DNA of 62,569 nt from an uncultured Bacillota bacterium (GCA_937973635.1 CALJJZ010000024.1:1-62569), one strand, 5' to 3'. Positions 1-62,569 are shown, counted from the first letter of the stretch. Translations and numbers: made by a program. The notes: generated from the letters alone by a model not told the origin.

Positions 1-102
1 ATTAAGTTATACCTGGAAAAAATTTTTTTAGACACCTTTTAAAATAATTTTAAGTAAATATTTTTCTTTGGTGAAAAAGGATTTTGTCGGGGGGACGGAA
101 AA

Positions 103-264
103 ATGAACCATTGTCCAGCTTGCCAAACTTTTACACTAAAATTCTCCGGTGAAGGAAGCGGGCAGAGAGTGCTGGACCATATCACCCTTTTAGGGGTGAT
201 AGACAAAAAGAGATTAGGCGCTTACAATATTTGGTACAGGGGCAGGAGACAGGAAGCAGCATAA
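103..264 (+). CDS. Possible small CxxC protein, 53 aa
   Basis: A short open frame begins at an ATG preceded by a G-rich stretch (GGGGGAC) that could act as a ribosome binding site. The product starts MNHCPACQ, so it has one CxxC pair near its N-terminus that could be half of a zinc knuckle, and ends in a basic tail. No family is recognised. It lies just upstream of pilC on the same strand and could be a leader gene or chance. Nothing else in its sequence shows function; confidence is low because of its length and lack of recognisable homology. Confidence 0.25.
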   Translation: MNHCPACQTFTLKFSGEGSGQRVLDHITLLGVIDKKRLGAYNIWYRGRRQEAA

Positions 265-279
265 ACGAATCTGTCTCCT
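244..279. repeat. 9-bp inverted repeat upstream of pilC
   Basis: AGGAGACAG at 244-252 is answered by its exact reverse complement CTGTCTCCT at 271-279, with an 18-nt loop. There is no T-run behind the right arm, so an intrinsic terminator is unlikely. It sits 43 nt before the pilC start and could be a leader hairpin or a protein site; the sequence does not decide. Confidence 0.4.
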
Positions 280-322
280 CTCTCCTACATACCTGAATAA
301 CCACACGGGAAGGACAGAACCT

Positions 323-1521
323 ATGCCTCTTTACGCGTACCAGGTGCTGGACCGGGTGGGCCGGCCCTCCAAGGGCAAGCTGGAAGCGGAGAACGAACTG
401 GAGGCGGCGACCAAGTTGAAGCGCATCGGCTACACCACGCTGGAGCTGCAGGAAGTGAAGCATTCGGCCTTTGCCACGACCTTTGAACTGAAGCGCAAGG
501 TGGGCATCGGCGAGCTGAGCCTCTTCAGCTGGCTTCCATGCTGCGCTCGGGCATCCCGCTGACGCGCTGCCTGCACGCCCTCAGCAAACAGGCAGCCAAC
601 CCCACCCTGGGCAAGGCCATCTACGAAATAGCGCTCAACGTGGAGAGCGGCATCAGCTTTTCCGAGTCGCTGGCCGCCTACCAGGAGATCTTCAACAAGC
701 TCTACATTGACATGATACGCGCCGGCGAGCTGGGGGACGCCATGGAAGAGGTGCTGCTGCGCCTGGCGCAACAGCTCGACAGCGAAAAGGAACTGCGCGA
801 CAGCATCAAGTCGGCCATGTTTTACCCCGTGGTGGTGCTGGCCTTTGCCACCGTGGTGATGCTGGCCATGTTCTTCTTCATCGTGCCCGTGTTCGTGGGC
901 ATGTTCCCGCCGGGGACGGAACTGCCGCTGCTAACACGTATGATCGTGGCCTTGAGCGACTCGCTGCGCACTTACTGGTACCTCTACTTTGCAGGGGCGA
1001 TCATCTTCGTTGTCGGGCTGCGCGCTTACCTGGGCGGCAAGACGGGCCGGGACCAGTGGGACAGGCTGCGCTTCCGCCTGCCCATTTTCGGGGAGCTGGT
1101 GCGCAAGGCCACCATTGCTAGGTTTGCCCGCACCCTCTCCACGCTGCTGGGAGGGGGCATCCCCATCCTGCAGGCGCTGGAGACGGCGGGGCCGGCCTCG
1201 GGCAGCAACCAGGTGACAGAAGCGGTGCGCGTGGCGGGACTGCGTATCCAGGAAGGCCAGGGCATCGCCGAGCCCCTGCGGCAGAGCAGGCTCTTTCCCG
1301 CCATGGTTACGCTGATGATCGGCGTGGGCGAGGAGACGGGCGACCTGCCGGGCTTGCTGAGCAGGGTGGCGGAGTTTTTCGAGCAGGAAGTAAGGACCAT
1401 GACCAAGGGGCTTACCAGCATCATCGAGCCGCTGATGATGATCGTGGTAGGCGGTATGGTGGGCGTGATGGTCATCTCTCTTTACCTGCCCATCTTCACG
1501 GTGATCACGCAGATCAGGTAG
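323..1521 (+). pseudogene. pilC: Type IV pilus inner-membrane platform protein PilC, frameshifted
   Basis: PilC/GspF is the polytopic inner-membrane platform on which the assembly ATPase acts. The first 69 codons (MPLYAYQVLDR to IGELSLFS) and a long second frame from 538 (MLRSGIPLTRCLHAL onward) are clearly halves of one PilC of about 400 residues, with both GspF repeats and the usual hydrophobic segments around residues 170, 220 and 380. The frames do not join: at about 527-531 the usual linker after LFS (commonly RQLA) is missing, and AGCTG there fits a deletion of about 7 bp between short AGC repeats. Read from 323 the protein stops at 562. The 3' part could be translated only by internal initiation at 538. 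The downstream sigma gene abuts the stop. Family assignment is certain; loss of function is inferred from the frame break. Confidence 0.85.
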
Positions 1522-1530
1522 GTGAAAGCT

Positions 1531-2223
1531 ATGGCCGGGAACGGGCTGGAAGAGGCTTACGCCGCGTACCGGGCGCGGGGCGGCGAGGCGGAACTGGGCC
1601 GCGTCATGGAGGCGGGGCGGCGCCTGGTCATCTATTACGTAAAGCTCTTCTCCGCGGGGAGCCTGGACGATGACCTGCTGCAGGCGGGCTACGAGGGCCT
1701 GCTCAAGGCGGTAAAACGCTATGACGCAGCGGCGGGGGCGGGGTTTGTCACCTACGCTAGCCACTGCATCATGGGGGAGATTCGCCACTACATACGCAAG
1801 GAAAACACTTATTATAAGCCGGGCTGCGTGGCGGAGCTGCAGGGCAAAGTGGAACGGCTGACGCAGGAGCGGCTCAAGAGTACGGGCGAACTGCCGCAAA
1901 TCGGCGAGCTGGCGCGGTCATTGAACGTGCGCGAGGAAAGCGTGCAGGCGGTAATGCGGGCGGGCCTCGTACCCCTGGAGAAGGGGGAGATCCGCAGCCT
2001 CAAATACGAAAGCTTCAAGCTGCCGATCGAGGATAAGATTTTGCTGCAGCAGGCGCTGCAGCGGCTGGGGGAACTGCAGCGCAGGGTGATCGGCCTGCTT
2101 TTTTTCCGCGGGCTGACGCAAGAGCAGGCGGCGCAGCAGCTGGGCATCAACCAGCGCAAGGTTTCGCGGGAGTTGCACAAGGGACTGGAGCAGATGGCTG
2201 ATTATATGGATAAGGAAAGGTAA
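1531..2223 (+). CDS. Sigma-70 family sigma factor (group 3 type) inside the pilus operon
   Basis: An alternative RNA polymerase sigma factor of about 230 residues. Region 2 is recognisable near residues 47-90 (DLLQAGYEGLLKAVKRYD, then TYASHCIMGEIRHYIRK, as in SigB/SigF/SigG-type factors). Region 3 follows (ELPQIGELARSLNV) and region 4 ends the protein with a helix-turn-helix (LTQEQAAQQLGINQRKVSRE). I prefer ATG 1531, preceded by AGGTG at good spacing; GTG 1522 in the same frame abuts the pilC stop. It stands between pilC and pilM on the same strand, so it was presumably co-transcribed with them. Unlike most of its neighbours it has an uninterrupted frame. No anti-sigma or anti-anti-sigma partner is visible nearby. 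Which promoters it serves cannot be told from the sequence. Confidence 0.88.
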   Translation: MAGNGLEEAYAAYRARGGEAELGRVMEAGRRLVIYYVKLFSAGSLDDDLLQAGYEGLLKAVKRYDAAAGAGFVTYASHCIMGEIRHYIRKENTYYKPGCVAELQGKVERLTQERLKSTGELPQIGELARSLNVREESVQAVMRAGLVPLEKGEIRSLKYESFKLPIEDKILLQQALQRLGELQRRVIGLLFFRGLTQEQAAQQLGINQRKVSRELHKGLEQMADYMDKER

Positions 2224-2247
2224 AGGGAGGGAGGTGCGGGCGTAGCT

Positions 2248-3286
2248 TTGTTCGGTAAGGCCGGCGTGGTGGGCCTGGAGCTGGAAACGGGGGTAATCCG
2301 GGCGGTGCAGCTCAAGGGAAAGGCCCACAGAGCAAAACTGGTAGCCGCCGGGATGGTAGAGATCCCGGAAGAAGCAGTGGTTGACGGCACAGTAATAGAC
2401 GCGGGTGCAGTGGGCGAGGCGCTGCTCAAACTGTGGACGGAGGCGGGCTTCGGCAGCCGGGAAGTGGTGCTGGGTACATTTAACCAGGGAGTGATTACGC
2501 GCCTGATTAAGTTCCCCAGGGTGCCGGAAAGCAAGCTGGGGCAGGCGATCCGCTTCGGCGCCCAGGAATATTTTCCCATTCCCCTCTCCCAGATGGTGCT
2601 GGATTTCGCCGTGGTAGGAGAAACAGAGGGGGGAAAACGGGCCGGAGCTGGAGGTGCTGCTGGTAGCAGCGCGCACGGAGGAGCTGGAGAAAAGCCTGGC
2701 GGCGCTGCAGCAGGCTAGGCTCAAACCGCTGGCTATTGACGCTTCGCCGCTGGCGCTGCTGCGCGTGCCCACAGAGGCTACGGCGGCGGGCACGGTGGCG
2801 CTGGTGGATATCTCCAACGGCATCAGCAGCCTGACCATGGTGGTAAACGGAATGCCGCGCTTCACGCGCGTGATTCCCGTATCGCTGAAGCAGTACGCCG
2901 GGCGGCTGGGTCTGGCCTTGCAGGAGGCTCCCCTGGCGGCGGCGCCGGAAGAGGCGGATGATATTGCCGCAACGCTGAGCGGCGGCGATACAGCCGACGC
3001 CTTCGCCAGCTGGGCACTGGGCGCGGCGGAGGAGATCCGTTCCACGCTTAATTATTTTATGAAACTGGACAACTGGCCGGAGCTGGCCACGCTGGTGCTC
3101 TCGGGCAGCGGCGCACGCATACAACTGCTGCCGCAGCTTTTGCAAAACGAACTAGGTGTGGCGGTGGAGGTGCTGCAGCCCCTGGCCAGCCTGGCGGAAA
3201 CGGGCCGGCGGCAGCTGGACCGGCTGCTGAAGCAGCCTGACTTTGGCGTAAGCACGGGGCTGGCGCTGCGCGGATTGGAAGACTGA
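2248..3286 (+). pseudogene. pilM: Pilus assembly protein PilM (actin-like), frameshifted in a G run
   Basis: PilM is a cytoplasmic actin-fold ATP-binding protein that docks on the N-terminal tail of PilN. The first frame (from TTG 2248, FGKAGVVGLELETGVIRA) and a second frame reaching 3286 (LLVAARTEELEKSLAALQQ, later ALVDISNGISSLTM and VLSGSGARIQLLPQLL) are consecutive parts of one protein of about 345 residues. They are separated at a run of six Gs (2628-2633). Removing one G gives the continuous reading ETEGENGPELEVLLVAA, so a single-base insertion is the simplest explanation. GGAGGTG lies upstream of the TTG with a rather long 11-nt gap. The stop is 2 nt before the pilN start. The gene is broken as written; slippage or a sequencing error could formally restore it. 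Confidence 0.85.
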
Positions 3287-3288
3287 TC

Positions 3289-3887
3289 ATGGTCAAAATC
3301 AACTTGCTTGCCGCTTCCATGCTGTGGCAGCGCAAAAGGCGTCGGGCGCAGCTGCGCTATTTAATTTTTCCAGCTTAATAATTGTCCTGCTGGCGGCGGG
3401 GTTTGCATTTTTAACCCTGCAGACCGGGGAGACGGCAAGCAGTCTGGCCGCCGTGCAAGCGCAGCGGGCCACCGTGGAGGCACAGATTGTGAACTACGAG
3501 GTGCACAGAGAGCTGCAGGGCCGGGTGAACAGGCAAATGGAGATGCTGACCCAGGCCATAGGGGCACCTCCCGCCTGGGTGGAGGTGCTGGAGCAGGTGG
3601 GCGAGCTGATCCCGCCCAACGTCTGGCTGACAGATATGCTGCTAATCGCGGGGAAAGATATTAACGAGACAGGGCAGCTGACGCTGCGCGGCCTCACCTA
3701 CGACCACCCCTCCACGGCGCGCTGGATCAGCGCTATGCGGGAAGTGGAAGGAATTACGGAGGTACAGGCGATCTTTTCCGCCCCGGAAAGGGCGCAGGAA
3801 GAAGAACTGGTGCGTTTCGAGCTGCGCGCCGCACTGCCGGCGGGAGCGGAGTACGACCCCACGAAGACGAGGGGTGAGGGACAATGA
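3289..3887 (+). pseudogene. pilN: Pilus assembly protein PilN, frameshifted in a T run
   Basis: PilN is a bitopic inner-membrane protein whose cytoplasmic N-terminal motif binds PilM. The start at ATG 3289 gives MVKINLL, the classic PilN tail, then a basic stretch (RKRRRAQLRYLIF). That frame stops within the membrane segment. The rest (FSSLIIVLLAAGFAFLTLQ, then a periplasmic domain with PPNVWLTDMLL) is in another frame. Adding one T to the T5 run at 3365-3369 joins them cleanly, so a 1-nt deletion is inferred. A second in-frame ATG at 3324 could give a product without the PilM-binding tail. The end overlaps the pilO start by 4 nt. Confidence 0.85.
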
Positions 3888-4309
3888 GCAGCAAACAGGG
3901 AATTAGCAAAACACTTATCTTCATTACAGTCCTGATCTGCGTCGCCCTGCTAATGTTGGCGCTGCTGGAGCAGCTTTTACCCGGGGAGGCAAAGGAAGAG
4001 CAGCTGATCCTAGATCTGCAATCGGGGGCGGACCTCTCGGCGCTGCACTTCACCGTGATACGTTTCGGCGAGCGGGCGGCAAACGGTGGGTATTATACGC
4101 TGCCGCTCAACTTAAGCTTTAAGGGGCGTTTCCACGGTTTGCTCACTCTGCTGGAATACATGCTGGCCTACAAACGGGCGCTGCGGCTGGAGGAGATCCG
4201 CATCGCCGCCGCACAGCAGGCGGCAGCGGAAGAGGAAGAGGCGCAGCAAGAAACGGGACCGCTATTGCATGTGCAAATAAAAGCCAGTGCGTTTTACAAC
4301 GCCGAGTGA
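3884..4309 (+). CDS. pilO: PilO-like pilus assembly protein, short
   Basis: Open frame of 141 residues in the PilO position. It has an N-terminal membrane segment at about residues 10-30 and a C-terminal ferredoxin-like region with GGYYTLPLNLSFKGRF, typical of PilO/GspM-type proteins that pair with PilN in the periplasm. Family members usually run to about 180-210 residues with a longer coiled coil after the membrane segment. Here the membrane helix is followed almost directly by the globular part, so an in-frame deletion of the coiled coil is possible given the damage around it. The start ATG overlaps the pilN stop. Confidence 0.7.
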   Translation: MSSKQGISKTLIFITVLICVALLMLALLEQLLPGEAKEEQLILDLQSGADLSALHFTVIRFGERAANGGYYTLPLNLSFKGRFHGLLTLLEYMLAYKRALRLEEIRIAAAQQAAAEEEEAQQETGPLLHVQIKASAFYNAE

Positions 4310-4318
4310 GGGATAGAT

Positions 4319-5107
4319 ATGCAAAGGAGCACGGGCTTTAAAATACTGGTGCTAATATGCATGCTGATCTTTACGGCAGCATCTTTTGGCTGCGGCGGCA
4401 AAGCGCCGCAGGGAGTGCCGCCGGAGCAGGCAAAGGCAGTGCAATCAGCCCCGTCGCTGGAACAGGGCAAAGCGGCGCCGGAGCCGGCAGAGGCCAGGGA
4501 ACGGCGGTAGCCGCAGCGGGACCCCTTTGCCGCGGCGGAAGAGGCAGCGCCGGGGGAGGATGCACCGCCCGTTCCGGCGCAAACCAGGGCCGAGTTGCCG
4601 CAGCCGGGCAGGGACCCTTCCCGGCCGGCAGAGATCGCATCCCGGGAAAAGGATGACGTGGAACTGGAGCTGCAGGGCCGGGACCCCTTCAAGCCAGGCC
4701 CCAAGGATCCACTGCCCGAGGTGCGGCCTGAACTGCCAACGCAGCCGGGGCCCGAGCCTCCCCCAACTGCGGAAGAGCCGCTACCGCAGCAACCACCGCT
4801 GATCACGCCACAGCCGCCGGATCCGCCGCAAACGGGAGATACGGGGCCGGCGGGACAGGTTATTGTCAAGCTCACTGCCCTGGATCGCTGCTGGCTAGAG
4901 GTGTTCGTGGACGGCGAGCACCGGCTGCGCACCAACGTGCCGCGGGACGAGACGCTTGTTTACACAGGCAAGGAGATCCGGCTGGAGCAGGTGGGCCGGG
5001 AGTGGGCGCTGCTTTTGACGCTGGGCGGGCAAAACCTGGGCCTGTTGCAGGACCTGGTACCATCCCTGGGGAAAGGGCCCCTCAGCTACGATTTTGAGGG
5101 GACGCGC
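4319..5107 (+). pseudogene. Pilus-associated lipoprotein (PilP position), premature stop
   Basis: The ATG at 4319 opens a lipoprotein signal peptide with lipobox TAASFGC. An in-frame TAG at 4508-4510 ends the frame after 63 codons, yet the same frame continues with protein-like sequence: a proline- and glutamate-rich linker containing two RDPF boxes (PilP proteins carry a similar N-P-F type box), then a beta-rich domain around 4850-5100 (VIVKLTALDRCWLEVFVDGE) that resembles the C-terminal domain of RodZ-like proteins (DUF4115). A single base change, for example CAG to TAG, explains the break. There is no stop codon between this gene and the PilB-like sequence after it, so the 3' boundary given here is a guess. 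In the pilus machine this would be the periplasmic lipoprotein partner of PilN/PilO; that role is inferred from position. Confidence 0.65.
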
Positions 5108-6045
5108 GTGCGCGTCAACCTGGGACAGCGTTATCAGGGCGACGGGCTGGCCCAGCATTTGGGCAGAATGCTGGTAACGGAAGGGGTCATCAGCGAAGAA
5201 CAGCTGAGTATGGCGCTGCAAAGCCGGGAGATAAAAAAAGGGAGAAAAGGACCTGCTGGGCAAGGTACTGGTGAATAAGGGCTTTTGTGCGGAGGCGGAT
5301 ATTGCCCGGGTCATGGCCAGGCGTGACGGCGTGCCCTTTATCTCTCTGGAAAATTACACAGTGAACGCCGTAGCTACAGCCACCATATCTGCAGACACAG
5401 CTAGGCGCTATGAGGCCTTCCCCATCGACTTTGAAAACGACAAGCTGGTGGTAGCCATGCGCCAGCCCTCGGACCTGCTGGCGCTGGACGACCTGCGCAT
5501 TATTTCCGGCTTCAAGATCAAGCCCGTAATGGTTACAGACAGCGAGCTGGAGGCGGCAATCAAGAATTATGCCCAGTCCAGCGTGGGCGTAGAACACAGC
5601 GCAGGCGAGGAAGAGTCAGGTGTGGAGGACGAGGCCGCAGGCGAGATCCGCGTTGCAGAAGAAAAGCCGGCAGTACAGCTGGCCAACGTGATCGTGGCCG
5701 GGCGGTAAACTCAAAAGCCAGCGACGTGCATATCGAGGTTTATGAAAAGACGCTGCGCGTGCGTTTCCGCATTGACGGCGTGCTGCACGGCATCATGACG
5801 CCGCCGCGGCAGGTTCACGCCCCCTCGTCTCCCGTTTCAAGATCATGGCCAACATGAACATCGCCGAGCGGCGCATCCCCCAGGACGGCCGTATGACGGT
5901 AAAGATCGAGGGCAAGGTTATTGACGTGCGCGTAGCCAGCCTACCGGGCAGTTTTGGGGAACGGCTGACGCTGCGCCAGGATGGCCTGCAAAAGGTGCAG
6001 CTGGGCCTCACCTCCTTAGAAGAAATATTAAGGGTGATCGTATGA
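5108..6045 (+). pseudogene. pilB: Pilus extension ATPase PilB remnant, frameshifted and lacking the ATPase core
   Basis: PilB powers pilin polymerisation. The N-terminal MshEN-type domain is recognisable (LGRMLVTEGVISEEQLSMAL, then LLGKVLVNKGFCAEADIARV), as is the next region ([38 protein letters not shown]) and the last residues (LRQDGLQKVQLGLTSLEEIL). Three indels break it: an extra A in the A7 run at 5233-5239, a missing C near 5698, and a missing C in the C5 run at 5820-5824. The text then jumps at about 5962-5970 from GSFGER, which precedes the nucleotide-binding domain, to the extreme C-terminus. Walker A, the Asp box, Walker B and the His box, normally some 230-260 residues, are absent. 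GTG 5108 behind GAGGGG is a plausible start. The end overlaps pilT by 4 nt. It cannot make an active ATPase. Confidence 0.85.
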
Positions 6046-7118
6046 GCAATGCTGACATGCTTCCGGAAACCTTAAAGAAGATCCTTTATCAGGCAGTGGA
6101 GATGAAAGCCTCAGATATCCACCTGACGGCGGGGCTACCGCCCATAGTGCGGGTATATGGGGAACTGGTGAGGCTGGATTATAAGGAGCTAACTTCCGCG
6201 GATATCGAAGCCATGGTTTTCCCCCTTTTGGACAAATACCAGAAAGACCTCTTCCGCAGGGAATGGGAGCTGGACTTTTCCTGTTCCGTGGCCGGACTCA
6301 GCCGTTTCCGGGGCAGTATGATGAAACAGCGGGGCTTCACAGACGTGGCCCTGCGCACAGTGCCCTACGAAATACCCCAGATTGAGCAGCTGGGGCTACC
6401 GGCAGCAGTGCACGAGCTTTCGCGGCTGCCGCGGGGATTGGTGCTGGTGACGGGCCCTACGGGCAGCGGCAAGTCCACGACGCTGGCTTCCATGATCGAC
6501 CGCATCAACCAGGAACGGTGCGTAAACATAGTGACACTGGAACACCCCATTGAATTCCTGCACAGTCATAAGCGGTCCATCGTACGACAGCGGGAAGTAG
6601 GCAGCGACACCCATTCTTTTGCCGAGGCGCTGCGGCATATGCTGCGCCACGACCCGGACGTGATCCTTATCGGGGAGATGCGCGACCAGGAAAGCGTAGC
6701 CATCGCCCTGACGGCGGCAGAAACAGGACACCTTGTCTTCTCCACATTGCACACACAGACGGCGCCGCTGGCTGTGCACCGTATCATCGACGTCTTTCCC
6801 GACGCCCTGCGTAATCAGATCCGCCTGCAGCTAGCAGACACGCTTAAAGGGATTCTGGCGCAGCAGATCCTGCCCAGGGCCGACGGCAAGGGGCGCGTGG
6901 CGGCAGTGGAAGTGCTGCTCAACACAGCAGCGGTAAGCAATATGATCCGCGAAGGCAAGGAGCACCAGCTCTATACAGCCATGCAGACGGGCAGGCAGGC
7001 AGGGATGCAGACCATGGACTTTGCCCTGGCCGACCTGTGCCTGCGCGGCCTGATTACCCGGGAAACAGCCTTTTCACGCTGCGTGGACAGGCGAGAACTG
7101 GAAAGGATGCTGCACTAG
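6042..7118 (+). CDS. pilT: Twitching motility / pilus retraction ATPase PilT
   Basis: Hexameric cytoplasmic ATPase that depolymerises type IV pili. The 358-residue length is normal. Visible are the N-terminal PAS-like domain (SDIHLTAGLPPIVRVYG), Walker A GPTGSGKST at residues 138-146, the Asp-box region, Walker B (DPDVILIGEMRD) and the His box (AETGHLVFSTLHT). The C-terminal AIRNLIRE-type helix is replaced here by NMIREGKEHQL. The ATG overlaps the pilB stop (ATGA), so translation was coupled to a gene that is now dead. The frame is fully open. Retraction without an extension ATPase has no obvious use, so PilT is either a survivor of recent decay or works with a second pilus system outside the window. 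Confidence 0.93.
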   Translation: MSNADMLPETLKKILYQAVEMKASDIHLTAGLPPIVRVYGELVRLDYKELTSADIEAMVFPLLDKYQKDLFRREWELDFSCSVAGLSRFRGSMMKQRGFTDVALRTVPYEIPQIEQLGLPAAVHELSRLPRGLVLVTGPTGSGKSTTLASMIDRINQERCVNIVTLEHPIEFLHSHKRSIVRQREVGSDTHSFAEALRHMLRHDPDVILIGEMRDQESVAIALTAAETGHLVFSTLHTQTAPLAVHRIIDVFPDALRNQIRLQLADTLKGILAQQILPRADGKGRVAAVEVLLNTAAVSNMIREGKEHQLYTAMQTGRQAGMQTMDFALADLCLRGLITRETAFSRCVDRRELERMLH

Positions 7119-7122
7119 GCCT

Positions 7123-7860
7123 ATGCTTGTTCTAGCTGTTTTTGTGTTGGGCCTTTTGCTGGGATCATTCCTTAATGTGTGCATCTACCGCCTGCACCGG
7201 GGAGAGTCTTTAATTACCCCTCCCTCCCGCTGCCCCGCCTGCGGGCGGCGCCTGAGGGCGGGGGAATTGATCCCCGTCGTGAGCTACCTGCTGCAGGGGC
7301 GGCGCTGCCGTGGTTGCAGCACACCCATCCACTGGCGCTATCCTCTGGTGGAGCTGCTTACGGGCTTGCTCTACGTGGCGCTCTATCTCTACTATCCCGG
7401 TGTGGATTTTTTCTTACAGGCGTTTTTATACAGCGTGCTGCTGGTGATCGCCTTCATTGACCTGGAGCATCAGATCATCCCCAACCGCCTGGTGCTACTG
7501 CTGGGTGCCTTTGCGCTGCTGGTACAATTACTGCGCCCCGCCCTGCCCTGGGGCAGCGCCCTGTGGGGTGTGCTGGCAGGGGGAGGCTTTTTGTTTTTAC
7601 TGGCCGTGGTAAGCCGCGGCGGTATGGGCGGCGGCGATGTGAAGCTGATGGCGGCGCTTGGCTTCTGGTATGGATGGCAGCTGACGCTGCTTTTGCTCTT
7701 TCTGGCCTTTTTGCTCGGCGGCCTGACAGGGATTATCCTTCTGGCCACGGGGCGGAAAAAGCGTAAGGACCCCGTCCCTTTTGGCCCCTTCCTAGTACTG
7801 GGCGCCTTCATAGCAGGATTGTGGGGAGAGCAAATACTGAGATGGTATCTTCGCTGGTAG
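7123..7860 (+). CDS. pilD: Prepilin peptidase / methyltransferase PilD
   Basis: Bifunctional A24 aspartic protease of the inner membrane that cleaves and N-methylates type IV prepilins. The 245-residue protein has the N-terminal GSFLNVCIYRLHRGESL signature and the zinc-type tetracysteine (CPACG and CRGCS, about residues 31-66) usual in the methyltransferase-competent form. Catalytic aspartates lie in AFIDLEHQIIPN and GGMGGGDVKLM, and there are about eight hydrophobic segments. It begins 4 nt after pilT and ends the cluster. The frame is intact. No type IV pilin gene, its expected substrate, is in the window. Confidence 0.93.
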   Translation: MLVLAVFVLGLLLGSFLNVCIYRLHRGESLITPPSRCPACGRRLRAGELIPVVSYLLQGRRCRGCSTPIHWRYPLVELLTGLLYVALYLYYPGVDFFLQAFLYSVLLVIAFIDLEHQIIPNRLVLLLGAFALLVQLLRPALPWGSALWGVLAGGGFLFLLAVVSRGGMGGGDVKLMAALGFWYGWQLTLLLLFLAFLLGGLTGIILLATGRKKRKDPVPFGPFLVLGAFIAGLWGEQILRWYLRW

Positions 7861-7917
7861 GAAGCAAAACTCCCTACATTTATTTACGCCCAGTTAAAGA
7901 AAAGATTTGGCAAAGCA

Positions 7918-8520
7918 TCAGCGGCTGCTGCGCAGGCCTGCTGTCGCCCTGGCTACCTGCACCACCCTCTTGGCAAGCACATGGGCCCTTTTTAAGCCGT
8001 TTTCGTCTTCTTCGGCCGGCTGCTGCGCCGGAGCGCCAAAATGGCCTGCATCGTTGTTGCCATGCCCATTGCCCACCACAATCATCCCCTGGATAAGCAT
8101 CATATTATGAATAGCTTTAAGCGTGGTCTCCTGGCCGCCAAAACGGGCGGCCCCCACGCTGAGCGCGCCCCCCACGACATTGAGCAGTTTTTTGTCCGTA
8201 CGCAGGCGTCTGCTCAAGTCCCAAAAACTTTTAAGCTGGCCGCTAATTTCCCCAAAATAAACAGGACTGGCAACAAGCAAGCCGTCTGCACGAGCAAGGA
8301 GCCCCAGCGTCTCCTCCAGCAACGTACCCCGGTAACATTTGGCAGGGCACGGAGTTTCACAAGCACGGCAAAAGGGCGTTTTTAACGATGCCAGTATTTC
8401 CGCCACAAAAACAACTTCCGTGGCAGCTCCTTCCGCTGCTGCTGTAGCCATTGCCGTTTTCAGCAATACAGCCGTATTCCCCTCCCGGCGGGGGCTGCCA
8501 TTAATTCCCACAATAAGCAT
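7918..8520 (-). CDS. Flavodoxin-fold FMN reductase-like protein with a cysteine cluster
   Basis: A 200-residue member of the NADPH-dependent FMN reductase / iron-sulfur flavoprotein group. The FMN phosphate loop GSPRREGNT is at residues 8-16, and SPVYFGEISGQLKSFWD is the usual second flavin-contacting loop. Between them lies a compact cluster C51-x2-C54-x3-C58-x3-C62 (FCRACETPCPAKC), which in related proteins binds an Fe-S cluster or serves redox chemistry. The spacing here is not the textbook one, so the cofactor is uncertain. The C-terminal 40 residues are helical and charged. It stands alone on the minus strand, end to end with pilD. The likely role is electron transfer to an unknown acceptor. 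Confidence 0.8.
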   Translation of the reverse strand: MLIVGINGSPRREGNTAVLLKTAMATAAAEGAATEVVFVAEILASLKTPFCRACETPCPAKCYRGTLLEETLGLLARADGLLVASPVYFGEISGQLKSFWDLSRRLRTDKKLLNVVGGALSVGAARFGGQETTLKAIHNMMLIQGMIVVGNGHGNNDAGHFGAPAQQPAEEDENGLKRAHVLAKRVVQVARATAGLRSSR

Positions 8521-8622
8521 AATCAGTTTCCCTCCTTATATTTTACCATTGCCATTTTACCGCCTTTTTGAGAAAATAGGAAGACAGAAAAAGAGGTTAC
8601 CGCCAGTAGACAGGGTGATACA

Positions 8623-9882
8623 ATGGCTCTACCACGACAAAGTTTGCATAAAGGAAAGCATATTTACCGCTTTTTACGTCCGTTCTCCCTCTTTATGGTA
8701 ATGATTATGCTCAGCGGCTTTTCAGCCTTCTTTTTTCCCTGGCGGGGCGGTGCACAGGAGCTCTCCTTCCCTGACCTGCAGTCCCAGGCCGCCGTGCTCA
8801 TGGAGTTTTCAAGGGGTGAGATTATTTATGCCCACGGAGAGGACGAGCCCAGAGCGCCTGCCAGTCTGACCAAAATCATGACCCTGCTCCTTGCCTATGA
8901 AGCCCTGCATCAAGGGAGGGCTAAGTGGGATGACGAAGTGCTTATAAGTGAGCAGGCCTGGCGCACAGGGGGCTCACAAATGTACCTGGAAGTAGGTCAG
9001 GCCGTAACCTTCGGCGACCTGGTCACGGGCATTGCCGCCGTTTCCGCCAATGATGCCTGTGTTGCCCTTGCCGAACACCTGAGCGGTTCTGAGACAAATT
9101 TCGTTGCCGAGATGAACCGTAAAGCCGCAGAACTGGGGATGACCAATACCCTTTTTCAAAACACCTCCGGTCTGCCGCACGAGGATCATTACAGCAGCGC
9201 CCTGGATCTGGCCCGGCTGGCCCACTATTATATCCGCCGTTTCCCTGAAGCCCTGGCACTCCATTCCCAGCAAGAATTTACTTTTAACGGGATCGTCCAG
9301 TATAACCGTAACCCCTTACTGGGGCGCTTCCCGGGAGCGGACGGCCTAAAAACAGGGCATACTGCCGCAGCAGGCTACTGCTTGATCGGCACAGCGGAAC
9401 AAAAAGGCATGCGTTTCATTGTTGTGGTTATGAACGCTGAAACCAACGCTGTACGGCAACGGGACAGTGAAATAATGTTAAACTATGCTTTCCGCAATTA
9501 TACCCTACACACCGTTTTTGACTGCGGCCAGGAAATAACTGTAATCGATGTAGACGGCGGCTATGCAAGGCAGATAGTCCTCGAGACAGAAAAAACGGTG
9601 GAAGTAATTATTCCCTTCCACCGCCAGGAAGACCTTATTATCAACATTAGTCACCCGCCAAAGGCTTCAGCCCCCCTGGAGAAGCACGAAGTCCTGGGCA
9701 AGGTTGATGTATATCTGGACGATCTGTTACTGGAGAGCTCACCCCTTATCGCCACAGACAGCGTGGAAAAAGCGGGCCTTCTCCATCTGCTGCTCCGCTC
9801 TGTCCAGGATTTCTTCTCTCATCTCTGGAACAGGTTTACAGGCTGGATTGGCGAACTTTTTCCTAAACCGAACCGCGGCTGA
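8623..9882 (+). CDS. dacF: D-alanyl-D-alanine carboxypeptidase (DacF/PBP5 family)
   Basis: Membrane-associated serine peptidase that trims the terminal D-Ala from peptidoglycan stem peptides. An N-terminal hydrophobic segment at about residues 20-40 serves as signal or anchor. The active-site motifs are S81-L-T-K84, S141-A-N143 and K243-T-G, followed by a beta-rich PBP5 C-terminal domain. The 419-residue length suits the family. AGGGTG lies 6 nt before the ATG. The terminal stretch (WNRFTGWIGELFP) could be an amphipathic membrane helix. The gene is convergent with ppdK and shares 20 nt with it. The dacF label rests on family likeness; spoIIA genes, which follow dacF in Bacillus, are not here. 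Confidence 0.9.
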   Translation: MALPRQSLHKGKHIYRFLRPFSLFMVMIMLSGFSAFFFPWRGGAQELSFPDLQSQAAVLMEFSRGEIIYAHGEDEPRAPASLTKIMTLLLAYEALHQGRAKWDDEVLISEQAWRTGGSQMYLEVGQAVTFGDLVTGIAAVSANDACVALAEHLSGSETNFVAEMNRKAAELGMTNTLFQNTSGLPHEDHYSSALDLARLAHYYIRRFPEALALHSQQEFTFNGIVQYNRNPLLGRFPGADGLKTGHTAAAGYCLIGTAEQKGMRFIVVVMNAETNAVRQRDSEIMLNYAFRNYTLHTVFDCGQEITVIDVDGGYARQIVLETEKTVEVIIPFHRQEDLIINISHPPKASAPLEKHEVLGKVDVYLDDLLLESSPLIATDSVEKAGLLHLLLRSVQDFFSHLWNRFTGWIGELFPKPNRG

Positions 9883-12541
9883 GCTCAGCGTTTCCTTCCC
9901 GCTCCAGAAGGACCGCCTGGGCTGCTGCCAGCCTGGCCACGGGGACACGGAAGGGGGAGCAGCTTACGTAATCCAGACCTGCCCGGTGACAAAAACTGAT
10001 GGAACGGGGCTCGCCCCCGTGCTCGCCGCAAATACCGACCTTCAGCTCCGGCCGGGCCGCCCGGCCCGCGCTGACAGCCTGTTTGATTAAGGCCCCTACT
10101 CCCTCCTGGTCCAGGACCACAAAGGGGTTTTCGGGCAGAATTTTTTGTTCCAGGTATAAGGGTAAGAACTTGCCTTCCGCATCGTCACGGCTGAAGCCGA
10201 AGGTAGTCTGTGTAAGGTCGTTGGTGCCAAAAGAGAAAAAGTCGGCATGCTCCGCAATCCGTCCTGCTGTAACGCAGGCCCGGGGAAGCTCGATCATTGT
10301 TCCCACCGTATAATTAAAACGCACACCTGTTTCCGCCATTACTTGCCCCCCTTCTTCAAGGACCATCCTGCGCATCTCTTCCAGTTCACGGTAATGTCCT
10401 ACCAGGGGAATCATAATCTCTGGGAAAACTTCCAGGCCTTCTTTGATCAGCGTTACTACGGCCTGGCAGATTGCCCGTACTTGCATACGGTAAATCTCGG
10501 GGAAGGCCAGACCCAGGCGGCAGCCTCGGTGCCCGAGCATGGGGTTGAATTCTGCAAGGGCCCGCACTTTTTTCAGCAGATATTCTTTATCCTGCAGTGC
10601 TACTCCTTTTTCGCCCCGTTCTTTAAGAAGGGCGATCTCTACTGCCAGTTCTTCCTGGTTGGGTAAAAACTCGTGCAGGGGAGGATCCAGCAGGCGTATG
10701 GTCACAGGTTTGCCTTTCATTTCACGCAGGATTTGGACAAAATCCCCTTCCTGTACAGGCAACAATTTGTCCAGGGCAGACTGACGCTCCGCCGTGGTTT
10801 CAGCCAGGATCATCTCCTGGACAAGGGGCAGGCGGTCCTGTTCAAAGAACATATGCTCGGTACGGCAGAGCCCGATCCCCTCGGCACCAAATTCCACAGC
10901 TTTACGGGCATCTGCAGGAGTATCTGCATTAGTACGCACTTTCAGGCGGCGTACTTCATCGGCCCAGCCCAACAGCCGGTTAAACTCACCGCTGAGCCGG
11001 GGGGAAATTAAAGGTACTTCCCCAAAGAAAACGTTGCCGCTGCTACCATCAATGGTGATGATCTCCCCTTCTTTGATTACACACTCTCCCACCTGAAAAG
11101 ACCGGGTCGCGTAATCAATTTTTATGGCTTCACAACCACTGACACACGGTTTGCCCATGCCACGGGCTACCACAGCGGCATGACTGGTCATGCCCCCACG
11201 GCTGGTGAGAATACCCTGGGCTGCCACAATGCCATGGATGTCATCAGGTGTCGTTTCAGCCCGCACCAGGATCACTTTTTCGCCCCGCTCGCCCCTCTCC
11301 TGGGCCACATTGGCGTCAAAAACTACACCTCCTACAGCAGCACCAGGAGAAGCAGGCAGCCCTTTGGCCAATGGTTCCAGCTTTGCCGCCGGGTCAATCT
11401 GGTGGTGCAGAAGCTGCTCCACCTGGTTGGCATCTACACGCAACAGAGCTTCCTCACGGCTGCAGATCCCCTCGGCAACCTGATCTACGGCAATTTTTAC
11501 CGCTGCGGCAGCAGTACGCTTGCCCGTGCGCGTCTGCAGGATATAAAGTTTCTTTTTTTCAATGGTAAATTCGATATCCTGCATATCACGGTAATGCTGC
11601 TCCAGCGTATGGCAGATAGCTTTAAACTGCTGGTAAATCTCCGGCATACTATCGTTTAATGCAGCAATGGGTAAAGGCGTGCGAATCCCCGCCACCACAT
11701 CTTCCCCCTGGGCGTTAAAAAGATATTCCCCATAGAGTTCTTTTTCCCCGGTGGAGGGATTGCGCGTAAAGGCCACCCCGGTGCCGCTGTCTTCCCCCAG
11801 GTTGCCAAAAACCATGGCCTGCACATTAACCGCTGTTCCCAGATCGTCGGGGATCTGGTTTAAACGGCGGTAAACAATGGCCCGCTGGTTGTTCCAGGAG
11901 GCAAAGACAGCCTTGACGGCATTAAGCAGCTGTTCTGCAGGATCTTCGGGAAAGGGTTCGCCGCTTTTGGCCATTACCATTTGCTTATAGCCGGCCACAA
12001 CTTTGGCCCAGCCCTCCACAGGCAGTTCCTGGCTCTTATGTACTTTATAATCAGCCATTACTTCATGCAGAATCTCCTCAAAGTTACTATGCTCGATCTT
12101 CATCACCACATCACCGTACATCTGGATAAAACGGCGGTAGCAATCCAGAGCAAAAACACGGTTGCCGGTAGCTGAGGCCAGGGCCTCCACTGTAACTTCG
12201 TTAAGCCCCAAGTTCAGGATCGTATCCATCATGCCGGGCATAGAAAAGTATGCCCCGGAACGGACGGAAAGGAGCAAAGGGTTATCGTCGGCGCCCAGTT
12301 TCTTGCCCGTTGCTTCCTGCAGCTTCTCCAGGGCGGTGAATATTTCCTTTTTTAGCTCCTCTGTAAGGACTTCACCCTGACGGTAATAATCGTTACATGC
12401 CTCCGTTGTTACCACAAAGCCCGGCGGCACAGGCAACCCCAACCTTGTCATCTCTGCCAGGTTGGCACCTTTGCCGCCCAGAAGTTTTTTCATCCCCGCA
12501 TTCCCTTCAGAAAACAGGTAAACCTTTTTGCCCTCGTTCAA
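9863..12541 (-). CDS. ppdK: Pyruvate, phosphate dikinase
   Basis: Catalyses the reversible conversion of pyruvate, ATP and phosphate to phosphoenolpyruvate, AMP and pyrophosphate; in anaerobes it works in either glycolysis or gluconeogenesis. The 892 residues carry the N-terminal ATP-grasp domain (GGKGANLAEM), the central swivelling domain with the phosphorylated histidine H454 in GGMTSHAAVVARGMGK, and the C-terminal PEP-binding barrel (FSFGTNDLTQTTFGFSRDD). The start is a TTG overlapping the ppdR stop (TTGA), which gives the family-typical beginning NEGKKVYLFSEGNAG. The tight coupling to the DUF299 regulator implies control by phosphorylation of the active-site region. The 3' end overlaps dacF by 20 nt, leaving no space for a separate terminator. 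Confidence 0.96.
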   Translation of the reverse strand: MNEGKKVYLFSEGNAGMKKLLGGKGANLAEMTRLGLPVPPGFVVTTEACNDYYRQGEVLTEELKKEIFTALEKLQEATGKKLGADDNPLLLSVRSGAYFSMPGMMDTILNLGLNEVTVEALASATGNRVFALDCYRRFIQMYGDVVMKIEHSNFEEILHEVMADYKVHKSQELPVEGWAKVVAGYKQMVMAKSGEPFPEDPAEQLLNAVKAVFASWNNQRAIVYRRLNQIPDDLGTAVNVQAMVFGNLGEDSGTGVAFTRNPSTGEKELYGEYLFNAQGEDVVAGIRTPLPIAALNDSMPEIYQQFKAICHTLEQHYRDMQDIEFTIEKKKLYILQTRTGKRTAAAAVKIAVDQVAEGICSREEALLRVDANQVEQLLHHQIDPAAKLEPLAKGLPASPGAAVGGVVFDANVAQERGERGEKVILVRAETTPDDIHGIVAAQGILTSRGGMTSHAAVVARGMGKPCVSGCEAIKIDYATRSFQVGECVIKEGEIITIDGSSGNVFFGEVPLISPRLSGEFNRLLGWADEVRRLKVRTNADTPADARKAVEFGAEGIGLCRTEHMFFEQDRLPLVQEMILAETTAERQSALDKLLPVQEGDFVQILREMKGKPVTIRLLDPPLHEFLPNQEELAVEIALLKERGEKGVALQDKEYLLKKVRALAEFNPMLGHRGCRLGLAFPEIYRMQVRAICQAVVTLIKEGLEVFPEIMIPLVGHYRELEEMRRMVLEEGGQVMAETGVRFNYTVGTMIELPRACVTAGRIAEHADFFSFGTNDLTQTTFGFSRDDAEGKFLPLYLEQKILPENPFVVLDQEGVGALIKQAVSAGRAARPELKVGICGEHGGEPRSISFCHRAGLDYVSCSPFRVPVARLAAAQAVLLEREGNAELSRGSV

Positions 12542-13362
12542 GTTCGATCAAGCTCCTTTAAAAGTTTTAATATTTTGCCTGCCACTTCTTCCACGGCCTT
12601 GTTGGAAACGTCAAAGACGCGGCAACCAACAGAACGCATAAACTTCTGTGCGTAATCCAGTTCTTCAAGGATGCGCTCAAGGCTGGCATAATTGCTGCCG
12701 TTTTTTAGCCCTAGGGAACTCAAGCGCTCCTGGCGAATTTTTTGCAGCAGTTCGGGAGCGATGGTAAGACCGATGATTTTCTCCTTCGGCACTGCATATA
12801 TTTCCCGTGCTGGCTCCACTTCCGGAATAAGGGGCATATTTGCCGTCTTAACGCGCTTGTGTGCCAGGTACATGCTCAGGGGTGTCTTGGAAGTACGGGA
12901 AACCCCTACCAGGACCACATCAGCCAGGAGCATCCCCCGGGGGTCTTTGCCGTCATCGTATTTTACGGCAAATTCCACGGCAATAATGCGGTTAAAATAA
13001 TCTCCGTCCATCCTCCTCATCAAACCGGGTTCCAGGCGTGGTTTGACCGGCATGATTTTGGAAAAACCTTCCAGCATGGGCCCCATAATATCTATGATGG
13101 GTATGTTGTACTGCCTTGCTTTCTCCCTGATAGCCTGTCGCAATTCAGGCTGGACCAGAGTATAGGCAATAAGGCTATTGCTTTCAGCCGCCTCTTCCAA
13201 AATCTTCTGCAGTCTTACGGGATCCTTGAGATAGGGCTCCCTGCGGATCTGCACGGGAAAATTATACTGGCTGGCCACCGCCTTGGCCACAACTTCGGCC
13301 GTTTCACCTACAGAATCGGAAATAAGATAGACAACAGGTTCTGCTTTCCCTTCCAGATACAT
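12538..13362 (-). CDS. ppdR: PPDK regulatory protein (DUF299 kinase / pyrophosphorylase)
   Basis: Bifunctional enzyme that inactivates PPDK by ADP-dependent threonine phosphorylation and reactivates it by phosphate-dependent dephosphorylation. The 274-residue protein shows the family N-terminal (VVYLISDSVGETAE) and the P-loop-like GVSRTSKTPLSMYLA motif. It is translationally coupled to ppdK by a 4-nt overlap, which fixes its substrate with good confidence; the related PEP-synthase regulators sit next to ppsA instead. A G-rich run lies immediately before the ATG, so the exact start is a little uncertain. Also known as YqfL. It follows glyS at an 85-nt gap and may share that operon. Confidence 0.92.
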   Translation of the reverse strand: MYLEGKAEPVVYLISDSVGETAEVVAKAVASQYNFPVQIRREPYLKDPVRLQKILEEAAESNSLIAYTLVQPELRQAIREKARQYNIPIIDIMGPMLEGFSKIMPVKPRLEPGLMRRMDGDYFNRIIAVEFAVKYDDGKDPRGMLLADVVLVGVSRTSKTPLSMYLAHKRVKTANMPLIPEVEPAREIYAVPKEKIIGLTIAPELLQKIRQERLSSLGLKNGSNYASLERILEELDYAQKFMRSVGCRVFDVSNKAVEEVAGKILKLLKELDRT

Positions 13363-13447
13363 CCCCCCTTTAGCATTACCCGGAAACGGGATTATCTCTC
13401 AAAATATTTTTAAAGCACCTTCTTCCCCTAGCTTAAAAACCTTTCTC

Positions 13448-15604
13448 TTAAGCCGGAGAGGAAGCGAATACTATTTTGGAGAAATCCGCCAGCTGCAAAT
13501 ACATGGCCCGGATCTGTGAAAGAAGGGCCAGCCTGTTGGCGCGAATTTTTTGATCTTCTACCATGACCAGGACTTTATCGAAGAACGGATCCACAGTTTC
13601 TTTGAAACGGGCCAAAAGTGAAAGCGCCGCGTCATAATTATCTGCCGCCAGCAGAGCCTGCAATTCCGGAGCGGTCTCCATGAAACGGCGGTAAATTTCT
13701 TTTTCTGCCATATCCTGCATCAGTTTTTCATCTGTGTCCACATCTGAAGCGGCGTGCTGGGCCAGATTGGCCACCCGTATATATGCGGCAGCGGCGAGGG
13801 CAAGTTCCTCGGCGCTCCGTTTCTTTTGCAAAAATCGGGCCCGCTGCCAGAGGGCGGATACGTCTTCCAGAGGCGTGGCCAGGACACCGTCCACCAGGTC
13901 ATAATCAATGCCGCGCTCCTGCAGATAGTGGCGCAATCTCTGCCAGGCAAAGTCTTTAATGACGGCAGCCGTTTCTGCCACCTGGAGGGCAGGCAGGCGC
14001 TCCTGGTAAAGGGAGAGCGCTTTACCAATTAATGTGCTAAATGACAGGGGCAGGGCATGTTCAAGCAATATTTGCAAAAGACCAAGGGTCTGGCGACGCA
14101 GAGCATAGGGATCCTGGGAACCGCTGGGTCGAATCCCGGCAGCAAAACAACCGGCCAGGTGATCTGCTTTGTCCGCCAGAGCCACCAGGACGCCGGCCCT
14201 GCTTTTAGGCAGATTATCCCCTGTAAAACGGGGCAGGTAGTGTTCGTATACCGCCAGCGCCGTCAACTCATCTTCTCCGTCTGCCAGGGCATATTCACGT
14301 CCCATAATCCCCTGTAATTCGGGGAATTCCCCCACCATCTGCGTGGCCAAATCGGCTTTGCATAACCGGGCGGCGCGCAAAGCCGCTTTCTTTTCTCTTT
14401 CCGTGATTCCGGGCAGGTAAGGGATAAGATGAGTAGAAAGGGCCACAAGGCGTTCCATTTTATCAAAAACCGTCCCCAATTTTTCCTGGAAAAGGATCTC
14501 TTTTAATTGCTCCACCTTTGTTTCCAGGGGAAAGCGACGGTCTTCCTCGTAGAAAAAGCGAGCATCAGCCAAGCGTGCTTTGAGTACTTTTTCGTTTCCG
14601 GCCCGGACATTTTCCTCAGGCGCCGCAGGGTTATTGGATACAGCCACGAAAAAAGGTCGAATTTGCCCTTCCCGATCCTCCACGGGGAAATAGCGCTGGT
14701 GACTTTGCATGGTCGTCACCAGCACCTCCCGCGGCAAAAAGAGGTAGCTCTCCGGAAAGGAACAGAATAAAGTCTGGGGCATCTCCACCAGGAAGGTTAC
14801 CTCCTGCAGCAGATCCTCAGCAAGTACCGCCACTGCACCATGGTCCGCTGCGGCTTTTTCAACCTCTGCTTTAATCATCTGTAAACGCTGACCCTGATCC
14901 AGAATGATGCCCTTTTGCGGCAGGAGAGCAAAATATTGCTGTGCATCCTTTACCGTAAAAGGGCCCGGAGCGAGAAAACGGTGCCCATAGCTTTCCCGTC
15001 CCGACCTTAGTCCAGCACACTGAAAAGCCACTTGCTCCCCGCCCAAAAGACAGAGTAACCAGCGTATGGGACGGGCAAAACGGAAACGGCTGCTTTCCCA
15101 ATACATATTTTTGGGAAAGGAAAGACTTTTTATTAACCCCGGCAAAATTTCACTCAATAAATCTGTTGTGCTGGCACCGCTTACCCGTTGTAAAGCTACC
15201 AGGTATTCCCCTTTGTCCGTTTTTTCCAGCTGCAGCTCTTTCACAGAGAGGCCAAGTTTGGCCGCAAATCCAAGGGCCGCCGCTGTGGGATTGCCCTCCC
15301 GGTCAAAAGCCCTCTCCCTGGCAGGCCCCTTTTTCTTTTCTTCACGATCCGGCTGCCTGACCGGCAAGCCAGTCACATAGAATACAAGACGGCGGGGCGT
15401 ACCAAAAGTATGGGCTTCGTTAAAAGAAAGATGCTGTTCCTCCAAAAGGGCTGTGCCTTTTTCCTTTAACTGCTCCAGTATAGCGGGCATAAAACGGGCG
15501 GGTATCTCCTCTGTGCCAATTTCCAGCAGCAAATCCCGTGTCTCCTGCGCCGGCCCCGTCTTTTCCTGCGTGGTCATGACAGAATCTTCCCCCTCTCTTT
15601 TCAC
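13448..15604 (-). CDS. glyS: Glycyl-tRNA synthetase beta subunit
   Basis: Beta subunit of the bacterial alpha2-beta2 glycyl-tRNA synthetase, needed for tRNA-Gly recognition. Its 718 residues include the typical [15 protein letters not shown] start and an HD-like domain region ([20 protein letters not shown]), with a helical anticodon-binding domain at the C-terminus. GTG 15604 overlaps the glyQ stop (GTGA) and is preceded by GGAGGTG at 7 nt; an in-frame ATG at 15577 is an alternative. No T-box leader is visible upstream of glyQS. Confidence 0.95.
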
Positions 15605-16524
15605 CGGGATTCACCTCCAGTCAACCTGGTTGCAGCATCTTCACCTGTAACGGCGTTTTGCAGCAGGGGATACCCTTCTTTTTCCCGCTGCTCCAGATAG
15701 GCGCGCCCGCACAGACGTGCCAGTTCACGGATACGGCCAATATAGGCGGTACGTTCGGTCACGCTGATAGCGCCACGGGCATCCAGAACATTAAAGCAAT
15801 GGGAACACTTGAGCACATAGTCATACGCGGGCAGGACAAGCTGTTTTTCTAAAATAATACGTTTTGCCTCCTGCTCATAAAGGGTAAAAAGATCCAGAAG
15901 CAGCGTAGTATCCGCTTCTTCAAAACTGTAACGGGAATGTTCCGCTTCGCTCTTTTGAAAAACGGCGCCGTAACTAATACCCGGCATCCACTCCAGGTCA
16001 AAAACATTATCACATTTTTGAATGAACATGGCAATGCGTTCCAACCCGTATGTAAGTTCCACCGCTACCAGCTCAAGGTCAAAGCCGCCCATCTGCTGAA
16101 AATAAGTAAACTGGGTAATCTCCATGCCGTCCAGCCACACTTCCCAGCCCAAACCCCAGGCTCCCAGCGTAGGAGACTCCCAGTCGTCTTCTACAAAACG
16201 GATATCGTGTTCCGGCGGCTTTATGCCCAGGTAAGCAAGGCTGGAGAGGTAAAGATCCTGGATCTCCGCAGGGGCTGGTTTTAAAATTACCTGGTACTGG
16301 TGATGCTGGTAAAGGCGATTGGGATTTTCGCCGTAACGCCCGTCAGCAGGCCGACGGGAAGGTTCCACGTAAGCTACCTTCCAGGGTTCGGGACCCAGCG
16401 AACGCAAGAAAGTAGCGGGATTCATGGTTCCTGCACCCTTTTCCACATCATAGGGCTGCCAGAGCAGACACCCCTGTTTTGCCCAAAAATCCTGCAACCT
16501 GAGAATAATTTCCTGGAAATTCAC
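15601..16524 (-). CDS. glyQ: Glycyl-tRNA synthetase alpha subunit
   Basis: Class II catalytic subunit that activates glycine and charges tRNA-Gly with GlyS. I place the start at GTG 16524 ([19 protein letters not shown]), with AAAGGTGTG a few nt upstream; this gives 307 residues, close to the 300 or so usual in the family. An open extension upstream is lysine-rich and unlike the family. Motif-like segments [30 protein letters not shown] and [14 protein letters not shown] are plain. It is followed with overlap by glyS and preceded by recO at 72 nt, in the common order era-recO-glyQ-glyS. Confidence 0.95.
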
Positions 16525-16596
16525 CGGCTCACACCTTTCAAATGTTTTAAAGTCCTTTTTCTGTTCTTTTTTGTCTTTTATCTTTTTCACAGGCCA

Positions 16597-17349
16597 TTAT
16601 ACCTGCGGTCTTATCTCCTGGAGGAAGGACAGGGATTTAAAGGGCCCCGTATCTGTCCAGTATTGTATAAAACAGGCAGTGAAATCAGCAAGTTCTTTTT
16701 GTTGTGTCTGCCGGGCCCGCAGTGTAGCCAATTCTCTCTCGGAAATACGCTGTAAATTCTTTAACAGGGCGTGAGTGCCGCGGGAAAGGGAAATTCCCTG
16801 CCGCTGTGCCGGCCGGCAGTTTTCACAATAAATGCCGCCCGCTGCCATGTTCCAAAAAAAAGGCCCCTCCCGGTTACCGCAAAAAACGCAAGCATCGCAA
16901 TGGGGACGAAAACCAAGGAGCATCAGCAAACGCAGCTCAAAAAAACGGGAGAGGAGCTCTTTGTCCCCTTTTCCCTGCTGTAAAATAGACCATGCGTTTA
17001 AAAGCAGTTGAAAAACTGCGGGGTTGGGCTCTCCTTCAGGCAGCAGCCGTTCCACCAGTTCAGCAAAATAAACTCCCCGGGCATAATCATCCACATGCAG
17101 CATCAATCCACGGAAACTTGTCTCCACCTGCGCCTGGGAGACAGTAAAAAGGGTACGTCCTCGATACAACAGGAAGTTGCCGCAGGTAAATAATTCCACA
17201 GTAGCAGCCAGCTTGCTCTTGACACGACGCGCACCCGGAGCCTTTGCGACAATTTTCCCCTCGTCCCAGCTTAAAAGGCTAAGCAGCCGGTCCGTCTCCC
17301 CAAAAGGGCGGGAGCTAAGAACCAGGGCCCTGGTCTGGAGGTATCTCAA
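16597..17349 (-). CDS. recO: DNA repair protein RecO
   Basis: RecO loads RecA onto SSB-coated single-stranded DNA together with RecR. The 250-residue protein has an N-terminal OB fold (TRALVLSSRPFGETDRLL, then VKSKLAATVELF), a helical middle, and a CxxC...CxxC zinc finger (CDACVFCGN and CENC, about residues 151-180). The start is a TTG preceded by AGGGG. It sits between era and glyQ, the usual neighbourhood in Clostridia. Confidence 0.93.
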   Translation of the reverse strand: MRYLQTRALVLSSRPFGETDRLLSLLSWDEGKIVAKAPGARRVKSKLAATVELFTCGNFLLYRGRTLFTVSQAQVETSFRGLMLHVDDYARGVYFAELVERLLPEGEPNPAVFQLLLNAWSILQQGKGDKELLSRFFELRLLMLLGFRPHCDACVFCGNREGPFFWNMAAGGIYCENCRPAQRQGISLSRGTHALLKNLQRISERELATLRARQTQQKELADFTACFIQYWTDTGPFKSLSFLQEIRPQV

Positions 17350-17393
17350 TTAGCTCAACCCCTGTCGAAAATCCGGCATTCGATTTTACCTTA

Positions 17394-18281
17394 TTATTCG
17401 TTGTAGCCAAGCTGCCGCAAAACATTGTCCCGCCTGCGCCAGTCCTTCTTTACCTTAACCCACAGTTCCAGAAATACGGCATTGCCAAGGAGCTTTTCCA
17501 GATCCCGCCGTGCCTCCATGCCTATCTGCTTAAGCATACCGCCGCCGCTGCCGATGATAATCTTTTTCTGTGAAGGTTTCTCCACAAGGATCTCCGCCCG
17601 GATCAGCAGCATCTCACCCTGTCGGCGCGGTTCCATGGCCGTTATCTGGATGGCAACGGCATGAGGCACTTCTTCCCGTGTTAGCTCCATTACCTTTTCC
17701 CGGATGATTTCAGTCGCCAGGAACTCCTCCGGACGGTCTACAAGCATCTCCGCAGGATAGTACTTCGGACCGGCAGGCAGGTAGCTCTTTATGGCCAGGC
17801 GCAGCGGCTCCAGGTTTTCCCCCTTCAATGCAGACACCTGAAAACATCCCTGAAATTTCCTTAACTGCCTGTAGAGAGGCAGGACCCGCGTGGCAAAATC
17901 ATCTGCAGCCAGATCCATCTTATTAATTACAAGTAACACAGGTATGGCGACCCCCTGCAGCAATGCGGCAATTTTCTTGTCCCCGGGACCAGGCACGCTG
18001 CCGGCTTCAACCAAAAACAGGATCAGATCCACCTCTGACAGGGCGCCAGTAGCGGCTTTAAGCATATAGTCACCCAGCCGGTGGCGGGGCTGGTGAATCC
18101 CCGGAGTATCGATAAAAATAAACTGGGCATCTTCTCCTGTGTAAATAGCATGAATACGGTTGCGCGTAGTCTGCGGCCTGGAGGAGACAATAAGTACTTT
18201 TTCCCCGATCAGGGCATTAATAAGCGTGGATTTGCCCACATTGGGCCTGCCTACCACGGCAATAAAACCTGAAACAAACAT
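17394..18281 (-). CDS. era: GTPase Era
   Basis: Essential GTPase that binds 16S rRNA near its 3' end and assists 30S maturation. G1 GRPNVGKST is at residues 11-19, G3 is DTPGIH, and G4 is NKMD. A C-terminal type II KH domain is shown by IIGSGGGMLKQIGMEARRDLEKLL. The length of 295 residues is normal. Together with ybeY a little upstream it forms the classic ribosome-maturation neighbourhood, here interrupted by a small plus-strand gene between era and cdd. Confidence 0.97.
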   Translation of the reverse strand: MFVSGFIAVVGRPNVGKSTLINALIGEKVLIVSSRPQTTRNRIHAIYTGEDAQFIFIDTPGIHQPRHRLGDYMLKAATGALSEVDLILFLVEAGSVPGPGDKKIAALLQGVAIPVLLVINKMDLAADDFATRVLPLYRQLRKFQGCFQVSALKGENLEPLRLAIKSYLPAGPKYYPAEMLVDRPEEFLATEIIREKVMELTREEVPHAVAIQITAMEPRRQGEMLLIRAEILVEKPSQKKIIIGSGGGMLKQIGMEARRDLEKLLGNAVFLELWVKVKKDWRRRDNVLRQLGYNE

Positions 18282-18315
18282 ATGTATTTTTCCTCTTTGT
18301 TTCTCTTGTTTTCTC

Positions 18316-18345
18316 TTTACTTATTTTGGACAGTTAAGATATAAT
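18316..18345 (+). promoter_or_regulatory. Sigma-A-type promoter for the small membrane gene
   Basis: TTTACT at 18316-18321 and a perfect TATAAT at 18340-18345 are separated by 18 nt. The small open frame begins 36 nt downstream with an AAGGAG site in between. The -10 is strong and the -35 moderate. Confidence 0.55.
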
Positions 18346-18380
18346 AACATTGTCAATATATACCCCAAGGAGCAGCAAAA

Positions 18381-18563
18381 ATGGATGACCAGAAAAAAAA
18401 AGAACTAAAAGCCAGGGGCAGTAAAGCACTGATTATCAATGTAATCTTTTTTTTCGTGCTTTTTCTGGGAATTATCATGGCCACCTATACAAATCTAATT
18501 GCCGCAATAGCTGTAATCTCTGTAATCTTTGTAGCCTCCTTGCTCTACATTTATTTTTCCTGA
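18381..18563 (+). CDS. Small two-helix membrane protein, unknown
   Basis: A 60-residue product with a charged N-terminus (MDDQKKKELKARGSKA) followed by two hydrophobic segments, about residues 18-36 and 40-58, that would form a membrane hairpin. AAGGAG lies 8 nt before the ATG and a promoter is recognisable upstream, so it is very probably a real gene. It is the only plus-strand gene between dacF and mnmH and splits the usual cdd-era junction. I recognise no family. Confidence 0.65.
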   Translation: MDDQKKKELKARGSKALIINVIFFFVLFLGIIMATYTNLIAAIAVISVIFVASLLYIYFS

Positions 18564-18605
18564 AAAACAGTTTATAATTTAGAGGTTTTAATCTTTCTTC
18601 CTCCA

Positions 18606-19025
18606 TTATTTGGCGCGCAAAACAAAAGCATGGGGCAGCAATTCCGCAAGCAGATAACTTTGTCCTTCTTCCTCCCGGGAAGCTACGATTATGTGCAAAT
18701 TCGGCGCGAACTCCGCAAGCACCTGGCGGCAGGCGCCACAGGGAAGGGGAGGGGCATCCCCTTCCGTTACAACTGCAAGACGGGTAAATTTACGCTGTCC
18801 GGCGCCAACCGCAGCCGCAACAGCTGCCCTTTCCGCACAGATGCTCAGACCATAAGAACTGTTTTCCACATTTACCCCGGTAAAAACTTCTCCTGCCTCC
18901 GTTAAAAGGGCTGCAGCCACATGATAGCCGGAGTATGGAGCATAAGCCAAGGGCAAAGATTTACGGGCTAAGCCAAGCAGTTCCTGCGCTTCCACAGGAA
19001 AGACAGACCCCCTTTCAGCCAACAC
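18606..19025 (-). CDS. cdd: Cytidine deaminase
   Basis: Zinc hydrolase that deaminates cytidine and deoxycytidine for pyrimidine salvage. The motifs CAERAA (C63, E65) and PCGACRQ (C96, C99) give the complete three-cysteine zinc site and the catalytic glutamate of the homotetrameric class. AYAPYSGYHVAAALL is the typical N-terminal signature. The coordinates use GTG 19025, but no ribosome binding site is near it; GTG 18995 behind AAAGGGGG would give 129 residues and begin more like the family. Confidence 0.94.
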   Translation of the reverse strand: MLAERGSVFPVEAQELLGLARKSLPLAYAPYSGYHVAAALLTEAGEVFTGVNVENSSYGLSICAERAAVAAAVGAGQRKFTRLAVVTEGDAPPLPCGACRQVLAEFAPNLHIIVASREEEGQSYLLAELLPHAFVLRAK

Positions 19026-19027
19026 TC

Positions 19028-20071
19028 TTAGTTACGGAACGGAGGTAGGACAATACCTTCTTTTTTATCTACTTCAAAACGGAAATTGCGATGGAACTCA
19101 AAAGAAAAACGAATTATATCCAGGCCGCTGGCCAAAACTTCCGGGTCTCCAACTGCTTCAATTACAACGGGGTTGGCCGGGATCTCCTTTTGATTAACGC
19201 GGATAACCGGACCGACACAACGTATGGGAGAAGTAGCAATCAAGCGCTGCCCGCCTACTGCCACACCCCGTGCTCCGGCAGCAAAGAGTTCGTTAACCAC
19301 ATCACGTACATCCGAATCATGAATAATATCGCCAATCCCATAGCCGGCAGGAGCATCATAAAGGCGCACAACCACACCGTTTCCAGACATCTCCGCAAAC
19401 CCGGCAGCCACTCTTACTTCGTGTAAACTAACTCGCAGGGAATCAATCTCCTCACTAAGGGTCTGAATATAATCAAGGGGACTGTAAGGCACAAGCATAC
19501 GGCTTCTGCCCTCCACAACCTCTATGCGAAAAACCTGCTCCTGCGTCAAACCACCTTCTTGATACAAGCCAAATATTTCTTCTATGGTTTCTTCGTGTAA
19601 TATGGGTGGATCGACCTCCACTCCATTGGTGCTGGAAATACGCAGGGCGAACTCCATTTTCTCCGCCTGCCGTTGTATTGCCGCATCCTGGTTAACAATG
19701 TTAAGGATCTTCTCCCGCATTAAGGCGTCCCATTCCCGCAGGATCGTCTCCTGGACCTGGCGACCGTAGCTAAAGATAATACGGGACAACTCGTCGCTGT
19801 CTTTGGCCAAATCGATCTCATAACTGAAATTGGCCAGTGCTTCCCGTACTGCAGGCCTATTCTGCACACCCTTCTCCTGGGCCAGACGGCGCCCATATTC
19901 CAGGAGGTCCTGGGTTATGCCCTGTTTAAAGACCATTTCCTCCTGTGCTTCCGTCTTCTGGGGATAGGAAAGATAAAAATTCAGCCCTACCAGCAAGGTG
20001 TTACAGATAAGAATAATAATTAACAGGACCAACATCCTGTTATCTACAGCCGTACTCGTGTTTACCTTCAT
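19028..20071 (-). CDS. DUF881 family membrane-anchored protein
   Basis: Start ATG 20071 has a perfect AGGAGG at 7 nt, giving 347 residues. An N-terminal membrane helix (about residues 14-34) is followed by a long extracytoplasmic region: charged helices up to about residue 210, then the DUF881 (YlxW/YlxX) domain with SGNGVVVRLYDA, DSDVRDVVNELFAAGARGVA and PIRCVGPVIRVNQ. Family members in Bacillus lie near cell-division genes; their biochemical role is not established. Here it sits between dgkA and cdd. The N-terminal helical region makes this longer than many DUF881 proteins of 230-280 residues. Confidence 0.82.
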   Translation of the reverse strand: MKVNTSTAVDNRMLVLLIIILICNTLLVGLNFYLSYPQKTEAQEEMVFKQGITQDLLEYGRRLAQEKGVQNRPAVREALANFSYEIDLAKDSDELSRIIFSYGRQVQETILREWDALMREKILNIVNQDAAIQRQAEKMEFALRISSTNGVEVDPPILHEETIEEIFGLYQEGGLTQEQVFRIEVVEGRSRMLVPYSPLDYIQTLSEEIDSLRVSLHEVRVAAGFAEMSGNGVVVRLYDAPAGYGIGDIIHDSDVRDVVNELFAAGARGVAVGGQRLIATSPIRCVGPVIRVNQKEIPANPVVIEAVGDPEVLASGLDIIRFSFEFHRNFRFEVDKKEGIVLPPFRN

Positions 20072-20099
20072 TCCAGAGCCTCCTGAATCATTCCTGTCC

Positions 20100-20465
20100 T
20101 TATTTCCATAAGGCTGCAAACTTTTCCGCAAAAACAATCCAGGCCACAACCAGGGCAAACAGGGCGGCAAAGAGGACCGCCCCGGCAGCCACGTTTTTGG
20201 CTGCATGGGCAAGCTCATTATATTTACGCGTTGATAAATCCACCGCTTTCTCCAGAGCTGTATTGACCATCTCTGTAATTAAGACAAGGAAAACAGCCAT
20301 AAAGACAAACAATAATTCCAGTTTTTCCAGCCTGAAATAAGCAGCTGCGCCTACCACCAGGACAGCCGCAAGGAGATGAAAGCGCATATTCCTTTCCCGG
20401 CGAACGGCAAAGGTTATCCCCTGTAAAGCGGCAATAAAACTGTTAATAAGTTTGTGGTGTCCCAT
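20100..20465 (-). CDS. dgkA: Undecaprenol / diacylglycerol kinase
   Basis: Small integral membrane kinase of 121 residues with three membrane helices. In Gram-positive bacteria this family phosphorylates undecaprenol to feed the lipid carrier pool for cell-wall synthesis. The signature EMVNTALEKAVDLS and the N-terminal amphipathic segment GITFAVRRERNMRFH are plain. It lies between ybeY and the DUF881 gene in the conserved order ybeY-dgkA-cdd-era. Confidence 0.93.
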   Translation of the reverse strand: MGHHKLINSFIAALQGITFAVRRERNMRFHLLAAVLVVGAAAYFRLEKLELLFVFMAVFLVLITEMVNTALEKAVDLSTRKYNELAHAAKNVAAGAVLFAALFALVVAWIVFAEKFAALWK

Positions 20466-20489
20466 TCCCCTGCTTCCCTATAAGCACAC

Positions 20490-20936
20490 TTAAAGGCCAA
20501 ATTTTTGCAAAACCAGTTTCTGTTTTTCCAGCATTTCCTCTTCCGCAGCGTCGGTATCGTGGTCATATCCTAATAAATGAAGTATACCATGTACAGCCAG
20601 AAAAGCAACTTCCCTGTTCAAGGAATGGCCCAATGCCGCACTCTGCTCTGCCGCCTTCTCCAGAGAAATTACCACATCACCCAACAACTCCTCCTCCTCT
20701 AGAGCGGTGCAACCATTTTGCAGGTTAAAGGCCAGAACATCGGTAGGGGCATCCTTTCCCCGGTAAGTTAAATTTAACTCGTGGATGTAGCTGTCATCTA
20801 CAAGGACAATACTAACTTCTCCTCTGCTTCCCACTCCTTCCAGACGCAGGACAAAAGAGCCTATATTCTCCAAAAGCGTGATAAGCTCCGCAGGGACAGG
20901 GATTTCATCCTGTAAGTTGTTTACCAGAACTGCCAT
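20490..20936 (-). CDS. ybeY: Endoribonuclease YbeY
   Basis: Zinc-dependent single-strand endoribonuclease for 16S rRNA 3'-end processing and ribosome quality control. The active-site HGILHLLGYDHD near the C-terminus supplies the three zinc-binding histidines. The ATG at 20936 behind GAGGGGG gives 148 residues; an upstream open extension belongs to the overlapping end of the 7TM-HD gene, with which this gene shares 32 nt. Confidence 0.95.
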   Translation of the reverse strand: MAVLVNNLQDEIPVPAELITLLENIGSFVLRLEGVGSRGEVSIVLVDDSYIHELNLTYRGKDAPTDVLAFNLQNGCTALEEEELLGDVVISLEKAAEQSAALGHSLNREVAFLAVHGILHLLGYDHDTDAAEEEMLEKQKLVLQKFGL

Positions 20937-23052
20937 TTTTATTTTTCCCCCTCTCCAGGTCGGCGCGCAGCTCCTTTTCAGGATATTCAATCCGCTGGTG
21001 AAATAACCCGGAGAGGATATGGGAAAAAGTATCCCCGATCCTGTCCAGGTCCTTCAGCGTCAGGGCTGCTGCATCAAGTTGACCGTCATTTAATTTGTCT
21101 TTAATAACACGCCGGATTATACCTTCTATTCTGCCGGCAGCAGGCTGGGAAAGAGAACGTACAGCCGCCTCTACAGCATCGGCCAGCATAATTACAGCCG
21201 CCTCTTTTGATTGTGGCAGGGGACCTTCATAACGGAACTCATCTTCTTCCGGCACAATATTTCTCTCCCTGTTTTCTTTGCTTTCCATTGCTTGCTGGTA
21301 AAAGAAGGAGATAAGGCTCCGGCCATGGTGCTGTCCAATAATATCCTGGATCGCCAGGGGCAACCTGGCTTCTCTGGCCAGATCCAGGCCGTCTTTGACA
21401 TGGGAGCGAATAATCAGCGAGCTTAAATTTGGTGAGATCTTGTGGTGGGGGTTGTTGCCGCTAAACTGGTTTTCCACAAAAAAATAAGGCCGGCGGATTT
21501 TACCAATATCGTGATAAAATGCTGCTACCCTACAGAGGAGGGGATCGGCGCCAATGGCTTCCGCAGCGGCCTCAGCCAGATTCCCCACAAGAATGCTGTG
21601 GTGGTAAGTGCCCGGCGCTTCTACCAGTAATTTGCGTAAGAGAGGACGCCCCGGGTCCGCCAGTTCCAGCAGGGTAATTGACGTAGTAAGACCAAAAGCG
21701 CTCTCTAGGAACGGCAGCAGGCCGATGGCCATGACGGCGGAAAACAAACCGTTGCCCATGCCGGCCAGCATGGCAATGCTGAATTCACGAAGGTACTCAT
21801 ATTCAAACTGGAAGCCCCGGTTCAACAAAAATATGGCAATAATCGCCGCCAGGTTTATGGCGGCAACATATATTCCCGCCCTTACAAGATCGGAACGCCG
21901 TTTTAACTGGGAGACACTGTAGATGGCTACCAAGCCGCCCAACAGCGCAATAACAAAGAACCCCAATTCCCCTTCCACCACAAAGCCAAGGAAAAGCGCC
22001 AGCACAATGTTAAAAAGCACAGCAAGGCGCGATTCAAAAAGCACCGTAATCAAAATGGCCCCCATCGCCACCGGAATCAGGTAGGTGGAAAAATAGCGGG
22101 CCGCCAGGCCCAGCACAAGGGTAATTACCACTATGAGCCCCAGCAGGGAGAGCAGGTTTGTATTTTCATAAATTTCCCGGTTAAAAAGGTAAATATAATA
22201 AAGCACCACAAAAAATACAATAATTAACAATAAAAAGAGGCCAAAATACCCGTCGATGCGGGAGGGCGAACCGATTAATCCCAAGGCTTCAAGTTGCGCC
22301 AGGTGTCTTTCCGTTACCCTTTCGCCTTCCTGGACAATAAGGGAATTTTTTAAAATACGTACAGGCTCCACTGCCTGCCGGGCAGCCTCACGGCTTGCTT
22401 CCGTAGCCGCCTCATTATAGATCATATTGGGAAGGACCAGGGGGGTAAAGAGCCTCTCCATACCCAGCTTTATTTCCGGGCTGAAGGGCAAAAGGTTTAC
22501 CTCCTGCATGACCTGCTTCATCGCCGCCTGCTCGCCGCCCTCTTTAATGCCCTGGAGCATGATTTCACTGTATATACGCTCGACACGGTTTTGCAGGTCG
22601 TTCAGGTTTTCATTGCTCAGTCGCATCAGAGCCTGCAGAGAATCGGCTGGAATATCCACCTTAATTTTCTGCCTGAGCAAAGCCAGCCTTTCTTCTTCGT
22701 CACCAAGCCCGCGGGCCAGCCTGATTTCCTGAAAAATAGTAAAGATCTCCTTCTTCCCTTCTTCAAGGACAGCAGATATGTGATCGTACACCTCAGGAAC
22801 CGCTTCCGCCACTTCATTTTTCAGCTTGTTTGTGGAATAATGGTCTATGGCATCACGCGGCGCATAGATAGTTTGGGGGCTTGGCAAACCCAGCTCCACA
22901 TTTACACCGGGCGGCAACAGCGTAAAAAAGAGCAGCAAATAGATAACCAGATAAAAACCTGCAGCTAAAAGCATCCGCCGGCTTGTCTTATTTCCAGCCA
23001 AAGAAAAAATCTTTGCCAGATATTGCCTTTTGTTTTTGTCTTTCTTTTTCAA
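20905..23052 (-). CDS. pgpH: 7TM-HD family phosphodiesterase (PgpH/YqfF-like)
   Basis: Membrane phosphodiesterase of 715 residues; characterised members (PgpH) hydrolyse c-di-AMP. An N-terminal helix (about residues 23-45) is followed by a large extracytoplasmic 7TMR-HDED domain to about residue 265. Seven membrane helices to about 460 precede a C-terminal HD domain with HHSILVGNLAEAAAEAIGAD and AAFYHDIGKIRRPYFF, so the metal-binding histidines and HD pair are present. It is directly downstream of phoH and upstream of ybeY, as in most Firmicutes. The last codons overlap ybeY. Confidence 0.92.
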   Translation of the reverse strand: MKKKDKNKRQYLAKIFSLAGNKTSRRMLLAAGFYLVIYLLLFFTLLPPGVNVELGLPSPQTIYAPRDAIDHYSTNKLKNEVAEAVPEVYDHISAVLEEGKKEIFTIFQEIRLARGLGDEEERLALLRQKIKVDIPADSLQALMRLSNENLNDLQNRVERIYSEIMLQGIKEGGEQAAMKQVMQEVNLLPFSPEIKLGMERLFTPLVLPNMIYNEAATEASREAARQAVEPVRILKNSLIVQEGERVTERHLAQLEALGLIGSPSRIDGYFGLFLLLIIVFFVVLYYIYLFNREIYENTNLLSLLGLIVVITLVLGLAARYFSTYLIPVAMGAILITVLFESRLAVLFNIVLALFLGFVVEGELGFFVIALLGGLVAIYSVSQLKRRSDLVRAGIYVAAINLAAIIAIFLLNRGFQFEYEYLREFSIAMLAGMGNGLFSAVMAIGLLPFLESAFGLTTSITLLELADPGRPLLRKLLVEAPGTYHHSILVGNLAEAAAEAIGADPLLCRVAAFYHDIGKIRRPYFFVENQFSGNNPHHKISPNLSSLIIRSHVKDGLDLAREARLPLAIQDIIGQHHGRSLISFFYQQAMESKENRERNIVPEEDEFRYEGPLPQSKEAAVIMLADAVEAAVRSLSQPAAGRIEGIIRRVIKDKLNDGQLDAAALTLKDLDRIGDTFSHILSGLFHQRIEYPEKELRADLERGKNKNGSSGKQLTG

Positions 23053-23068
23053 TGTAATTTAACCTCTA

Positions 23069-24043
23069 TTATGATTCCTGTTTTTCTCTGTATTGTTCAT
23101 AAGCCTTGATTATTTTTTGCACCAGGTTATGACGCACTACATCCTGATTGCTGAGATGGATAAACTTAATGCCCTGCACATCCCGCAAAATATCCATAAC
23201 CTCAATCAGACCGGAAAACTTGCCCTTTGGCAGGTCAACCTGTGTAATGTCTCCTGTAATTACAGCACGCGAACCAAAACCCATGCGCGTCAAAAACATT
23301 TTCATCTGCTCCGAAGTGGTGTTCTGGGCTTCATCAAGGATAATAAATGAATCATCCAAAGTCCTGCCCCGCATATAAGCCAGAGGGGCCACTTCGATAA
23401 TGCCTTTTTCCTTGTTCTTTAAAAAATTGTCCACTCCCATAAGGTCATAGAGGGCATCGTACAAGGGACGCAGATAAGGATCTACTTTCTCGTAAAGGTC
23501 CCCCGGCAAAAAGCCCAGATGTTCTCCTGCTTCCACCGCCGGCCGGGTCAAAACCAGACGCTGGACAAGCTTATTTTTTAACGCATAAACAGCCATAGCC
23601 ATAGCCAGGTATGTTTTACCCGTGCCTGCCGGGCCGATACCGAAAACAATCTCATAATTACGCAACGCTTCCACATAACGCTTTTGCCCTGGAGTCTTGG
23701 GGCTGATTTTCTTGCCCCTTCCTGTCACAAACAAGAGGTCGCTAAAGATTTCCCGTATCTGTAACGCTTCACCGCGGCGGGCCATTTTCAAAGCATAAAC
23801 AAATTCTGCGGTATTAAAGGTATGCCCCTCCCTGATCAGACCAAGCAACTCTTCCAAAAGGGAAGAAACCAGCTCCACATCTGCCTTTCCCCCCTGCAAG
23901 TAAAGCTCGTCCCCCCGGGGGATAACCCTGACGTCAAAACTCTCCTCAATTAGGGCAATATGCTCATCAAATTTGCCCAGCAGAGGGAAAGCTTCCTCCA
24001 GGCTCTGGAGCAAGACCTTCTGTTCAGCCTGAGCTTTGCTCAA
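23069..24043 (-). CDS. phoH: PhoH-like P-loop ATPase
   Basis: Cytoplasmic ATPase of the PhoH family, thought to act on RNA and commonly paired with YbeY. Walker A is GPAGTGKT, and Walker B lies in DDSFIILDEAQNTT. An N-terminal alpha/beta extension of about 100 residues (VRVIPRGDELYLQGG) is typical of the cellular form. I choose TTG 24043 behind AAGGGATGG (324 residues, near the usual 320); a TTG at 24061 overlapping the yqfD stop is the alternative. Confidence 0.93.
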   Translation of the reverse strand: MSKAQAEQKVLLQSLEEAFPLLGKFDEHIALIEESFDVRVIPRGDELYLQGGKADVELVSSLLEELLGLIREGHTFNTAEFVYALKMARRGEALQIREIFSDLLFVTGRGKKISPKTPGQKRYVEALRNYEIVFGIGPAGTGKTYLAMAMAVYALKNKLVQRLVLTRPAVEAGEHLGFLPGDLYEKVDPYLRPLYDALYDLMGVDNFLKNKEKGIIEVAPLAYMRGRTLDDSFIILDEAQNTTSEQMKMFLTRMGFGSRAVITGDITQVDLPKGKFSGLIEVMDILRDVQGIKFIHLSNQDVVRHNLVQKIIKAYEQYREKQES

Positions 24044-24057
24044 CAGACACCATCCCT

Positions 24058-25275
24058 TCAATTACTTTCTATCAACTGGGGCATAGCGATATCTTCCAAC
24101 GTTTCAATAACAGCGCGGTAGCCTACACTGCCGATTTCAGGAAAATAATACTCCTCACCAAACTGCCTCTTCATACTGGCACCCCGCGGCAGCCTAGCAC
24201 GCACTTCACGCATAGCCCTTTCCCGGGCCTGCAGCAAGGCTGCCCGGGGTGGTATGGCAACCACCCTGACAGCCAGTTCCCGGTAATTATTACTGATTAA
24301 TTCGACGGGGAAAATCATATTCCTCCAGGCAAGCTTATGTTTAATTTTTTCCACCTCATAGTTACGATAGGGCGCCACCTGGGGTCCCAGGAGGTGGTAG
24401 TTGCCCCGCGGCAAGGAAAGTATAAAAGCCGTAGCTGCCCGGCCGGTTGGCAGTTTTTCCAGGTAGTAGAGGGGGAGCTCCACAACATTTTCATACCAGA
24501 CCAGCGCATCCACCATGCCCCGTGCCTGTACCTTTACTCTCTCTTCCTCTTGCCCGGAGGACGCTGCTCGCTGCAACTCCCCTTGAATCAGCAGTTGACC
24601 CTGCCGTACCGTATCGCCCGGCTGCACCACCGCCTGCCCGGCCAGAACCAGGACATCCACAACAAGACCATCTTTGGCTGCCACCAAGTTCCCTGTAATT
24701 TTTTCCAGTACCGGCTCTCTTCGTCTCTCTACAACCTGGATATGCAGGTTTGCCCCCTTTACACCGGCGCCAACCCAGCTAAAGTCAGTTATTTCCAGCA
24801 AGAGTATATTTTCGAGGCGCTGAACGTCCAGCTCCTTTTTTAGCATACCCTGCCTGATGCCGTGCTCATCCAGGACAGCCAGTATCTGCCCCGTACCCAC
24901 TTGTTTGTTACCCTCTATGGTAATATCCCAGATGAAGGAAGAAAAATAATAGATCAACAGAAAAAAAGCAGCCAGGCCCAGCAGTATGCCCTTACGGCGT
25001 TTAGCCAGAAAGTAAAGGGACAAAAAACTGCTTTTTTGTAAGATTACGGCCCGGCAGCCTGTTCTGTGCAAAAGAGGACGCAACTTTTTATAGTCTCTGG
25101 CACGGATTTTAACTGTGACTGACCTTTTCGCTCCAGGTATGGCACGAAGATCCCAAAATTTAAGGCCACAGGCAGTTGTCAGGTTTAATAGCCTGGTCAG
25201 GCCCCGCCCTTCCAGGAAAATAACAAGATAGCCGCCCAAAAGCTCCCCGAATTTTAGCAAGTAAAATACCGCCAC
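24058..25275 (-). CDS. yqfD: Sporulation protein YqfD
   Basis: Membrane protein known in Bacillus as stage IV sporulation protein YqfD, made under sigma-E in the mother cell. The 405-residue product has a cytoplasmic N-terminal domain ([17 protein letters not shown]), one membrane helix near residue 95-115 ([19 protein letters not shown]), and a long outer part with [25 protein letters not shown] and a [15 protein letters not shown] segment. It lies immediately downstream of yqfC, an arrangement conserved among spore formers. The GTG start has only a modest ribosome binding site. Confidence 0.9.
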
Positions 25276-25286
25276 CTTCCCGGGGG

Positions 25287-25577
25287 CTACCTGTATTCAA
25301 CGGAGAAGATCTTTCCTTCAATCAGCAGTTCATCGGCAAGGAAGTGTTTAATTGCAAAATTTTTGCCCCGCACGACGACCTCACCCTCCCGAATTTTCAA
25401 ACGCAGGAGTTCGTCGCTGTATTCAATGATCCCCCCGTAGTTCTCCAGCAGCAGCTGCAGGTTGCCGATCAAGGTAATCCGGGGAAGATCTAATAGGAGC
25501 TCCTTGGGGAGCTGGAAAAAATCCGCCACATTCTCCCGCCATTTTTTCTTCTCTTCCCCTGCGTCTCTTCCCCCCAC
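25287..25577 (-). CDS. yqfC: Sporulation protein YqfC
   Basis: Small protein of the YabP/YqfC family, expressed with yqfD during sporulation. The core [23 protein letters not shown] is characteristic. I choose GTG 25577 because GAAGGGG lies 8 nt upstream and the resulting 96 residues match the Bacillus protein (93); longer in-frame starts lack a ribosome binding site. It precedes yqfD by 11 nt. Confidence 0.88.
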
Positions 25578-25660
25578 AATAAACGCCCCTTCAATGTTTG
25601 CCACTATAACTAATTTATGCCGCAAAAACAGGGTTATGCCAAGCAAATACGAAAAAGCGC

Positions 25661-26221
25661 TCAGCTTAACCTGCGGGAGAGGGGCCTTTTACAACGGGGG
25701 GCCGCAAGTACCTCTGCAGCAATAATTGCCTGGGGCAGATTCTCCCTGTACAGCAACTGCGCCAGATTGGAGAAAGGAGCTGCCGGCTTGCAGGCCTCTG
25801 CGGGCGTGACAGAAGTATGTGCTTCCCGGGGTTGCAGCCTTTGCTCCGGTGGCGATAAAAACTTTTTGCGCGGCTGTTTATCCTTGCGTGGTTGTTTCTC
25901 GGCCGGAATCTCAATGGCAGGGATCTTATAGGGCTGCAGCGTTTCAACCGACTCTTCAGCATAACCACTGGTTCGTGGATAATACCGCCCTGTATAATCC
26001 TCCTGCGGCGGCAGCGGTTCAAAGGACGGTTGAACTGTCTCGCCTCCTTTGCCGGCCTCCTCCCAGTGGCCCAGGATTTCCCGCAGTACCGTTTCCGCTC
26101 GCTGCGGAGAACGAGGAGGAGCAGCAGACGGTTGAGAGGAACCCTGCTGTACCGCCCGTGCAATCCTGGAGATAATGGAGTAGATGATATAGATGATAAA
26201 GAAGATAAAAAACAGATCCAT
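25661..26221 (-). CDS. Membrane-anchored protein with disordered linker, unknown
   Basis: Start ATG 26221 (MDLFFIFFIIYIIYSIISRI) has GAGGGGG 8 nt upstream and gives 186 residues. A single N-terminal membrane helix is followed by a basic patch, then about 110 residues rich in proline, glutamine and charged residues with no predicted fold. A conserved-looking C-terminal tail follows (LPQAIIAAEVLAAPRCKRP). Proteins with such a terminal AEhLxxPRxxRP motif are, as far as I recall, common hypotheticals beside floA-type genes in Clostridia. Its place between DUF502 and yqfC suggests a membrane-organisation or sporulation role, which is inference only. Confidence 0.65.
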   Translation of the reverse strand: MDLFFIFFIIYIIYSIISRIARAVQQGSSQPSAAPPRSPQRAETVLREILGHWEEAGKGGETVQPSFEPLPPQEDYTGRYYPRTSGYAEESVETLQPYKIPAIEIPAEKQPRKDKQPRKKFLSPPEQRLQPREAHTSVTPAEACKPAAPFSNLAQLLYRENLPQAIIAAEVLAAPRCKRPLSRRLS

Positions 26222-26326
26222 TTTGTTTACCCCCTCTACCGGTGATAGCCGCCGGTTGAAAAATAACCGCGGTGCAAGGAGGGGCACCGCCTGCTCCAAG
26301 TTACGCACGTACGCTCTAGATAACGG

Positions 26327-26929
26327 TTACAGGTTGTTGATGCCTGAGTTTTTGGGATTGACAACACCACCAGAGATAATTAACTTAAGGCCGTCCTCCA
26401 CGCTCATCTCCAGAAATGTGAGCTCCTCCCGGGGAACGAGCAGAAGCACACCCGAAGTTGGGTTGGGAGTAGTGGGGATAAAGACGCTAAAAACCTGGTG
26501 AGCCGTTTTTTCCTGGACCTCCCCCACCCTTTCACCGGTAACAAAACCGATGGCATAAAGGCCGCGGCGGGGGTACTCCACAAGGGCAACCCGCCGCCAA
26601 GCGTCCCGGGGCTGAGCAGAAAAAGCATCGATGATCTGTTTGGTGGCACCATAAATGATCTTGACCATGGGGATACGGATAAAGAGACGGTCCAGCAGAG
26701 AGATAAATCTCCGGCCAAGGACATTGGTGGCGACCAACCCTACCAGGATAATAAAAACAATGGTAAGCAGCGCTCCCAAGCCCGGTATGGGAAACCCCAA
26801 AAATGATTCAAGGAAGGGTGACAGCAGGCCGTCCAACAGCTGAAAGATAAAAAAGAGCACATAAAGTGTAATCATCAACGGTAGCAAGACGATGATGCCG
26901 GTAAAGAAATATTTACGCAGCTTGGTCAA
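26327..26929 (-). CDS. DUF502 family membrane protein
   Basis: A 200-residue integral membrane protein with two N-terminal helices (GIIVLLPLMITLYVLFFIF and GALLTIVFIILVGLVATN), followed by a soluble part with FIRIPMVKIIYGATKQI and HQVFSVFIPTTPNPTSG, the DUF502 signatures. The biochemical function is unknown. It is directly downstream of floA and nfeD, which organise membrane microdomains, and probably belongs to the same transcript. Confidence 0.85.
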   Translation of the reverse strand: MTKLRKYFFTGIIVLLPLMITLYVLFFIFQLLDGLLSPFLESFLGFPIPGLGALLTIVFIILVGLVATNVLGRRFISLLDRLFIRIPMVKIIYGATKQIIDAFSAQPRDAWRRVALVEYPRRGLYAIGFVTGERVGEVQEKTAHQVFSVFIPTTPNPTSGVLLLVPREELTFLEMSVEDGLKLIISGGVVNPKNSGINNL

Positions 26930-26954
26930 CCTGAGAACACCCCTTTTAGCCTAA

Positions 26955-27947
26955 CTAGTTTCCTTCCTCTTCCTTTTTGTCCTCCTTGCCCAATCTGGAG
27001 ATAGCATCGCGCATCTGGGTATCGGCATAGATATTTTGCAGGTTGTAATAATCCATTACACCCAGCTTGCCCTCGCGCAGGGCCTGGGCCATGGCTCTGG
27101 GCACCTCCGCCTCTGCCTCCACTACTTTGGCGCGCATCTCCTGCACGGCTGCTCTCATTTCCTGTTCTCTGGCTACCGCCATAGCACGGCGTTCTTCTGC
27201 CTTGGCCTGGGCAATACGCTTATCTGCTTCTGCCTGGTCAGTCTGCAACTGAGCCCCGATGTTCTTACCTACATCTACGTCAGCAATATCAATAGAAAGG
27301 ATCTCATAGGCAGTGCCTGCGTCAAGGCCCTTATTTAAAACTGTATGGGAAATATTGTCAGGATTCTCCAATACCTGTTTGTGTGTCTTGGCCGAGCCAA
27401 TGGTCGTTACAATCCCCTCACCCACACGGGCAATAATTGTCTCTTCTCCAGCCCCGCCCACCAGGCGGTCAATATTGGCCCGTACCGTCACTCTGGCTTT
27501 GGCCTTGACCTCAATGCCGTCACTGGCCACCGCGGCCACAACCGGCGTTTCAATAACCTTGGGATTTACACTCATCTGTACCGCTTTAAGCACGTCCCGG
27601 CCGGCAAGATCAATGGCGGCAGCCCGTTCAAAGGCCAGCTCAATGTTGGCCCGTTGGGCGGCAATAAGAGCATTAACTACCCTGTCCACATTGCCGCCGG
27701 CCAGATAATGTCCCTCTAGGCTGTTTACATTCAGCTGCAGACCCGCCTTAGTAGCCTTAATTAAAGGTTCCACTACTTTAGCCGGGATAACACGGCGCAG
27801 ACGCATGCCAATAAGGGTAATAATGCCCACACGTACTCCTGCAGCCAAGGCAGCGATCCAGAGCCGCAAAGGGATAAAACTAAAAATCACGGAAAAAACA
27901 ATAATAATCAGAACAACCAGAAACAAAAGGGGCAACAATGTTTCCAT
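26955..27947 (-). CDS. floA: Flotillin-like protein FloA
   Basis: Bacterial flotillin (YqfA) of 330 residues that marks functional membrane microdomains and influences membrane fluidity and protease activity. An N-terminal hydrophobic hairpin (about residues 5-45) anchors it. The SPFH-like region contains [20 protein letters not shown] and [20 protein letters not shown]. The C-terminal half is a charged coiled coil rich in A, E and R ([19 protein letters not shown]). It follows the nfeD gene by 25 nt, the standard partner arrangement. Confidence 0.94.
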
Positions 27948-27972
27948 TTTAAATTAAACATCCTTTCCTTTT

Positions 27973-29385
27973 TTATTCCTCCAGCGGCAAAACAGAGGTA
28001 GGGGAATCCAGTTTCCGGTCTTCAGCCGGCCCCTGGTCCTTTACGGCAGATTCCCCGGCATTTTGCAGTGTACGGACAACGATACGCCTTCCCTCTACTC
28101 TGACGACCCTTACACGCGTACCGGCAGCCAGATAAGCACCTTCACTGACTACATCATAACGTGTATCGTCGGCCTCCATAATCCCGGAGGGACGAAGCGG
28201 CGTGATAGTAACACCTTCCCGGCCTACCAGGTAGCTCAGGTCTGCGGTAGAGCTGTAACCGGCTTCCTGCGTGAGAGCGTCCGTCAGGATAAAGCGCCTG
28301 AGCGTCCCTTTACGTTGAAAATAGCGGAAAGCAAACCAGGAAAACACAACAGAAAAGAAAAAGGAAAAAAGCAAGATACGCAATCCATCCGCAGTTGTCA
28401 CAGCGGAAAGGACAATGGATACACCCACGGCCACAAGACCGCTCAGGCCAAAAATACCAAAACCGGGGACAAAGGCTTCAACCAGGATCAGCACCAGACC
28501 AAAAACAAAAAGGAAGATGGCCGGCCAGCCGGCCACACCGGAAAAAAGGTGCCCCCCAAAAAAGAGGCCAAAACAAAGGATGCTGAGCAAACCTGCAACT
28601 CCGAAACCGGCTGTAAGGATCTCCACAAAGAGGAAAAGAAAGGCCAGGGACAAAATTGCCGCAGCGACAATGGGGTGGATCAACCAGCCCCAAAACTGTT
28701 CCCTGGGAGTAGGAGCCGTCCTGACCACAGAACTGCCCGAGAGACCTGCCAGAAACAACAAGTCCTGCAGGGACGCCGCCGTACCGTCGCTAAAGTTTAA
28801 CCTTTCAGCATCCCTGGCAGTCAAGGTCAGCAGCTTGCCCGCTTCCACCAGATCTTCGATTTCTATTTCCCGGCGCACCATGGCTGCGGCAAGCTGGGGA
28901 TCCCTCCCCCGCAACTCTGCAGCAACACGCATTTCCGCCTCCCAGAAAGAAAGAAATTTTTCATCTGTAACTTCCCCGGTGCCGGCCAGGCGCGGCTCAG
29001 CCGCCCCGAGAGTGGCACGGGGAGACATATAGAGATAATCGGCGGCCAGGGCCAGATAAGCACCGGCAGAGAGCGCACGGGTATTAACATAAGCATAAAC
29101 AGGCACCTCAAGTTCGGCCAGCATTTCTCTGGCCTGCAGCGCCGCATCCACGAAGCCACCGGGCGTGTCCAGTTCCAGGATCAGTGCCTGAGCCCCCGCT
29201 TCTCGGGCTTCTTTAAGGGCGCGCTCCAGATAGAGCAACCAGGACGGTCCAATTTCCATTTTCAAGCTTATAACATATACCGGAGCGTTTTCCGCTGCTG
29301 CAGTAAAAGTGGGAATAAAAGCGAACATGGGCAAGAAAAAAATTAGCAAACATAGCAGCAGAATTATTACTTTTTGCTTAAACAA
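27973..29385 (-). CDS. yqeZ: NfeD-family membrane serine protease (YqeZ-like)
   Basis: Long-form NfeD protein of 470 residues. It has a signal peptide (about 1-30), a ClpP/crotonase-fold protease domain with the nucleophile in TRALSAGAYLALAAD and a preceding LELDTPGGFVDAALQ strand, then four to five membrane helices (about 235-360), then a C-terminal OB-fold NfeD domain (YLVGREGVTITPLRPSG). Members pair with flotillin or stomatin, and floA follows immediately. The Ser-Lys type dyad is inferred from family knowledge. Confidence 0.92.
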   Translation of the reverse strand: MFKQKVIILLLCLLIFFLPMFAFIPTFTAAAENAPVYVISLKMEIGPSWLLYLERALKEAREAGAQALILELDTPGGFVDAALQAREMLAELEVPVYAYVNTRALSAGAYLALAADYLYMSPRATLGAAEPRLAGTGEVTDEKFLSFWEAEMRVAAELRGRDPQLAAAMVRREIEIEDLVEAGKLLTLTARDAERLNFSDGTAASLQDLLFLAGLSGSSVVRTAPTPREQFWGWLIHPIVAAAILSLAFLFLFVEILTAGFGVAGLLSILCFGLFFGGHLFSGVAGWPAIFLFVFGLVLILVEAFVPGFGIFGLSGLVAVGVSIVLSAVTTADGLRILLFSFFFSVVFSWFAFRYFQRKGTLRRFILTDALTQEAGYSSTADLSYLVGREGVTITPLRPSGIMEADDTRYDVVSEGAYLAAGTRVRVVRVEGRRIVVRTLQNAGESAVKDQGPAEDRKLDSPTSVLPLEE

Positions 29386-29428
29386 AGCCCATGCCTCCTT
29401 AAAAGGTAAAACCTGGAATCAACCAGGT

Positions 29429-29872
29429 TTATCCAAGTAATTTTTCTACAATCCTTTTAACCAGCGCGCCATCTGCTTTGCCTTTGACCGCAGGCATCAA
29501 TGCTTTCATCACTTTACCCATATCCCTGGGGGAAATGGCGCCTACCCGGTCTATTGTTTCTCTGGCCAATGTTTCAATTTCTACTTCACCGAGCTGCTCC
29601 GGCAGATAAGAAGACAAAATCTCTATTTCCGCCTGCAGCTCCTGCAAAAGGGAAAGCCTGTTGGATCTTTCGTAATCAGCCAGGGCCTCTTTTCTTTTTT
29701 TGACCTCTCTTTGCAGGACGGCTTGCTCGTCTTTTTCATCCAAGGGACCTTTTTTGGCTATCTCCGCATATTTTAATTCGCTACGCAGACAGCGAATTAC
29801 ATTTAAACGAAACTTATCCTGCACTTTCATGGCCTGTTTCTGTTCTTCAAGCAACCGCTGTGAGAGACTCAA
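29429..29872 (-). CDS. yqeY: GatB/YqeY domain protein
   Basis: A 147-residue helical protein homologous to the tail domain of GatB. The N-terminal SLSQRLLEEQKQAMKVQDK and C-terminal DMGKVMKALMPAVKGKADG segments are typical. It probably binds tRNA, by analogy with the GatB tail; its function is not established. It follows rpsU by 21 nt and would share the strong rpsU promoter. Confidence 0.93.
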   Translation of the reverse strand: MSLSQRLLEEQKQAMKVQDKFRLNVIRCLRSELKYAEIAKKGPLDEKDEQAVLQREVKKRKEALADYERSNRLSLLQELQAEIEILSSYLPEQLGEVEIETLARETIDRVGAISPRDMGKVMKALMPAVKGKADGALVKRIVEKLLG

Positions 29873-29893
29873 AACAAGATCACCTCAGGTTGT

Positions 29894-30076
29894 TTACCCA
29901 TAAAATCTCCTCTTCTTGCGCGCTGCTTCAGACTTTTTCTTGCGGCGCACGCTGGGTTTTTCGTAGTGCTCCCGCTTACGCACCTCCGACAGGATGCCTG
30001 TCCGGGCACACTGCTTTTTAAAACGCCTTAAGGCATTGTCAAGGGTCTCATTTTTGCCAATTTTTATTTCCGTCAT
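29894..30076 (-). CDS. rpsU: 30S ribosomal protein S21
   Basis: Sixty residues beginning [20 protein letters not shown] and ending in the arginine- and lysine-rich tail of bS21. The chosen ATG has GGGGAGGG 6 nt upstream; an upstream open extension lacks S21 similarity. A near-consensus promoter stands about 70 nt upstream. It leads the run rpsU-yqeY-nfeD-floA. Confidence 0.97.
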
Positions 30077-30143
30077 TTCCATCCCTCCCCTCAACCTTAC
30101 CTCACAACCGGAGAACGCCTTCAATAAAACAAACATTCAATAC

Positions 30144-30172
30144 ATTATACCTTCTCGCCCCAAAACTGTCAA
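30144..30172 (-). promoter_or_regulatory. Consensus sigma-A promoter of rpsU
   Basis: On the minus strand TTGACA (30172-30167) and TATAAT (30149-30144) are separated by exactly 17 nt. Both hexamers match consensus perfectly. It reads into rpsU, consistent with high expression of a ribosomal protein. Confidence 0.85.
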
Positions 30173-30231
30173 CGAGGAACAGCAAGGCTAAAATAGGGCT
30201 AAAACAGCGTAAAATAGCATGTTTCAGGCTA

Positions 30232-30567
30232 TTATGAGCCCAGCGGCTTTCCCCCCAGGAGGTGATAATGAAGGTGATAGACAATTTGCCCGGCATCGGG
30301 GCCGCAGTTTACCAGAATACGATAACCCGTTTCTGCCACCCCTTGCTCTGCGGCAATTTTATTTAATGCCAGGGCCATATGGCCGATAAGTTCGCTGTGC
30401 CGTGCTTCCAGGTCATTATAGCTGGGTATATGTTCCCGGGGAACAAGAAGGATATGCACAGGCGCAGCCGGTTTTATATCTTTAAAAGCCAGGACCTTTT
30501 CGTCCTGATAGACAACATCCGCCGGGATTGTCCCGTCTATAATCCGGCAAAAAATACAGTCGGTCAA
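30232..30567 (-). CDS. HIT family nucleotide hydrolase (HinT-like)
   Basis: Histidine-triad protein of 111 residues, probably a purine nucleoside phosphoramidase. The N-terminal CIFCRI pair and the C-terminal HLHYHLLGG triad are complete. The start is TTG 30567 with GAGGAGG 8 nt upstream; the longer upstream reading has no ribosome binding site. It is the usual upstream neighbour of rpsU in Firmicutes. Confidence 0.93.
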   Translation of the reverse strand: MTDCIFCRIIDGTIPADVVYQDEKVLAFKDIKPAAPVHILLVPREHIPSYNDLEARHSELIGHMALALNKIAAEQGVAETGYRILVNCGPDAGQIVYHLHYHLLGGKPLGS

Positions 30568-30678
30568 GAAAAATACCTCCTCATTTTCACGATAGCCTAA
30601 CATCGTGGATTATTATAACATTTTTTATAAAAGGGAGGAAAGGTAAAAGATCTAAAAAACCCGGCCGCCGGGGCATAC

Positions 30679-30707
30679 TTTCATCGTCAGAGCTCTTCTG
30701 CTATAAT
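30679..30707 (+). promoter_or_regulatory. Sigma-A-type promoter of mnmH
   Basis: TTTCAT at 30679-30684 and TATAAT at 30702-30707 are spaced by 17 nt. They lie about 90 nt before the mnmH start and are the best promoter-like pair in this divergent gap. Confidence 0.55.
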
Positions 30708-30793
30708 AACGTTGACTTTATGAACGGCCGCACCCTGTACGGGCGGAAATTTTGACCCATTTTTTACACCTGGCCAAAGGAGCATATCTAAAA

Positions 30794-31864
30794 ATGAACA
30801 GGGAACTAAAAATAAAAGAAGCGCTGAAACTGGAGAATCCTGTATTTATAGATCTCCGTTCTCCTCTGGAATACAGTAAAGGAACAATTCCAGGGGCAGT
30901 CAATATACCGCTTTTCGATGACCGAGAGAGGGAGATAATTGGCACTACTTACAAGCAAGATCCCGGAGAAGCACGGCAGCAGGGTGTTGCTTTTGTTTCA
31001 CCAAAACTACCCCAAATCCTATCTTTTATTGAGGCGCAAGGGCAAAGAGGCACGCCCGTCCTCTTCTGCTGGCGGGGAGGGCTGCGCAGTAAAGTGCTTT
31101 ATCACTTATTATCATCGCTGGGAATAAAGGCCTGCCGTCTGGAGGGCGGTTACAAGGCGTTTCGCAGGCATCTTCTAGAGCGCCTGGAACACGGTGCTAT
31201 TGACAAACCTGTCTATGTGCTCCACGGGCTGACCGGCGTAGGGAAAACGGCAGTTTTACAGCTCATGGAGGAGATGGGCTGCCCGGCCATCGACCTGGAG
31301 GGGCTTGCCGCACACAGAGGTTCTTTGTTCGGACACCTGGGTATTGCACAAAAGCGTTCCCAGAAGGACTTTGACGCCCTTTTGCTTAAACGCCTTGACG
31401 ATCTGGCTCAAGCTGAATACCTGGTGCTTGAGGGGGAAGGGAAAAGAATCGGCCCCGTTTATCTGCCCGATTTTTTATTCCAGGCCATGCTCGGAGGCAG
31501 GCATATCCTCCTGACCGCGCCTCTGGAAGTGCGCGTGCAAAGGATTCTTGAACAATATACACCCCGCACTGACGGAGATCGTCAGCAGGTAGCAGAAGCA
31601 CTGTCAGCCCTGGAAAGATATCTTGGAGCACAAACGATCCGGTCCTACCAACAATTTTTGCATCAAGGCAATTACTACGAACTGGTGTGGGAGCTTTGTG
31701 CCAACTATTACGACCGGCTTTACGATGATGCCAACCCGGGCAAGCGCTCTTTTATCTATACGTTGGACAGCAGCAACCCTATCGAGGCAGCAGAGAAAAT
31801 CCGACAGTTCATCCTTAAAGACCTTCGAAAATCTGTACAGGCAGGCCTCCAGACCTGCCTGTAA
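30794..31864 (+). CDS. mnmH: tRNA 2-selenouridine synthase
   Basis: Replaces sulfur by selenium at the wobble 2-thiouridine of some tRNAs, using selenophosphate (also called SelU/YbbB). The 356-residue protein has an N-terminal rhodanese domain with catalytic C92 in FCWRGGLRSK, and a C-terminal P-loop domain with GLTGVGKT at residues 145-152, the normal two-domain layout. The ATG 30794 has AAAGGAG 11 nt upstream. It stands divergent to the HIT gene with its own promoter. Its presence implies selenophosphate synthetase elsewhere in the genome. Confidence 0.93.
   Translation: MNRELKIKEALKLENPVFIDLRSPLEYSKGTIPGAVNIPLFDDREREIIGTTYKQDPGEARQQGVAFVSPKLPQILSFIEAQGQRGTPVLFCWRGGLRSKVLYHLLSSLGIKACRLEGGYKAFRRHLLERLEHGAIDKPVYVLHGLTGVGKTAVLQLMEEMGCPAIDLEGLAAHRGSLFGHLGIAQKRSQKDFDALLLKRLDDLAQAEYLVLEGEGKRIGPVYLPDFLFQAMLGGRHILLTAPLEVRVQRILEQYTPRTDGDRQQVAEALSALERYLGAQTIRSYQQFLHQGNYYELVWELCANYYDRLYDDANPGKRSFIYTLDSSNPIEAAEKIRQFILKDLRKSVQAGLQTCL
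31836..31863. repeat. 10-bp inverted repeat over the mnmH stop
   Basis: TACAGGCAGG at 31836-31845 and CCTGCCTGTA at 31854-31863 pair perfectly around an 8-nt loop that ends at the stop codon. The following bases are AAAAAGGG, so it is not an intrinsic terminator for mnmH. It could protect the 3' end of the mRNA. Confidence 0.5.
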
Positions 31865-31987
31865 AAAGGGTAAATTATATTATACCGGGAGCAGTGCAGA
31901 GCATTTTACCAAAGAGACGGCCGCGCTGGAAAATGATCCTGAAAAGGGGGGAGTCATCCCCCAGAAAACGGAAAGGAGCTTATATCC

Positions 31988-32401
31988 ATGAATGTTTATG
32001 ACTACGCCCATAACCTGGCCAAGGCGATTAAGGATTCCCAGGAATTTAAGAATTTTCTTCAAGCAAAGGGGAAAATTGAACAGGACACGGGCGCCAAAGA
32101 GATGCTCGCCGACTTTCGTAAAGCCCAATGGGAGCTCCAGAAACAGAAATTATCTGGCTTGGAGATCGCGCCAGAACAGGAAAAACGCCTCTCCCAGCTA
32201 CTGGAGATCATCGGCCTTAATCCGGTGGTCAGGGAATTTCTGGAATCAGAATATCGCTTCAGCCTTATGATCGCCGACGTACAAAAGATCATCGCCGAGG
32301 CCATGGAGCCCCTTCTCTCCGCCGAGTGGATAGCAGAACTAAAGGAACAGTTGAGCACCGACCACCCGGCGCCCCCTGGACAATCTGCCGGTAACAGTTA
32401 A
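31988..32401 (+). CDS. ylbF: YlbF/YmcA family regulator
   Basis: A 137-residue helical protein of the Com_YlbF family. In Bacillus, YlbF with YmcA and YaaT forms a complex that modulates RNase Y and affects sporulation, competence and biofilm formation. Recognisable are YDYAHNLAKAIKDSQEFKNF and NPVVREFLESEYRFSLMIAD. AAAGGAG precedes the ATG. A C-terminal proline-rich tail of about 20 residues looks unstructured. It may be YmcA instead; the two are hard to tell apart by eye. Confidence 0.8.
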   Translation: MNVYDYAHNLAKAIKDSQEFKNFLQAKGKIEQDTGAKEMLADFRKAQWELQKQKLSGLEIAPEQEKRLSQLLEIIGLNPVVREFLESEYRFSLMIADVQKIIAEAMEPLLSAEWIAELKEQLSTDHPAPPGQSAGNS

Positions 32402-32420
32402 TGGGTAGCGATCCTGCCTG

Positions 32421-32987
32421 TTATTTGTTAGCCTCTGCTGTGTCGTTTTCAGTTTTTTCTTCGACCCCTTCATCTCTATCCTTTTTTTCCCAGAACGGCA
32501 CTATACGGCTAAGCAGACGGTTTTCTCTGTCCACAAAGTTCCAGACCGCCCCCTCATGATCGACGTCCCGGCGGTCCACAGTGATGACATGGAAATATTT
32601 TTCTTTTGGTTCTACGTCTACTTTAATTTCAACCCCCTGCCCGGCAGCAGGCAGCACGTTTACTCCCTGGATCTCGCCATTTACTGCAAAAATCGCAATT
32701 TCCTGGGCAGCGTTAAAAGGATAGTCGGGAAGGGCCAGGCCCAGATCACGGGAAACCCTGGCCCACTCTTCATAATCTGCCACCAGGGTAAAGGAAACAG
32801 GTGCCGACAGCACTCCCCTGTCCGTAGTAGTAAACATGATTCCGCCGCTCTCTTCGGGAGGCGCCACTACCTGCTCGGCACGGAAAAAGTTGTCGTAAAC
32901 AGTAAGGCTCAAGAGTAAGACCAGTAAAAACAACAACGGGATCAGGCGCCGCACCTCAACAACAAAGAATTTACCTTTCTTCTTCAT
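32421..32987 (-). CDS. Membrane-anchored extracytoplasmic protein, possibly PrcB-like
   Basis: A 188-residue product. An N-terminal basic segment and one membrane helix (about residues 15-32) precede an outer domain containing ADYEEWARVSRDLGLALPDY and AQEIAIFAVNGEIQGVNVLP. This pattern resembles PrcB C-terminal domains, which have a similar strand pattern; that assignment is tentative. The C-terminus is acidic and lysine-rich (EGVEEKTENDTAEANK). It is convergent with ylbF at 19 nt and lies 71 nt downstream of mtaB. No catalytic residues are evident. Confidence 0.6.
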   Translation of the reverse strand: MKKKGKFFVVEVRRLIPLLFLLVLLLSLTVYDNFFRAEQVVAPPEESGGIMFTTTDRGVLSAPVSFTLVADYEEWARVSRDLGLALPDYPFNAAQEIAIFAVNGEIQGVNVLPAAGQGVEIKVDVEPKEKYFHVITVDRRDVDHEGAVWNFVDRENRLLSRIVPFWEKKDRDEGVEEKTENDTAEANK

Positions 32988-33058
32988 CGTTCTCCCCTCC
33001 GCATAAAATACTTATCTTTCCCCTGATAATATGCAAGGCAGAGAGGAATTATGACAGT

Positions 33059-34426
33059 TTAGCGCAAGATGCCAGTAAGGTATTCGGAAGTGCCGGGTCC
33101 AAGCAGCACATCCCGCACCTGCCCCCGCAAATTGTCTGTGCTAAGGACACGGACTCGCAGGTACTGAGAAGTCAGCCCTTCCAGTAAAAGGGAGGGTTTG
33201 CCCTCCTTTTCTCCTTTCTCCACAATGCTTTCAAAGAGCACAGATACTGTACTGCCGTAAAATTTCTGCTGGTAAGCGCAAGCCAGTTCTCGGCCAAGGG
33301 CAATCATCCTGCGGCTGCGCTCTTTTTTCACCTGAGGCGGCACAGGAGGACCCATTTTAGCCGCTGCAGTGCCACGGCGGGGAGAAAAAGGGAAAACATG
33401 TAAGCGGCTAAAGGCAGATTCCTTTACAAAATCAAAGGTATGCTCAAAATGCCTCTCTTCTTCTCCGGGAAAGCCGACAATAATATCCGTGCTCACGGCA
33501 AGATCAGGAATAGCCGTGCGTAGCTCCTGCAACAGGCTGCGAAAAAAAGCCGTGTCATATTGACGCCCCATTTTCTGCAGAATAGTATCGTCGCCGCTCT
33601 GAAGGGGTATATGCAGGTGGCGGCAGATATGGTCGGAGGATGATATAAGCGCAATCAGCCGTGGGCTGAAATCGGTTGGTTCCAGAGAGCTGAGGCGAAG
33701 CCGTTCCAGACCCGGCAGACAAAGTGCCTCCTCCAAAAAGGAAGCAAGGGTCAGGGGAGGCGTCAGGTCAACGCCGTAAAGCCCGATGTGGATCCCTGTA
33801 AGCACAACTTCACGGTACCCGGCAGCGACGATCTCGCGCAGGGCAACCAGTCCCTGCCGCAAAGGAAGGCTGCGCAGGGGGCCGCGGGCCAAGGGAACCA
33901 CGCAATAACTGCAAAAACGGTCACAGCCGTCCTGAATTTTAAGAAACGCCCTCGTCCGTCCCTGTTCCGGTGTCCAGGGCAGCCATTCAAAAGGAGCTTC
34001 CTTTTCATAGGGGCTAACCGCCCTTACCTGTTTTTGGCCCTGCAATTTTTCTTTAACCAAACCAGGTAAACGGAGCCGCTCCGTTGTACCTGCCACCAGG
34101 TCCACACCGGCCAGCGCGGCAATCGTTTCCGGATCAACCTGGGGGTAACACCCACATACGGTTACCAGGGCATTACTGTTCAATTTTCTGGCCCGGCGGA
34201 TTAACTGGCGCGTTTTACGGTCAGCCTGGTGCGTAACGGTGCAGGAATTAATTACATATACATCGGCCTTTTCCGTAAATTCCACCAGGGAAAAGCCTTC
34301 GCGGCGGAACTGCTCCTTCAGGGCTTCTGTCTCATAGTAATTAACTTTACAACCCAGGGTATGCAGCGCCACAGTAGGCGGCGTCGCCTTTTCGTCATAT
34401 TTTTTTCTCGTCATCGCATTCGTCAT
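33059..34426 (-). CDS. mtaB: tRNA t6A37 methylthiotransferase MtaB
   Basis: Radical-SAM enzyme that adds a methylthio group to t6A37 of tRNA reading ANN codons. The 455-residue protein has the N-terminal UPF0004 domain with three cluster cysteines (LGCKVNYYE, NSCTV, VCGCYPQ), the radical-SAM motif CDRFCSYCVVP, and a C-terminal TRAM domain. LGCKVNYYE is typical of MtaB rather than MiaB or RimO. It follows rsmE at 25 nt in the dnaJ-rsmE-mtaB arrangement common in Firmicutes. Confidence 0.93.
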   Translation of the reverse strand: MTNAMTRKKYDEKATPPTVALHTLGCKVNYYETEALKEQFRREGFSLVEFTEKADVYVINSCTVTHQADRKTRQLIRRARKLNSNALVTVCGCYPQVDPETIAALAGVDLVAGTTERLRLPGLVKEKLQGQKQVRAVSPYEKEAPFEWLPWTPEQGRTRAFLKIQDGCDRFCSYCVVPLARGPLRSLPLRQGLVALREIVAAGYREVVLTGIHIGLYGVDLTPPLTLASFLEEALCLPGLERLRLSSLEPTDFSPRLIALISSSDHICRHLHIPLQSGDDTILQKMGRQYDTAFFRSLLQELRTAIPDLAVSTDIIVGFPGEEERHFEHTFDFVKESAFSRLHVFPFSPRRGTAAAKMGPPVPPQVKKERSRRMIALGRELACAYQQKFYGSTVSVLFESIVEKGEKEGKPSLLLEGLTSQYLRVRVLSTDNLRGQVRDVLLGPGTSEYLTGILR

Positions 34427-34451
34427 CTGTTTTCTTTTATCCTAACTCCGT

Positions 34452-35201
34452 CTAGCCCAGGTCCCCCAAAACCGCCATCATTACAGAGAGGGCGGCCAGG
34501 GGGGCCGTCTGAGCACTTAAAATACGCGATCCCAGGCTTACCGGGTATACAGAAGGAAGCTCCATCAGCTTTGACATCTCTGTCCGGGAAAAGCCGCCTT
34601 CAGGGCCCGTAAACAAAAACGCCCTGCGTGGCGGACTTTTAAATCCCTGCATTAAGGAAAGAAGGCCCCTCTCCTTCTCCTCTTCCCAGGGGACAATGAC
34701 CAACTTCTCCTTTGCCAGCAGCTTTAAAACTTCCCCAAACTCCAAAGGAACATGAACAGGGGGCACATAGCTGCGCCGGCAGAGGGATGCTGCAGCCGTT
34801 GCAATTTTTTGCCAGCGATTACTCTTTTCCGCCCTTTTTGCCCTGGGCAATTTAACTACAGTACGTTCGGTAAAGACAGGTATTACCTGCTTCACCCCCA
34901 GCTCCACCGCTCCATGCACGATACGGTCCATCTTCTCCCCTTTAATAAGAGAGACAATTAAAATTACTTCAAAGGGCGGCTCGTTGTTTTGCGGGAGCTC
35001 ATCAAGCATAAAAACGTGCCCCCCCCGGCCCTTTGCTAAAGCAAGACGGGCCTGCCACGCCCGCCCTTTTCCGTCAGATACAACAACCTCCGCGCCATCC
35101 TGCAGGCGCAGGGCGTGAATATGGCGGAGCGTTTCCCCGTCCAGGGGAACAGGATTGTTTTTTAAGGCTAAAGACGATAAAAAAAACCATGCCACCGACA
35201 T
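34452..35201 (-). CDS. rsmE: 16S rRNA m3U1498 methyltransferase RsmE
   Basis: SPOUT-class methyltransferase of 249 residues. The N-terminal PUA-like part (HIHALRLQDGAEVVVSDGKG) and the knotted SAM-binding end (FLFTGPEGGFSRTE, then VSLGSRILSAQTAPLAAL) are clear. The ATG at 35201 has AGGAG 9 nt upstream. It is downstream of dnaJ and probably in the same transcript. Confidence 0.94.
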   Translation of the reverse strand: MSVAWFFLSSLALKNNPVPLDGETLRHIHALRLQDGAEVVVSDGKGRAWQARLALAKGRGGHVFMLDELPQNNEPPFEVILIVSLIKGEKMDRIVHGAVELGVKQVIPVFTERTVVKLPRAKRAEKSNRWQKIATAAASLCRRSYVPPVHVPLEFGEVLKLLAKEKLVIVPWEEEKERGLLSLMQGFKSPPRRAFLFTGPEGGFSRTEMSKLMELPSVYPVSLGSRILSAQTAPLAALSVMMAVLGDLG

Positions 35202-35231
35202 CAAGACAATCTCCTGTAAAACAGGGCAGTA

Positions 35232-36371
35232 TTATTTACCGCCCAGCGTATCCTTAACCCGCTCAAAAAAACTTTTCTCTTCCGAAAGCTTTGCGCCTCC
35301 CGCTTCGGCAAATTCACGCAGGATTTTTTTCTGCTTGGCATTAAGGTGGCGCGGGATCTCCACCCTGACGGTTACCAGCAGATCACCGCGGCCATAACCC
35401 CGCAGCTGGGGCAGCCCCTTCCCTTTAAGCCGGAAAGTTGTTCCGCTCTGCGTCCCTTCAGGAATGATTAACTTTGCCGTACCATCAAGGGTAGTTATCT
35501 TAATCTCCCCACCAAGGGCAGCATCAACAATGCTTATGGTTACCTGGCAGGTTAAATCATCGCCCCGGCGCTGAAAAACTTCATGGGGACGAATATGCAT
35601 AACGACATAAAGGTCGCCGGGAGGGCCGCCGCGCAAGCCTCCTTCTCCTTCCCCGCTGAGACGCAAACGGGAACCGTCTTCCACGCCGGGCGGGATCTTA
35701 ACCTCTATTTTTCTTTCTCTGGCGACCCTTCCTTCGCCACGGCAGTTGGGGCAGCGTTCCTTCACGATACGTCCTTCGCCCTTGCATGCTTCACAGGTAT
35801 GGATGCTCATGAAACTGCCAAAAGCAGTATTACGTACCACCTGCTGCTGACCGGAGCCGCCACAGGCAGAACAGGTAACAGGCAGAGCGCCTTCTTTACC
35901 GCCGCTGCCATGACACTGGGGACAAACTTCCAGCCGGGGAATGTTTATATATGTTTCTTTCCCGCTTAATACTTCTTCCAGGGTTATCTCCAGATCATAG
36001 CGCAGGTCCGCGCCACGCTGGGGCTCTGCCCTTTTCTGGCGCCGGCGTGTGCCTGTAAAGCCTCCCCCAAAAAAGGTTTCAAAAATATCCTCAATACCGC
36101 CCATACCACCAAAACCGCCGCTGCCAAAACCGCCAAATCCGCTAAAACCTTCCGGCTCGTGGCCATAGCGGTCGTAGCGGCTTCGCTGTTGAGGGTCTGA
36201 CAAAACGTCATAGGCCTCTTTTACTTCTTTAAATTTTGCCTCTGTCTCCTTATTACCGTTATTGGCATCGGGATGGTACTGCCGGGCGAGGCGGCGATAA
36301 GCTTTTTTGATTTCCTCCGGCCCCGCATCTCTGCTGACACCGAGTACTTCATAATAATCCCTTTTAGCCAT
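35232..36371 (-). CDS. dnaJ: Chaperone protein DnaJ
   Basis: Type I J-protein co-chaperone of DnaK, 379 residues. The J domain has the HPD motif in [11 protein letters not shown], followed by a Gly/Phe-rich linker (about 75-105). Four CxxCxGxG zinc repeats ([32 protein letters not shown]) and the C-terminal substrate-binding domains complete it. It is last in hrcA-grpE-dnaK-dnaJ and is separated from dnaK by a strong hairpin. Confidence 0.97.
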
Positions 36372-36408
36372 TTAAACTTTTCGCCCCTTCAGTCCCGGGC
36401 GGCCTTCA

Positions 36409-36434
36409 AAGGGCGGCTGCCTGCAGCCGCCCTT
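36409..36434 (-). promoter_or_regulatory. Strong intercistronic hairpin between dnaK and dnaJ
   Basis: Two perfect 12-nt arms (AAGGGCGGCTGC and GCAGCCGCCCTT) with only CT between them form a very GC-rich hairpin in the dnaK-dnaJ gap; the loop would open to four or more nt in RNA. On the transcribed minus strand only three Ts follow, so it would be a leaky terminator at best, or a processing and stability element that sets DnaJ below DnaK. Confidence 0.6.
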
Positions 36435-36521
36435 GATCCCGCCCCTTACGTCACTAATTATTTTATGACGTTTCAGCCGTAACGTCAAACTGTCTTTTTC
36501 TGGAGTTGGTGATAAAGGCTT

Positions 36522-38384
36522 TTACTTTTTCCCTTCGTCATCAACTACTTCATAATCAGCATCTACCACACCATCGTCGGCTCCGCCGCTGCCGGGCCTA
36601 TTGCCTGCTCCGGCCCCGGCAGCAGTACTGCTTGCCGCTTCCTGTTCTTTGCGCACCTGTTCATACAACAAAGAAGACACTTCGTGCAGCTTTGCATTCA
36701 AGTTTTCAGAAGCGCTCTTCATGCGGGAGATATCATCGCCTGCCGCCGCATCTTTTAACTCCTGAATAGCCTTTTCTACTTCACTCTTCTTGTCGGCGCT
36801 CACCTTATCCCCAAGTTCGCGCAGCGTTTTTTCTGAAGAGTAGACAAGAGTATCAGCCTGGTTGCGCGTTTCCGCAAGTTCTTTGCGCTTTTTATCCTCT
36901 GCCTCAAATTTTTTAGACTCGTTGATCATCTGCTCGATTTCTTCGCTAGTCAGGCCCGAGGTGGCTGTAATTGTAACCTTCTGCTCTTTGCCCGTTGCCA
37001 GGTCCTTGGCAGATACATTTACAATACCGTTGGCGTCAATATCAAAAGAAACTTCGATCTGGGGCACACCCCGCGGTGCAGGTGGAATACCATCCAGGAT
37101 AAAGCGTCCCAGCGTCTTATTGTTTGCTGCCATAGGCCGTTCCCCTTGCAACACATGGATCTCCACGCTTGTCTGGTTGTCTGCAGCGGTAGAAAAGATC
37201 TGTTTCTTGGAGGTGGGAATAGTCGTATTCCGCTCAATAATCTTGGTAAAGACGCCTCCCAGTGTCTCAATACCCAGGGAAAGGGGTGTAACATCAAGGA
37301 GAAGTATATCTTTAACTTCTCCGGAAAGGACACCGGCTTGAATAGCAGCACCCATGGCCACCACTTCATCGGGGTTAACACCTTTATGCGGCTCTTTACC
37401 CAGTATATCTTTAATCACCTTTTGTACCAGAGGAACACGGGTAGAACCACCTACAAGAATTACTTTGTCTATATCATTGGGGCCCATGCCAGCATCGGAT
37501 AAAGCCTGCTTTAATGGTCCTACCGTTTTATCTACCAGATCAGAAATAAGATCTTCAAACTTTGCCCGGGTCAAGTTGATATCCAGGTGTTTAGGCCCAT
37601 CGGCTGTAGCCGTAATAAAAGGCAGGTTAATGTTGGTAGTGGTAACGCTGGAAAGCTCTATCTTTGCCTTTTCCGCCGCATCCTTCAGCCTTTGCATGGC
37701 CATGCGGTCCTTGCTTAGATCCACACCTGTCTCCTTCTTAAACTCCACCACCAGGTAATCTATAATCCGTTCGTCAAAATCGTCGCCGCCCAGACGGTTA
37801 TTGCCGCTGGTCGCCTTTACTTCAAAGACACCGTCTCCCAATTCCAGGATGGACACATCAAACGTACCGCCGCCCAGGTCATAGACGAGGATTGTATGGT
37901 CCTCTCCTTTATCCAGGCCGTAAGCAAGGGCAGCCGCCGTGGGCTCGTTAATAATACGCAGCACTTCCAGGCCAGCGATTCTGCCTGCATCTTTAGTCGC
38001 CTGCCGCTGGCTGTCACTAAAATAAGCCGGCACAGTAATAACGGCTTTATCCACTTTCTCTCCCAGATAGCTCTCCGCATCTGTCTTTAATTTTTGTAAG
38101 ATCATGGCAGAGATCTCCGGCGGGCTGTAATTCTTTCCATCTATGCTAACTTTAAAATTGGTCCCCATTTCCCTTTTGATTGAGGCTATTGTCCGTTCCG
38201 GATTGGTAATAGCCTGCCTTTTGGCCACCTGGCCCACAATTCTTTCTCCTTCCTTGGTAAAGGCAACGACAGAAGGAGTTAATCTGCTCCCTTCAGCATT
38301 GGGGATAATTTCCGGTTCGCCACCCACCAGCACTGCAATAACTGAGTTGGTGGTTCCCAGGTCGATTCCTACTACTTTAGACAT
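36522..38384 (-). CDS. dnaK: Chaperone protein DnaK (Hsp70)
   Basis: Hsp70 chaperone of 620 residues. The start ATG 38384 has AGGAGG 9 nt upstream and gives [20 protein letters not shown]. The nucleotide-binding domain has [17 protein letters not shown], the linker region includes [16 protein letters not shown], and the lid ends in a glycine-rich tail and [13 protein letters not shown]. It lacks the extra insert of proteobacterial DnaK, as is normal for Gram-positives. It is expressed from the CIRCE-controlled operon. Confidence 0.98.
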
Positions 38385-38458
38385 AAATTTTATCCTCCTT
38401 TTCAACATTAATTTTTTGGGGTAAAATATTTTTCAGGGCAACTATTGCTTGCTATTGT

Positions 38459-39073
38459 TTACTGCTTAACGGATACTTTAACCATACTGGGCCTTATAAC
38501 TTTGTCTTTAAGCATATAACCTTTTTGCAACTCGTCGACAACAATATCGGGCGGAAATTCTCCACTTTCCTCACGCATGACTGCGTCATGGTACTGAGGG
38601 TCAAAAGGCTTCCCTTTGCATTCGATCGCCGTAAGCCCTTCCTTTTCCAGCAGCTCCTTTAATTGCTTGGTTATCTTGACTATGCCTTCGGCAATACCTT
38701 CCGTAGCTTTTTCTTCTGTGGAAGCACAAGCCCTTTCCAGGTTGTCAATTACCGGCAAAAGTTTACAAACGAGCTCTGAAGTTGCATATTCAACAATTTC
38801 TTCCCGTTCCGCCCTGGTACGCTTACGATAATTATCAAAATCAGCTTGCAGGCGCGTTAACCGGGCCAGCAGTTCTTCTTTTTCCTGCTCAAGGGCTTTT
38901 ATCTGTTGCTGCAGTTCAAGGGTCTGCTCCGCCTTTGCCTTTTCCTCCGCAACCTGGGGCTGCTCTCCCGTTTCTGCAGAGGCATCAGACCCTAGCTTAC
39001 CTTCCTGTTCCTGTTCCGTCATATTTTTCTGGCCCTGCAGTCCATCCGTATAGGTATCATTATTTTTACGCAT
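38459..39073 (-). CDS. grpE: Nucleotide exchange factor GrpE
   Basis: DnaK nucleotide exchange factor of 204 residues. A disordered, acidic N-terminal stretch leads to a long coiled coil (LQQQIKALEQEKEELLARL), the four-helix region and the C-terminal beta domain (PDIVVDELQKGYMLKDKVIR). The start ATG is preceded by AGAGGTG. It lies between hrcA and dnaK. Confidence 0.96.
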   Translation of the reverse strand: MRKNNDTYTDGLQGQKNMTEQEQEGKLGSDASAETGEQPQVAEEKAKAEQTLELQQQIKALEQEKEELLARLTRLQADFDNYRKRTRAEREEIVEYATSELVCKLLPVIDNLERACASTEEKATEGIAEGIVKITKQLKELLEKEGLTAIECKGKPFDPQYHDAVMREESGEFPPDIVVDELQKGYMLKDKVIRPSMVKVSVKQ

Positions 39074-39122
39074 ATCATCACCTCTTTGCTTTATCTGGTT
39101 TTTCCAGGACAGCTATGATCCT

Positions 39123-40142
39123 CTAAAGTTTGGCAAACTGATTAACAACCTGCTGCAGCACAGCCACAACCCGTGAATATGTCATGCGCGTAGGACCAAG
39201 GATCCCGATAGTGCCAACCACTTCATTTCCCAGGCAATAACTGGTCATGACCAGGCTGCATTCATGGACCTCCTCCAGTATATTTTCCCGTCCAATCTTA
39301 ATTACAATCCCTTCTACCCCGGCCAGCGGCCTGGCCAGCAGGCTTGCCAGCAACGAATGCTGCTCAAAAAGGGAAAGGAGGGACTTTACCTTTTCAATAT
39401 TACCAAATTCTGGTTGATTAAAAATATTGGTGGTACCTCCTAAAAATACGCGGCTCTCATCTTCAGCCAATGATTCCTCCAGCAAAGTAAATGTTGTCTC
39501 CAGAAAATTGACATGATGATAAAGATCGCGGCGTAATTCACGGATAAACCGCGCTGTAATCCTATCAATAGTAAGTCCTTCGAGGCGATGATTCAGATAG
39601 GCAACTATCCGATTCAGGTCCCCCTGTGAAAGGGCTTGAGGCAAATTGATTAATTTGTTTTTAATAATCCCTGTATCAGCGACAAGAACCAGCAGGCCTC
39701 TTTTACTGTCGATAGGCATAATCTGCAGCTTTTTAAAAGCGCTTTTTTTCAGGCGAGGACCCAGGATTAAGGTTGTATAATTGGTAAGAGAAGAAATTAA
39801 TTGCGCGGTCTGCTTGATCAGATCTTCAATCTCCCGGATCTTTTCATAGGCAAAAACGCGGTAAATAAGCGCTTTTTCTTCCTCATTCAACTCCTCTTCC
39901 TGCATCAGTTCGTCCACATAATAACGATACCCCTTTTGCGAGGGGATTCTGCCGGCCGAAGTATGGGGCTGGAGGAGATAACCCATCTCTTCCAGGTCGG
40001 ACATTTCGTTGCGAATAGTTGCAGGGCTAAATCCCATTTTATAGCGACGGGAAACGGTACGCGAACCTACGGGTTGCGCCGTCTTTACATAATCGGTAAC
40101 TACGGCCCCAAGTATTTTCATTTTACGCGCACTGAGCCCCAT
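39123..40142 (-). CDS. hrcA: Heat-inducible transcription repressor HrcA
   Basis: Repressor that binds CIRCE elements and is kept active by GroEL. The 339-residue protein has an N-terminal winged helix (RKMKILGAVVTDYVKTAQPV, then MGFSPATIRNEMSDLEEMG), a dimerisation core, and the C-terminal ILGPTRMTYSRVVAVL signature. GGAGAGGG precedes the ATG. It is first in the operon and therefore autoregulated through the CIRCE element upstream. Confidence 0.97.
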   Translation of the reverse strand: MGLSARKMKILGAVVTDYVKTAQPVGSRTVSRRYKMGFSPATIRNEMSDLEEMGYLLQPHTSAGRIPSQKGYRYYVDELMQEEELNEEEKALIYRVFAYEKIREIEDLIKQTAQLISSLTNYTTLILGPRLKKSAFKKLQIMPIDSKRGLLVLVADTGIIKNKLINLPQALSQGDLNRIVAYLNHRLEGLTIDRITARFIRELRRDLYHHVNFLETTFTLLEESLAEDESRVFLGGTTNIFNQPEFGNIEKVKSLLSLFEQHSLLASLLARPLAGVEGIVIKIGRENILEEVHECSLVMTSYCLGNEVVGTIGILGPTRMTYSRVVAVLQQVVNQFAKL

Positions 40143-40175
40143 GCCTTCCCTCTCCTTTACCGGTCTTTCTGCAAA

Positions 40176-40202
40176 TTAGCACTCTAACATTTAGAGTGCT
40201 AA
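40176..40202 (-). promoter_or_regulatory. CIRCE operator
   Basis: TTAGCACTC, nine bases, GAGTGCTAA: a perfect match to the CIRCE consensus. It lies 34 nt upstream of hrcA and just downstream of the promoter, so bound HrcA would block transcription of the whole hrcA-grpE-dnaK-dnaJ operon. Confidence 0.97.
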
Positions 40203-40214
40203 GCGCCTGTCTTA

Positions 40215-40243
40215 AAGATACCACCGTGACGGCCGTTTGTCAA
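40215..40243 (-). promoter_or_regulatory. Sigma-A promoter of the heat-shock operon
   Basis: On the minus strand TTGACA (40243-40238) and TATCTT (40220-40215) are separated by 17 nt, directly before the CIRCE element. The -35 is perfect and the -10 has four of six matches. Confidence 0.8.
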
Positions 40244-40270
40244 GATTCCTCTTACAAAAATAATCCATTT

Positions 40271-42472
40271 TTATTTATCCCTCCCTGGTAAACACAAAGG
40301 CTTTAACTTTTCCAGCATTTCAGCAGGTGTAGCAAAACGCTGATGGGGTTTTTTCTGCAAAAGGCCGTCAATAACCTGGTCTAAGACCAAAGGAACGGCG
40401 GGGTTAAACTCCCTGGCAGAAGAAAGCGCATCCGATCGGTGATAGGATTTTAATGATTTCAGGTTCGTTTTCTGGTGCGGCAAAAGGCCGGTAGCCAGTT
40501 CATATAAGATAACTCCAAGGGAGTAAAGATCGGCACGGTGGTCCACGCCTTCAAGGACCATTTCCGGAGACTCAGACTCACCTCGCCGCCCCGCGAAGAA
40601 ACCAAAAAAGGGATTTTTCCATCGAAAGCGCTCCGGGGCCGCATAAAAAAAGGTTCGCCTGAATAAAGAAGGTTCACGGGTGAAAGCTGCAGGAAACACC
40701 CTGGACCCCGTAATCGCTTCCAGAAAATCAAAATCGCTGATTTTGTAGCGCCCTTTGCCGTCCAGCAGAATATTTTCCGGTTTCAAGTTGCCGTGGAAAA
40801 AACCTTTCTTGCGCCGATGATAGTAATCAAGAGCCAGACCCAGTTGCCAGGCAAGGTCCAAAATCTGGCGAAGATTAAAGGGCGCCTGCCTGAGCAGGGC
40901 AGCAAGACTGCCTCCTTCTGCATATTCCATCACAAAATAAAAGTCACCATTGTAATAACAGTCCTGAGCGGGAAGCAACAGGCCGGGATGATTAAAGCTG
41001 CTCATCATTTTCAACCGGCCCTGGAGACGTCTTATCGAAAGAGGATCGGACAGCATTTCTCCCCGTATCATTTTAAGCGCAACTTTTTTGCCACTAGCCC
41101 GTTCTCTAGCCAGGTATACCTGGCTTACCGGGCCATCCCCCATAAAATCCAGGATTTCGTACTTACGCCAGAAAGACGGTCCCATGCTCCGGCGGTATAT
41201 ATCGCTTTTCAACTGGTAATTGGGATCCGTTTTTCCCAAATTTTCACGCCAGACAGCTGCATGGAGAGGGTGTTCAGCAGCCACGGTTTCTTCCATTAAA
41301 CGACAGATTTCAAAATATTCCTGTTCCAGTTCAAAGCGCTGCAGTTCAGGCATGCCCCGCAGTGTCTTTTCCACTTCCCGGTAATCACCCCCATAAAGGG
41401 CGAGACGGGCCAGGCCCGCTTGAGCCAACCAATAAACCTGGGAGGGGGGCTCCACGGAGCGATAACAGCTGCCAGCAGCCTCGTAATTGCCTTCTTCTTC
41501 ATGTAAAAGGCCCATAAGATAGTTTTTTTTCCCACGAAAAGCTTCTCCAGAGGTACTGCCGTCTTTTTTATCCGTTGTCGTAAAAGCGTCTTCTGCCCTT
41601 TCCAAGAGGTCGGCAGCACTACGCGTCCTGTTCGTCAACAGGTAAAGCCAGGCCAAATCAAGGGCAATCCAGTAGCCACCTTTTTGCTGCCAGGCTTCTT
41701 CCAGGTAACGTCCGGCCTCGCTGTACATCCCCAGGCGCCGGTAAAGGTTTCCCAGACGCCAGGCAACGTCCGTGTTCCCGGGGAAAAGGCTATAAAGACG
41801 AAGATAGAAGCGTATTTGCTGTAACTCTGAACGGCAGTAGGCCATAGCTTCGCGGTAAACAAAAAGGGCGTCCTTCTGCCTGTCCCCCCACGCTTCCAGC
41901 ACCCGTCCCAGATTTTCATAATTATCCAGGTCATGGGGGTCAACTTCAATAGCCCTGCGGTAAAGTCGCTCTGCTTCCGGCAGCCCTATCATTCCGCAGC
42001 GATAATGCAGACGCCCTTTCTTTTTTAACAGCTCCGTATTTCTCAGATCGCGCGCCAAACCTTCTTCGTAATAAGCAAGGGCTTCTTCAGGCTGGCCCCT
42101 GCCGCACAGGTAATCCCCCGCATCCTCCAGAATACGGCTATAAAGACGCTGTAGCAGCAACTGACGCCGGGAAGAGGTAGATCTAGGCCTATGTAGATCC
42201 TGCAGGACAGAAAACAGCTGCTTTAAGCTTTGACGGGCCGCTGCATGATTGCCCAGAAGTAATTGAATTTCGGTAATATGAATAAGTTCTACAGCCTGTT
42301 TTTGTAAAGGGGAAGCAGTATGCAGAAATGCCCCCAGTTTGGCGCCGCTCTGACGCAATTCCTCCGGTTCGAGGCTTAACCCTGTCTCCAGAGCAAGGAT
42401 AAAGCTCAAGGAGCCTGCAAGCATTTGCGTAAGAGAGAGGGCAGCATCTTTTTCCAAACTCTTCCCGGACAT
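40271..42472 (-). CDS. TPR protein with degenerate Ser/Thr kinase domain
   Basis: A 733-residue cytoplasmic protein. The first 420 residues are helical with several TPR units (GQPEEALAYYEEGLARDLRN, PEAERLYRRAIEVDPHDLDN, LGMYSEAGRYLEEAWQQKGG). A Hanks-type kinase fold follows from about 440 to 725. The loop MGDGPVSQVYLA, the VALK lysine K467, the APE motif (YAAPERF) and DLYSLGVILYELATG are retained. The catalytic loop reads HGNLKPEN, so the usual catalytic aspartate is N562. DFG reads D580-F-D582, and the helix-C glutamate appears replaced by arginine. It is therefore probably a pseudokinase or a very weak kinase; that is inference from family knowledge. No membrane segment or PASTA repeat is present. 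It lies 27 nt downstream of a small membrane gene and near spoIIP. Confidence 0.82.
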   Translation of the reverse strand: MSGKSLEKDAALSLTQMLAGSLSFILALETGLSLEPEELRQSGAKLGAFLHTASPLQKQAVELIHITEIQLLLGNHAAARQSLKQLFSVLQDLHRPRSTSSRRQLLLQRLYSRILEDAGDYLCGRGQPEEALAYYEEGLARDLRNTELLKKKGRLHYRCGMIGLPEAERLYRRAIEVDPHDLDNYENLGRVLEAWGDRQKDALFVYREAMAYCRSELQQIRFYLRLYSLFPGNTDVAWRLGNLYRRLGMYSEAGRYLEEAWQQKGGYWIALDLAWLYLLTNRTRSAADLLERAEDAFTTTDKKDGSTSGEAFRGKKNYLMGLLHEEEGNYEAAGSCYRSVEPPSQVYWLAQAGLARLALYGGDYREVEKTLRGMPELQRFELEQEYFEICRLMEETVAAEHPLHAAVWRENLGKTDPNYQLKSDIYRRSMGPSFWRKYEILDFMGDGPVSQVYLARERASGKKVALKMIRGEMLSDPLSIRRLQGRLKMMSSFNHPGLLLPAQDCYYNGDFYFVMEYAEGGSLAALLRQAPFNLRQILDLAWQLGLALDYYHRRKKGFFHGNLKPENILLDGKGRYKISDFDFLEAITGSRVFPAAFTREPSLFRRTFFYAAPERFRWKNPFFGFFAGRRGESESPEMVLEGVDHRADLYSLGVILYELATGLLPHQKTNLKSLKSYHRSDALSSAREFNPAVPLVLDQVIDGLLQKKPHQRFATPAEMLEKLKPLCLPGRDK

Positions 42473-42498
42473 TAACCGATCTCTCCCTCAAGATCCAG

Positions 42499-42831
42499 CT
42501 AATCGATGGCGTTTCCCCGCCCTGTCCCAATTATTCGTGAAAAGAAGCCGCAATACCTGCTATAATTCAGGTATCGGCAGCTTAAGATATAAAAATATCT
42601 ATCCAGAGCAACCCGGTATTCCTTCCAAGGGAAAAGGTACTGCCGGCCGGCAAAAATAATCACCAACCCCTTTTCTTCATTAAGAAAACGAAAGGCCTGC
42701 CCCTCTTCCTTCAACCCTAATAGCTGCTGTATCCCCTGTTCAGCCATATTTAGCCCCAGATAGAGAAAGGTGAAGACCAGTATAAGTTGTAACAAAACCA
42801 TAAAGAAAAAGCCAGAGGCCCGGTGCAACAT
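42499..42831 (-). CDS. Small membrane protein, unknown
   Basis: A 110-residue product with AAAGGA 6 nt before its ATG. One N-terminal hydrophobic segment (about residues 8-28, FFFMVLLQLILVFTFLYLGL) would anchor it; the rest is a soluble part with LVIIFAGRQYLFPWKEYRVAL and an aromatic-rich end. I recognise no family. It lies between spoIIP and the TPR-pseudokinase gene on the same strand and may be co-expressed with one or both. Confidence 0.6.
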   Translation of the reverse strand: MLHRASGFFFMVLLQLILVFTFLYLGLNMAEQGIQQLLGLKEEGQAFRFLNEEKGLVIIFAGRQYLFPWKEYRVALDRYFYILSCRYLNYSRYCGFFSRIIGTGRGNAID

Positions 42832-42917
42832 AGACAGTCCTTTCCCAAACCTATAGCTTTTAATATGGCCTGCTGTATTTTTTTTATACCGAGATACCGA
42901 GAAATTAGCAGTAGGTC

Positions 42918-44042
42918 CTAATAAAAAGCTCCAGCCAGGGCTTCTGCCAGATAAGGTATCGCCCGCAGCACCTCTTCCCTGTTGTTTTCATGGCCGCCGA
43001 CCTCCACCAGGATACTGCGGGGATGGAGGTGCTGGTTATAGATAAATGCTTGTTTTCTTGTTCCCCGGCAAAGACCAGGATATTTTTGCTCCAGATAGCC
43101 CTGTAGGAAAAGGGAAAAGCGCAGGTTGTTATTCCAGCCTTCATGTCTGGTACCTACCACAAAAAGGAGGCGGGCAGTACTTTGTCCTTCTAGTATAGTA
43201 GTAGTAATCTCCCGTGAAATACCGTCACGATGCAGATCCACAACTATTTCAATCTGGGGGTTTCGTTTAAGTATCTCTTCAATTGCCGGACGGGCCTTAG
43301 TATAGGCCTCACTGCGCAGCAGATCAAAGCTTTCACGGTGATGCAGGACCGGGATATTGTGTTCTTGCTCCAGAATCTCCGCCAGATACTCTCCCAGAAA
43401 TACCACAGACTGCCGGGGATCGCCGCTAAAAGCTTTTCCGGAAACAGGGATAAAAGATTCGCTGCCATGGGTATGGTAAATCAATATTTTGGGAGCAGCC
43501 TGCGAAAGTAAAGGGGTAAAACCGCCTGAAGATGCAGTCCCGGCAAGGAGTGAAACAGAAAACTGATCCGCCACAGAGGGTAAAGGAGACGCTTCCCGCT
43601 GCTCTTCCACAGCAGGTAAATCTTCTGGGAAAGGGAGTGCTTTTTCTTCCCCTTGCGGCACAGCGACCTCCTTTGCCCTTCCGGCAGACCTGAACCCCGC
43701 CAGCTCACTCCCCAGGAGCAAGCGCGCAGCAAGATCATGCAGAGTAAAGCCTCCATTGCTCCCTGCACCAGAGGCCAAAACAGACGTTGTACCCTGCATA
43801 ACCCCCATCCCCGGCAACTGTTGCCCAAGCAGCAGAAGATAACTGCGCTGTAAACCACCCTGGATGAAGGTCGGCAAAACCATGCTGATCAGGAGGGCCA
43901 GAATAAGCAATGTGCTTAGAAGGTTAAATATCCGAGCTTTGCTGTTATTTTTTGAGGCCCGGGCAAAATGGTCGTAATAGATCTCTCTTTGCCACGAGAC
44001 ACGGGAACTCTCCCGGGACAATAAAAACCCCCCCTTTGCCAT
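42918..44042 (-). CDS. spoIIP: Stage II sporulation protein P
   Basis: Peptidoglycan amidase/endopeptidase of the SpoIIDMP engulfment complex, exported from the mother cell. The 374-residue protein has a cytoplasmic N-terminus, one membrane helix (about residues 40-60) and the C-terminal catalytic domain with IYHTHGSESFIPVSG, VDLHRDG, VVGTRHEGWNNNLRF and HPRSILVEVGGHENN, which hold the zinc-binding histidines and glutamate. It is good evidence that the organism forms endospores. It is followed by the unknown membrane gene and the pseudokinase. Confidence 0.94.
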   Translation of the reverse strand: MAKGGFLLSRESSRVSWQREIYYDHFARASKNNSKARIFNLLSTLLILALLISMVLPTFIQGGLQRSYLLLLGQQLPGMGVMQGTTSVLASGAGSNGGFTLHDLAARLLLGSELAGFRSAGRAKEVAVPQGEEKALPFPEDLPAVEEQREASPLPSVADQFSVSLLAGTASSGGFTPLLSQAAPKILIYHTHGSESFIPVSGKAFSGDPRQSVVFLGEYLAEILEQEHNIPVLHHRESFDLLRSEAYTKARPAIEEILKRNPQIEIVVDLHRDGISREITTTILEGQSTARLLFVVGTRHEGWNNNLRFSLFLQGYLEQKYPGLCRGTRKQAFIYNQHLHPRSILVEVGGHENNREEVLRAIPYLAEALAGAFY

Positions 44043-44100
44043 ACCTGCTTCTAATTAATATAGATATGCAAAAAGGGAGGCAGAATATGTTTTTGTTTTG

Positions 44101-44469
44101 TTACTGTACTTTACTCCGATAATCCTCGATCGCTTTGTGCAGAGCATCGGCAGCCAGATTGGAGCAATGCAACTTCGCTTCGGGAAGACCGCCCAGATGG
44201 TTCGCCACGTCCATATTGGTTATCTTCATGGCTTCATCCAGGGTTTTCCCCTTTACCAGCTCGGTCAGCATACTGCTACTGGCGATGGCAGCCCCACAAC
44301 CAAAAGTGAGGAAACTAATATCCTCAATACGGTCATTCTCTACTTTAATGAAGATCTTCATAATATCGCCGCATTTCATATTGCCTACCTCACCTACACC
44401 GCTGGGATCAAACATCTCCCCGGCATTGCGGGGGTTTTGGAAATGGTCTATTACTTTTTCGTTATACAT
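44101..44469 (-). CDS. iscU: Fe-S cluster scaffold protein IscU/NifU-type
   Basis: Scaffold on which IscS-derived sulfur and iron are assembled into clusters. The 122 residues contain the three conserved cysteines C33 (MKCGD, with D35), C58 (TFGCGAAIASS) and C102 (KLHCSNLAADAL). It is the single-domain form without the C-terminal NifU extension. GGAGG precedes the ATG, which overlaps the end of iscS by 19 nt. Confidence 0.95.
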   Translation of the reverse strand: MYNEKVIDHFQNPRNAGEMFDPSGVGEVGNMKCGDIMKIFIKVENDRIEDISFLTFGCGAAIASSSMLTELVKGKTLDEAMKITNMDVANHLGGLPEAKLHCSNLAADALHKAIEDYRSKVQ

Positions 44470-45674
44470 GATGTTTCCTCCTCTCCTGTTTGCGGGTTAT
44501 CATTTTTACGGCGATAGTTTTTGTATAGTAAAGACATCTCCCGCAGCCGGGCGACGCTCCCCTTAATTATCTCCACAGCATAGTCCACGTCTTCCGCAGT
44601 ATTATTATGCCCCAGGGTAAGGCGCAGCGAACCATGGGCTGTCTGATGGTCCAGACCGCAGGCCATGAGCACATGTGACGGCTCAAGGGAACCAGAAGTA
44701 CAGGCCGACCCGCTGGAGGCGGCAATTCCCTTCAGGTCCAGATCTAAAAGCAGACCCTCGCCCTCTACGTATTTTATACTAACGTTAACATTGCCCGGCA
44801 GACGCTGCACAGGGTGCCCGTTAAGCTGCACCTCCTCAATCTGCTCCAGGAGAGAGCCAATCAGGCGGTCACGCAGGGCGGCCATGGCCGCAGCTTTCCC
44901 GGGGATATCCACAACGGCGAGTTCAATAGCTTTGGCCAGGCCCACAATACCGGGAAGATTTTCTGTCCCGGGTCGTTGTTTCTTCTCCTGACCTCCGCCA
45001 AAAAAAAGCTTGCCCAGTTTGGTGCCGCGGCGCACAAAAAGCGCCCCCACCCCTTTGGGGCCATAAAATTTATGGGCGGAGAGAGAAAGGAGATCAACAG
45101 GTAATTCTTTTAAATTAACAGGGATGTTGCCAATAGCCTGCACGGCGTCCGTATGAAAGTAAACGCCCTTCTCCCGGCAGATCCGGGAAAGCTCTTCAAT
45201 GGGCTGTAATGTTCCAATCTCGTTGTTCGCCATCATTACGCTGACAAGAATAGTATCATCCCGCAATGCCGAAACCAAGTCATCGGGATCTACCATGCCG
45301 TACCTGTCTACGGGCAGCAGGGTTACCTCAAAACCTTTTTTACTCAAAGCTTTAAATGTATCAAGAACAGCATGATGTTCTATTGCGCTTGTAATCAGGT
45401 GCCTCCCCTTACCGGACAGGGCTTCCGCCACTCCCTGAATGGCAAGATTATCCGCTTCCGTTCCTCCCGAAGTAAAAATAATCTCGCCCGGGGCAGCTCC
45501 AAGTGCAAGGGCGGTTTTTTCCCGGCTCTCCTCCAAAGCACGGCGCGCCTCACGTCCGAAGGAATGTATACTTGAAGGGTTTCCAAATACCTGTCCAAAA
45601 AATGGCAGCATTGCTTCCAGGACTTGCGGGTGCATTGGTGTAGTCGCCCCATGGTCCAGGTATATTCTTTTCAT
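44451..45674 (-). CDS. iscS: Cysteine desulfurase IscS/NifS
   Basis: PLP enzyme that releases sulfur from cysteine to form a persulfide. The 407 residues show the PLP lysine K202 in LSAHKFYGPKG, the catalytic cysteine C325 in SSGSACTSGSLEPSH on a long loop (group I desulfurase), and the N-terminal YLDHGATTPMHPQV. The more usual reading is DHAATTP; here Ala is Gly. It lies between the Rrf2 regulator and iscU. The extra C-terminal residues after the catalytic domain hold no cysteine pair apart from one Cys near the end. Confidence 0.96.
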   Translation of the reverse strand: MKRIYLDHGATTPMHPQVLEAMLPFFGQVFGNPSSIHSFGREARRALEESREKTALALGAAPGEIIFTSGGTEADNLAIQGVAEALSGKGRHLITSAIEHHAVLDTFKALSKKGFEVTLLPVDRYGMVDPDDLVSALRDDTILVSVMMANNEIGTLQPIEELSRICREKGVYFHTDAVQAIGNIPVNLKELPVDLLSLSAHKFYGPKGVGALFVRRGTKLGKLFFGGGQEKKQRPGTENLPGIVGLAKAIELAVVDIPGKAAAMAALRDRLIGSLLEQIEEVQLNGHPVQRLPGNVNVSIKYVEGEGLLLDLDLKGIAASSGSACTSGSLEPSHVLMACGLDHQTAHGSLRLTLGHNNTAEDVDYAVEIIKGSVARLREMSLLYKNYRRKNDNPQTGEEETSCITKK

Positions 45675-45705
45675 TAAAAATATCCCTCCTTCTTTTAAAC
45701 ATTAT

Positions 45706-46134
45706 TTAATTCTTCCAGTTAAGCATATCCTGGAGGGTTATACCGTCAAGAAGCTGGTTAATATGATCCCGCAGTTTCATCCAGAGATTGCGGGCCAAAC
45801 AGCTATCGCTTTTGCCGCAACGGCAATCAGGATCATCCTCCTCGTTCTCGTCAGAAACGCACTCCACAGGAGCAATGGGACCGTCCAGTGCTCGTATGAT
45901 CTCACCCACATAAATAGCCTGTGGCGGCGAAGAAAGGCTATAGCCTCCTTTCACACCGCGATTGCTGACGATAAGGCCACGGCGCCGCAGACTGGCAAAA
46001 ATTTGTTCCAGGTACTGCTGTGAAATATCCTCGGCAGCGGCAATTCTACTTAAAGGGATAAACCCTTCGTTATAATTCAGGGCCAGATGGATCATCGCCC
46101 GCACACCGTACTCTCCCCGCGAAGAGAGACGCAT
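45706..46134 (-). CDS. iscR: Rrf2-family regulator of Fe-S assembly (IscR-like)
   Basis: Winged-helix regulator of 142 residues. The N-terminal MRLSSRGEYGVRAMIHLA and the recognition region DISQQYLEQIFASLRRRGLI are typical. Four cysteines C92, C104, C106 and C112 lie in the sensor loop, one more than the three of E. coli IscR, in an acidic loop (ENEEDDPDCRCGKSDSC). It probably binds an Fe-S cluster and represses its own iscR-iscS-iscU operon; CymR-type cysteine regulation is the alternative. Confidence 0.9.
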   Translation of the reverse strand: MRLSSRGEYGVRAMIHLALNYNEGFIPLSRIAAAEDISQQYLEQIFASLRRRGLIVSNRGVKGGYSLSSPPQAIYVGEIIRALDGPIAPVECVSDENEEDDPDCRCGKSDSCLARNLWMKLRDHINQLLDGITLQDMLNWKN

Positions 46135-46235
46135 TATTTCACCCCCACAAACAAGGACTGATACTAAAAGAGCTGCCTGACTTTAAAAAAGAGAAGAATC
46201 CCTACCTGCCAGGTCAACTATTTTTTATAACCAAA

Positions 46236-46264
46236 ATCTTAGCACAGATAGCAGATACCGTCAA
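46236..46264 (-). promoter_or_regulatory. Sigma-A promoter of the isc operon
   Basis: On the minus strand TTGACG (46264-46259) and TAAGAT (46241-46236) stand 17 nt apart, about 100 nt before iscR. The long leader contains TTGACCTGGCAGG, a possible place for an Rrf2 operator, though I cannot match it to a known box. Confidence 0.65.
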
Positions 46265-46381
46265 GAAAAAATGTCACGGGAAAATGTAAAAAATTGTAAA
46301 AGCAGAGGTTTTTGATTCAATCGGGGGCATTGAACAGTACCCGAGATAAAATACGGGATACTCGTGGATAAAGATTGCTTA

Positions 46382-47740
46382 TCAATTGCTGAAGCTATGA
46401 ATGGGGGCGGGTATACGCCCGCCCCTTTTTACGAATTTTGCAGCAGAAAAGGGGTTTACGGCCATTACCGGAGCGCTTCCCAGCAGTCCGCCGAATTCAA
46501 CCATATCGCCAACTGCTTTACCATAAGCGGGAATAATGCGCACCGCGGTTGTCTTCTGATTGATCACGCCAATAGCCGCCTGGTCAGCGATAATGGCGGC
46601 AATGGTTTCTGCCGGAGTATCTCCCGGCACGGCAATCATATCCAGTCCTACAGAACAAACACAGGTCATGGCTTCCAACTTGGTCAAATCCAGGGCCTTT
46701 TCCTGCACGGCACGGATCATTCCGGCATCTTCGCTTACCGGAATAAAGGCGCCGGAGAGGCCGCCCACGTAGGAAGAAGCCATGCTTCCCCCTTTTTTAA
46801 CCGCATCGTTAAGCAGGGCCAGGGCTGCCGTAGAACCGTGGGCGCCGCAGCGTTCCAGCCCCATGGCCTCCAGGATTTCCGCCACGCTGTCACCGACGGC
46901 CGGTGTAGGAGCCAGTGAAATATCCACAATACCGAAGGGCACCTGCAACATTCTGGCGGCAGTGCGCCCTACCAGCTCGCCCATGCGCGTAATCTTAAAG
47001 GCGGTCTTTTTTATCTCCTCAGCCAGAGTCCCCAGGTCCGCTCCGCCCAGGCGTTCCACTACGTTTCTGACTACACCAGGACCGCTTACCCCTACGTTGA
47101 TAACTGATTCCGGTTCTCCCGTACCGTGAAAAGCACCGGCCATAAAAGGGTTATCTTCAGGAGCATTGGCAAAAACAACGAGGCGGGCGCAGCCCCCTCC
47201 CTGCCGGTCTGCAGTAAGACGGGCCGTTTCCTTAATCACCTGTCCCATCTGCAAGACCGCATCCATATTGATCCCCGCTTTGGTGGTAGCCACATTGACA
47301 GAAGCACAAACCCGTTCCGTAGCAGCAAGGGCTTCCGGAATAGAAGCAATAAGCCGGCGGTCACCCACAGTGTAACCTTTTTGCACCAGGGCAGAAAACC
47401 CGCCAATAAAATTAACACCAGTTGCGCCGGCCGCTTCTTCCAAGGCGCGGGCAAAAGCCAGGTAATTTTCGGCATCGCTGCACTCTGCTATCAGCGAAAT
47501 GGGGGTTACGGAGATCCGTTTGTTCACAATGGGGATACCATACTGGCGGGAAATTTTTTCCCCCGCCTCTACCAGGCCGCCGGCCAGCCTGGTAATCTTA
47601 TCGTAAATTCGCCGGCAGGCCGTTTTCGTCTCCAGGTGTCCGCAGTCACGCAGGCTGATCCCCATGGTAATGGTGCGAATATCGAGGTTTTCTTCCTGGA
47701 CCATTTTGATTGTCTCCAGGATCTCCTGCATGGACAGCAT
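46382..47740 (-). CDS. DUF711 family protein (UPF0210)
   Basis: A 452-residue cytoplasmic protein of the DUF711/PFL family, related in fold to glycyl-radical enzymes such as pyruvate formate-lyase but without their glycyl loop. The N-terminal [17 protein letters not shown] and the glycine-rich segments [17 protein letters not shown] and [19 protein letters not shown] are typical. The reaction is unknown. The start ATG has AAAGGAGCG upstream. It follows an ACT-domain gene, the constant partner of this family, which suggests control by a small ligand, perhaps an amino acid. Confidence 0.88.
46404..46430 (+). terminator. GC-rich hairpin with T5 (plus-strand sense) at the DUF711 3' end
   Basis: GGGGCGGG at 46404-46411 pairs with CCCGCCCC at 46418-46425 around TATACG, followed by TTTTT on the plus strand. 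It lies inside the last codons of the minus-strand DUF711 gene. Oriented this way it would stop transcripts coming from the left toward DUF711, but no plus-strand gene lies nearby. It may block antisense transcription or merely be a coding coincidence. Confidence 0.4.
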
Positions 47741-47824
47741 CTTAAACGCTCCTTTAACTTTGACGATGGTAATAAATAGTTTGTCTTTTCCGTCTCTCCG
47801 GCACTCTGACTTCCGACATCCCGC

Positions 47825-48124
47825 TTAGAGGCGGTGCATATAATTAAAAACATCTACATGCTGGGCATCGATACGCAGACCAAGTTCCGCACCCAGAGTA
47901 TTTAGTTTTTCCTTGAGAGTCTCCAGGTCGGTATTGCTTTCACCCATATCCGCAACCAGAATCATGGCAAAATACCCCTGCAGGATGGTCTGGCTGATAT
48001 CCAGGATGTTCACGCCGGCCGCAGAGAGCACACCTGAAACGGCGGCAATAATACCTACCCGGTCTCTGCCCAGTACGCTGATAATAATACGGTTGTCCCG
48101 GGGGACTTCATTTAAGGAAGACAC
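47825..48124 (-). CDS. ACT-domain protein (UPF0237)
   Basis: A small ligand-binding ACT protein, about 99 residues from GTG 48124, which has AGGAG 10 nt upstream. RIIISVLGRDRVGIIAAVSG and VNILDISQTILQGYFAMILV cover the whole beta-alpha-beta-beta-alpha-beta fold. It is encoded just upstream of the DUF711 gene, as in many Firmicutes and archaea, and probably regulates it. An upstream open extension is likely leader; a TATTAT box occurs in it. Confidence 0.85.
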   Translation of the reverse strand: MSSLNEVPRDNRIIISVLGRDRVGIIAAVSGVLSAAGVNILDISQTILQGYFAMILVADMGESNTDLETLKEKLNTLGAELGLRIDAQHVDVFNYMHRL

Positions 48125-48220
48125 AAAGAGCACGCTCCTGTACTTTACAGCATTTACCCTGTTATATAATACCATCTTTTTTAGAAATATCCCTGCAAAA
48201 AGCTCCTGGCGACAAGAATT

Positions 48221-48661
48221 TTAATTCTTTTTCCTTCTGCCCCCGCCTCTGGCTTCTCGTTTTCTGTACGCCACCGCAAAGGCAACAGCCCAGGGACCAT
48301 CGTGGGCGAAAGATACAGCCACACCGCTTATTCCCAGCTTTCGGGCCAGGCGCCTCGCCCCGCCGAGCAGGTGAACGTAAGGCTTGCCTCTGTTGTCCCG
48401 CAGGATCTCCAGCTCACTCCAGCTTACCGGACCGATACCGCAGCCCAGGGCCTTGGCCACCGCCTCTTTGGCGGCAAAACGGCCAGCCAGGGAGGACGGA
48501 GGGTTACCCCGTTCTGCCAGTTCGTCTTGCTCTGCTGCAGAAAAAATACGCCTAAGGAAACGTCCGGGGCGGCGGCGGTAAGCCTGTTCCACCCGGGCAA
48601 CACGGATCAGATCCACGCCTACGCCCACTAGAGAACCCTTTATATGGGGAAAGAGGCCCAA
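48221..48661 (-). CDS. acpS: Holo-[acyl-carrier-protein] synthase
   Basis: Transfers 4'-phosphopantetheine from CoA to acyl carrier protein. The 146 residues show VGVGVDLIRVARVEQ with the Mg-binding aspartate and SLAGRFAAKEAVAKALG with the catalytic helix. The start is a TTG with GGAGG 7 nt upstream, supporting a few extra N-terminal residues. The arginine-rich tail (REARGGGRRKKN) is longer than usual. It lies downstream of the DUF255 gene at 37 nt. Confidence 0.93.
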   Translation of the reverse strand: MGLFPHIKGSLVGVGVDLIRVARVEQAYRRRPGRFLRRIFSAAEQDELAERGNPPSSLAGRFAAKEAVAKALGCGIGPVSWSELEILRDNRGKPYVHLLGGARRLARKLGISGVAVSFAHDGPWAVAFAVAYRKREARGGGRRKKN

Positions 48662-48698
48662 ACTGTTTCCTCCCCGCGTAAAAATATGTTTCTTTGAG

Positions 48699-50783
48699 TT
48701 AACTGTTAATTGTCAGCTGCCGCACCAGTTCCTCTACGCTGTTTACAGGAGCCTGGCAGCTGTAATTACGGCAGACATACGCCGTCGCCTTGCCCTGCAG
48801 CACAACTTTGTCCTGCAGGCTGGGACAGAGCGCACGCAACCGTTCTTCCCTTTCGCCTCCGTCCCCCGTGTAGAGTAAAACAGAATGTGGCAGGAACATT
48901 CCCTGTACTTTCTCCAGCATTTTGCGGCCCAGGAGATCATCATCAGCAGCGGCAATGACAACCTCCTGCCTGGGGCCGCGGGCAAAATCATATGCGGACA
49001 ACATGGCTGTAAAGCCATGGGGAGAAGCACTCACCAGCCGGCCAAAGGAGCGGAAGATCATCTTCGCTTTCTCCTCCATAGTTTCGTCGCCGGTGATGGC
49101 AGCCAGACGCAGCAGATTTTGCGCAGCCACAGAGTTGCCCGAAGGAACTGCCCCGTCATAGGCATCTTTACCGCTCAGAGGAAGCTCGGCCATACCATGG
49201 GGGACATAAAAGAAGCCCCCCCTTTCGCTATCCCAGAAAAGCTCTTCCATTTTTTGGTGCAAACGCCACGTTTCTTCCAGGAAGAAAGGATCCTGCAACG
49301 CTGTAAAAAGATCGAGGAGCCCGGCACAGAAGAAGGCATAATCCTCCAGGAACCCGGGCACGGCTACATCCCCCTCCATATAGCGGTGGTAGAGCAGATC
49401 GTTACGCTGCATCGTGGCCAGGATAAAATCCGCCGCCCGGCGCGCCTCTTTCAGATAGATCTCCGCACGCAGCGCAGCCCCGCCCCTGGCCAGGGCACCG
49501 ATCATAAGCCCATTCCAGGAGGTAAGAATCTTGTCGTCACGGGAGGGCCGTACCCGCCTGGAGCGGGCTTTGAGCAGCAGTTTACGCGATTCTTCCAGCA
49601 GATAGGCCCACTCTTTTGAGGAAAGGCCATGCTTTTTCCGAAACTCCCCCTCGTCGGCAGGCAGGTGCAGGACATTTTGCCCCCCCTCCATGTTACCCTC
49701 CGGGATAACGCCAAAATAATCGCAGATAAGGCTGCCCTCTTTTTCTCCTAACAGCTCCATGATTTCTGCATAGCGCCAGGTATAGTACTTGCCTTCAACC
49801 CCCTCGCTTTCCGCGTTTTCAGCGGAGTAGAAAGCGCCCCCCTTATCCTGCATCTCACCGAGGACATAAGTAAAGACCGCATGGGCCGTATCGGCAAAAA
49901 GAGGCTCGCCCGTAACCTGGTACGCTTCCACATAGGCCTGAGCCAGCAGGGCCTGATCATACAGCATTTTTTCAAAATGGGGTACCAGCCAGCGCTGATC
50001 CACGGAGTAGCGGTGAAACCCATAACCCAGCTGGTCAAAAATGCCTCCCTGGCGCATCTTTTTCAAGCTCTGGACAACCATTTGCAAAATTTCCTCATCT
50101 CCGCGGCGTTTCCAGGCACGCAGCAGAAAGGTAAGGGAATGGGGAATGGGGAACTTGGGGGCTGCACCAAAGCCGCCGTATTCCCGGTCGTAACTCTGCT
50201 GCAATGCCCGCACCCCTTTTTCCAGCACATCTGCAGCTATTTCTCCTTCTCCTGCTGCGTCGCCCCTTTCCCACTGCTGCAGGGTTTCAATCAATTCCTG
50301 GCCTTTCTCTTCCAGCATCTCCCTTTTTTCCTGCCAGACACGGCTGATGCCTTCAAGGATACTTTTAATGCCGGGCAGGTGGTATTTTCTCTCCCTGGGG
50401 AAATAGGTGCCAGCAAAAAACGGTATTTTCTCCGGGGTCATGATAATCGTCAGCGGCCAGCCTCCCTGCCCCGTGAGGGCCTGGCAGACTTTCATATAGG
50501 CATGATCAATATCAGGCCGTTCCTCCCGGTCCACCTTGATGGAGATATAGTGCTCGTTGAGAACGGCAGCCACATCTTCCGCCTCAAACGACTCCCGGGC
50601 CATATTATGGCACCAGTGGCAGGTGCTGTAGCCGATAGAAAGGAAAATTGGTTTGTTCTCCGCCCTGGCTCGGGCAAAGGCTTCTTCTCCCCACTCGTAC
50701 CAGTCCACGGGGTTGTAGGCATGCTGCCGCAGGTACGGAGATTTGGCGTGAACAAGCCTGTTCGGCTTGCCTTTGCTTTCCAT
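48699..50783 (-). CDS. DUF255 thioredoxin-domain protein (YyaL/SSP411 family)
   Basis: A 694-residue two-domain protein. The N-terminal thioredoxin-like domain (about 1-170) begins [21 protein letters not shown] and holds the CxxC in [15 protein letters not shown]. The remainder is an (alpha/alpha)6 barrel like those of N-acylglucosamine epimerases and glycosidases ([20 protein letters not shown]). The substrate is unknown in bacteria. A perfect GGAGG lies 7 nt before the ATG. The length is normal for the family. Confidence 0.92.
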
Positions 50784-50932
50784 GATATTACCTCCATTAA
50801 TTTTTTTTAGCTCCTGTTAATGCTCGTTGATAATCGCAATTAACTATTATTATTAGTTCAACATATATTTCCAAATACCTGCAGCTGCATACAATTAACC
50901 AAGATTATAGTTTCTCCGCTAAAGGCCGCACC

Positions 50933-53900
50933 CTATTCCACGTTTCCCTCCATCTGCAGCACCAGGTTGCGCAGCTTATCCAATTTCTCCGGATCAGCCT
51001 GCCAGTAGCCGCGTCTCTCCGTTTCCATCAGCAGCTCCCCAATTTTTACAGCAGCATAAGGGTTATTATCCTGCAGGCGGCGCCGCATCTCTTCATCAAA
51101 GATCAGGCGTTCCCCCACTTCTTCGAAAACCCAGCTTTCTACCTGCCCCGTAGTTGCAGCAAAGCCCAGCAGGTACTCCACCCGGTCTTTAATTTTTTTA
51201 GCCCCATGGAAGTCATGTTTTAACATGCCCTCCAACCATACCGGATTAAACAGACGGGTACGGGAGGCCCGCTCAATAGAGGCTTTTAAAGCTTCCACCT
51301 CGACCTCCTCTTCCGTGGTGTCAATAATCATGATGTCAGTTTCCCTCCCCGTCTGACGATGCAAGCTGCGGGAAAGGCCTCCCATAAATTCGTAGTAATG
51401 ATCCAGATCGGTAACTTCATACTCGATATTGTCCCGCTCCTGGGCAATGGCTTCCACTGTCTGCAGCACTGCGTAGAATGCTTCTTTTGTCTGTTCCGTT
51501 TTTCTCGGTAAATACGCATAGGCCATGCTCCGGTCAAAGCTCTCCGCAAGCTCCTCCTCTTTTTCCCAAACACCGCTTTCTACTAAAGTGGTTAGAGATG
51601 TGGCGTACTCCTCAGGAGCCGGTCCAAAAATACGCGCCTGGGCCAGCAGGCCCAAACGGGGCTCCAACTGCAGGCGGTGCTTACGTATATAATTTTCATC
51701 TTCCTTTTCCGGCAGAGCTGCCACCAGCTCTATGGCCCGATAGAGCAAATCCAGGTGGGTAGCAAAAGTATCCCGGAAAATGCCGCAGATAGTAACCATG
51801 ACATCAATGCGCGGCCTGCCCAGTTCTGCCAACGGGATTACTTCCAGCTCCTTGAACCAGGTGCTCTTCTTCAGCAGGCGTACCCCCAATAACTCCAAAA
51901 TAACAGCAATGGTATCGCCTCCCGTTTTCATTGTCTCAAAACCCCAGAGCACCAAAGCCACAGTTTCGGGGTAACGCCCGTTTTTTGCCTGCAGTGCAGC
52001 AAGCAGCCTGGCTACCGCTTCTTTCCCCCGGTTCTGGGCTGCAACAGTAGGAATAAGACGGGGGTCGAAAGCATACATAGCCCGGCCTGCAGGATAAACG
52101 TCGGGATCCCGGACCGGATCCCCGCCGCGGGAGGGCAAGATATAGCGCCCTTCCAGAGCGCGGAGCAGGTTTTCCCCCTCACAGGAGCCCTGCAGACGCC
52201 GAAGGAGATCCCTGACATAGACCTCGTATCCCTGCGGCAACCAGGCAGGGAACTGCCCCCGTGCCAGGTCCAGAGCCAGTTCCCGGGCAGTGGTCTCAAT
52301 GCTGTCTCCCCGTGCTGTCCCTTTGACTTCTTCCCATTCAAGCCCCTCTTCCCGGGCCACAATTTTCAGGATCGAGGGAAACTCCCGGTCATGGCGCAGA
52401 GCTCCAAAAAGAAAATTGGCCATTTCCTGCTCTTCCCATTGACGATCCATGGTATATAAACCATCGGGGATAAGGTGCCGTTTCATACGGTAGAGTTCCC
52501 GGCGCAAAGCTGCGGGCCCACCGTCAAGGTGTAATTCCTGCGCCAGTTCCTGCAGCTGTGCCAGAACGGCATCGTCTCCTTCCCTTTCCCATTGCTCCAG
52601 CAGGTCTTCGAGGACGAGGTAGCTTTCATACAGTCCGGAATCTTTCACCGGAGGAGACCCATGCGAGATACAAAGGGCATAAGCACGCCTTTTGGCAATA
52701 GTGGATTCAGCCGCGTTGCCGATCCAGTAATAATAAAGGTGAGGCATAGTGCCAATAAGTAGATCAGGAAAACACTCCCCGGAGAGGGCTATTTCTTTAC
52801 CCCGATTAAATTCCAGGGTGCCATGCATACCAAAATGGATCACGGCATCGGCATTAAACACCTTTTGCAGGTACAAATAAAAAGCAAGATACTGGTGGCT
52901 GGGGGGCAGATCCCTGTCATGGTAAGCCTGCTCCGGATTCTCATGAACACCCCGGGAGGGCTGAACGCCCAGCAGAACATTGCCCGCCAGGTAACCGGGA
53001 AGCACCAGCTCCCCTTCCTCCACCATAATCTCCCCGGGAGGTTCGCCAAAGCGGGCAATGATCCGTTCCCGTACAGGCCGGGGCAGCTGTTCAAACCATT
53101 CACGGTAAAGGCCGAGGGGAAGGCGCAGAGCAGCCTTTTTCCCGTACTGAGGCGAATTTACAAGGCCATGTTGCAGGAAAAAATCATGCAAGGGGACAGC
53201 GGGCATATTCACAATGTAGCCCCTTTGCGCCAATTTACCCAAGAATATTTCCATACTGGCAAATACATCCAGATAGCCGGCAGAAGCGAGGTTGCTTTCC
53301 CCAGGCGGATAGTCATAGGTCAGGATAGCTATTTTTTTCTCCCCGTTGTTCTTTTTCCTCAGGTTAAGCCATGCCAAAGCCCTCTGCGCCAGTTTAATAA
53401 CCCGCTCCTCCAGGACTGCCTGCCTTTTTATCTTCCCGATTCGGGTATCGGCAAAAGACTCCATGGCAGAAACAAAAACTGGCTCTATAGCACCGTCAAG
53501 TTCGGGCAGGGTAACCCCCAGGATGACCTCCAGGGGGCTGAGCCCGCGGCTCTCTGCTTCCCACTTCGTTATTTCAGTTTCAAAAGCCCGCAGGCATGTT
53601 AACACCGGCACATCCATTTTTTGCAATAATCGGTAAGTCGGCTCCGGATCTCCTCCATACGGTCCCCCGTGCAGACGGAAATACTGCAGGTTAAGCAGCA
53701 GATCTACCCCTGCCATGTATTTCTCCAAGGCAACGAGATTACATTCCACCCGGGAAAAAACGCAGATCAAGTTTACATTGTCCCGCAAATGCTCGTAAAG
53801 GGCATCTACTACCGGTGCCGTATCATAAAAGTGCATACCGCCGTACATAAAAATCCCCAGGGAGGGAAGGCCCGGCAGGTGGCCTGCTTCCCGGCAATAT

Positions 53901-54553
53901 GCCTCCAGATCATCCATCAGGCCCGAGCCGGGGAGGTAAAGGCCGAAATCGGGCTGGCGCTGCGGTGGTCGGGGGGGCTTAAGCTCAGGCTGTCCTCCGT
54001 ATTCTCTGAGCAGAAGCTGCAGCATATTTTTTAAGTTGTGGGCATCTCCTTCTGCATAATATTCCTGGGCCAGGATCCAGTTTCGCATATCGCTCAACAT
54101 GCCAAAAGGAAGAAGCGAACCCAGCTTCTTGGCAAGGGCGGAAAATTTCTTGGTACGAAGATAGGCATTAACATCAAATTCTTTCTCTTTTCCTCTGCCG
54201 GGGCGGAACAGCTTTTCTCCCCTGAACTTTCCCATACGGGTAAGGGCAAACAATTCCTTGTTGCCGCCGATTAAAACCACCACAGTCTGTTCCCCCCCCC
54301 GTAACAGACCCGCCATCTCCCGGGCGACACGCACATCACCCCGTACATCCACAAGAACGATCTCCGCACCGGCCACCTCCGCCTGCAGAGAGGCCAAAGG
54401 AATACGGGGATCCTCCCAGTCCAGGAAGTAAATCTTTTTTAGCTCCAAAATCTCCCCGTATTCGTTCTTGAGATCATCCACCGCTTCCTTAAGCGCCAGA
54501 GTATTATCCATATTGGTTAGAGCGACTATCCGGGTAGTTTTTCGCCGGTTCAT
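50933..54553 (-). CDS. BchH/CobN-type metal chelatase large subunit
   Basis: A 1206-residue member of the CobN/BchH/ChlH family, which binds a tetrapyrrole and a divalent metal and inserts the metal with help from an AAA-type partner. The central signature HFGMHGTLEFNRGKE (H573, H577) and IAKRRAYALCISHGSPP are present, and closer in wording to ChlH than to CobN. The C-terminal SYxhYhG-like region is represented by VTDLDHYYEFMGGLSRSLH. The gene lies 34 nt downstream of a fused BchI/BchD-type gene, so the two subunits are co-expressed. No chlorophyll gene or corrin-ring gene is in the window, so the metal (Mg, Co, Ni) and ring are open. Cobaltochelatase activity is the commonest assumption for non-phototrophs. 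Confidence 0.88.
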   Translation of the reverse strand: MNRRKTTRIVALTNMDNTLALKEAVDDLKNEYGEILELKKIYFLDWEDPRIPLASLQAEVAGAEIVLVDVRGDVRVAREMAGLLRGGEQTVVVLIGGNKELFALTRMGKFRGEKLFRPGRGKEKEFDVNAYLRTKKFSALAKKLGSLLPFGMLSDMRNWILAQEYYAEGDAHNLKNMLQLLLREYGGQPELKPPRPPQRQPDFGLYLPGSGLMDDLEAYCREAGHLPGLPSLGIFMYGGMHFYDTAPVVDALYEHLRDNVNLICVFSRVECNLVALEKYMAGVDLLLNLQYFRLHGGPYGGDPEPTYRLLQKMDVPVLTCLRAFETEITKWEAESRGLSPLEVILGVTLPELDGAIEPVFVSAMESFADTRIGKIKRQAVLEERVIKLAQRALAWLNLRKKNNGEKKIAILTYDYPPGESNLASAGYLDVFASMEIFLGKLAQRGYIVNMPAVPLHDFFLQHGLVNSPQYGKKAALRLPLGLYREWFEQLPRPVRERIIARFGEPPGEIMVEEGELVLPGYLAGNVLLGVQPSRGVHENPEQAYHDRDLPPSHQYLAFYLYLQKVFNADAVIHFGMHGTLEFNRGKEIALSGECFPDLLIGTMPHLYYYWIGNAAESTIAKRRAYALCISHGSPPVKDSGLYESYLVLEDLLEQWEREGDDAVLAQLQELAQELHLDGGPAALRRELYRMKRHLIPDGLYTMDRQWEEQEMANFLFGALRHDREFPSILKIVAREEGLEWEEVKGTARGDSIETTARELALDLARGQFPAWLPQGYEVYVRDLLRRLQGSCEGENLLRALEGRYILPSRGGDPVRDPDVYPAGRAMYAFDPRLIPTVAAQNRGKEAVARLLAALQAKNGRYPETVALVLWGFETMKTGGDTIAVILELLGVRLLKKSTWFKELEVIPLAELGRPRIDVMVTICGIFRDTFATHLDLLYRAIELVAALPEKEDENYIRKHRLQLEPRLGLLAQARIFGPAPEEYATSLTTLVESGVWEKEEELAESFDRSMAYAYLPRKTEQTKEAFYAVLQTVEAIAQERDNIEYEVTDLDHYYEFMGGLSRSLHRQTGRETDIMIIDTTEEEVEVEALKASIERASRTRLFNPVWLEGMLKHDFHGAKKIKDRVEYLLGFAATTGQVESWVFEEVGERLIFDEEMRRRLQDNNPYAAVKIGELLMETERRGYWQADPEKLDKLRNLVLQMEGNVE

Positions 54554-54587
54554 ACCTGCTACACATTCCTTTCTCGTTAAGCTATCT

Positions 54588-56432
54588 CTAGATGTTCATA
54601 ATTTCTTCCAGGTAAAAATGGGGCGCGTCAAGAAGCTGGGCCATCTTTTCCAGCACTCCCAGGCTTCTTTTGCGGTTTTCCGTGTTTACCAATACAAAAT
54701 TAAGTTCCGGGATCATGCTGGACCGCAGCCTCTCCAGGTCTTCCTCCAGGCTTGTCCCTGCAAAAACATTGGCTTTTCCATCGGAGATCACAATGATCAC
54801 CGGACGGGCCTCCCGCTCGTGCATGGCGATCTCCAGGGCACGGAAAATGGCGGGGGTAAGGGGAGTCTTCCCTCCGGTAGGTAGAGCCTGCAGAGCTTCG
54901 TCTATTTTTAGCACATCTCCCGTTGGCTGGACAAGCACCTTCGTTTCCTCACCGCGAAAAGCCAGCAGGCCGATCCTGTTTTTTTTCTGGTAAGAATGCT
55001 GCAGGAGCTGCCATGAGAGGGTTTTGGCCAGTTTTATTTTCCGCTCCATGCGCATGGAAGACGAGGCATCCATAAGGATAAGGTAAAGGGCTTTACCCCG
55101 AGTAACCTTTACCTTCTCCATCAAGTGCTCGGGTAAAACTTCCAGTTTTCCGGTCTGGCTGACAGCCCGCCGCAGCGTAGCATCCACGGCCAAGCTCTCC
55201 GCTTCGCTGTTCGGACGAGCTTTAATAAACTGCCCCCTTTTCCCTTCGGTCCGAAAGTTATCCCGCCCCCGCCCCTTTACCGCCTCGTTAAAACGTACAA
55301 GCTCGCCGGACAGGACGCCTTCTTTTTCCAGGGGTTGGATTTCTTCACTGCCCGCTACCTCCCTCTTTTCCTCTTCTTTTTCCTCCTGTGAATCTGTTTC
55401 AGGAGGGTGTAACACCTGCTCAATCCGGTCCCTGGTCAGGCGCTCTCCTCTCTGCAAAGGGTCCTGGCGCATACGATGGGGCAGGGCCAGAAATGCCGCT
55501 TCCTGGATATCTTCTTCTTTGACCTCCATACGCCCCTCCAGGGCGGCAAGCACACGGCATGTTTTTTCCATGACAATATCGGCGCGGTGGGTTTTGATCC
55601 CCAAAGAAGTGGTTAGCTGCACAATCTTCAGCAGCATCTCCCGGGAAACCAAGGTCTGAGGAAGAATCTCCCGGGCATGGAAAACCGCTGCCTTAAGCTT
55701 GTCCTGCAGAGGGTAAAATTTCTGTTCAAAGGCAAAGGGGTCCTGGTCGAACATGCGTCGGTTTTCCAGCACCTGCAGGCGTTCTTCCGCTAACATAAGG
55801 GCCCCTATCTCCACCGATAAGCCAAAACGATCCATAATCTGCGGTCGCAAGTCCCCCTCTTCCGGGTTCATTGTTCCGATCAGGATAAACCTTGCCGGGT
55901 GATAGAGGGATATGCCCTCCCGCTCCACCACGTTTACGCCCATAGCCGCCGCATCCAGCAATATATTTACCAGGTAGTCGTCCAGCAGATTTACCTCATC
56001 AATATAGAGGACATTGCGATTGGCCCGGGCCAGCAAACCCGGTTCCAGCGCTTTGCTTCCTTCTTTAAGGGCTTTTTTAATATTTATGGACCCTATCACC
56101 ATATCTTCGGTAGCAGAAAGGGGCATATCCACAATTTCCATTTTTTTCTCCAGCCAGGGGAGCTCTCCTTTTTGTGCCAGCTGCTCCTGACAGACCTTGC
56201 ACATGAGCTTCTTATTTTCCGGGTGGCAGTTAAAGGGACATCCTTTCACCACCCTGATTTCTCCCAGCAGATCCGCCAGGGCCCTTACCGCTGTAGATTT
56301 TCCCGTTCCCTTATCACCTCTGATTAACACCCCGCCCACTGACGGATCCACAGCATTAACCAGCAGTGCTTTTTTCATCAGCTCCTGGCCGACGATAGCA
56401 GCAAAGGGGTAGATAACAAATTTATGGTGCAT
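54588..56432 (-). CDS. Fused chelatase AAA/VWA subunit (ChlID-like)
   Basis: Motor subunit for the chelatase above, 614 residues. Domains in order: an AAA+ ATPase (about 1-340) with Walker [10 protein letters not shown] at 39-47, a cysteine-rich insert (CPFNCHP and CKVC) that may bind zinc, and Walker [12 protein letters not shown]; an acidic linker ([20 protein letters not shown], about 350-370); and a C-terminal VWA domain with MIDAS D455-x-S457-x-S459 and [10 protein letters not shown]. It thus fuses the roles of BchI and BchD. GAGGAG precedes the ATG. It leads the two-gene operon with the large subunit. Confidence 0.92.
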
Positions 56433-56787
56433 GGTTGCTCCTCTCTTACGCTTATTTTCTTACAGATTGTTCGACAGGGGAATAGCTATCGCCCGGTGTT
56501 ACATTTTATACTTTTGTATTATCCTTGTTTTTTTTCGCCAAATCAGGGATATCTCCTGCCGGCATCAAAATTTTGCGGACCCTTCATAATTTAAAACTGT
56601 CAATCAATTGAGCATGGGGATGCTTATTTTTATACGGCGGACAGGAGCTGATCGACAGATATTTTAAAGACAAATAAGGCCATCTAGATAGATGGGGCCG
56701 ATAAAAAACAAAAGGCCGGCACATCACACTGCCGGTCTCTTTTGTCTTATCTTTTTCTTTAGACTGTTCCATGCGTACCTTTATTAA
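56433..56787. other. Intergenic region between the liv operon and the chelatase operon
   Basis: A 355-nt gap. It holds the liv-operon terminator at its right side. The left part is AT-rich (a TTTTTTTT-type run near 56530) and presumably carries the chelatase promoter; no clear -35/-10 pair was found. A 62-codon frame on the minus strand (56584-56772) overlaps the terminator and is not credible. Confidence 0.6.
56703..56736 (-). terminator. Rho-independent terminator of the liv operon
   Basis: On the minus strand GACCGGCA and TGCCGGCC form a stem around an 8-nt loop, followed by TTTTGTTTTTT. It lies about 50 nt past the livM stop and closes the transporter operon. Confidence 0.9.
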
Positions 56788-57957
56788 TTAGGTCTGCATC
56801 TGTTTCTGGGAGATGACTTTTTTAACTCTGTTTGCCGGGAGCATGGGCCGTACTTTTTCCGGGACAAGGCCGTACGGCAGGAAGAGAATGACAATAATAA
56901 TTACCGCACCAAGGAGGGTGTACTCCAGCCAGAGCGGGTCGATCCCTGCAGCCTGGAGAAAACCAAACCATTGAGAGCGATAGATGATAATCATAGTACG
57001 TAAGATGGTAAGGAGAAATACGCCCAAAAACACACCTACGTTGCTGCCGATTGCCCCCAGCATCATATATGCCCAGGGCCAGAAAGTAAAAGTAAGCCTG
57101 GTCATACCAATAGCCGCAACAGAGCCTGTATAAATAACGTAAAGTCCCCCGCCAATAGCAGCAATGCATGCCCCGATTACCAGGCTCTGCGTTCTGACCT
57201 TTACAATATCCAGCCCGGCAGCACTGGCAGACAGTTCATTATCCCTGAGCATCCTGAAGTTTCGTCCCAGGGGCGATTTGACCAGCCTGTTCAGGTAGAT
57301 GAAGATAATTATGGCGATTAGAAAAAAAGCAGGGACAATAACATTAAAACGCGCTGCACCAAAGATGCGAAAGGGATCGGGCACATAAACAGGCACGCTC
57401 CCGCCAACTATGATATTCCAATTATGACCCACCCACATGAGAAAGTCCCCAATAGCCAGCATAGAAATACCCAGGTAGGCTTCCTTGAGCCTGATGGCGG
57501 GTCGGGAAATGAGCCAGCCCACAAGGGCACCGGCTGCCCCGGCAATGACAATACACATTAGCAGGAAGCCAAGGGATAAAAGCCAGCTTCCGGCCAGCAC
57601 CGCATTAATTTGCGGTACCAGCTTGACATTTACCGTGTCCGAGGCGTACTCTGCCCCGTAGGGTAAACTCATAAAAAAAGCCATAATACGTCCCGGTATG
57701 GCACCAACGGCAAAGGCGCCGGCAATAACTGCTGCCACGCGGCCAAACTGGGGGATCCCTGTATAACCTGCTTCAAGGTTCAAACTCATGGTAATAATGG
57801 AAAAAACGGCAACCTGGATTAAGATCGACAATATAATTGATGTTCCGCCGCTGAAATATAAAAAGGCCAACAAAACAAAGATAATAAGGGACATATGAAA
57901 GGCCCGGCCAAGCAAAATATCTTTAAATTTTTCTGCAAAATGACCATGGGTGCTCAT
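56788..57957 (-). CDS. livM: Branched-chain amino acid-type ABC permease LivM
   Basis: Second permease of a LIV/HAAT-type importer; 389 residues with about ten membrane helices and the family core (AGYTGIPQFGRVAAVIAGAF, EAYLGISMLAIGDF, GRNFRMLRDNELSASAAGLD, the last being the coupling region for the ATPases). The ATG overlaps the livH stop (ATGA). The spacing between helices 2 and 5 is stretched by loops (YGAEYASDTVNVKLVPQI) not common in E. coli LivM. It is last in the operon, before the terminator. Confidence 0.93.
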   Translation of the reverse strand: MSTHGHFAEKFKDILLGRAFHMSLIIFVLLAFLYFSGGTSIILSILIQVAVFSIITMSLNLEAGYTGIPQFGRVAAVIAGAFAVGAIPGRIMAFFMSLPYGAEYASDTVNVKLVPQINAVLAGSWLLSLGFLLMCIVIAGAAGALVGWLISRPAIRLKEAYLGISMLAIGDFLMWVGHNWNIIVGGSVPVYVPDPFRIFGAARFNVIVPAFFLIAIIIFIYLNRLVKSPLGRNFRMLRDNELSASAAGLDIVKVRTQSLVIGACIAAIGGGLYVIYTGSVAAIGMTRLTFTFWPWAYMMLGAIGSNVGVFLGVFLLTILRTMIIIYRSQWFGFLQAAGIDPLWLEYTLLGAVIIIVILFLPYGLVPEKVRPMLPANRVKKVISQKQMQT

Positions 57958-58907
57958 GCGCTAACACCTCTCTTTTCCCCGCCTAAAGAGCCGCCCGCCA
58001 GAGATTTTAATATTTTAAACAGGGGAATGCCGGAAAGGCCTCTGGGGAATATCAGCAGCGTAGCTGCCATAATAAACAGGGGGATACCCATGCGGTAGCC
58101 CAGAACCCAGGCGCCAAACTTCTGGGAAAGGAGGAAAACCCCTGCATACTCGGTTAAACCAATCACAAAACCGCCCAAGATGCCGCCGTAAATACTGCCC
58201 AGACCACCGAGGATGGCGCCGGCAAACATAAGGGGGATCGTATACATGCCCATAACCGGCGTCCCTGTCATGGCCATGGCCATGAAGGCGCCGCCCAGGG
58301 CTGCCATGCCGCCGCTGATGATCCAGGAAACAAGGTAAACTCGGTCCGAGTTGATGCCCGATGCGCCGGCCAGGACCGGGTTTTCAATAGTGGCCCGCAT
58401 AGCTACACCAAACTTGGTCTTGGTCAAAAATATATGCAGGATCATCAGGATACCGATGGCAATGACCGGCAGGATAAAAGCCGCGGCCCTGTCACCAAAA
58501 AGCTCAAAATCATAGAGGCTCATGGTTACCCTGCGTGGGAATAATTTATAAGTGTTAGTCAGAAAGTCCGCATACATCTGGATCAAGGAAAGCAGGACAA
58601 GATCATAGCCCAGCGTGGACATCATCAGAGTAATCTCGGCCGCCTGCCGACGCAGCAAGGGCCGGTTCAACCCATAATAACAAATTACCCCCGTTATGGC
58701 CCCCACAAGCAGGGCCAGAGGAAAGTACTGGTAAGGCAGTCCCCCGTATAGGGCAACTCCTGTATAAACGGTATAAAAGCCAATCGTTGCCATACTGGCT
58801 ACGGCAAAGTTAAAGGTCCGCGTCGCAATATACAGAAGGGTAATACTGCCGGCCGTTAAAGCAAGACCACTGGCATAGATTAAACCACTTGACATCCAGG
58901 GTGGCAT
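57954..58907 (-). CDS. livH: Branched-chain amino acid-type ABC permease LivH
   Basis: First permease of the importer; 317 residues with about eight membrane helices. Typical parts are GLALTAGSITLLYIATRTFN near the start, the coupling loop FGVAMRATIENPVLAGASGI, and GGLGSIYGGILGGFVIGL. The start ATG overlaps the livF stop by one base (TAATG). Confidence 0.93.
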   Translation of the reverse strand: MPPWMSSGLIYASGLALTAGSITLLYIATRTFNFAVASMATIGFYTVYTGVALYGGLPYQYFPLALLVGAITGVICYYGLNRPLLRRQAAEITLMMSTLGYDLVLLSLIQMYADFLTNTYKLFPRRVTMSLYDFELFGDRAAAFILPVIAIGILMILHIFLTKTKFGVAMRATIENPVLAGASGINSDRVYLVSWIISGGMAALGGAFMAMAMTGTPVMGMYTIPLMFAGAILGGLGSIYGGILGGFVIGLTEYAGVFLLSQKFGAWVLGYRMGIPLFIMAATLLIFPRGLSGIPLFKILKSLAGGSLGGEKRGVSA

Positions 58908-59674
58908 TAGTTCCCCTCACTCCCTTCTTCCGCTACCGACAATTTAGTTTCTCCCTGACCGGGCAACTGTTTAATGCCCAAATACATGGAACAAAGCTCC
59001 GGTTCATGGAGCAAGCTGTTTGCTTGGCCCGAATACTTTACCTGGCCGCTCACCAGCAGATATGCCGTATCGCCAATTTCCAGGGCCCGCTTGGCCATCT
59101 GCTCGACCATTAAGATGGTAATGCCCAGCTCATCCCTCATCCTGGCAACTTCCATCATCACTCTTTCAGCGATAATGGGGGCCAGGTCGGTGCTCAGCTC
59201 GTCCAATAACATTAATTTTGGGTTTTTCATCAAACCCATGGCAATAGCTAGCATCCTCCGTTCGCCGCCGCTTAAGGTTCCGGCGCTGCGATGGATAAAT
59301 TTCTTCAGGACCGGGAAGATCTCCGTCATCTGCTCAGCCTTGGCATCGGCTTCAGCTTTACTGAGCATATAACCGGCCATGTGCAGGTTGTCCATCACGG
59401 AAAGGCCGGCAAATACATTTCCCATCTGGGGCACATAGGCAATCCCTTTCTGGGCCAAGTTGTGCGTCAGCTCACCAATCAGCGAATTGCCTTCAAACAA
59501 AATTTCGCCGGAAAAAACTTTGGCGATGTTCATAATGCTGCACAGGAGCGTTGTTTTGCCGGCGCCATTTGGCCCCACGACAACGGTAAGTCCCTTAGCA
59601 GGCACTTCAATACTCAGATCATAGAGCACCTGCAGTTTCCCGTAACCAGCGTTAAGCTTCCTTACCGTCAGCAT
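58907..59674 (-). CDS. livF: ABC transporter ATPase LivF
   Basis: One of two ATPases of the importer, 255 residues. Walker A GPNGAGKTT, signature LSGGERRMLAIAMGL, Walker B PKLMLLDELSTDLAP. The usual ..LLDEPS.GLAP reads LLDELSTDLAP here, with Leu in place of Pro. The start lies inside the end of livG (7-nt overlap). Confidence 0.94.
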   Translation of the reverse strand: MLTVRKLNAGYGKLQVLYDLSIEVPAKGLTVVVGPNGAGKTTLLCSIMNIAKVFSGEILFEGNSLIGELTHNLAQKGIAYVPQMGNVFAGLSVMDNLHMAGYMLSKAEADAKAEQMTEIFPVLKKFIHRSAGTLSGGERRMLAIAMGLMKNPKLMLLDELSTDLAPIIAERVMMEVARMRDELGITILMVEQMAKRALEIGDTAYLLVSGQVKYSGQANSLLHEPELCSMYLGIKQLPGQGETKLSVAEEGSEGN

Positions 59675-60435
59675 GCTTCAACCTCCTTGCCAAGATAAAC
59701 CTCGATTACCTTGGGGTCATTAAGCACCTTGTCAGGGGGGCCTTCGGAAATAAGGGTTCCCAGCTCCATAGCATAAATATAGTCCGCAAAAGGAGCAGCA
59801 ATATCAATCCTGTGCTCAACCACAAGGAAGGTAAGACCTTCTTCTTTAAGCCTGGAGACATGAGAGAGAATTTCATGGGCCGAGGCCGGATCCACGCCGC
59901 CGATAGGTTCATCAAGGGCAATTAATTTGGCGCCTGAAGAGAGGCCTTTGGCCACCTCCAGCATTTTCAGCTGGGCTGCCCCCAGGGCACTGCTTGGCAG
60001 ATCCCAGTGCTTTTCCAGACCTACTCTGGCAAGGATATCCATCGCCCTACTCATATTTTCCTCTTCTACATGGGCCCATTTTTTGAGCAATGGGGCCTTA
60101 AATGGCGCTTCTCCCGGGTTACGCATGGCCCCCAGCACGTTATCAATGACCGTAAGCCCAATAAAAGGAAGGGGGATTTGAAAACTCCTGACAAATCCCA
60201 CCCTGTAGATCTCGTGGGGTTTCCACCCCGTTATATCAATGTCTTCAAATAATACCCGGCCGGAAGTAGGCTTGAGAATCCCGGTGCAGCAGTTGATTAA
60301 CGTCGTTTTGCCGCACCCGTTAGGGCCGATCAGCATTGTAAAAGTATTCTCTTTGACTACAATGTTAACCCTGTTTACGGCAACCAAACCGTCAAAGGTT
60401 TTAGTAACATTTTCAGCAACGAGCATATTTTTCAC
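59668..60435 (-). CDS. livG: ABC transporter ATPase LivG
   Basis: The other ATPase of the importer, 255 residues. Walker A GPNGCGKTTLINCCTG, the LivG-typical GWKPHEIYRVGFVRSFQIP Q-loop, and Walker B KLIALDEPIGGVDP. The signature motif is degenerate: SALGAAQLKMLEVAKGL instead of LSYGxQRxLEIARAL. Because the other ATPase has a canonical signature, transport may still work through one site, but this is an unusual departure for LivG. Confidence 0.92.
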   Translation of the reverse strand: MKNMLVAENVTKTFDGLVAVNRVNIVVKENTFTMLIGPNGCGKTTLINCCTGILKPTSGRVLFEDIDITGWKPHEIYRVGFVRSFQIPLPFIGLTVIDNVLGAMRNPGEAPFKAPLLKKWAHVEEENMSRAMDILARVGLEKHWDLPSSALGAAQLKMLEVAKGLSSGAKLIALDEPIGGVDPASAHEILSHVSRLKEEGLTFLVVEHRIDIAAPFADYIYAMELGTLISEGPPDKVLNDPKVIEVYLGKEVEAC

Positions 60436-60454
60436 TTACACACCACCTCAAAAT

Positions 60455-60474
60455 GGGGGGCCGGAGAAGCCCCC
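60455..60474 (-). promoter_or_regulatory. Hairpin between livK and livG
   Basis: GGGGG and CCCCC arms around about eight bases, in the 73-nt gap after livK. On the minus strand only ATTTTG follows, so it probably attenuates or stabilises, giving more binding protein than transporter, as is common in such operons. Confidence 0.55.
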
Positions 60475-60508
60475 GACCCCCGTTTTCCATGGCACTCTTT
60501 GCACAAAC

Positions 60509-61768
60509 TTAAAATACACGAGTTTCCCAGTGGATTTGCTTGGTTAAACCATCAAAATAGCCCGGAATAAACCATTCCAGATTATCATCCAGCATAACGT
60601 AGTTGTAATCGGCGAAAGCGCGGTCGCCGTACTCATTGAGCTCAATATAACCGCTTGCCCCGTATACCGCAGACCATTCCTTTGTTACTTCGGGCAGAAT
60701 CTCTTTAACCTTTACAGAATCGTAGCCAACCCTGTCAATGGACATAGCCAGTGCCCAGATAATATCATAGGTGTTGTAGGAGTACGCGTCGGTTTCACGG
60801 CCAAGTTTCTCCTGGATATGATTTCTGACACGATCAAAATTTGACTTTTCGGTTAGCTCCGCAGGTTTATTCATAGCATTGATAAACTTGACATCCCGGG
60901 CAAACTCAGCAGCAACTCTTGTCTGGAGCAGCGCTTCGGAAAAAGCGGTACCATCGCTGCCGATCCAGGCAATATTACGCAACTGAGGATATTTCGCAGC
61001 TTCCACCATAAAAGGCACAACTTCTTCAAACCCGATCACGTTAACGCCGATTTTGTTCAGCGGTATCCCCTTCGCCACAGCAGCGGAAACATAGCCGTCA
61101 AGGAGAGCAGCTTCAGAGGTAAAAGCTTCCTGCAACGGGTCATAGCGCAGCAGGTTGCTGTCTACAGCAATGCCCAGCTCCGCCAGGGATTTGGCGGCAG
61201 CGCCCTGTAGCCCGTCACCCCAGGTATCGCCGCGCCAAGCAAAGATCAAATGTTCAACGCCGGCGGCCTTGGCAGCTGCAGCCAGGGCAGGACCCTGGAC
61301 CTCGTCAGTGGTGCAGAAGCGGAACAGCCAGTCATCGGCAATAGCCAGAGCAGGCGATGTAGAAGAAGGTGAAATGTAAAGAATCTGGTTGGCGTTGGCA
61401 AAAGCCAGGCACTCCATCGCCACACCGCTGGCCATGGGACCGGCGAAAAACTTGACGCCCTTACCAAACCAGCTCTGCATCTTGCTCAGGCCGACGGGCC
61501 CTTCAGTGGCCGTATCGTCAATTTCCAGTTTCAAGCGCCAGTTTTTGCCTTCGGCCTCCAGCCATGCATTGACGTCGGCAGCCGCCAGCCTGGCCACCTC
61601 GGCGCTGTTCTCGCCAAAGGTGCTCAGCACACCGGTCAGCGGGAATATACCAACGATAGTATAGGTCTGCATACCTCCGCCGCCTGCAGGAGCTTTAGGT
61701 CCGCAGCCTACAGTCATGGCAACTAGCAACAGGCCAACGAGCATAAAAATAAATAGCTTCCTTTTCAA
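60509..61768 (-). CDS. livK: LivK-type ABC substrate-binding lipoprotein
   Basis: Extracytoplasmic binding protein of 419 residues, type I periplasmic fold. The signal peptide ends in the lipobox MTVGC (C22), followed by a glycine-rich tether and YTIVGIFPLTGVLSTFGEN. The ligand is unknown: members of this family bind branched-chain amino acids but also amides, urea or aromatic acids. The start is a TTG with AGAGGGGG 8 nt upstream and overlaps the stop of a 14-codon frame. It heads the livKGFHM operon. Confidence 0.93.
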   Translation of the reverse strand: MKRKLFIFMLVGLLLVAMTVGCGPKAPAGGGGMQTYTIVGIFPLTGVLSTFGENSAEVARLAAADVNAWLEAEGKNWRLKLEIDDTATEGPVGLSKMQSWFGKGVKFFAGPMASGVAMECLAFANANQILYISPSSTSPALAIADDWLFRFCTTDEVQGPALAAAAKAAGVEHLIFAWRGDTWGDGLQGAAAKSLAELGIAVDSNLLRYDPLQEAFTSEAALLDGYVSAAVAKGIPLNKIGVNVIGFEEVVPFMVEAAKYPQLRNIAWIGSDGTAFSEALLQTRVAAEFARDVKFINAMNKPAELTEKSNFDRVRNHIQEKLGRETDAYSYNTYDIIWALAMSIDRVGYDSVKVKEILPEVTKEWSAVYGASGYIELNEYGDRAFADYNYVMLDDNLEWFIPGYFDGLTKQIHWETRVF

Positions 61769-61809
61769 AACACAAACCCCCTCTTGTTAATTAGTGAAGC
61801 AAAACCCAT
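61765..61809 (-). CDS. Possible 14-codon leader frame overlapping the livK start
   Basis: ATG GGT TTT opens a 14-residue frame (MGFASLINKRGFVF) whose TGA overlaps the TTG of livK as TTGA. Its own ribosome binding site is weak. Translational coupling to livK is possible; chance is equally possible. Confidence 0.25.
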   Translation of the reverse strand: MGFASLINKRGFVF

Positions 61810-62012
61810 CTTCACACTATTATATAGTTTAACAGTATAAACTCACCTCCTTTGCCTGAAGTTATAAGAGATGCAGCGTTGATACTTGGCTGATACATGT
61901 AAATTGTCCGTTTTTTTATTTTCTCTTTACAAATAAAAATTCCTTCCCAGGATCCTACTTTAATTTTAATACCAGTTAAAAAAAATTATATTATTAAGAA
62001 AAAACGCCCCCG
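61810..62012. other. livK upstream region
   Basis: AT-rich, no gene. It contains TATAAT on the minus strand (61824-61819) without a good -35, an unused AAAGGAGGTGA on the same strand near 61846-61856, and two direct GTATC copies one helical turn apart (about 61878-61893) that could be operator half-sites. None is proven. Confidence 0.35.
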
Positions 62013-62013
62013 T

Positions 62014-62050
62014 AAAAAAGCAACACCCCCATAAAACAAAGAGGTGCTGC
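62014..62050 (-). terminator. Rho-independent terminator behind the CooT-like gene
   Basis: On the minus strand GCAGCACC (62050-62043) and GGTGTTGC (62027-62020) pair with one G-T wobble, followed by TTTTTT (62019-62014). It lies about 20 nt after the stop of the small gene and separates it from livK. Confidence 0.75.
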
Positions 62051-62072
62051 ACAGAGATATAATAACAAAGAT

Positions 62073-62264
62073 TTAAGCAATAATCATAGAATCATTACTC
62101 TCATCCCAACTGATACCTTTGGTAATCTTAAACTCCATCGCCTCTTTCAGCATAGGATAAACAGTAAGCTTCCCTGTTGCTAGATCAAAGGCATAACTGG
62201 AGATATTGTCAGCTATTTTATTTTCTTCTTTAACGCTCTCCCTATAAAGGGTAATCATACACAT
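62073..62264 (-). CDS. Small CooT-like protein, 63 aa
   Basis: A 63-residue product starting MCMITLYRES, with AAGGAGTGA 8 nt before the ATG and its own terminator, so it is very likely a gene. The start Met-Cys, the size and the pattern of short strands (NISSYAFDLATGKLTVYPML, then ISWDESNDSMII) resemble the CooT family. Its founding member binds nickel through Cys2 and helps mature carbon monoxide dehydrogenase. The likeness is by eye and moderate. No CODH gene is in the window. Confidence 0.5.
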   Translation of the reverse strand: MCMITLYRESVKEENKIADNISSYAFDLATGKLTVYPMLKEAMEFKITKGISWDESNDSMIIA

Positions 62265-62569
62265 TTAAAAGGTCACTCCTTTTTTTATTTTGGAAGTTTT
62301 TTTTCAAAGAAGTTTTTTAGCTGCTTCCTGGTCGCCGTTACACCTCCCGAATAGCATTTTTTTCTTTTTTGTATTATAAGTACATTCTATAAAATTTAAA
62401 CCATCGCTGTCAAATTAATAATTTCTATAGATTGCGTCAAGCCATTGTAGGTTTTTTAAAACCTCACACTACCAGAACACTGTTTATGCCCTTTAATGCT
62501 TTTCGTGTCAGGCTGCTGCCGTTTTGAAACAGTGGAACATTACCTAATCTTTCCGTACCAATTAACCTT
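62265..62569. other. Intergenic end of window
   Basis: About 305 nt of AT-rich sequence with no credible frame. A TATAAT on the minus strand near 62375 could belong to a promoter of the CooT-like gene. A 16-nt AT-rich palindrome (AGGTTTT TT AAAACCT) lies at 62449-62464. Nothing else is seen. Confidence 0.5.

Follow-up and report, generated by a model that had tools for sequence, protein, structure and literature searches.

Which ring, and which metal, does a class I chelatase handle when no chlorophyll or cobalamin gene stands beside it? This question is raised by a gene pair in a 62,569-nucleotide stretch of DNA (CALJJZ010000024.1, hereafter the window), which is contig C24 of a 2.56-Mb MAG (GCA_937973635.1, 96% complete) from an uncultured Bacillota bacterium; among named relatives, Dethiobacter MAGs come closest (78 and 88% identity). 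The original prediction described a full large subunit and a fused BchI/BchD subunit in a compact pair at positions 50933-56432, and considered the ring and metal to be uncertain and perhaps unusual. Both open reading frames lie exactly at these positions, separated by 34 bp; the large subunit is complete and includes the two motifs originally recognized, and the fused motor subunit has intact Walker A, Walker B and MIDAS elements (Table 1). Uncertainty over the ring and metal was also justified, and the operator, the regulon and the neighbours of relatives now point to nickel. We consider it probable that the pair forms a nickel-scarcity-induced, two-gene class I ATP-dependent chelatase dedicated to nickel, and that this enzyme more likely releases than inserts the metal.

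Table 1. Features of the chelatase pair, its upstream region and related loci. Positions are those of the window unless a contig or locus is named.
Feature	Location	Strand	Remarks
Class I chelatase large subunit (CobN/BchH/ChlH/HmuS superfamily)	50933..54553	-	1206 aa, soluble
HFGMHGT motif, large subunit	residues 573-579		
AKRRAY motif, large subunit	residues 620-625		
His577 codon (H in HFGMHGT)	52823..52825	-	conserved active-site His, after Met576; aligned column
Fused AAA+ (BchI-like) and VWA (BchD-like) motor subunit	54588..56432	-	614 aa; TIGR02442, Pfam AAA lid and VWA
Walker A GDKGTGKS, motor subunit	56295..56318	-	residues 39-46, intact
Walker B LYIDE, motor subunit	residues 142-146		intact
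MIDAS DASSS, VWA domain of motor subunit	55056..55070	-	residues 455-459, intact
NikR-like operator ATAATAC-N13-GTAACAC	56496..56522	-	direct repeat, 64 bp before motor gene
Terminator-like stem 3' of Liv-type ABC operon	56716..56735	-	between Liv-type operon and chelatase pair
Second terminator-like stem	56680..56695	-	same gap, upstream of motor gene
NikR gene of the genome	C50:6970-7395		HxH...C nickel ligands kept (HLHLDHHNC)
C39 chelatase operon (Nik-type importer, BchH-like, BchI, BchD)	L003:2153-14793 (G000 contig C39)		
Split chlD genes beside NikR	L030:8212-9995; L046:6498-8284		linker A10 run, continuation in -1 frame

The large subunit has the hallmarks of the class I superfamily, namely the fold, the conserved active-site histidine and an AAA/VWA motor partner. 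PF02514 covers the length of the protein (1006 bits). An AF2 model spanning residues 131-1206 (mean pLDDT 84.6) superposes on CobN (7c6o, Z 41.4), ChlH (4zhj, Z 40.3) and HmuS (9p4s, Z 33.5), a comparison that cannot separate the functional readings. Judged from this model, the fold is certain and the substrate is not. Histidine is present at the active-site column in every alignment row that fills the column, and His577 appears to correspond to HmuS His-538 and CobN His-522, judging from a published account of these enzymes (PMC12583661). Methionine directly precedes this histidine in 14 of the 16 rows from the clade described below, whereas threonine does so in all 77 of the other rows scored. 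This methionine was considered as a nickel signature and rejected, since two purple-bacterial BchH references share it.

The best curated profile is the BchH model TIGR02025, whose cut-off is narrowly passed (837 versus 829 bits). Together with the methionine shared with purple-bacterial BchH, this match would favour a magnesium chelatase that is either a relic of (bacterio)chlorophyll synthesis or was acquired for it. However, the model is non-specific here because a paralogue encoded on contig C39 also passes its cut-off, and the term 'BchH-like' used originally is appropriate as the name of a barely passed HMM but not beyond that. The magnesium chelatases ChlIDH and BchIDH have the fold and the motor logic in common with the window enzyme, but they employ two separate motor genes, serve the chlorophyll pathway and belong to a different clade. 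Searches of the window uncovered no bch or chl gene beside the large subunit, and neither chlorophyll nor cobalamin genes between 44 and 62.6 kb, in agreement with the isolation first claimed for the pair. Given also the predicted nickel regulon, a magnesium chelatase is barely credible.

A second possible precedent is HmuS, the heme de-chelatase of Bacteroidota (PMC12583661), which has the class I large-subunit fold, is found with importers as are many relatives of the window enzyme, and releases a scarce metal from a tetrapyrrole, a direction that is only proposed for the window enzyme. These likenesses would suit an enzyme that takes iron from heme. In contrast to the window enzyme, however, HmuS is membrane-bound, carries a Met-rich insertion, is tied to iron and heme, and uses NADH rather than an AAA/VWA motor (PMC12583661). 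A scan of the window large subunit revealed neither a transmembrane-like stretch nor a Met-rich insertion, a motor gene is present, and the predicted regulation is by nickel and not iron. No hmu genes were found among the families searched for, which is the scope of every genome-wide absence given here. A heme de-chelatase is therefore very unlikely.

The motor subunit scores 655 bits against TIGR02442 (cut-off 779). Because the AAA+ ring and the VWA/MIDAS domain are both located on this polypeptide, a single fused protein would do the work of BchI and BchD. The fs-chlD genes (PMC9227772) likewise encode a fused AAA and VWA subunit, but use a slippery site to yield small and medium subunits, whereas the window gene is one open frame. 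Two members of the clade (L030 and L046) have this frameshift form, with a conserved A10 slippery run. A programmed frameshift in the window gene itself was rejected, as its linker has no poly-A slippery heptamer and the frame remains open throughout.

The two genes are probably transcribed as a separate unit, because two terminator-like stems lie between them and the Liv-type ABC operon upstream. The Liv-type transporter was also considered as a partner and rejected, given these intervening stems and its absence at the orthologous locus of a related genome (G004, L025). No standard sigma-70 promoter was found near the operator.

Might the pair instead serve vitamin B12 synthesis? Anaerobes that make B12 were originally said normally to rely on a small chelatase, CbiK or CbiX, and this genome conforms, as contig C17 carries a full early-insertion cluster. 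In one region, Pfam or search matches identify CbiM, CbiQ, CbiX and an ABC ATPase close to CbiA, CbiD, CbiG and CbiJ, and the remaining cbi and hem genes on C17 were identified by reading open reading frames. From this gene content, B12 is made by the early-insertion route with CbiX. The late cobalt insertion that would accompany a true CobN is not what this region encodes, with CbiD, CbiX, CbiG and CbiJ of the early route found together. CobNST cobaltochelatase and its CobN plus ChlID variants share the fold and the AAA and VWA partners, but act in late-insertion B12 synthesis and belong to a different clade. All CobN profiles score below their cut-offs with the window large subunit, the best being TIGR02257 (612 versus 822 bits).

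A case for cobalt can be made from other operons. The paralogue on C39 belongs to a second class I chelatase operon, ordered SBP-NikB-ATPase-ATPase-NikC-H-I-D and followed by an ABC-2 pair, which is directly preceded by a cobalamin riboswitch (118.5 bits) and is conserved in G004 (L017). Cobalamin riboswitches also precede FecBCD-H(-I-D) operons of several Bacillota (L091, L093, L099, L101 and L103), and in Dehalobacter, starvation for corrinoids strongly induces operon-2, which includes CobN (PMC4285132). Like the window pair, such FepBCD/BtuFCD, CobN and ChlI/D operons combine an orphan chelatase and an importer in anaerobes with early-insertion B12 synthesis (PMC4285132). By analogy, the window enzyme could insert cobalt or salvage corrinoids, and CbiMNQO transporters beside two clade members (L027 and L032) could carry cobalt. 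However, the Dehalobacter, C39 and other riboswitch-linked operons are under B12 control, have separate I and D genes and fall in a different clade. No Rfam family, riboswitches included, matches anywhere in the window, where a NikR-type operator is present instead, and CbiX with a full early route is already available to the cell. Thus, a cobaltochelatase is distinctly unlikely, and by its control elements the genome keeps a B12-controlled chelatase copy apart from the window copy.

Two other features of these genomes were observed. Both large-subunit genes of G004 (L016:8591-12210 and L017:8022 onward) have apparent frame breaks, which may be assembly errors or decay. In addition, the genes of a FecBCD-type importer alternate with nitrogenase-like H, D and K genes in two Dethiobacter genomes (L154:7590-13793 on G000 contig C41, and L155:2452-6862). 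The product may be an import-linked tetrapyrrole reductase or some other enzyme of the nitrogenase-like kind.

The evidence for nickel begins with the operator. Its GTAACAC half-site and its spacing match the delta-proteobacterial NikR consensus, GTGTTAC-N13/14-GTAACAC (PMC545781), but it departs from the canonical form in being a direct rather than an inverted repeat and in its first half-site, ATAATAC, which is one base off. Half-sites in other orientations have already been noted for NikR in D. psychrophila (PMC545781). Matches to the operator do not occur in 100 dinucleotide shuffles of the window, and when the 160-bp upstream region is shuffled 400 times, no shuffle scores as high. When the genome was scanned with RTAAYAC-N13/14-RTAAYAC, four sites were found versus none with the reversed pattern as control. 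Besides the window site, these precede a methyltransferase-SBP (NikA-like)-FmdE-NikBC-ATPase operon (C47), a FecB/FecD/FecE importer operon (C35) and an fmdE gene (C86). The operator is also conserved at the orthologous locus L025 of G004.

Extending the scan to 60 relatives gives 26 direct-repeat sites versus 5 control sites for the combined set, and about 20 of the 26 precede the same kinds of gene, mostly those for binding proteins resembling NikA or FecB, for NikBC permeases, for FmdE, for the methyltransferase of the C47 operon and for a CooC-like ATPase, the last assigned by eye; most genes at these sites were named by reading open reading frames, with profile checks on a subset. The canonical inverted form yields 12 sites versus 3 controls in the same genomes, preceding genes for NikA-like SBPs, fmdE and methyltransferases and, in G005, a chelatase operon ordered D-I-FecBCD-ABC2-H. 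Both orientations thus occur before the same kinds of gene, which is our main reason for inferring that the window site is a NikR operator. The genome encodes a NikR that keeps its nickel ligands, and a NikR is present in 12 of the 14 clade genomes. NikR presence alone is weak evidence, however, because the protein is common in the relatives (53 of 60).

Two further observations concern these sites. FmdE-family genes recur directly behind NikR-like operators (L115:3413-4033, L116:4746-5471, L201, L202, L124 and L126), which suggests a nickel-related role for FmdE. Moreover, NikR-like operators lie upstream of H genes from a different clade in Freyarchaeota and Jordarchaeum (L036 at 9995 and L039 at 5395), and because of these sites, nickel control of chelatases may have arisen more than once.

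Further evidence comes from the relatives of the large subunit and their gene neighbourhoods. In a tree of 67 large subunits that includes CobN references from cob clusters and two BchH references from bch clusters, the latter on a long branch, the window protein falls in a 15-member clade (SH-aLRT 100) apart from both reference sets and outside the cobalamin-riboswitch-linked group. Thus, we did not find the outcome that the original prediction had named as its refutation, a place within CobN combined with a pathway of late insertion. The clade spans Bacillota, Actinomycetota, Elusimicrobiota, Myxococcota/delta-proteobacterial MAGs, Methanobacteriota and Helarchaeota, and at every intact locus the partner of the large subunit is a fused motor some 600 aa long. 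A NikR gene adjoins the chelatase in three members (L030, L040 and L046; 190-196 bits, cut-off 105), of which L040 also has a TonB receptor and ExbBD/TonB-like genes. Other members adjoin CbiM clusters (L027 and L032), FecBCD (L026) or an ECF and Nik operon (L024), and a Methanobacteriaceae member has a D-ECF(S,T,A)-H operon.

Among 11 clade members with upstream sequence, five have clear operator-like sites (P<=0.0025), one has a weak site and five have none, the site-less group including all three whose chelatase adjoins a NikR gene. In L034, L037 and L029, which represent archaea and another bacterial phylum, an operator-like pair is found upstream of D. No clear NikR-like match was found before the Methanobacteriaceae D genes.

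Additional CobN-like genes were noted in clade genomes and their kin. A second, very divergent example (L024:19682-22069) is convergent to the Nik/FmdE operon beside the window orthologue. In Methanobacteriaceae, some CobN-domain proteins have signal-peptide-like N termini (L191:5341-9054, L192:4910-8806 and L193:3276-7406) and may be extracellular or surface chelatase-like proteins, and the open frames that contain other CobN matches there reach 2123 aa.

How might such an enzyme operate? We propose that, with nickel in good supply, NikR would bind the direct-repeat operator and keep the operon repressed. On nickel scarcity, repression would be lifted and the operon expressed alongside Nik-type and FecBCD-type importers. 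The fused subunit would provide both the AAA+ ring and the VWA/MIDAS coupling domain, and would drive a large subunit holding a tetrapyrrole in its cleft, with His577 likely serving as axial ligand while ATP powers metal exchange. The enzyme would strip nickel from a Ni-tetrapyrrole that has been scavenged or recycled, much as HmuS takes iron from heme. Within a nickel assignment that is itself read from sequence, release is modestly preferred over insertion for two reasons: importers are under the same predicted switch, and HmuS offers the nearest known mechanism among such enzymes found beside importers. We know of no Ni-tetrapyrrole in this bacterium, which counts against the involvement of nickel.

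The same regulon could instead control a high-affinity enzyme that inserts nickel into a ring, forming a nickel cofactor when the metal is scarce. Every characterised motor-coupled class I enzyme (ChlIDH, CobNST) inserts its metal, and some clade genomes are archaeal and carry genes from the nitrogenase-like CfbD/BchNB superfamily. Furthermore, methanogen CobN homologues have been proposed to serve F430, and MTBMA_c10550-10570 and c09440 have been proposed as nickel chelatases (PMC3087415). However, consumers of scarce nickel are usually off, not on, under its limitation. No Ni-tetrapyrrole is known from the bacteria that make up most of the clade, and PF00148 has no match in four clade genomes, three of them bacterial. 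Moreover, the chelatase of F430 synthesis is CfbA, a small class II enzyme. We regard insertion as the leading alternative, though a doubtful one.

Nickel release might also be one step of a larger scavenging shuttle, which as a whole we regard as unlikely. Ni-tetrapyrroles from F430 debris, geoporphyrins or the cell's own excreted ring would be imported by FecBCD, ECF or Nik importers and stripped of nickel, and the ABC-2 exporter that recurs beside relatives would return the empty ring. To our knowledge, no nickel de-chelatase has been described so far, nor any motor-driven class I enzyme that acts in the metal-releasing direction, and such a system would contain the first of both.

Anaerobes and methanogens commonly carry CobN homologues that have no pathway around them, and according to a 2025 study of HmuS, most superfamily members from bacteria and archaea defy reliable annotation (PMC12583661). 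Among the papers accessible to our literature search, none names a NikR-linked CobN or magnesium chelatase system. One clade that crosses domains now gains a specific and testable assignment, nickel under NikR, and the orphan chelatases of anaerobes appear to be split into at least two control classes, marked by the B12 riboswitch and the NikR operator, both of which are present in this genome. The Methanobacteriaceae clade member is likely the same protein as CobN1 of Methanothermobacter marburgensis, for which the published report gives no mechanism (PMC12350162), and the nickel assignment offers an explanation for CobN1 induction in nickel-starved methanogens. If the direction of the reaction is indeed release, these chelatases would represent a new way for cells to obtain nickel.
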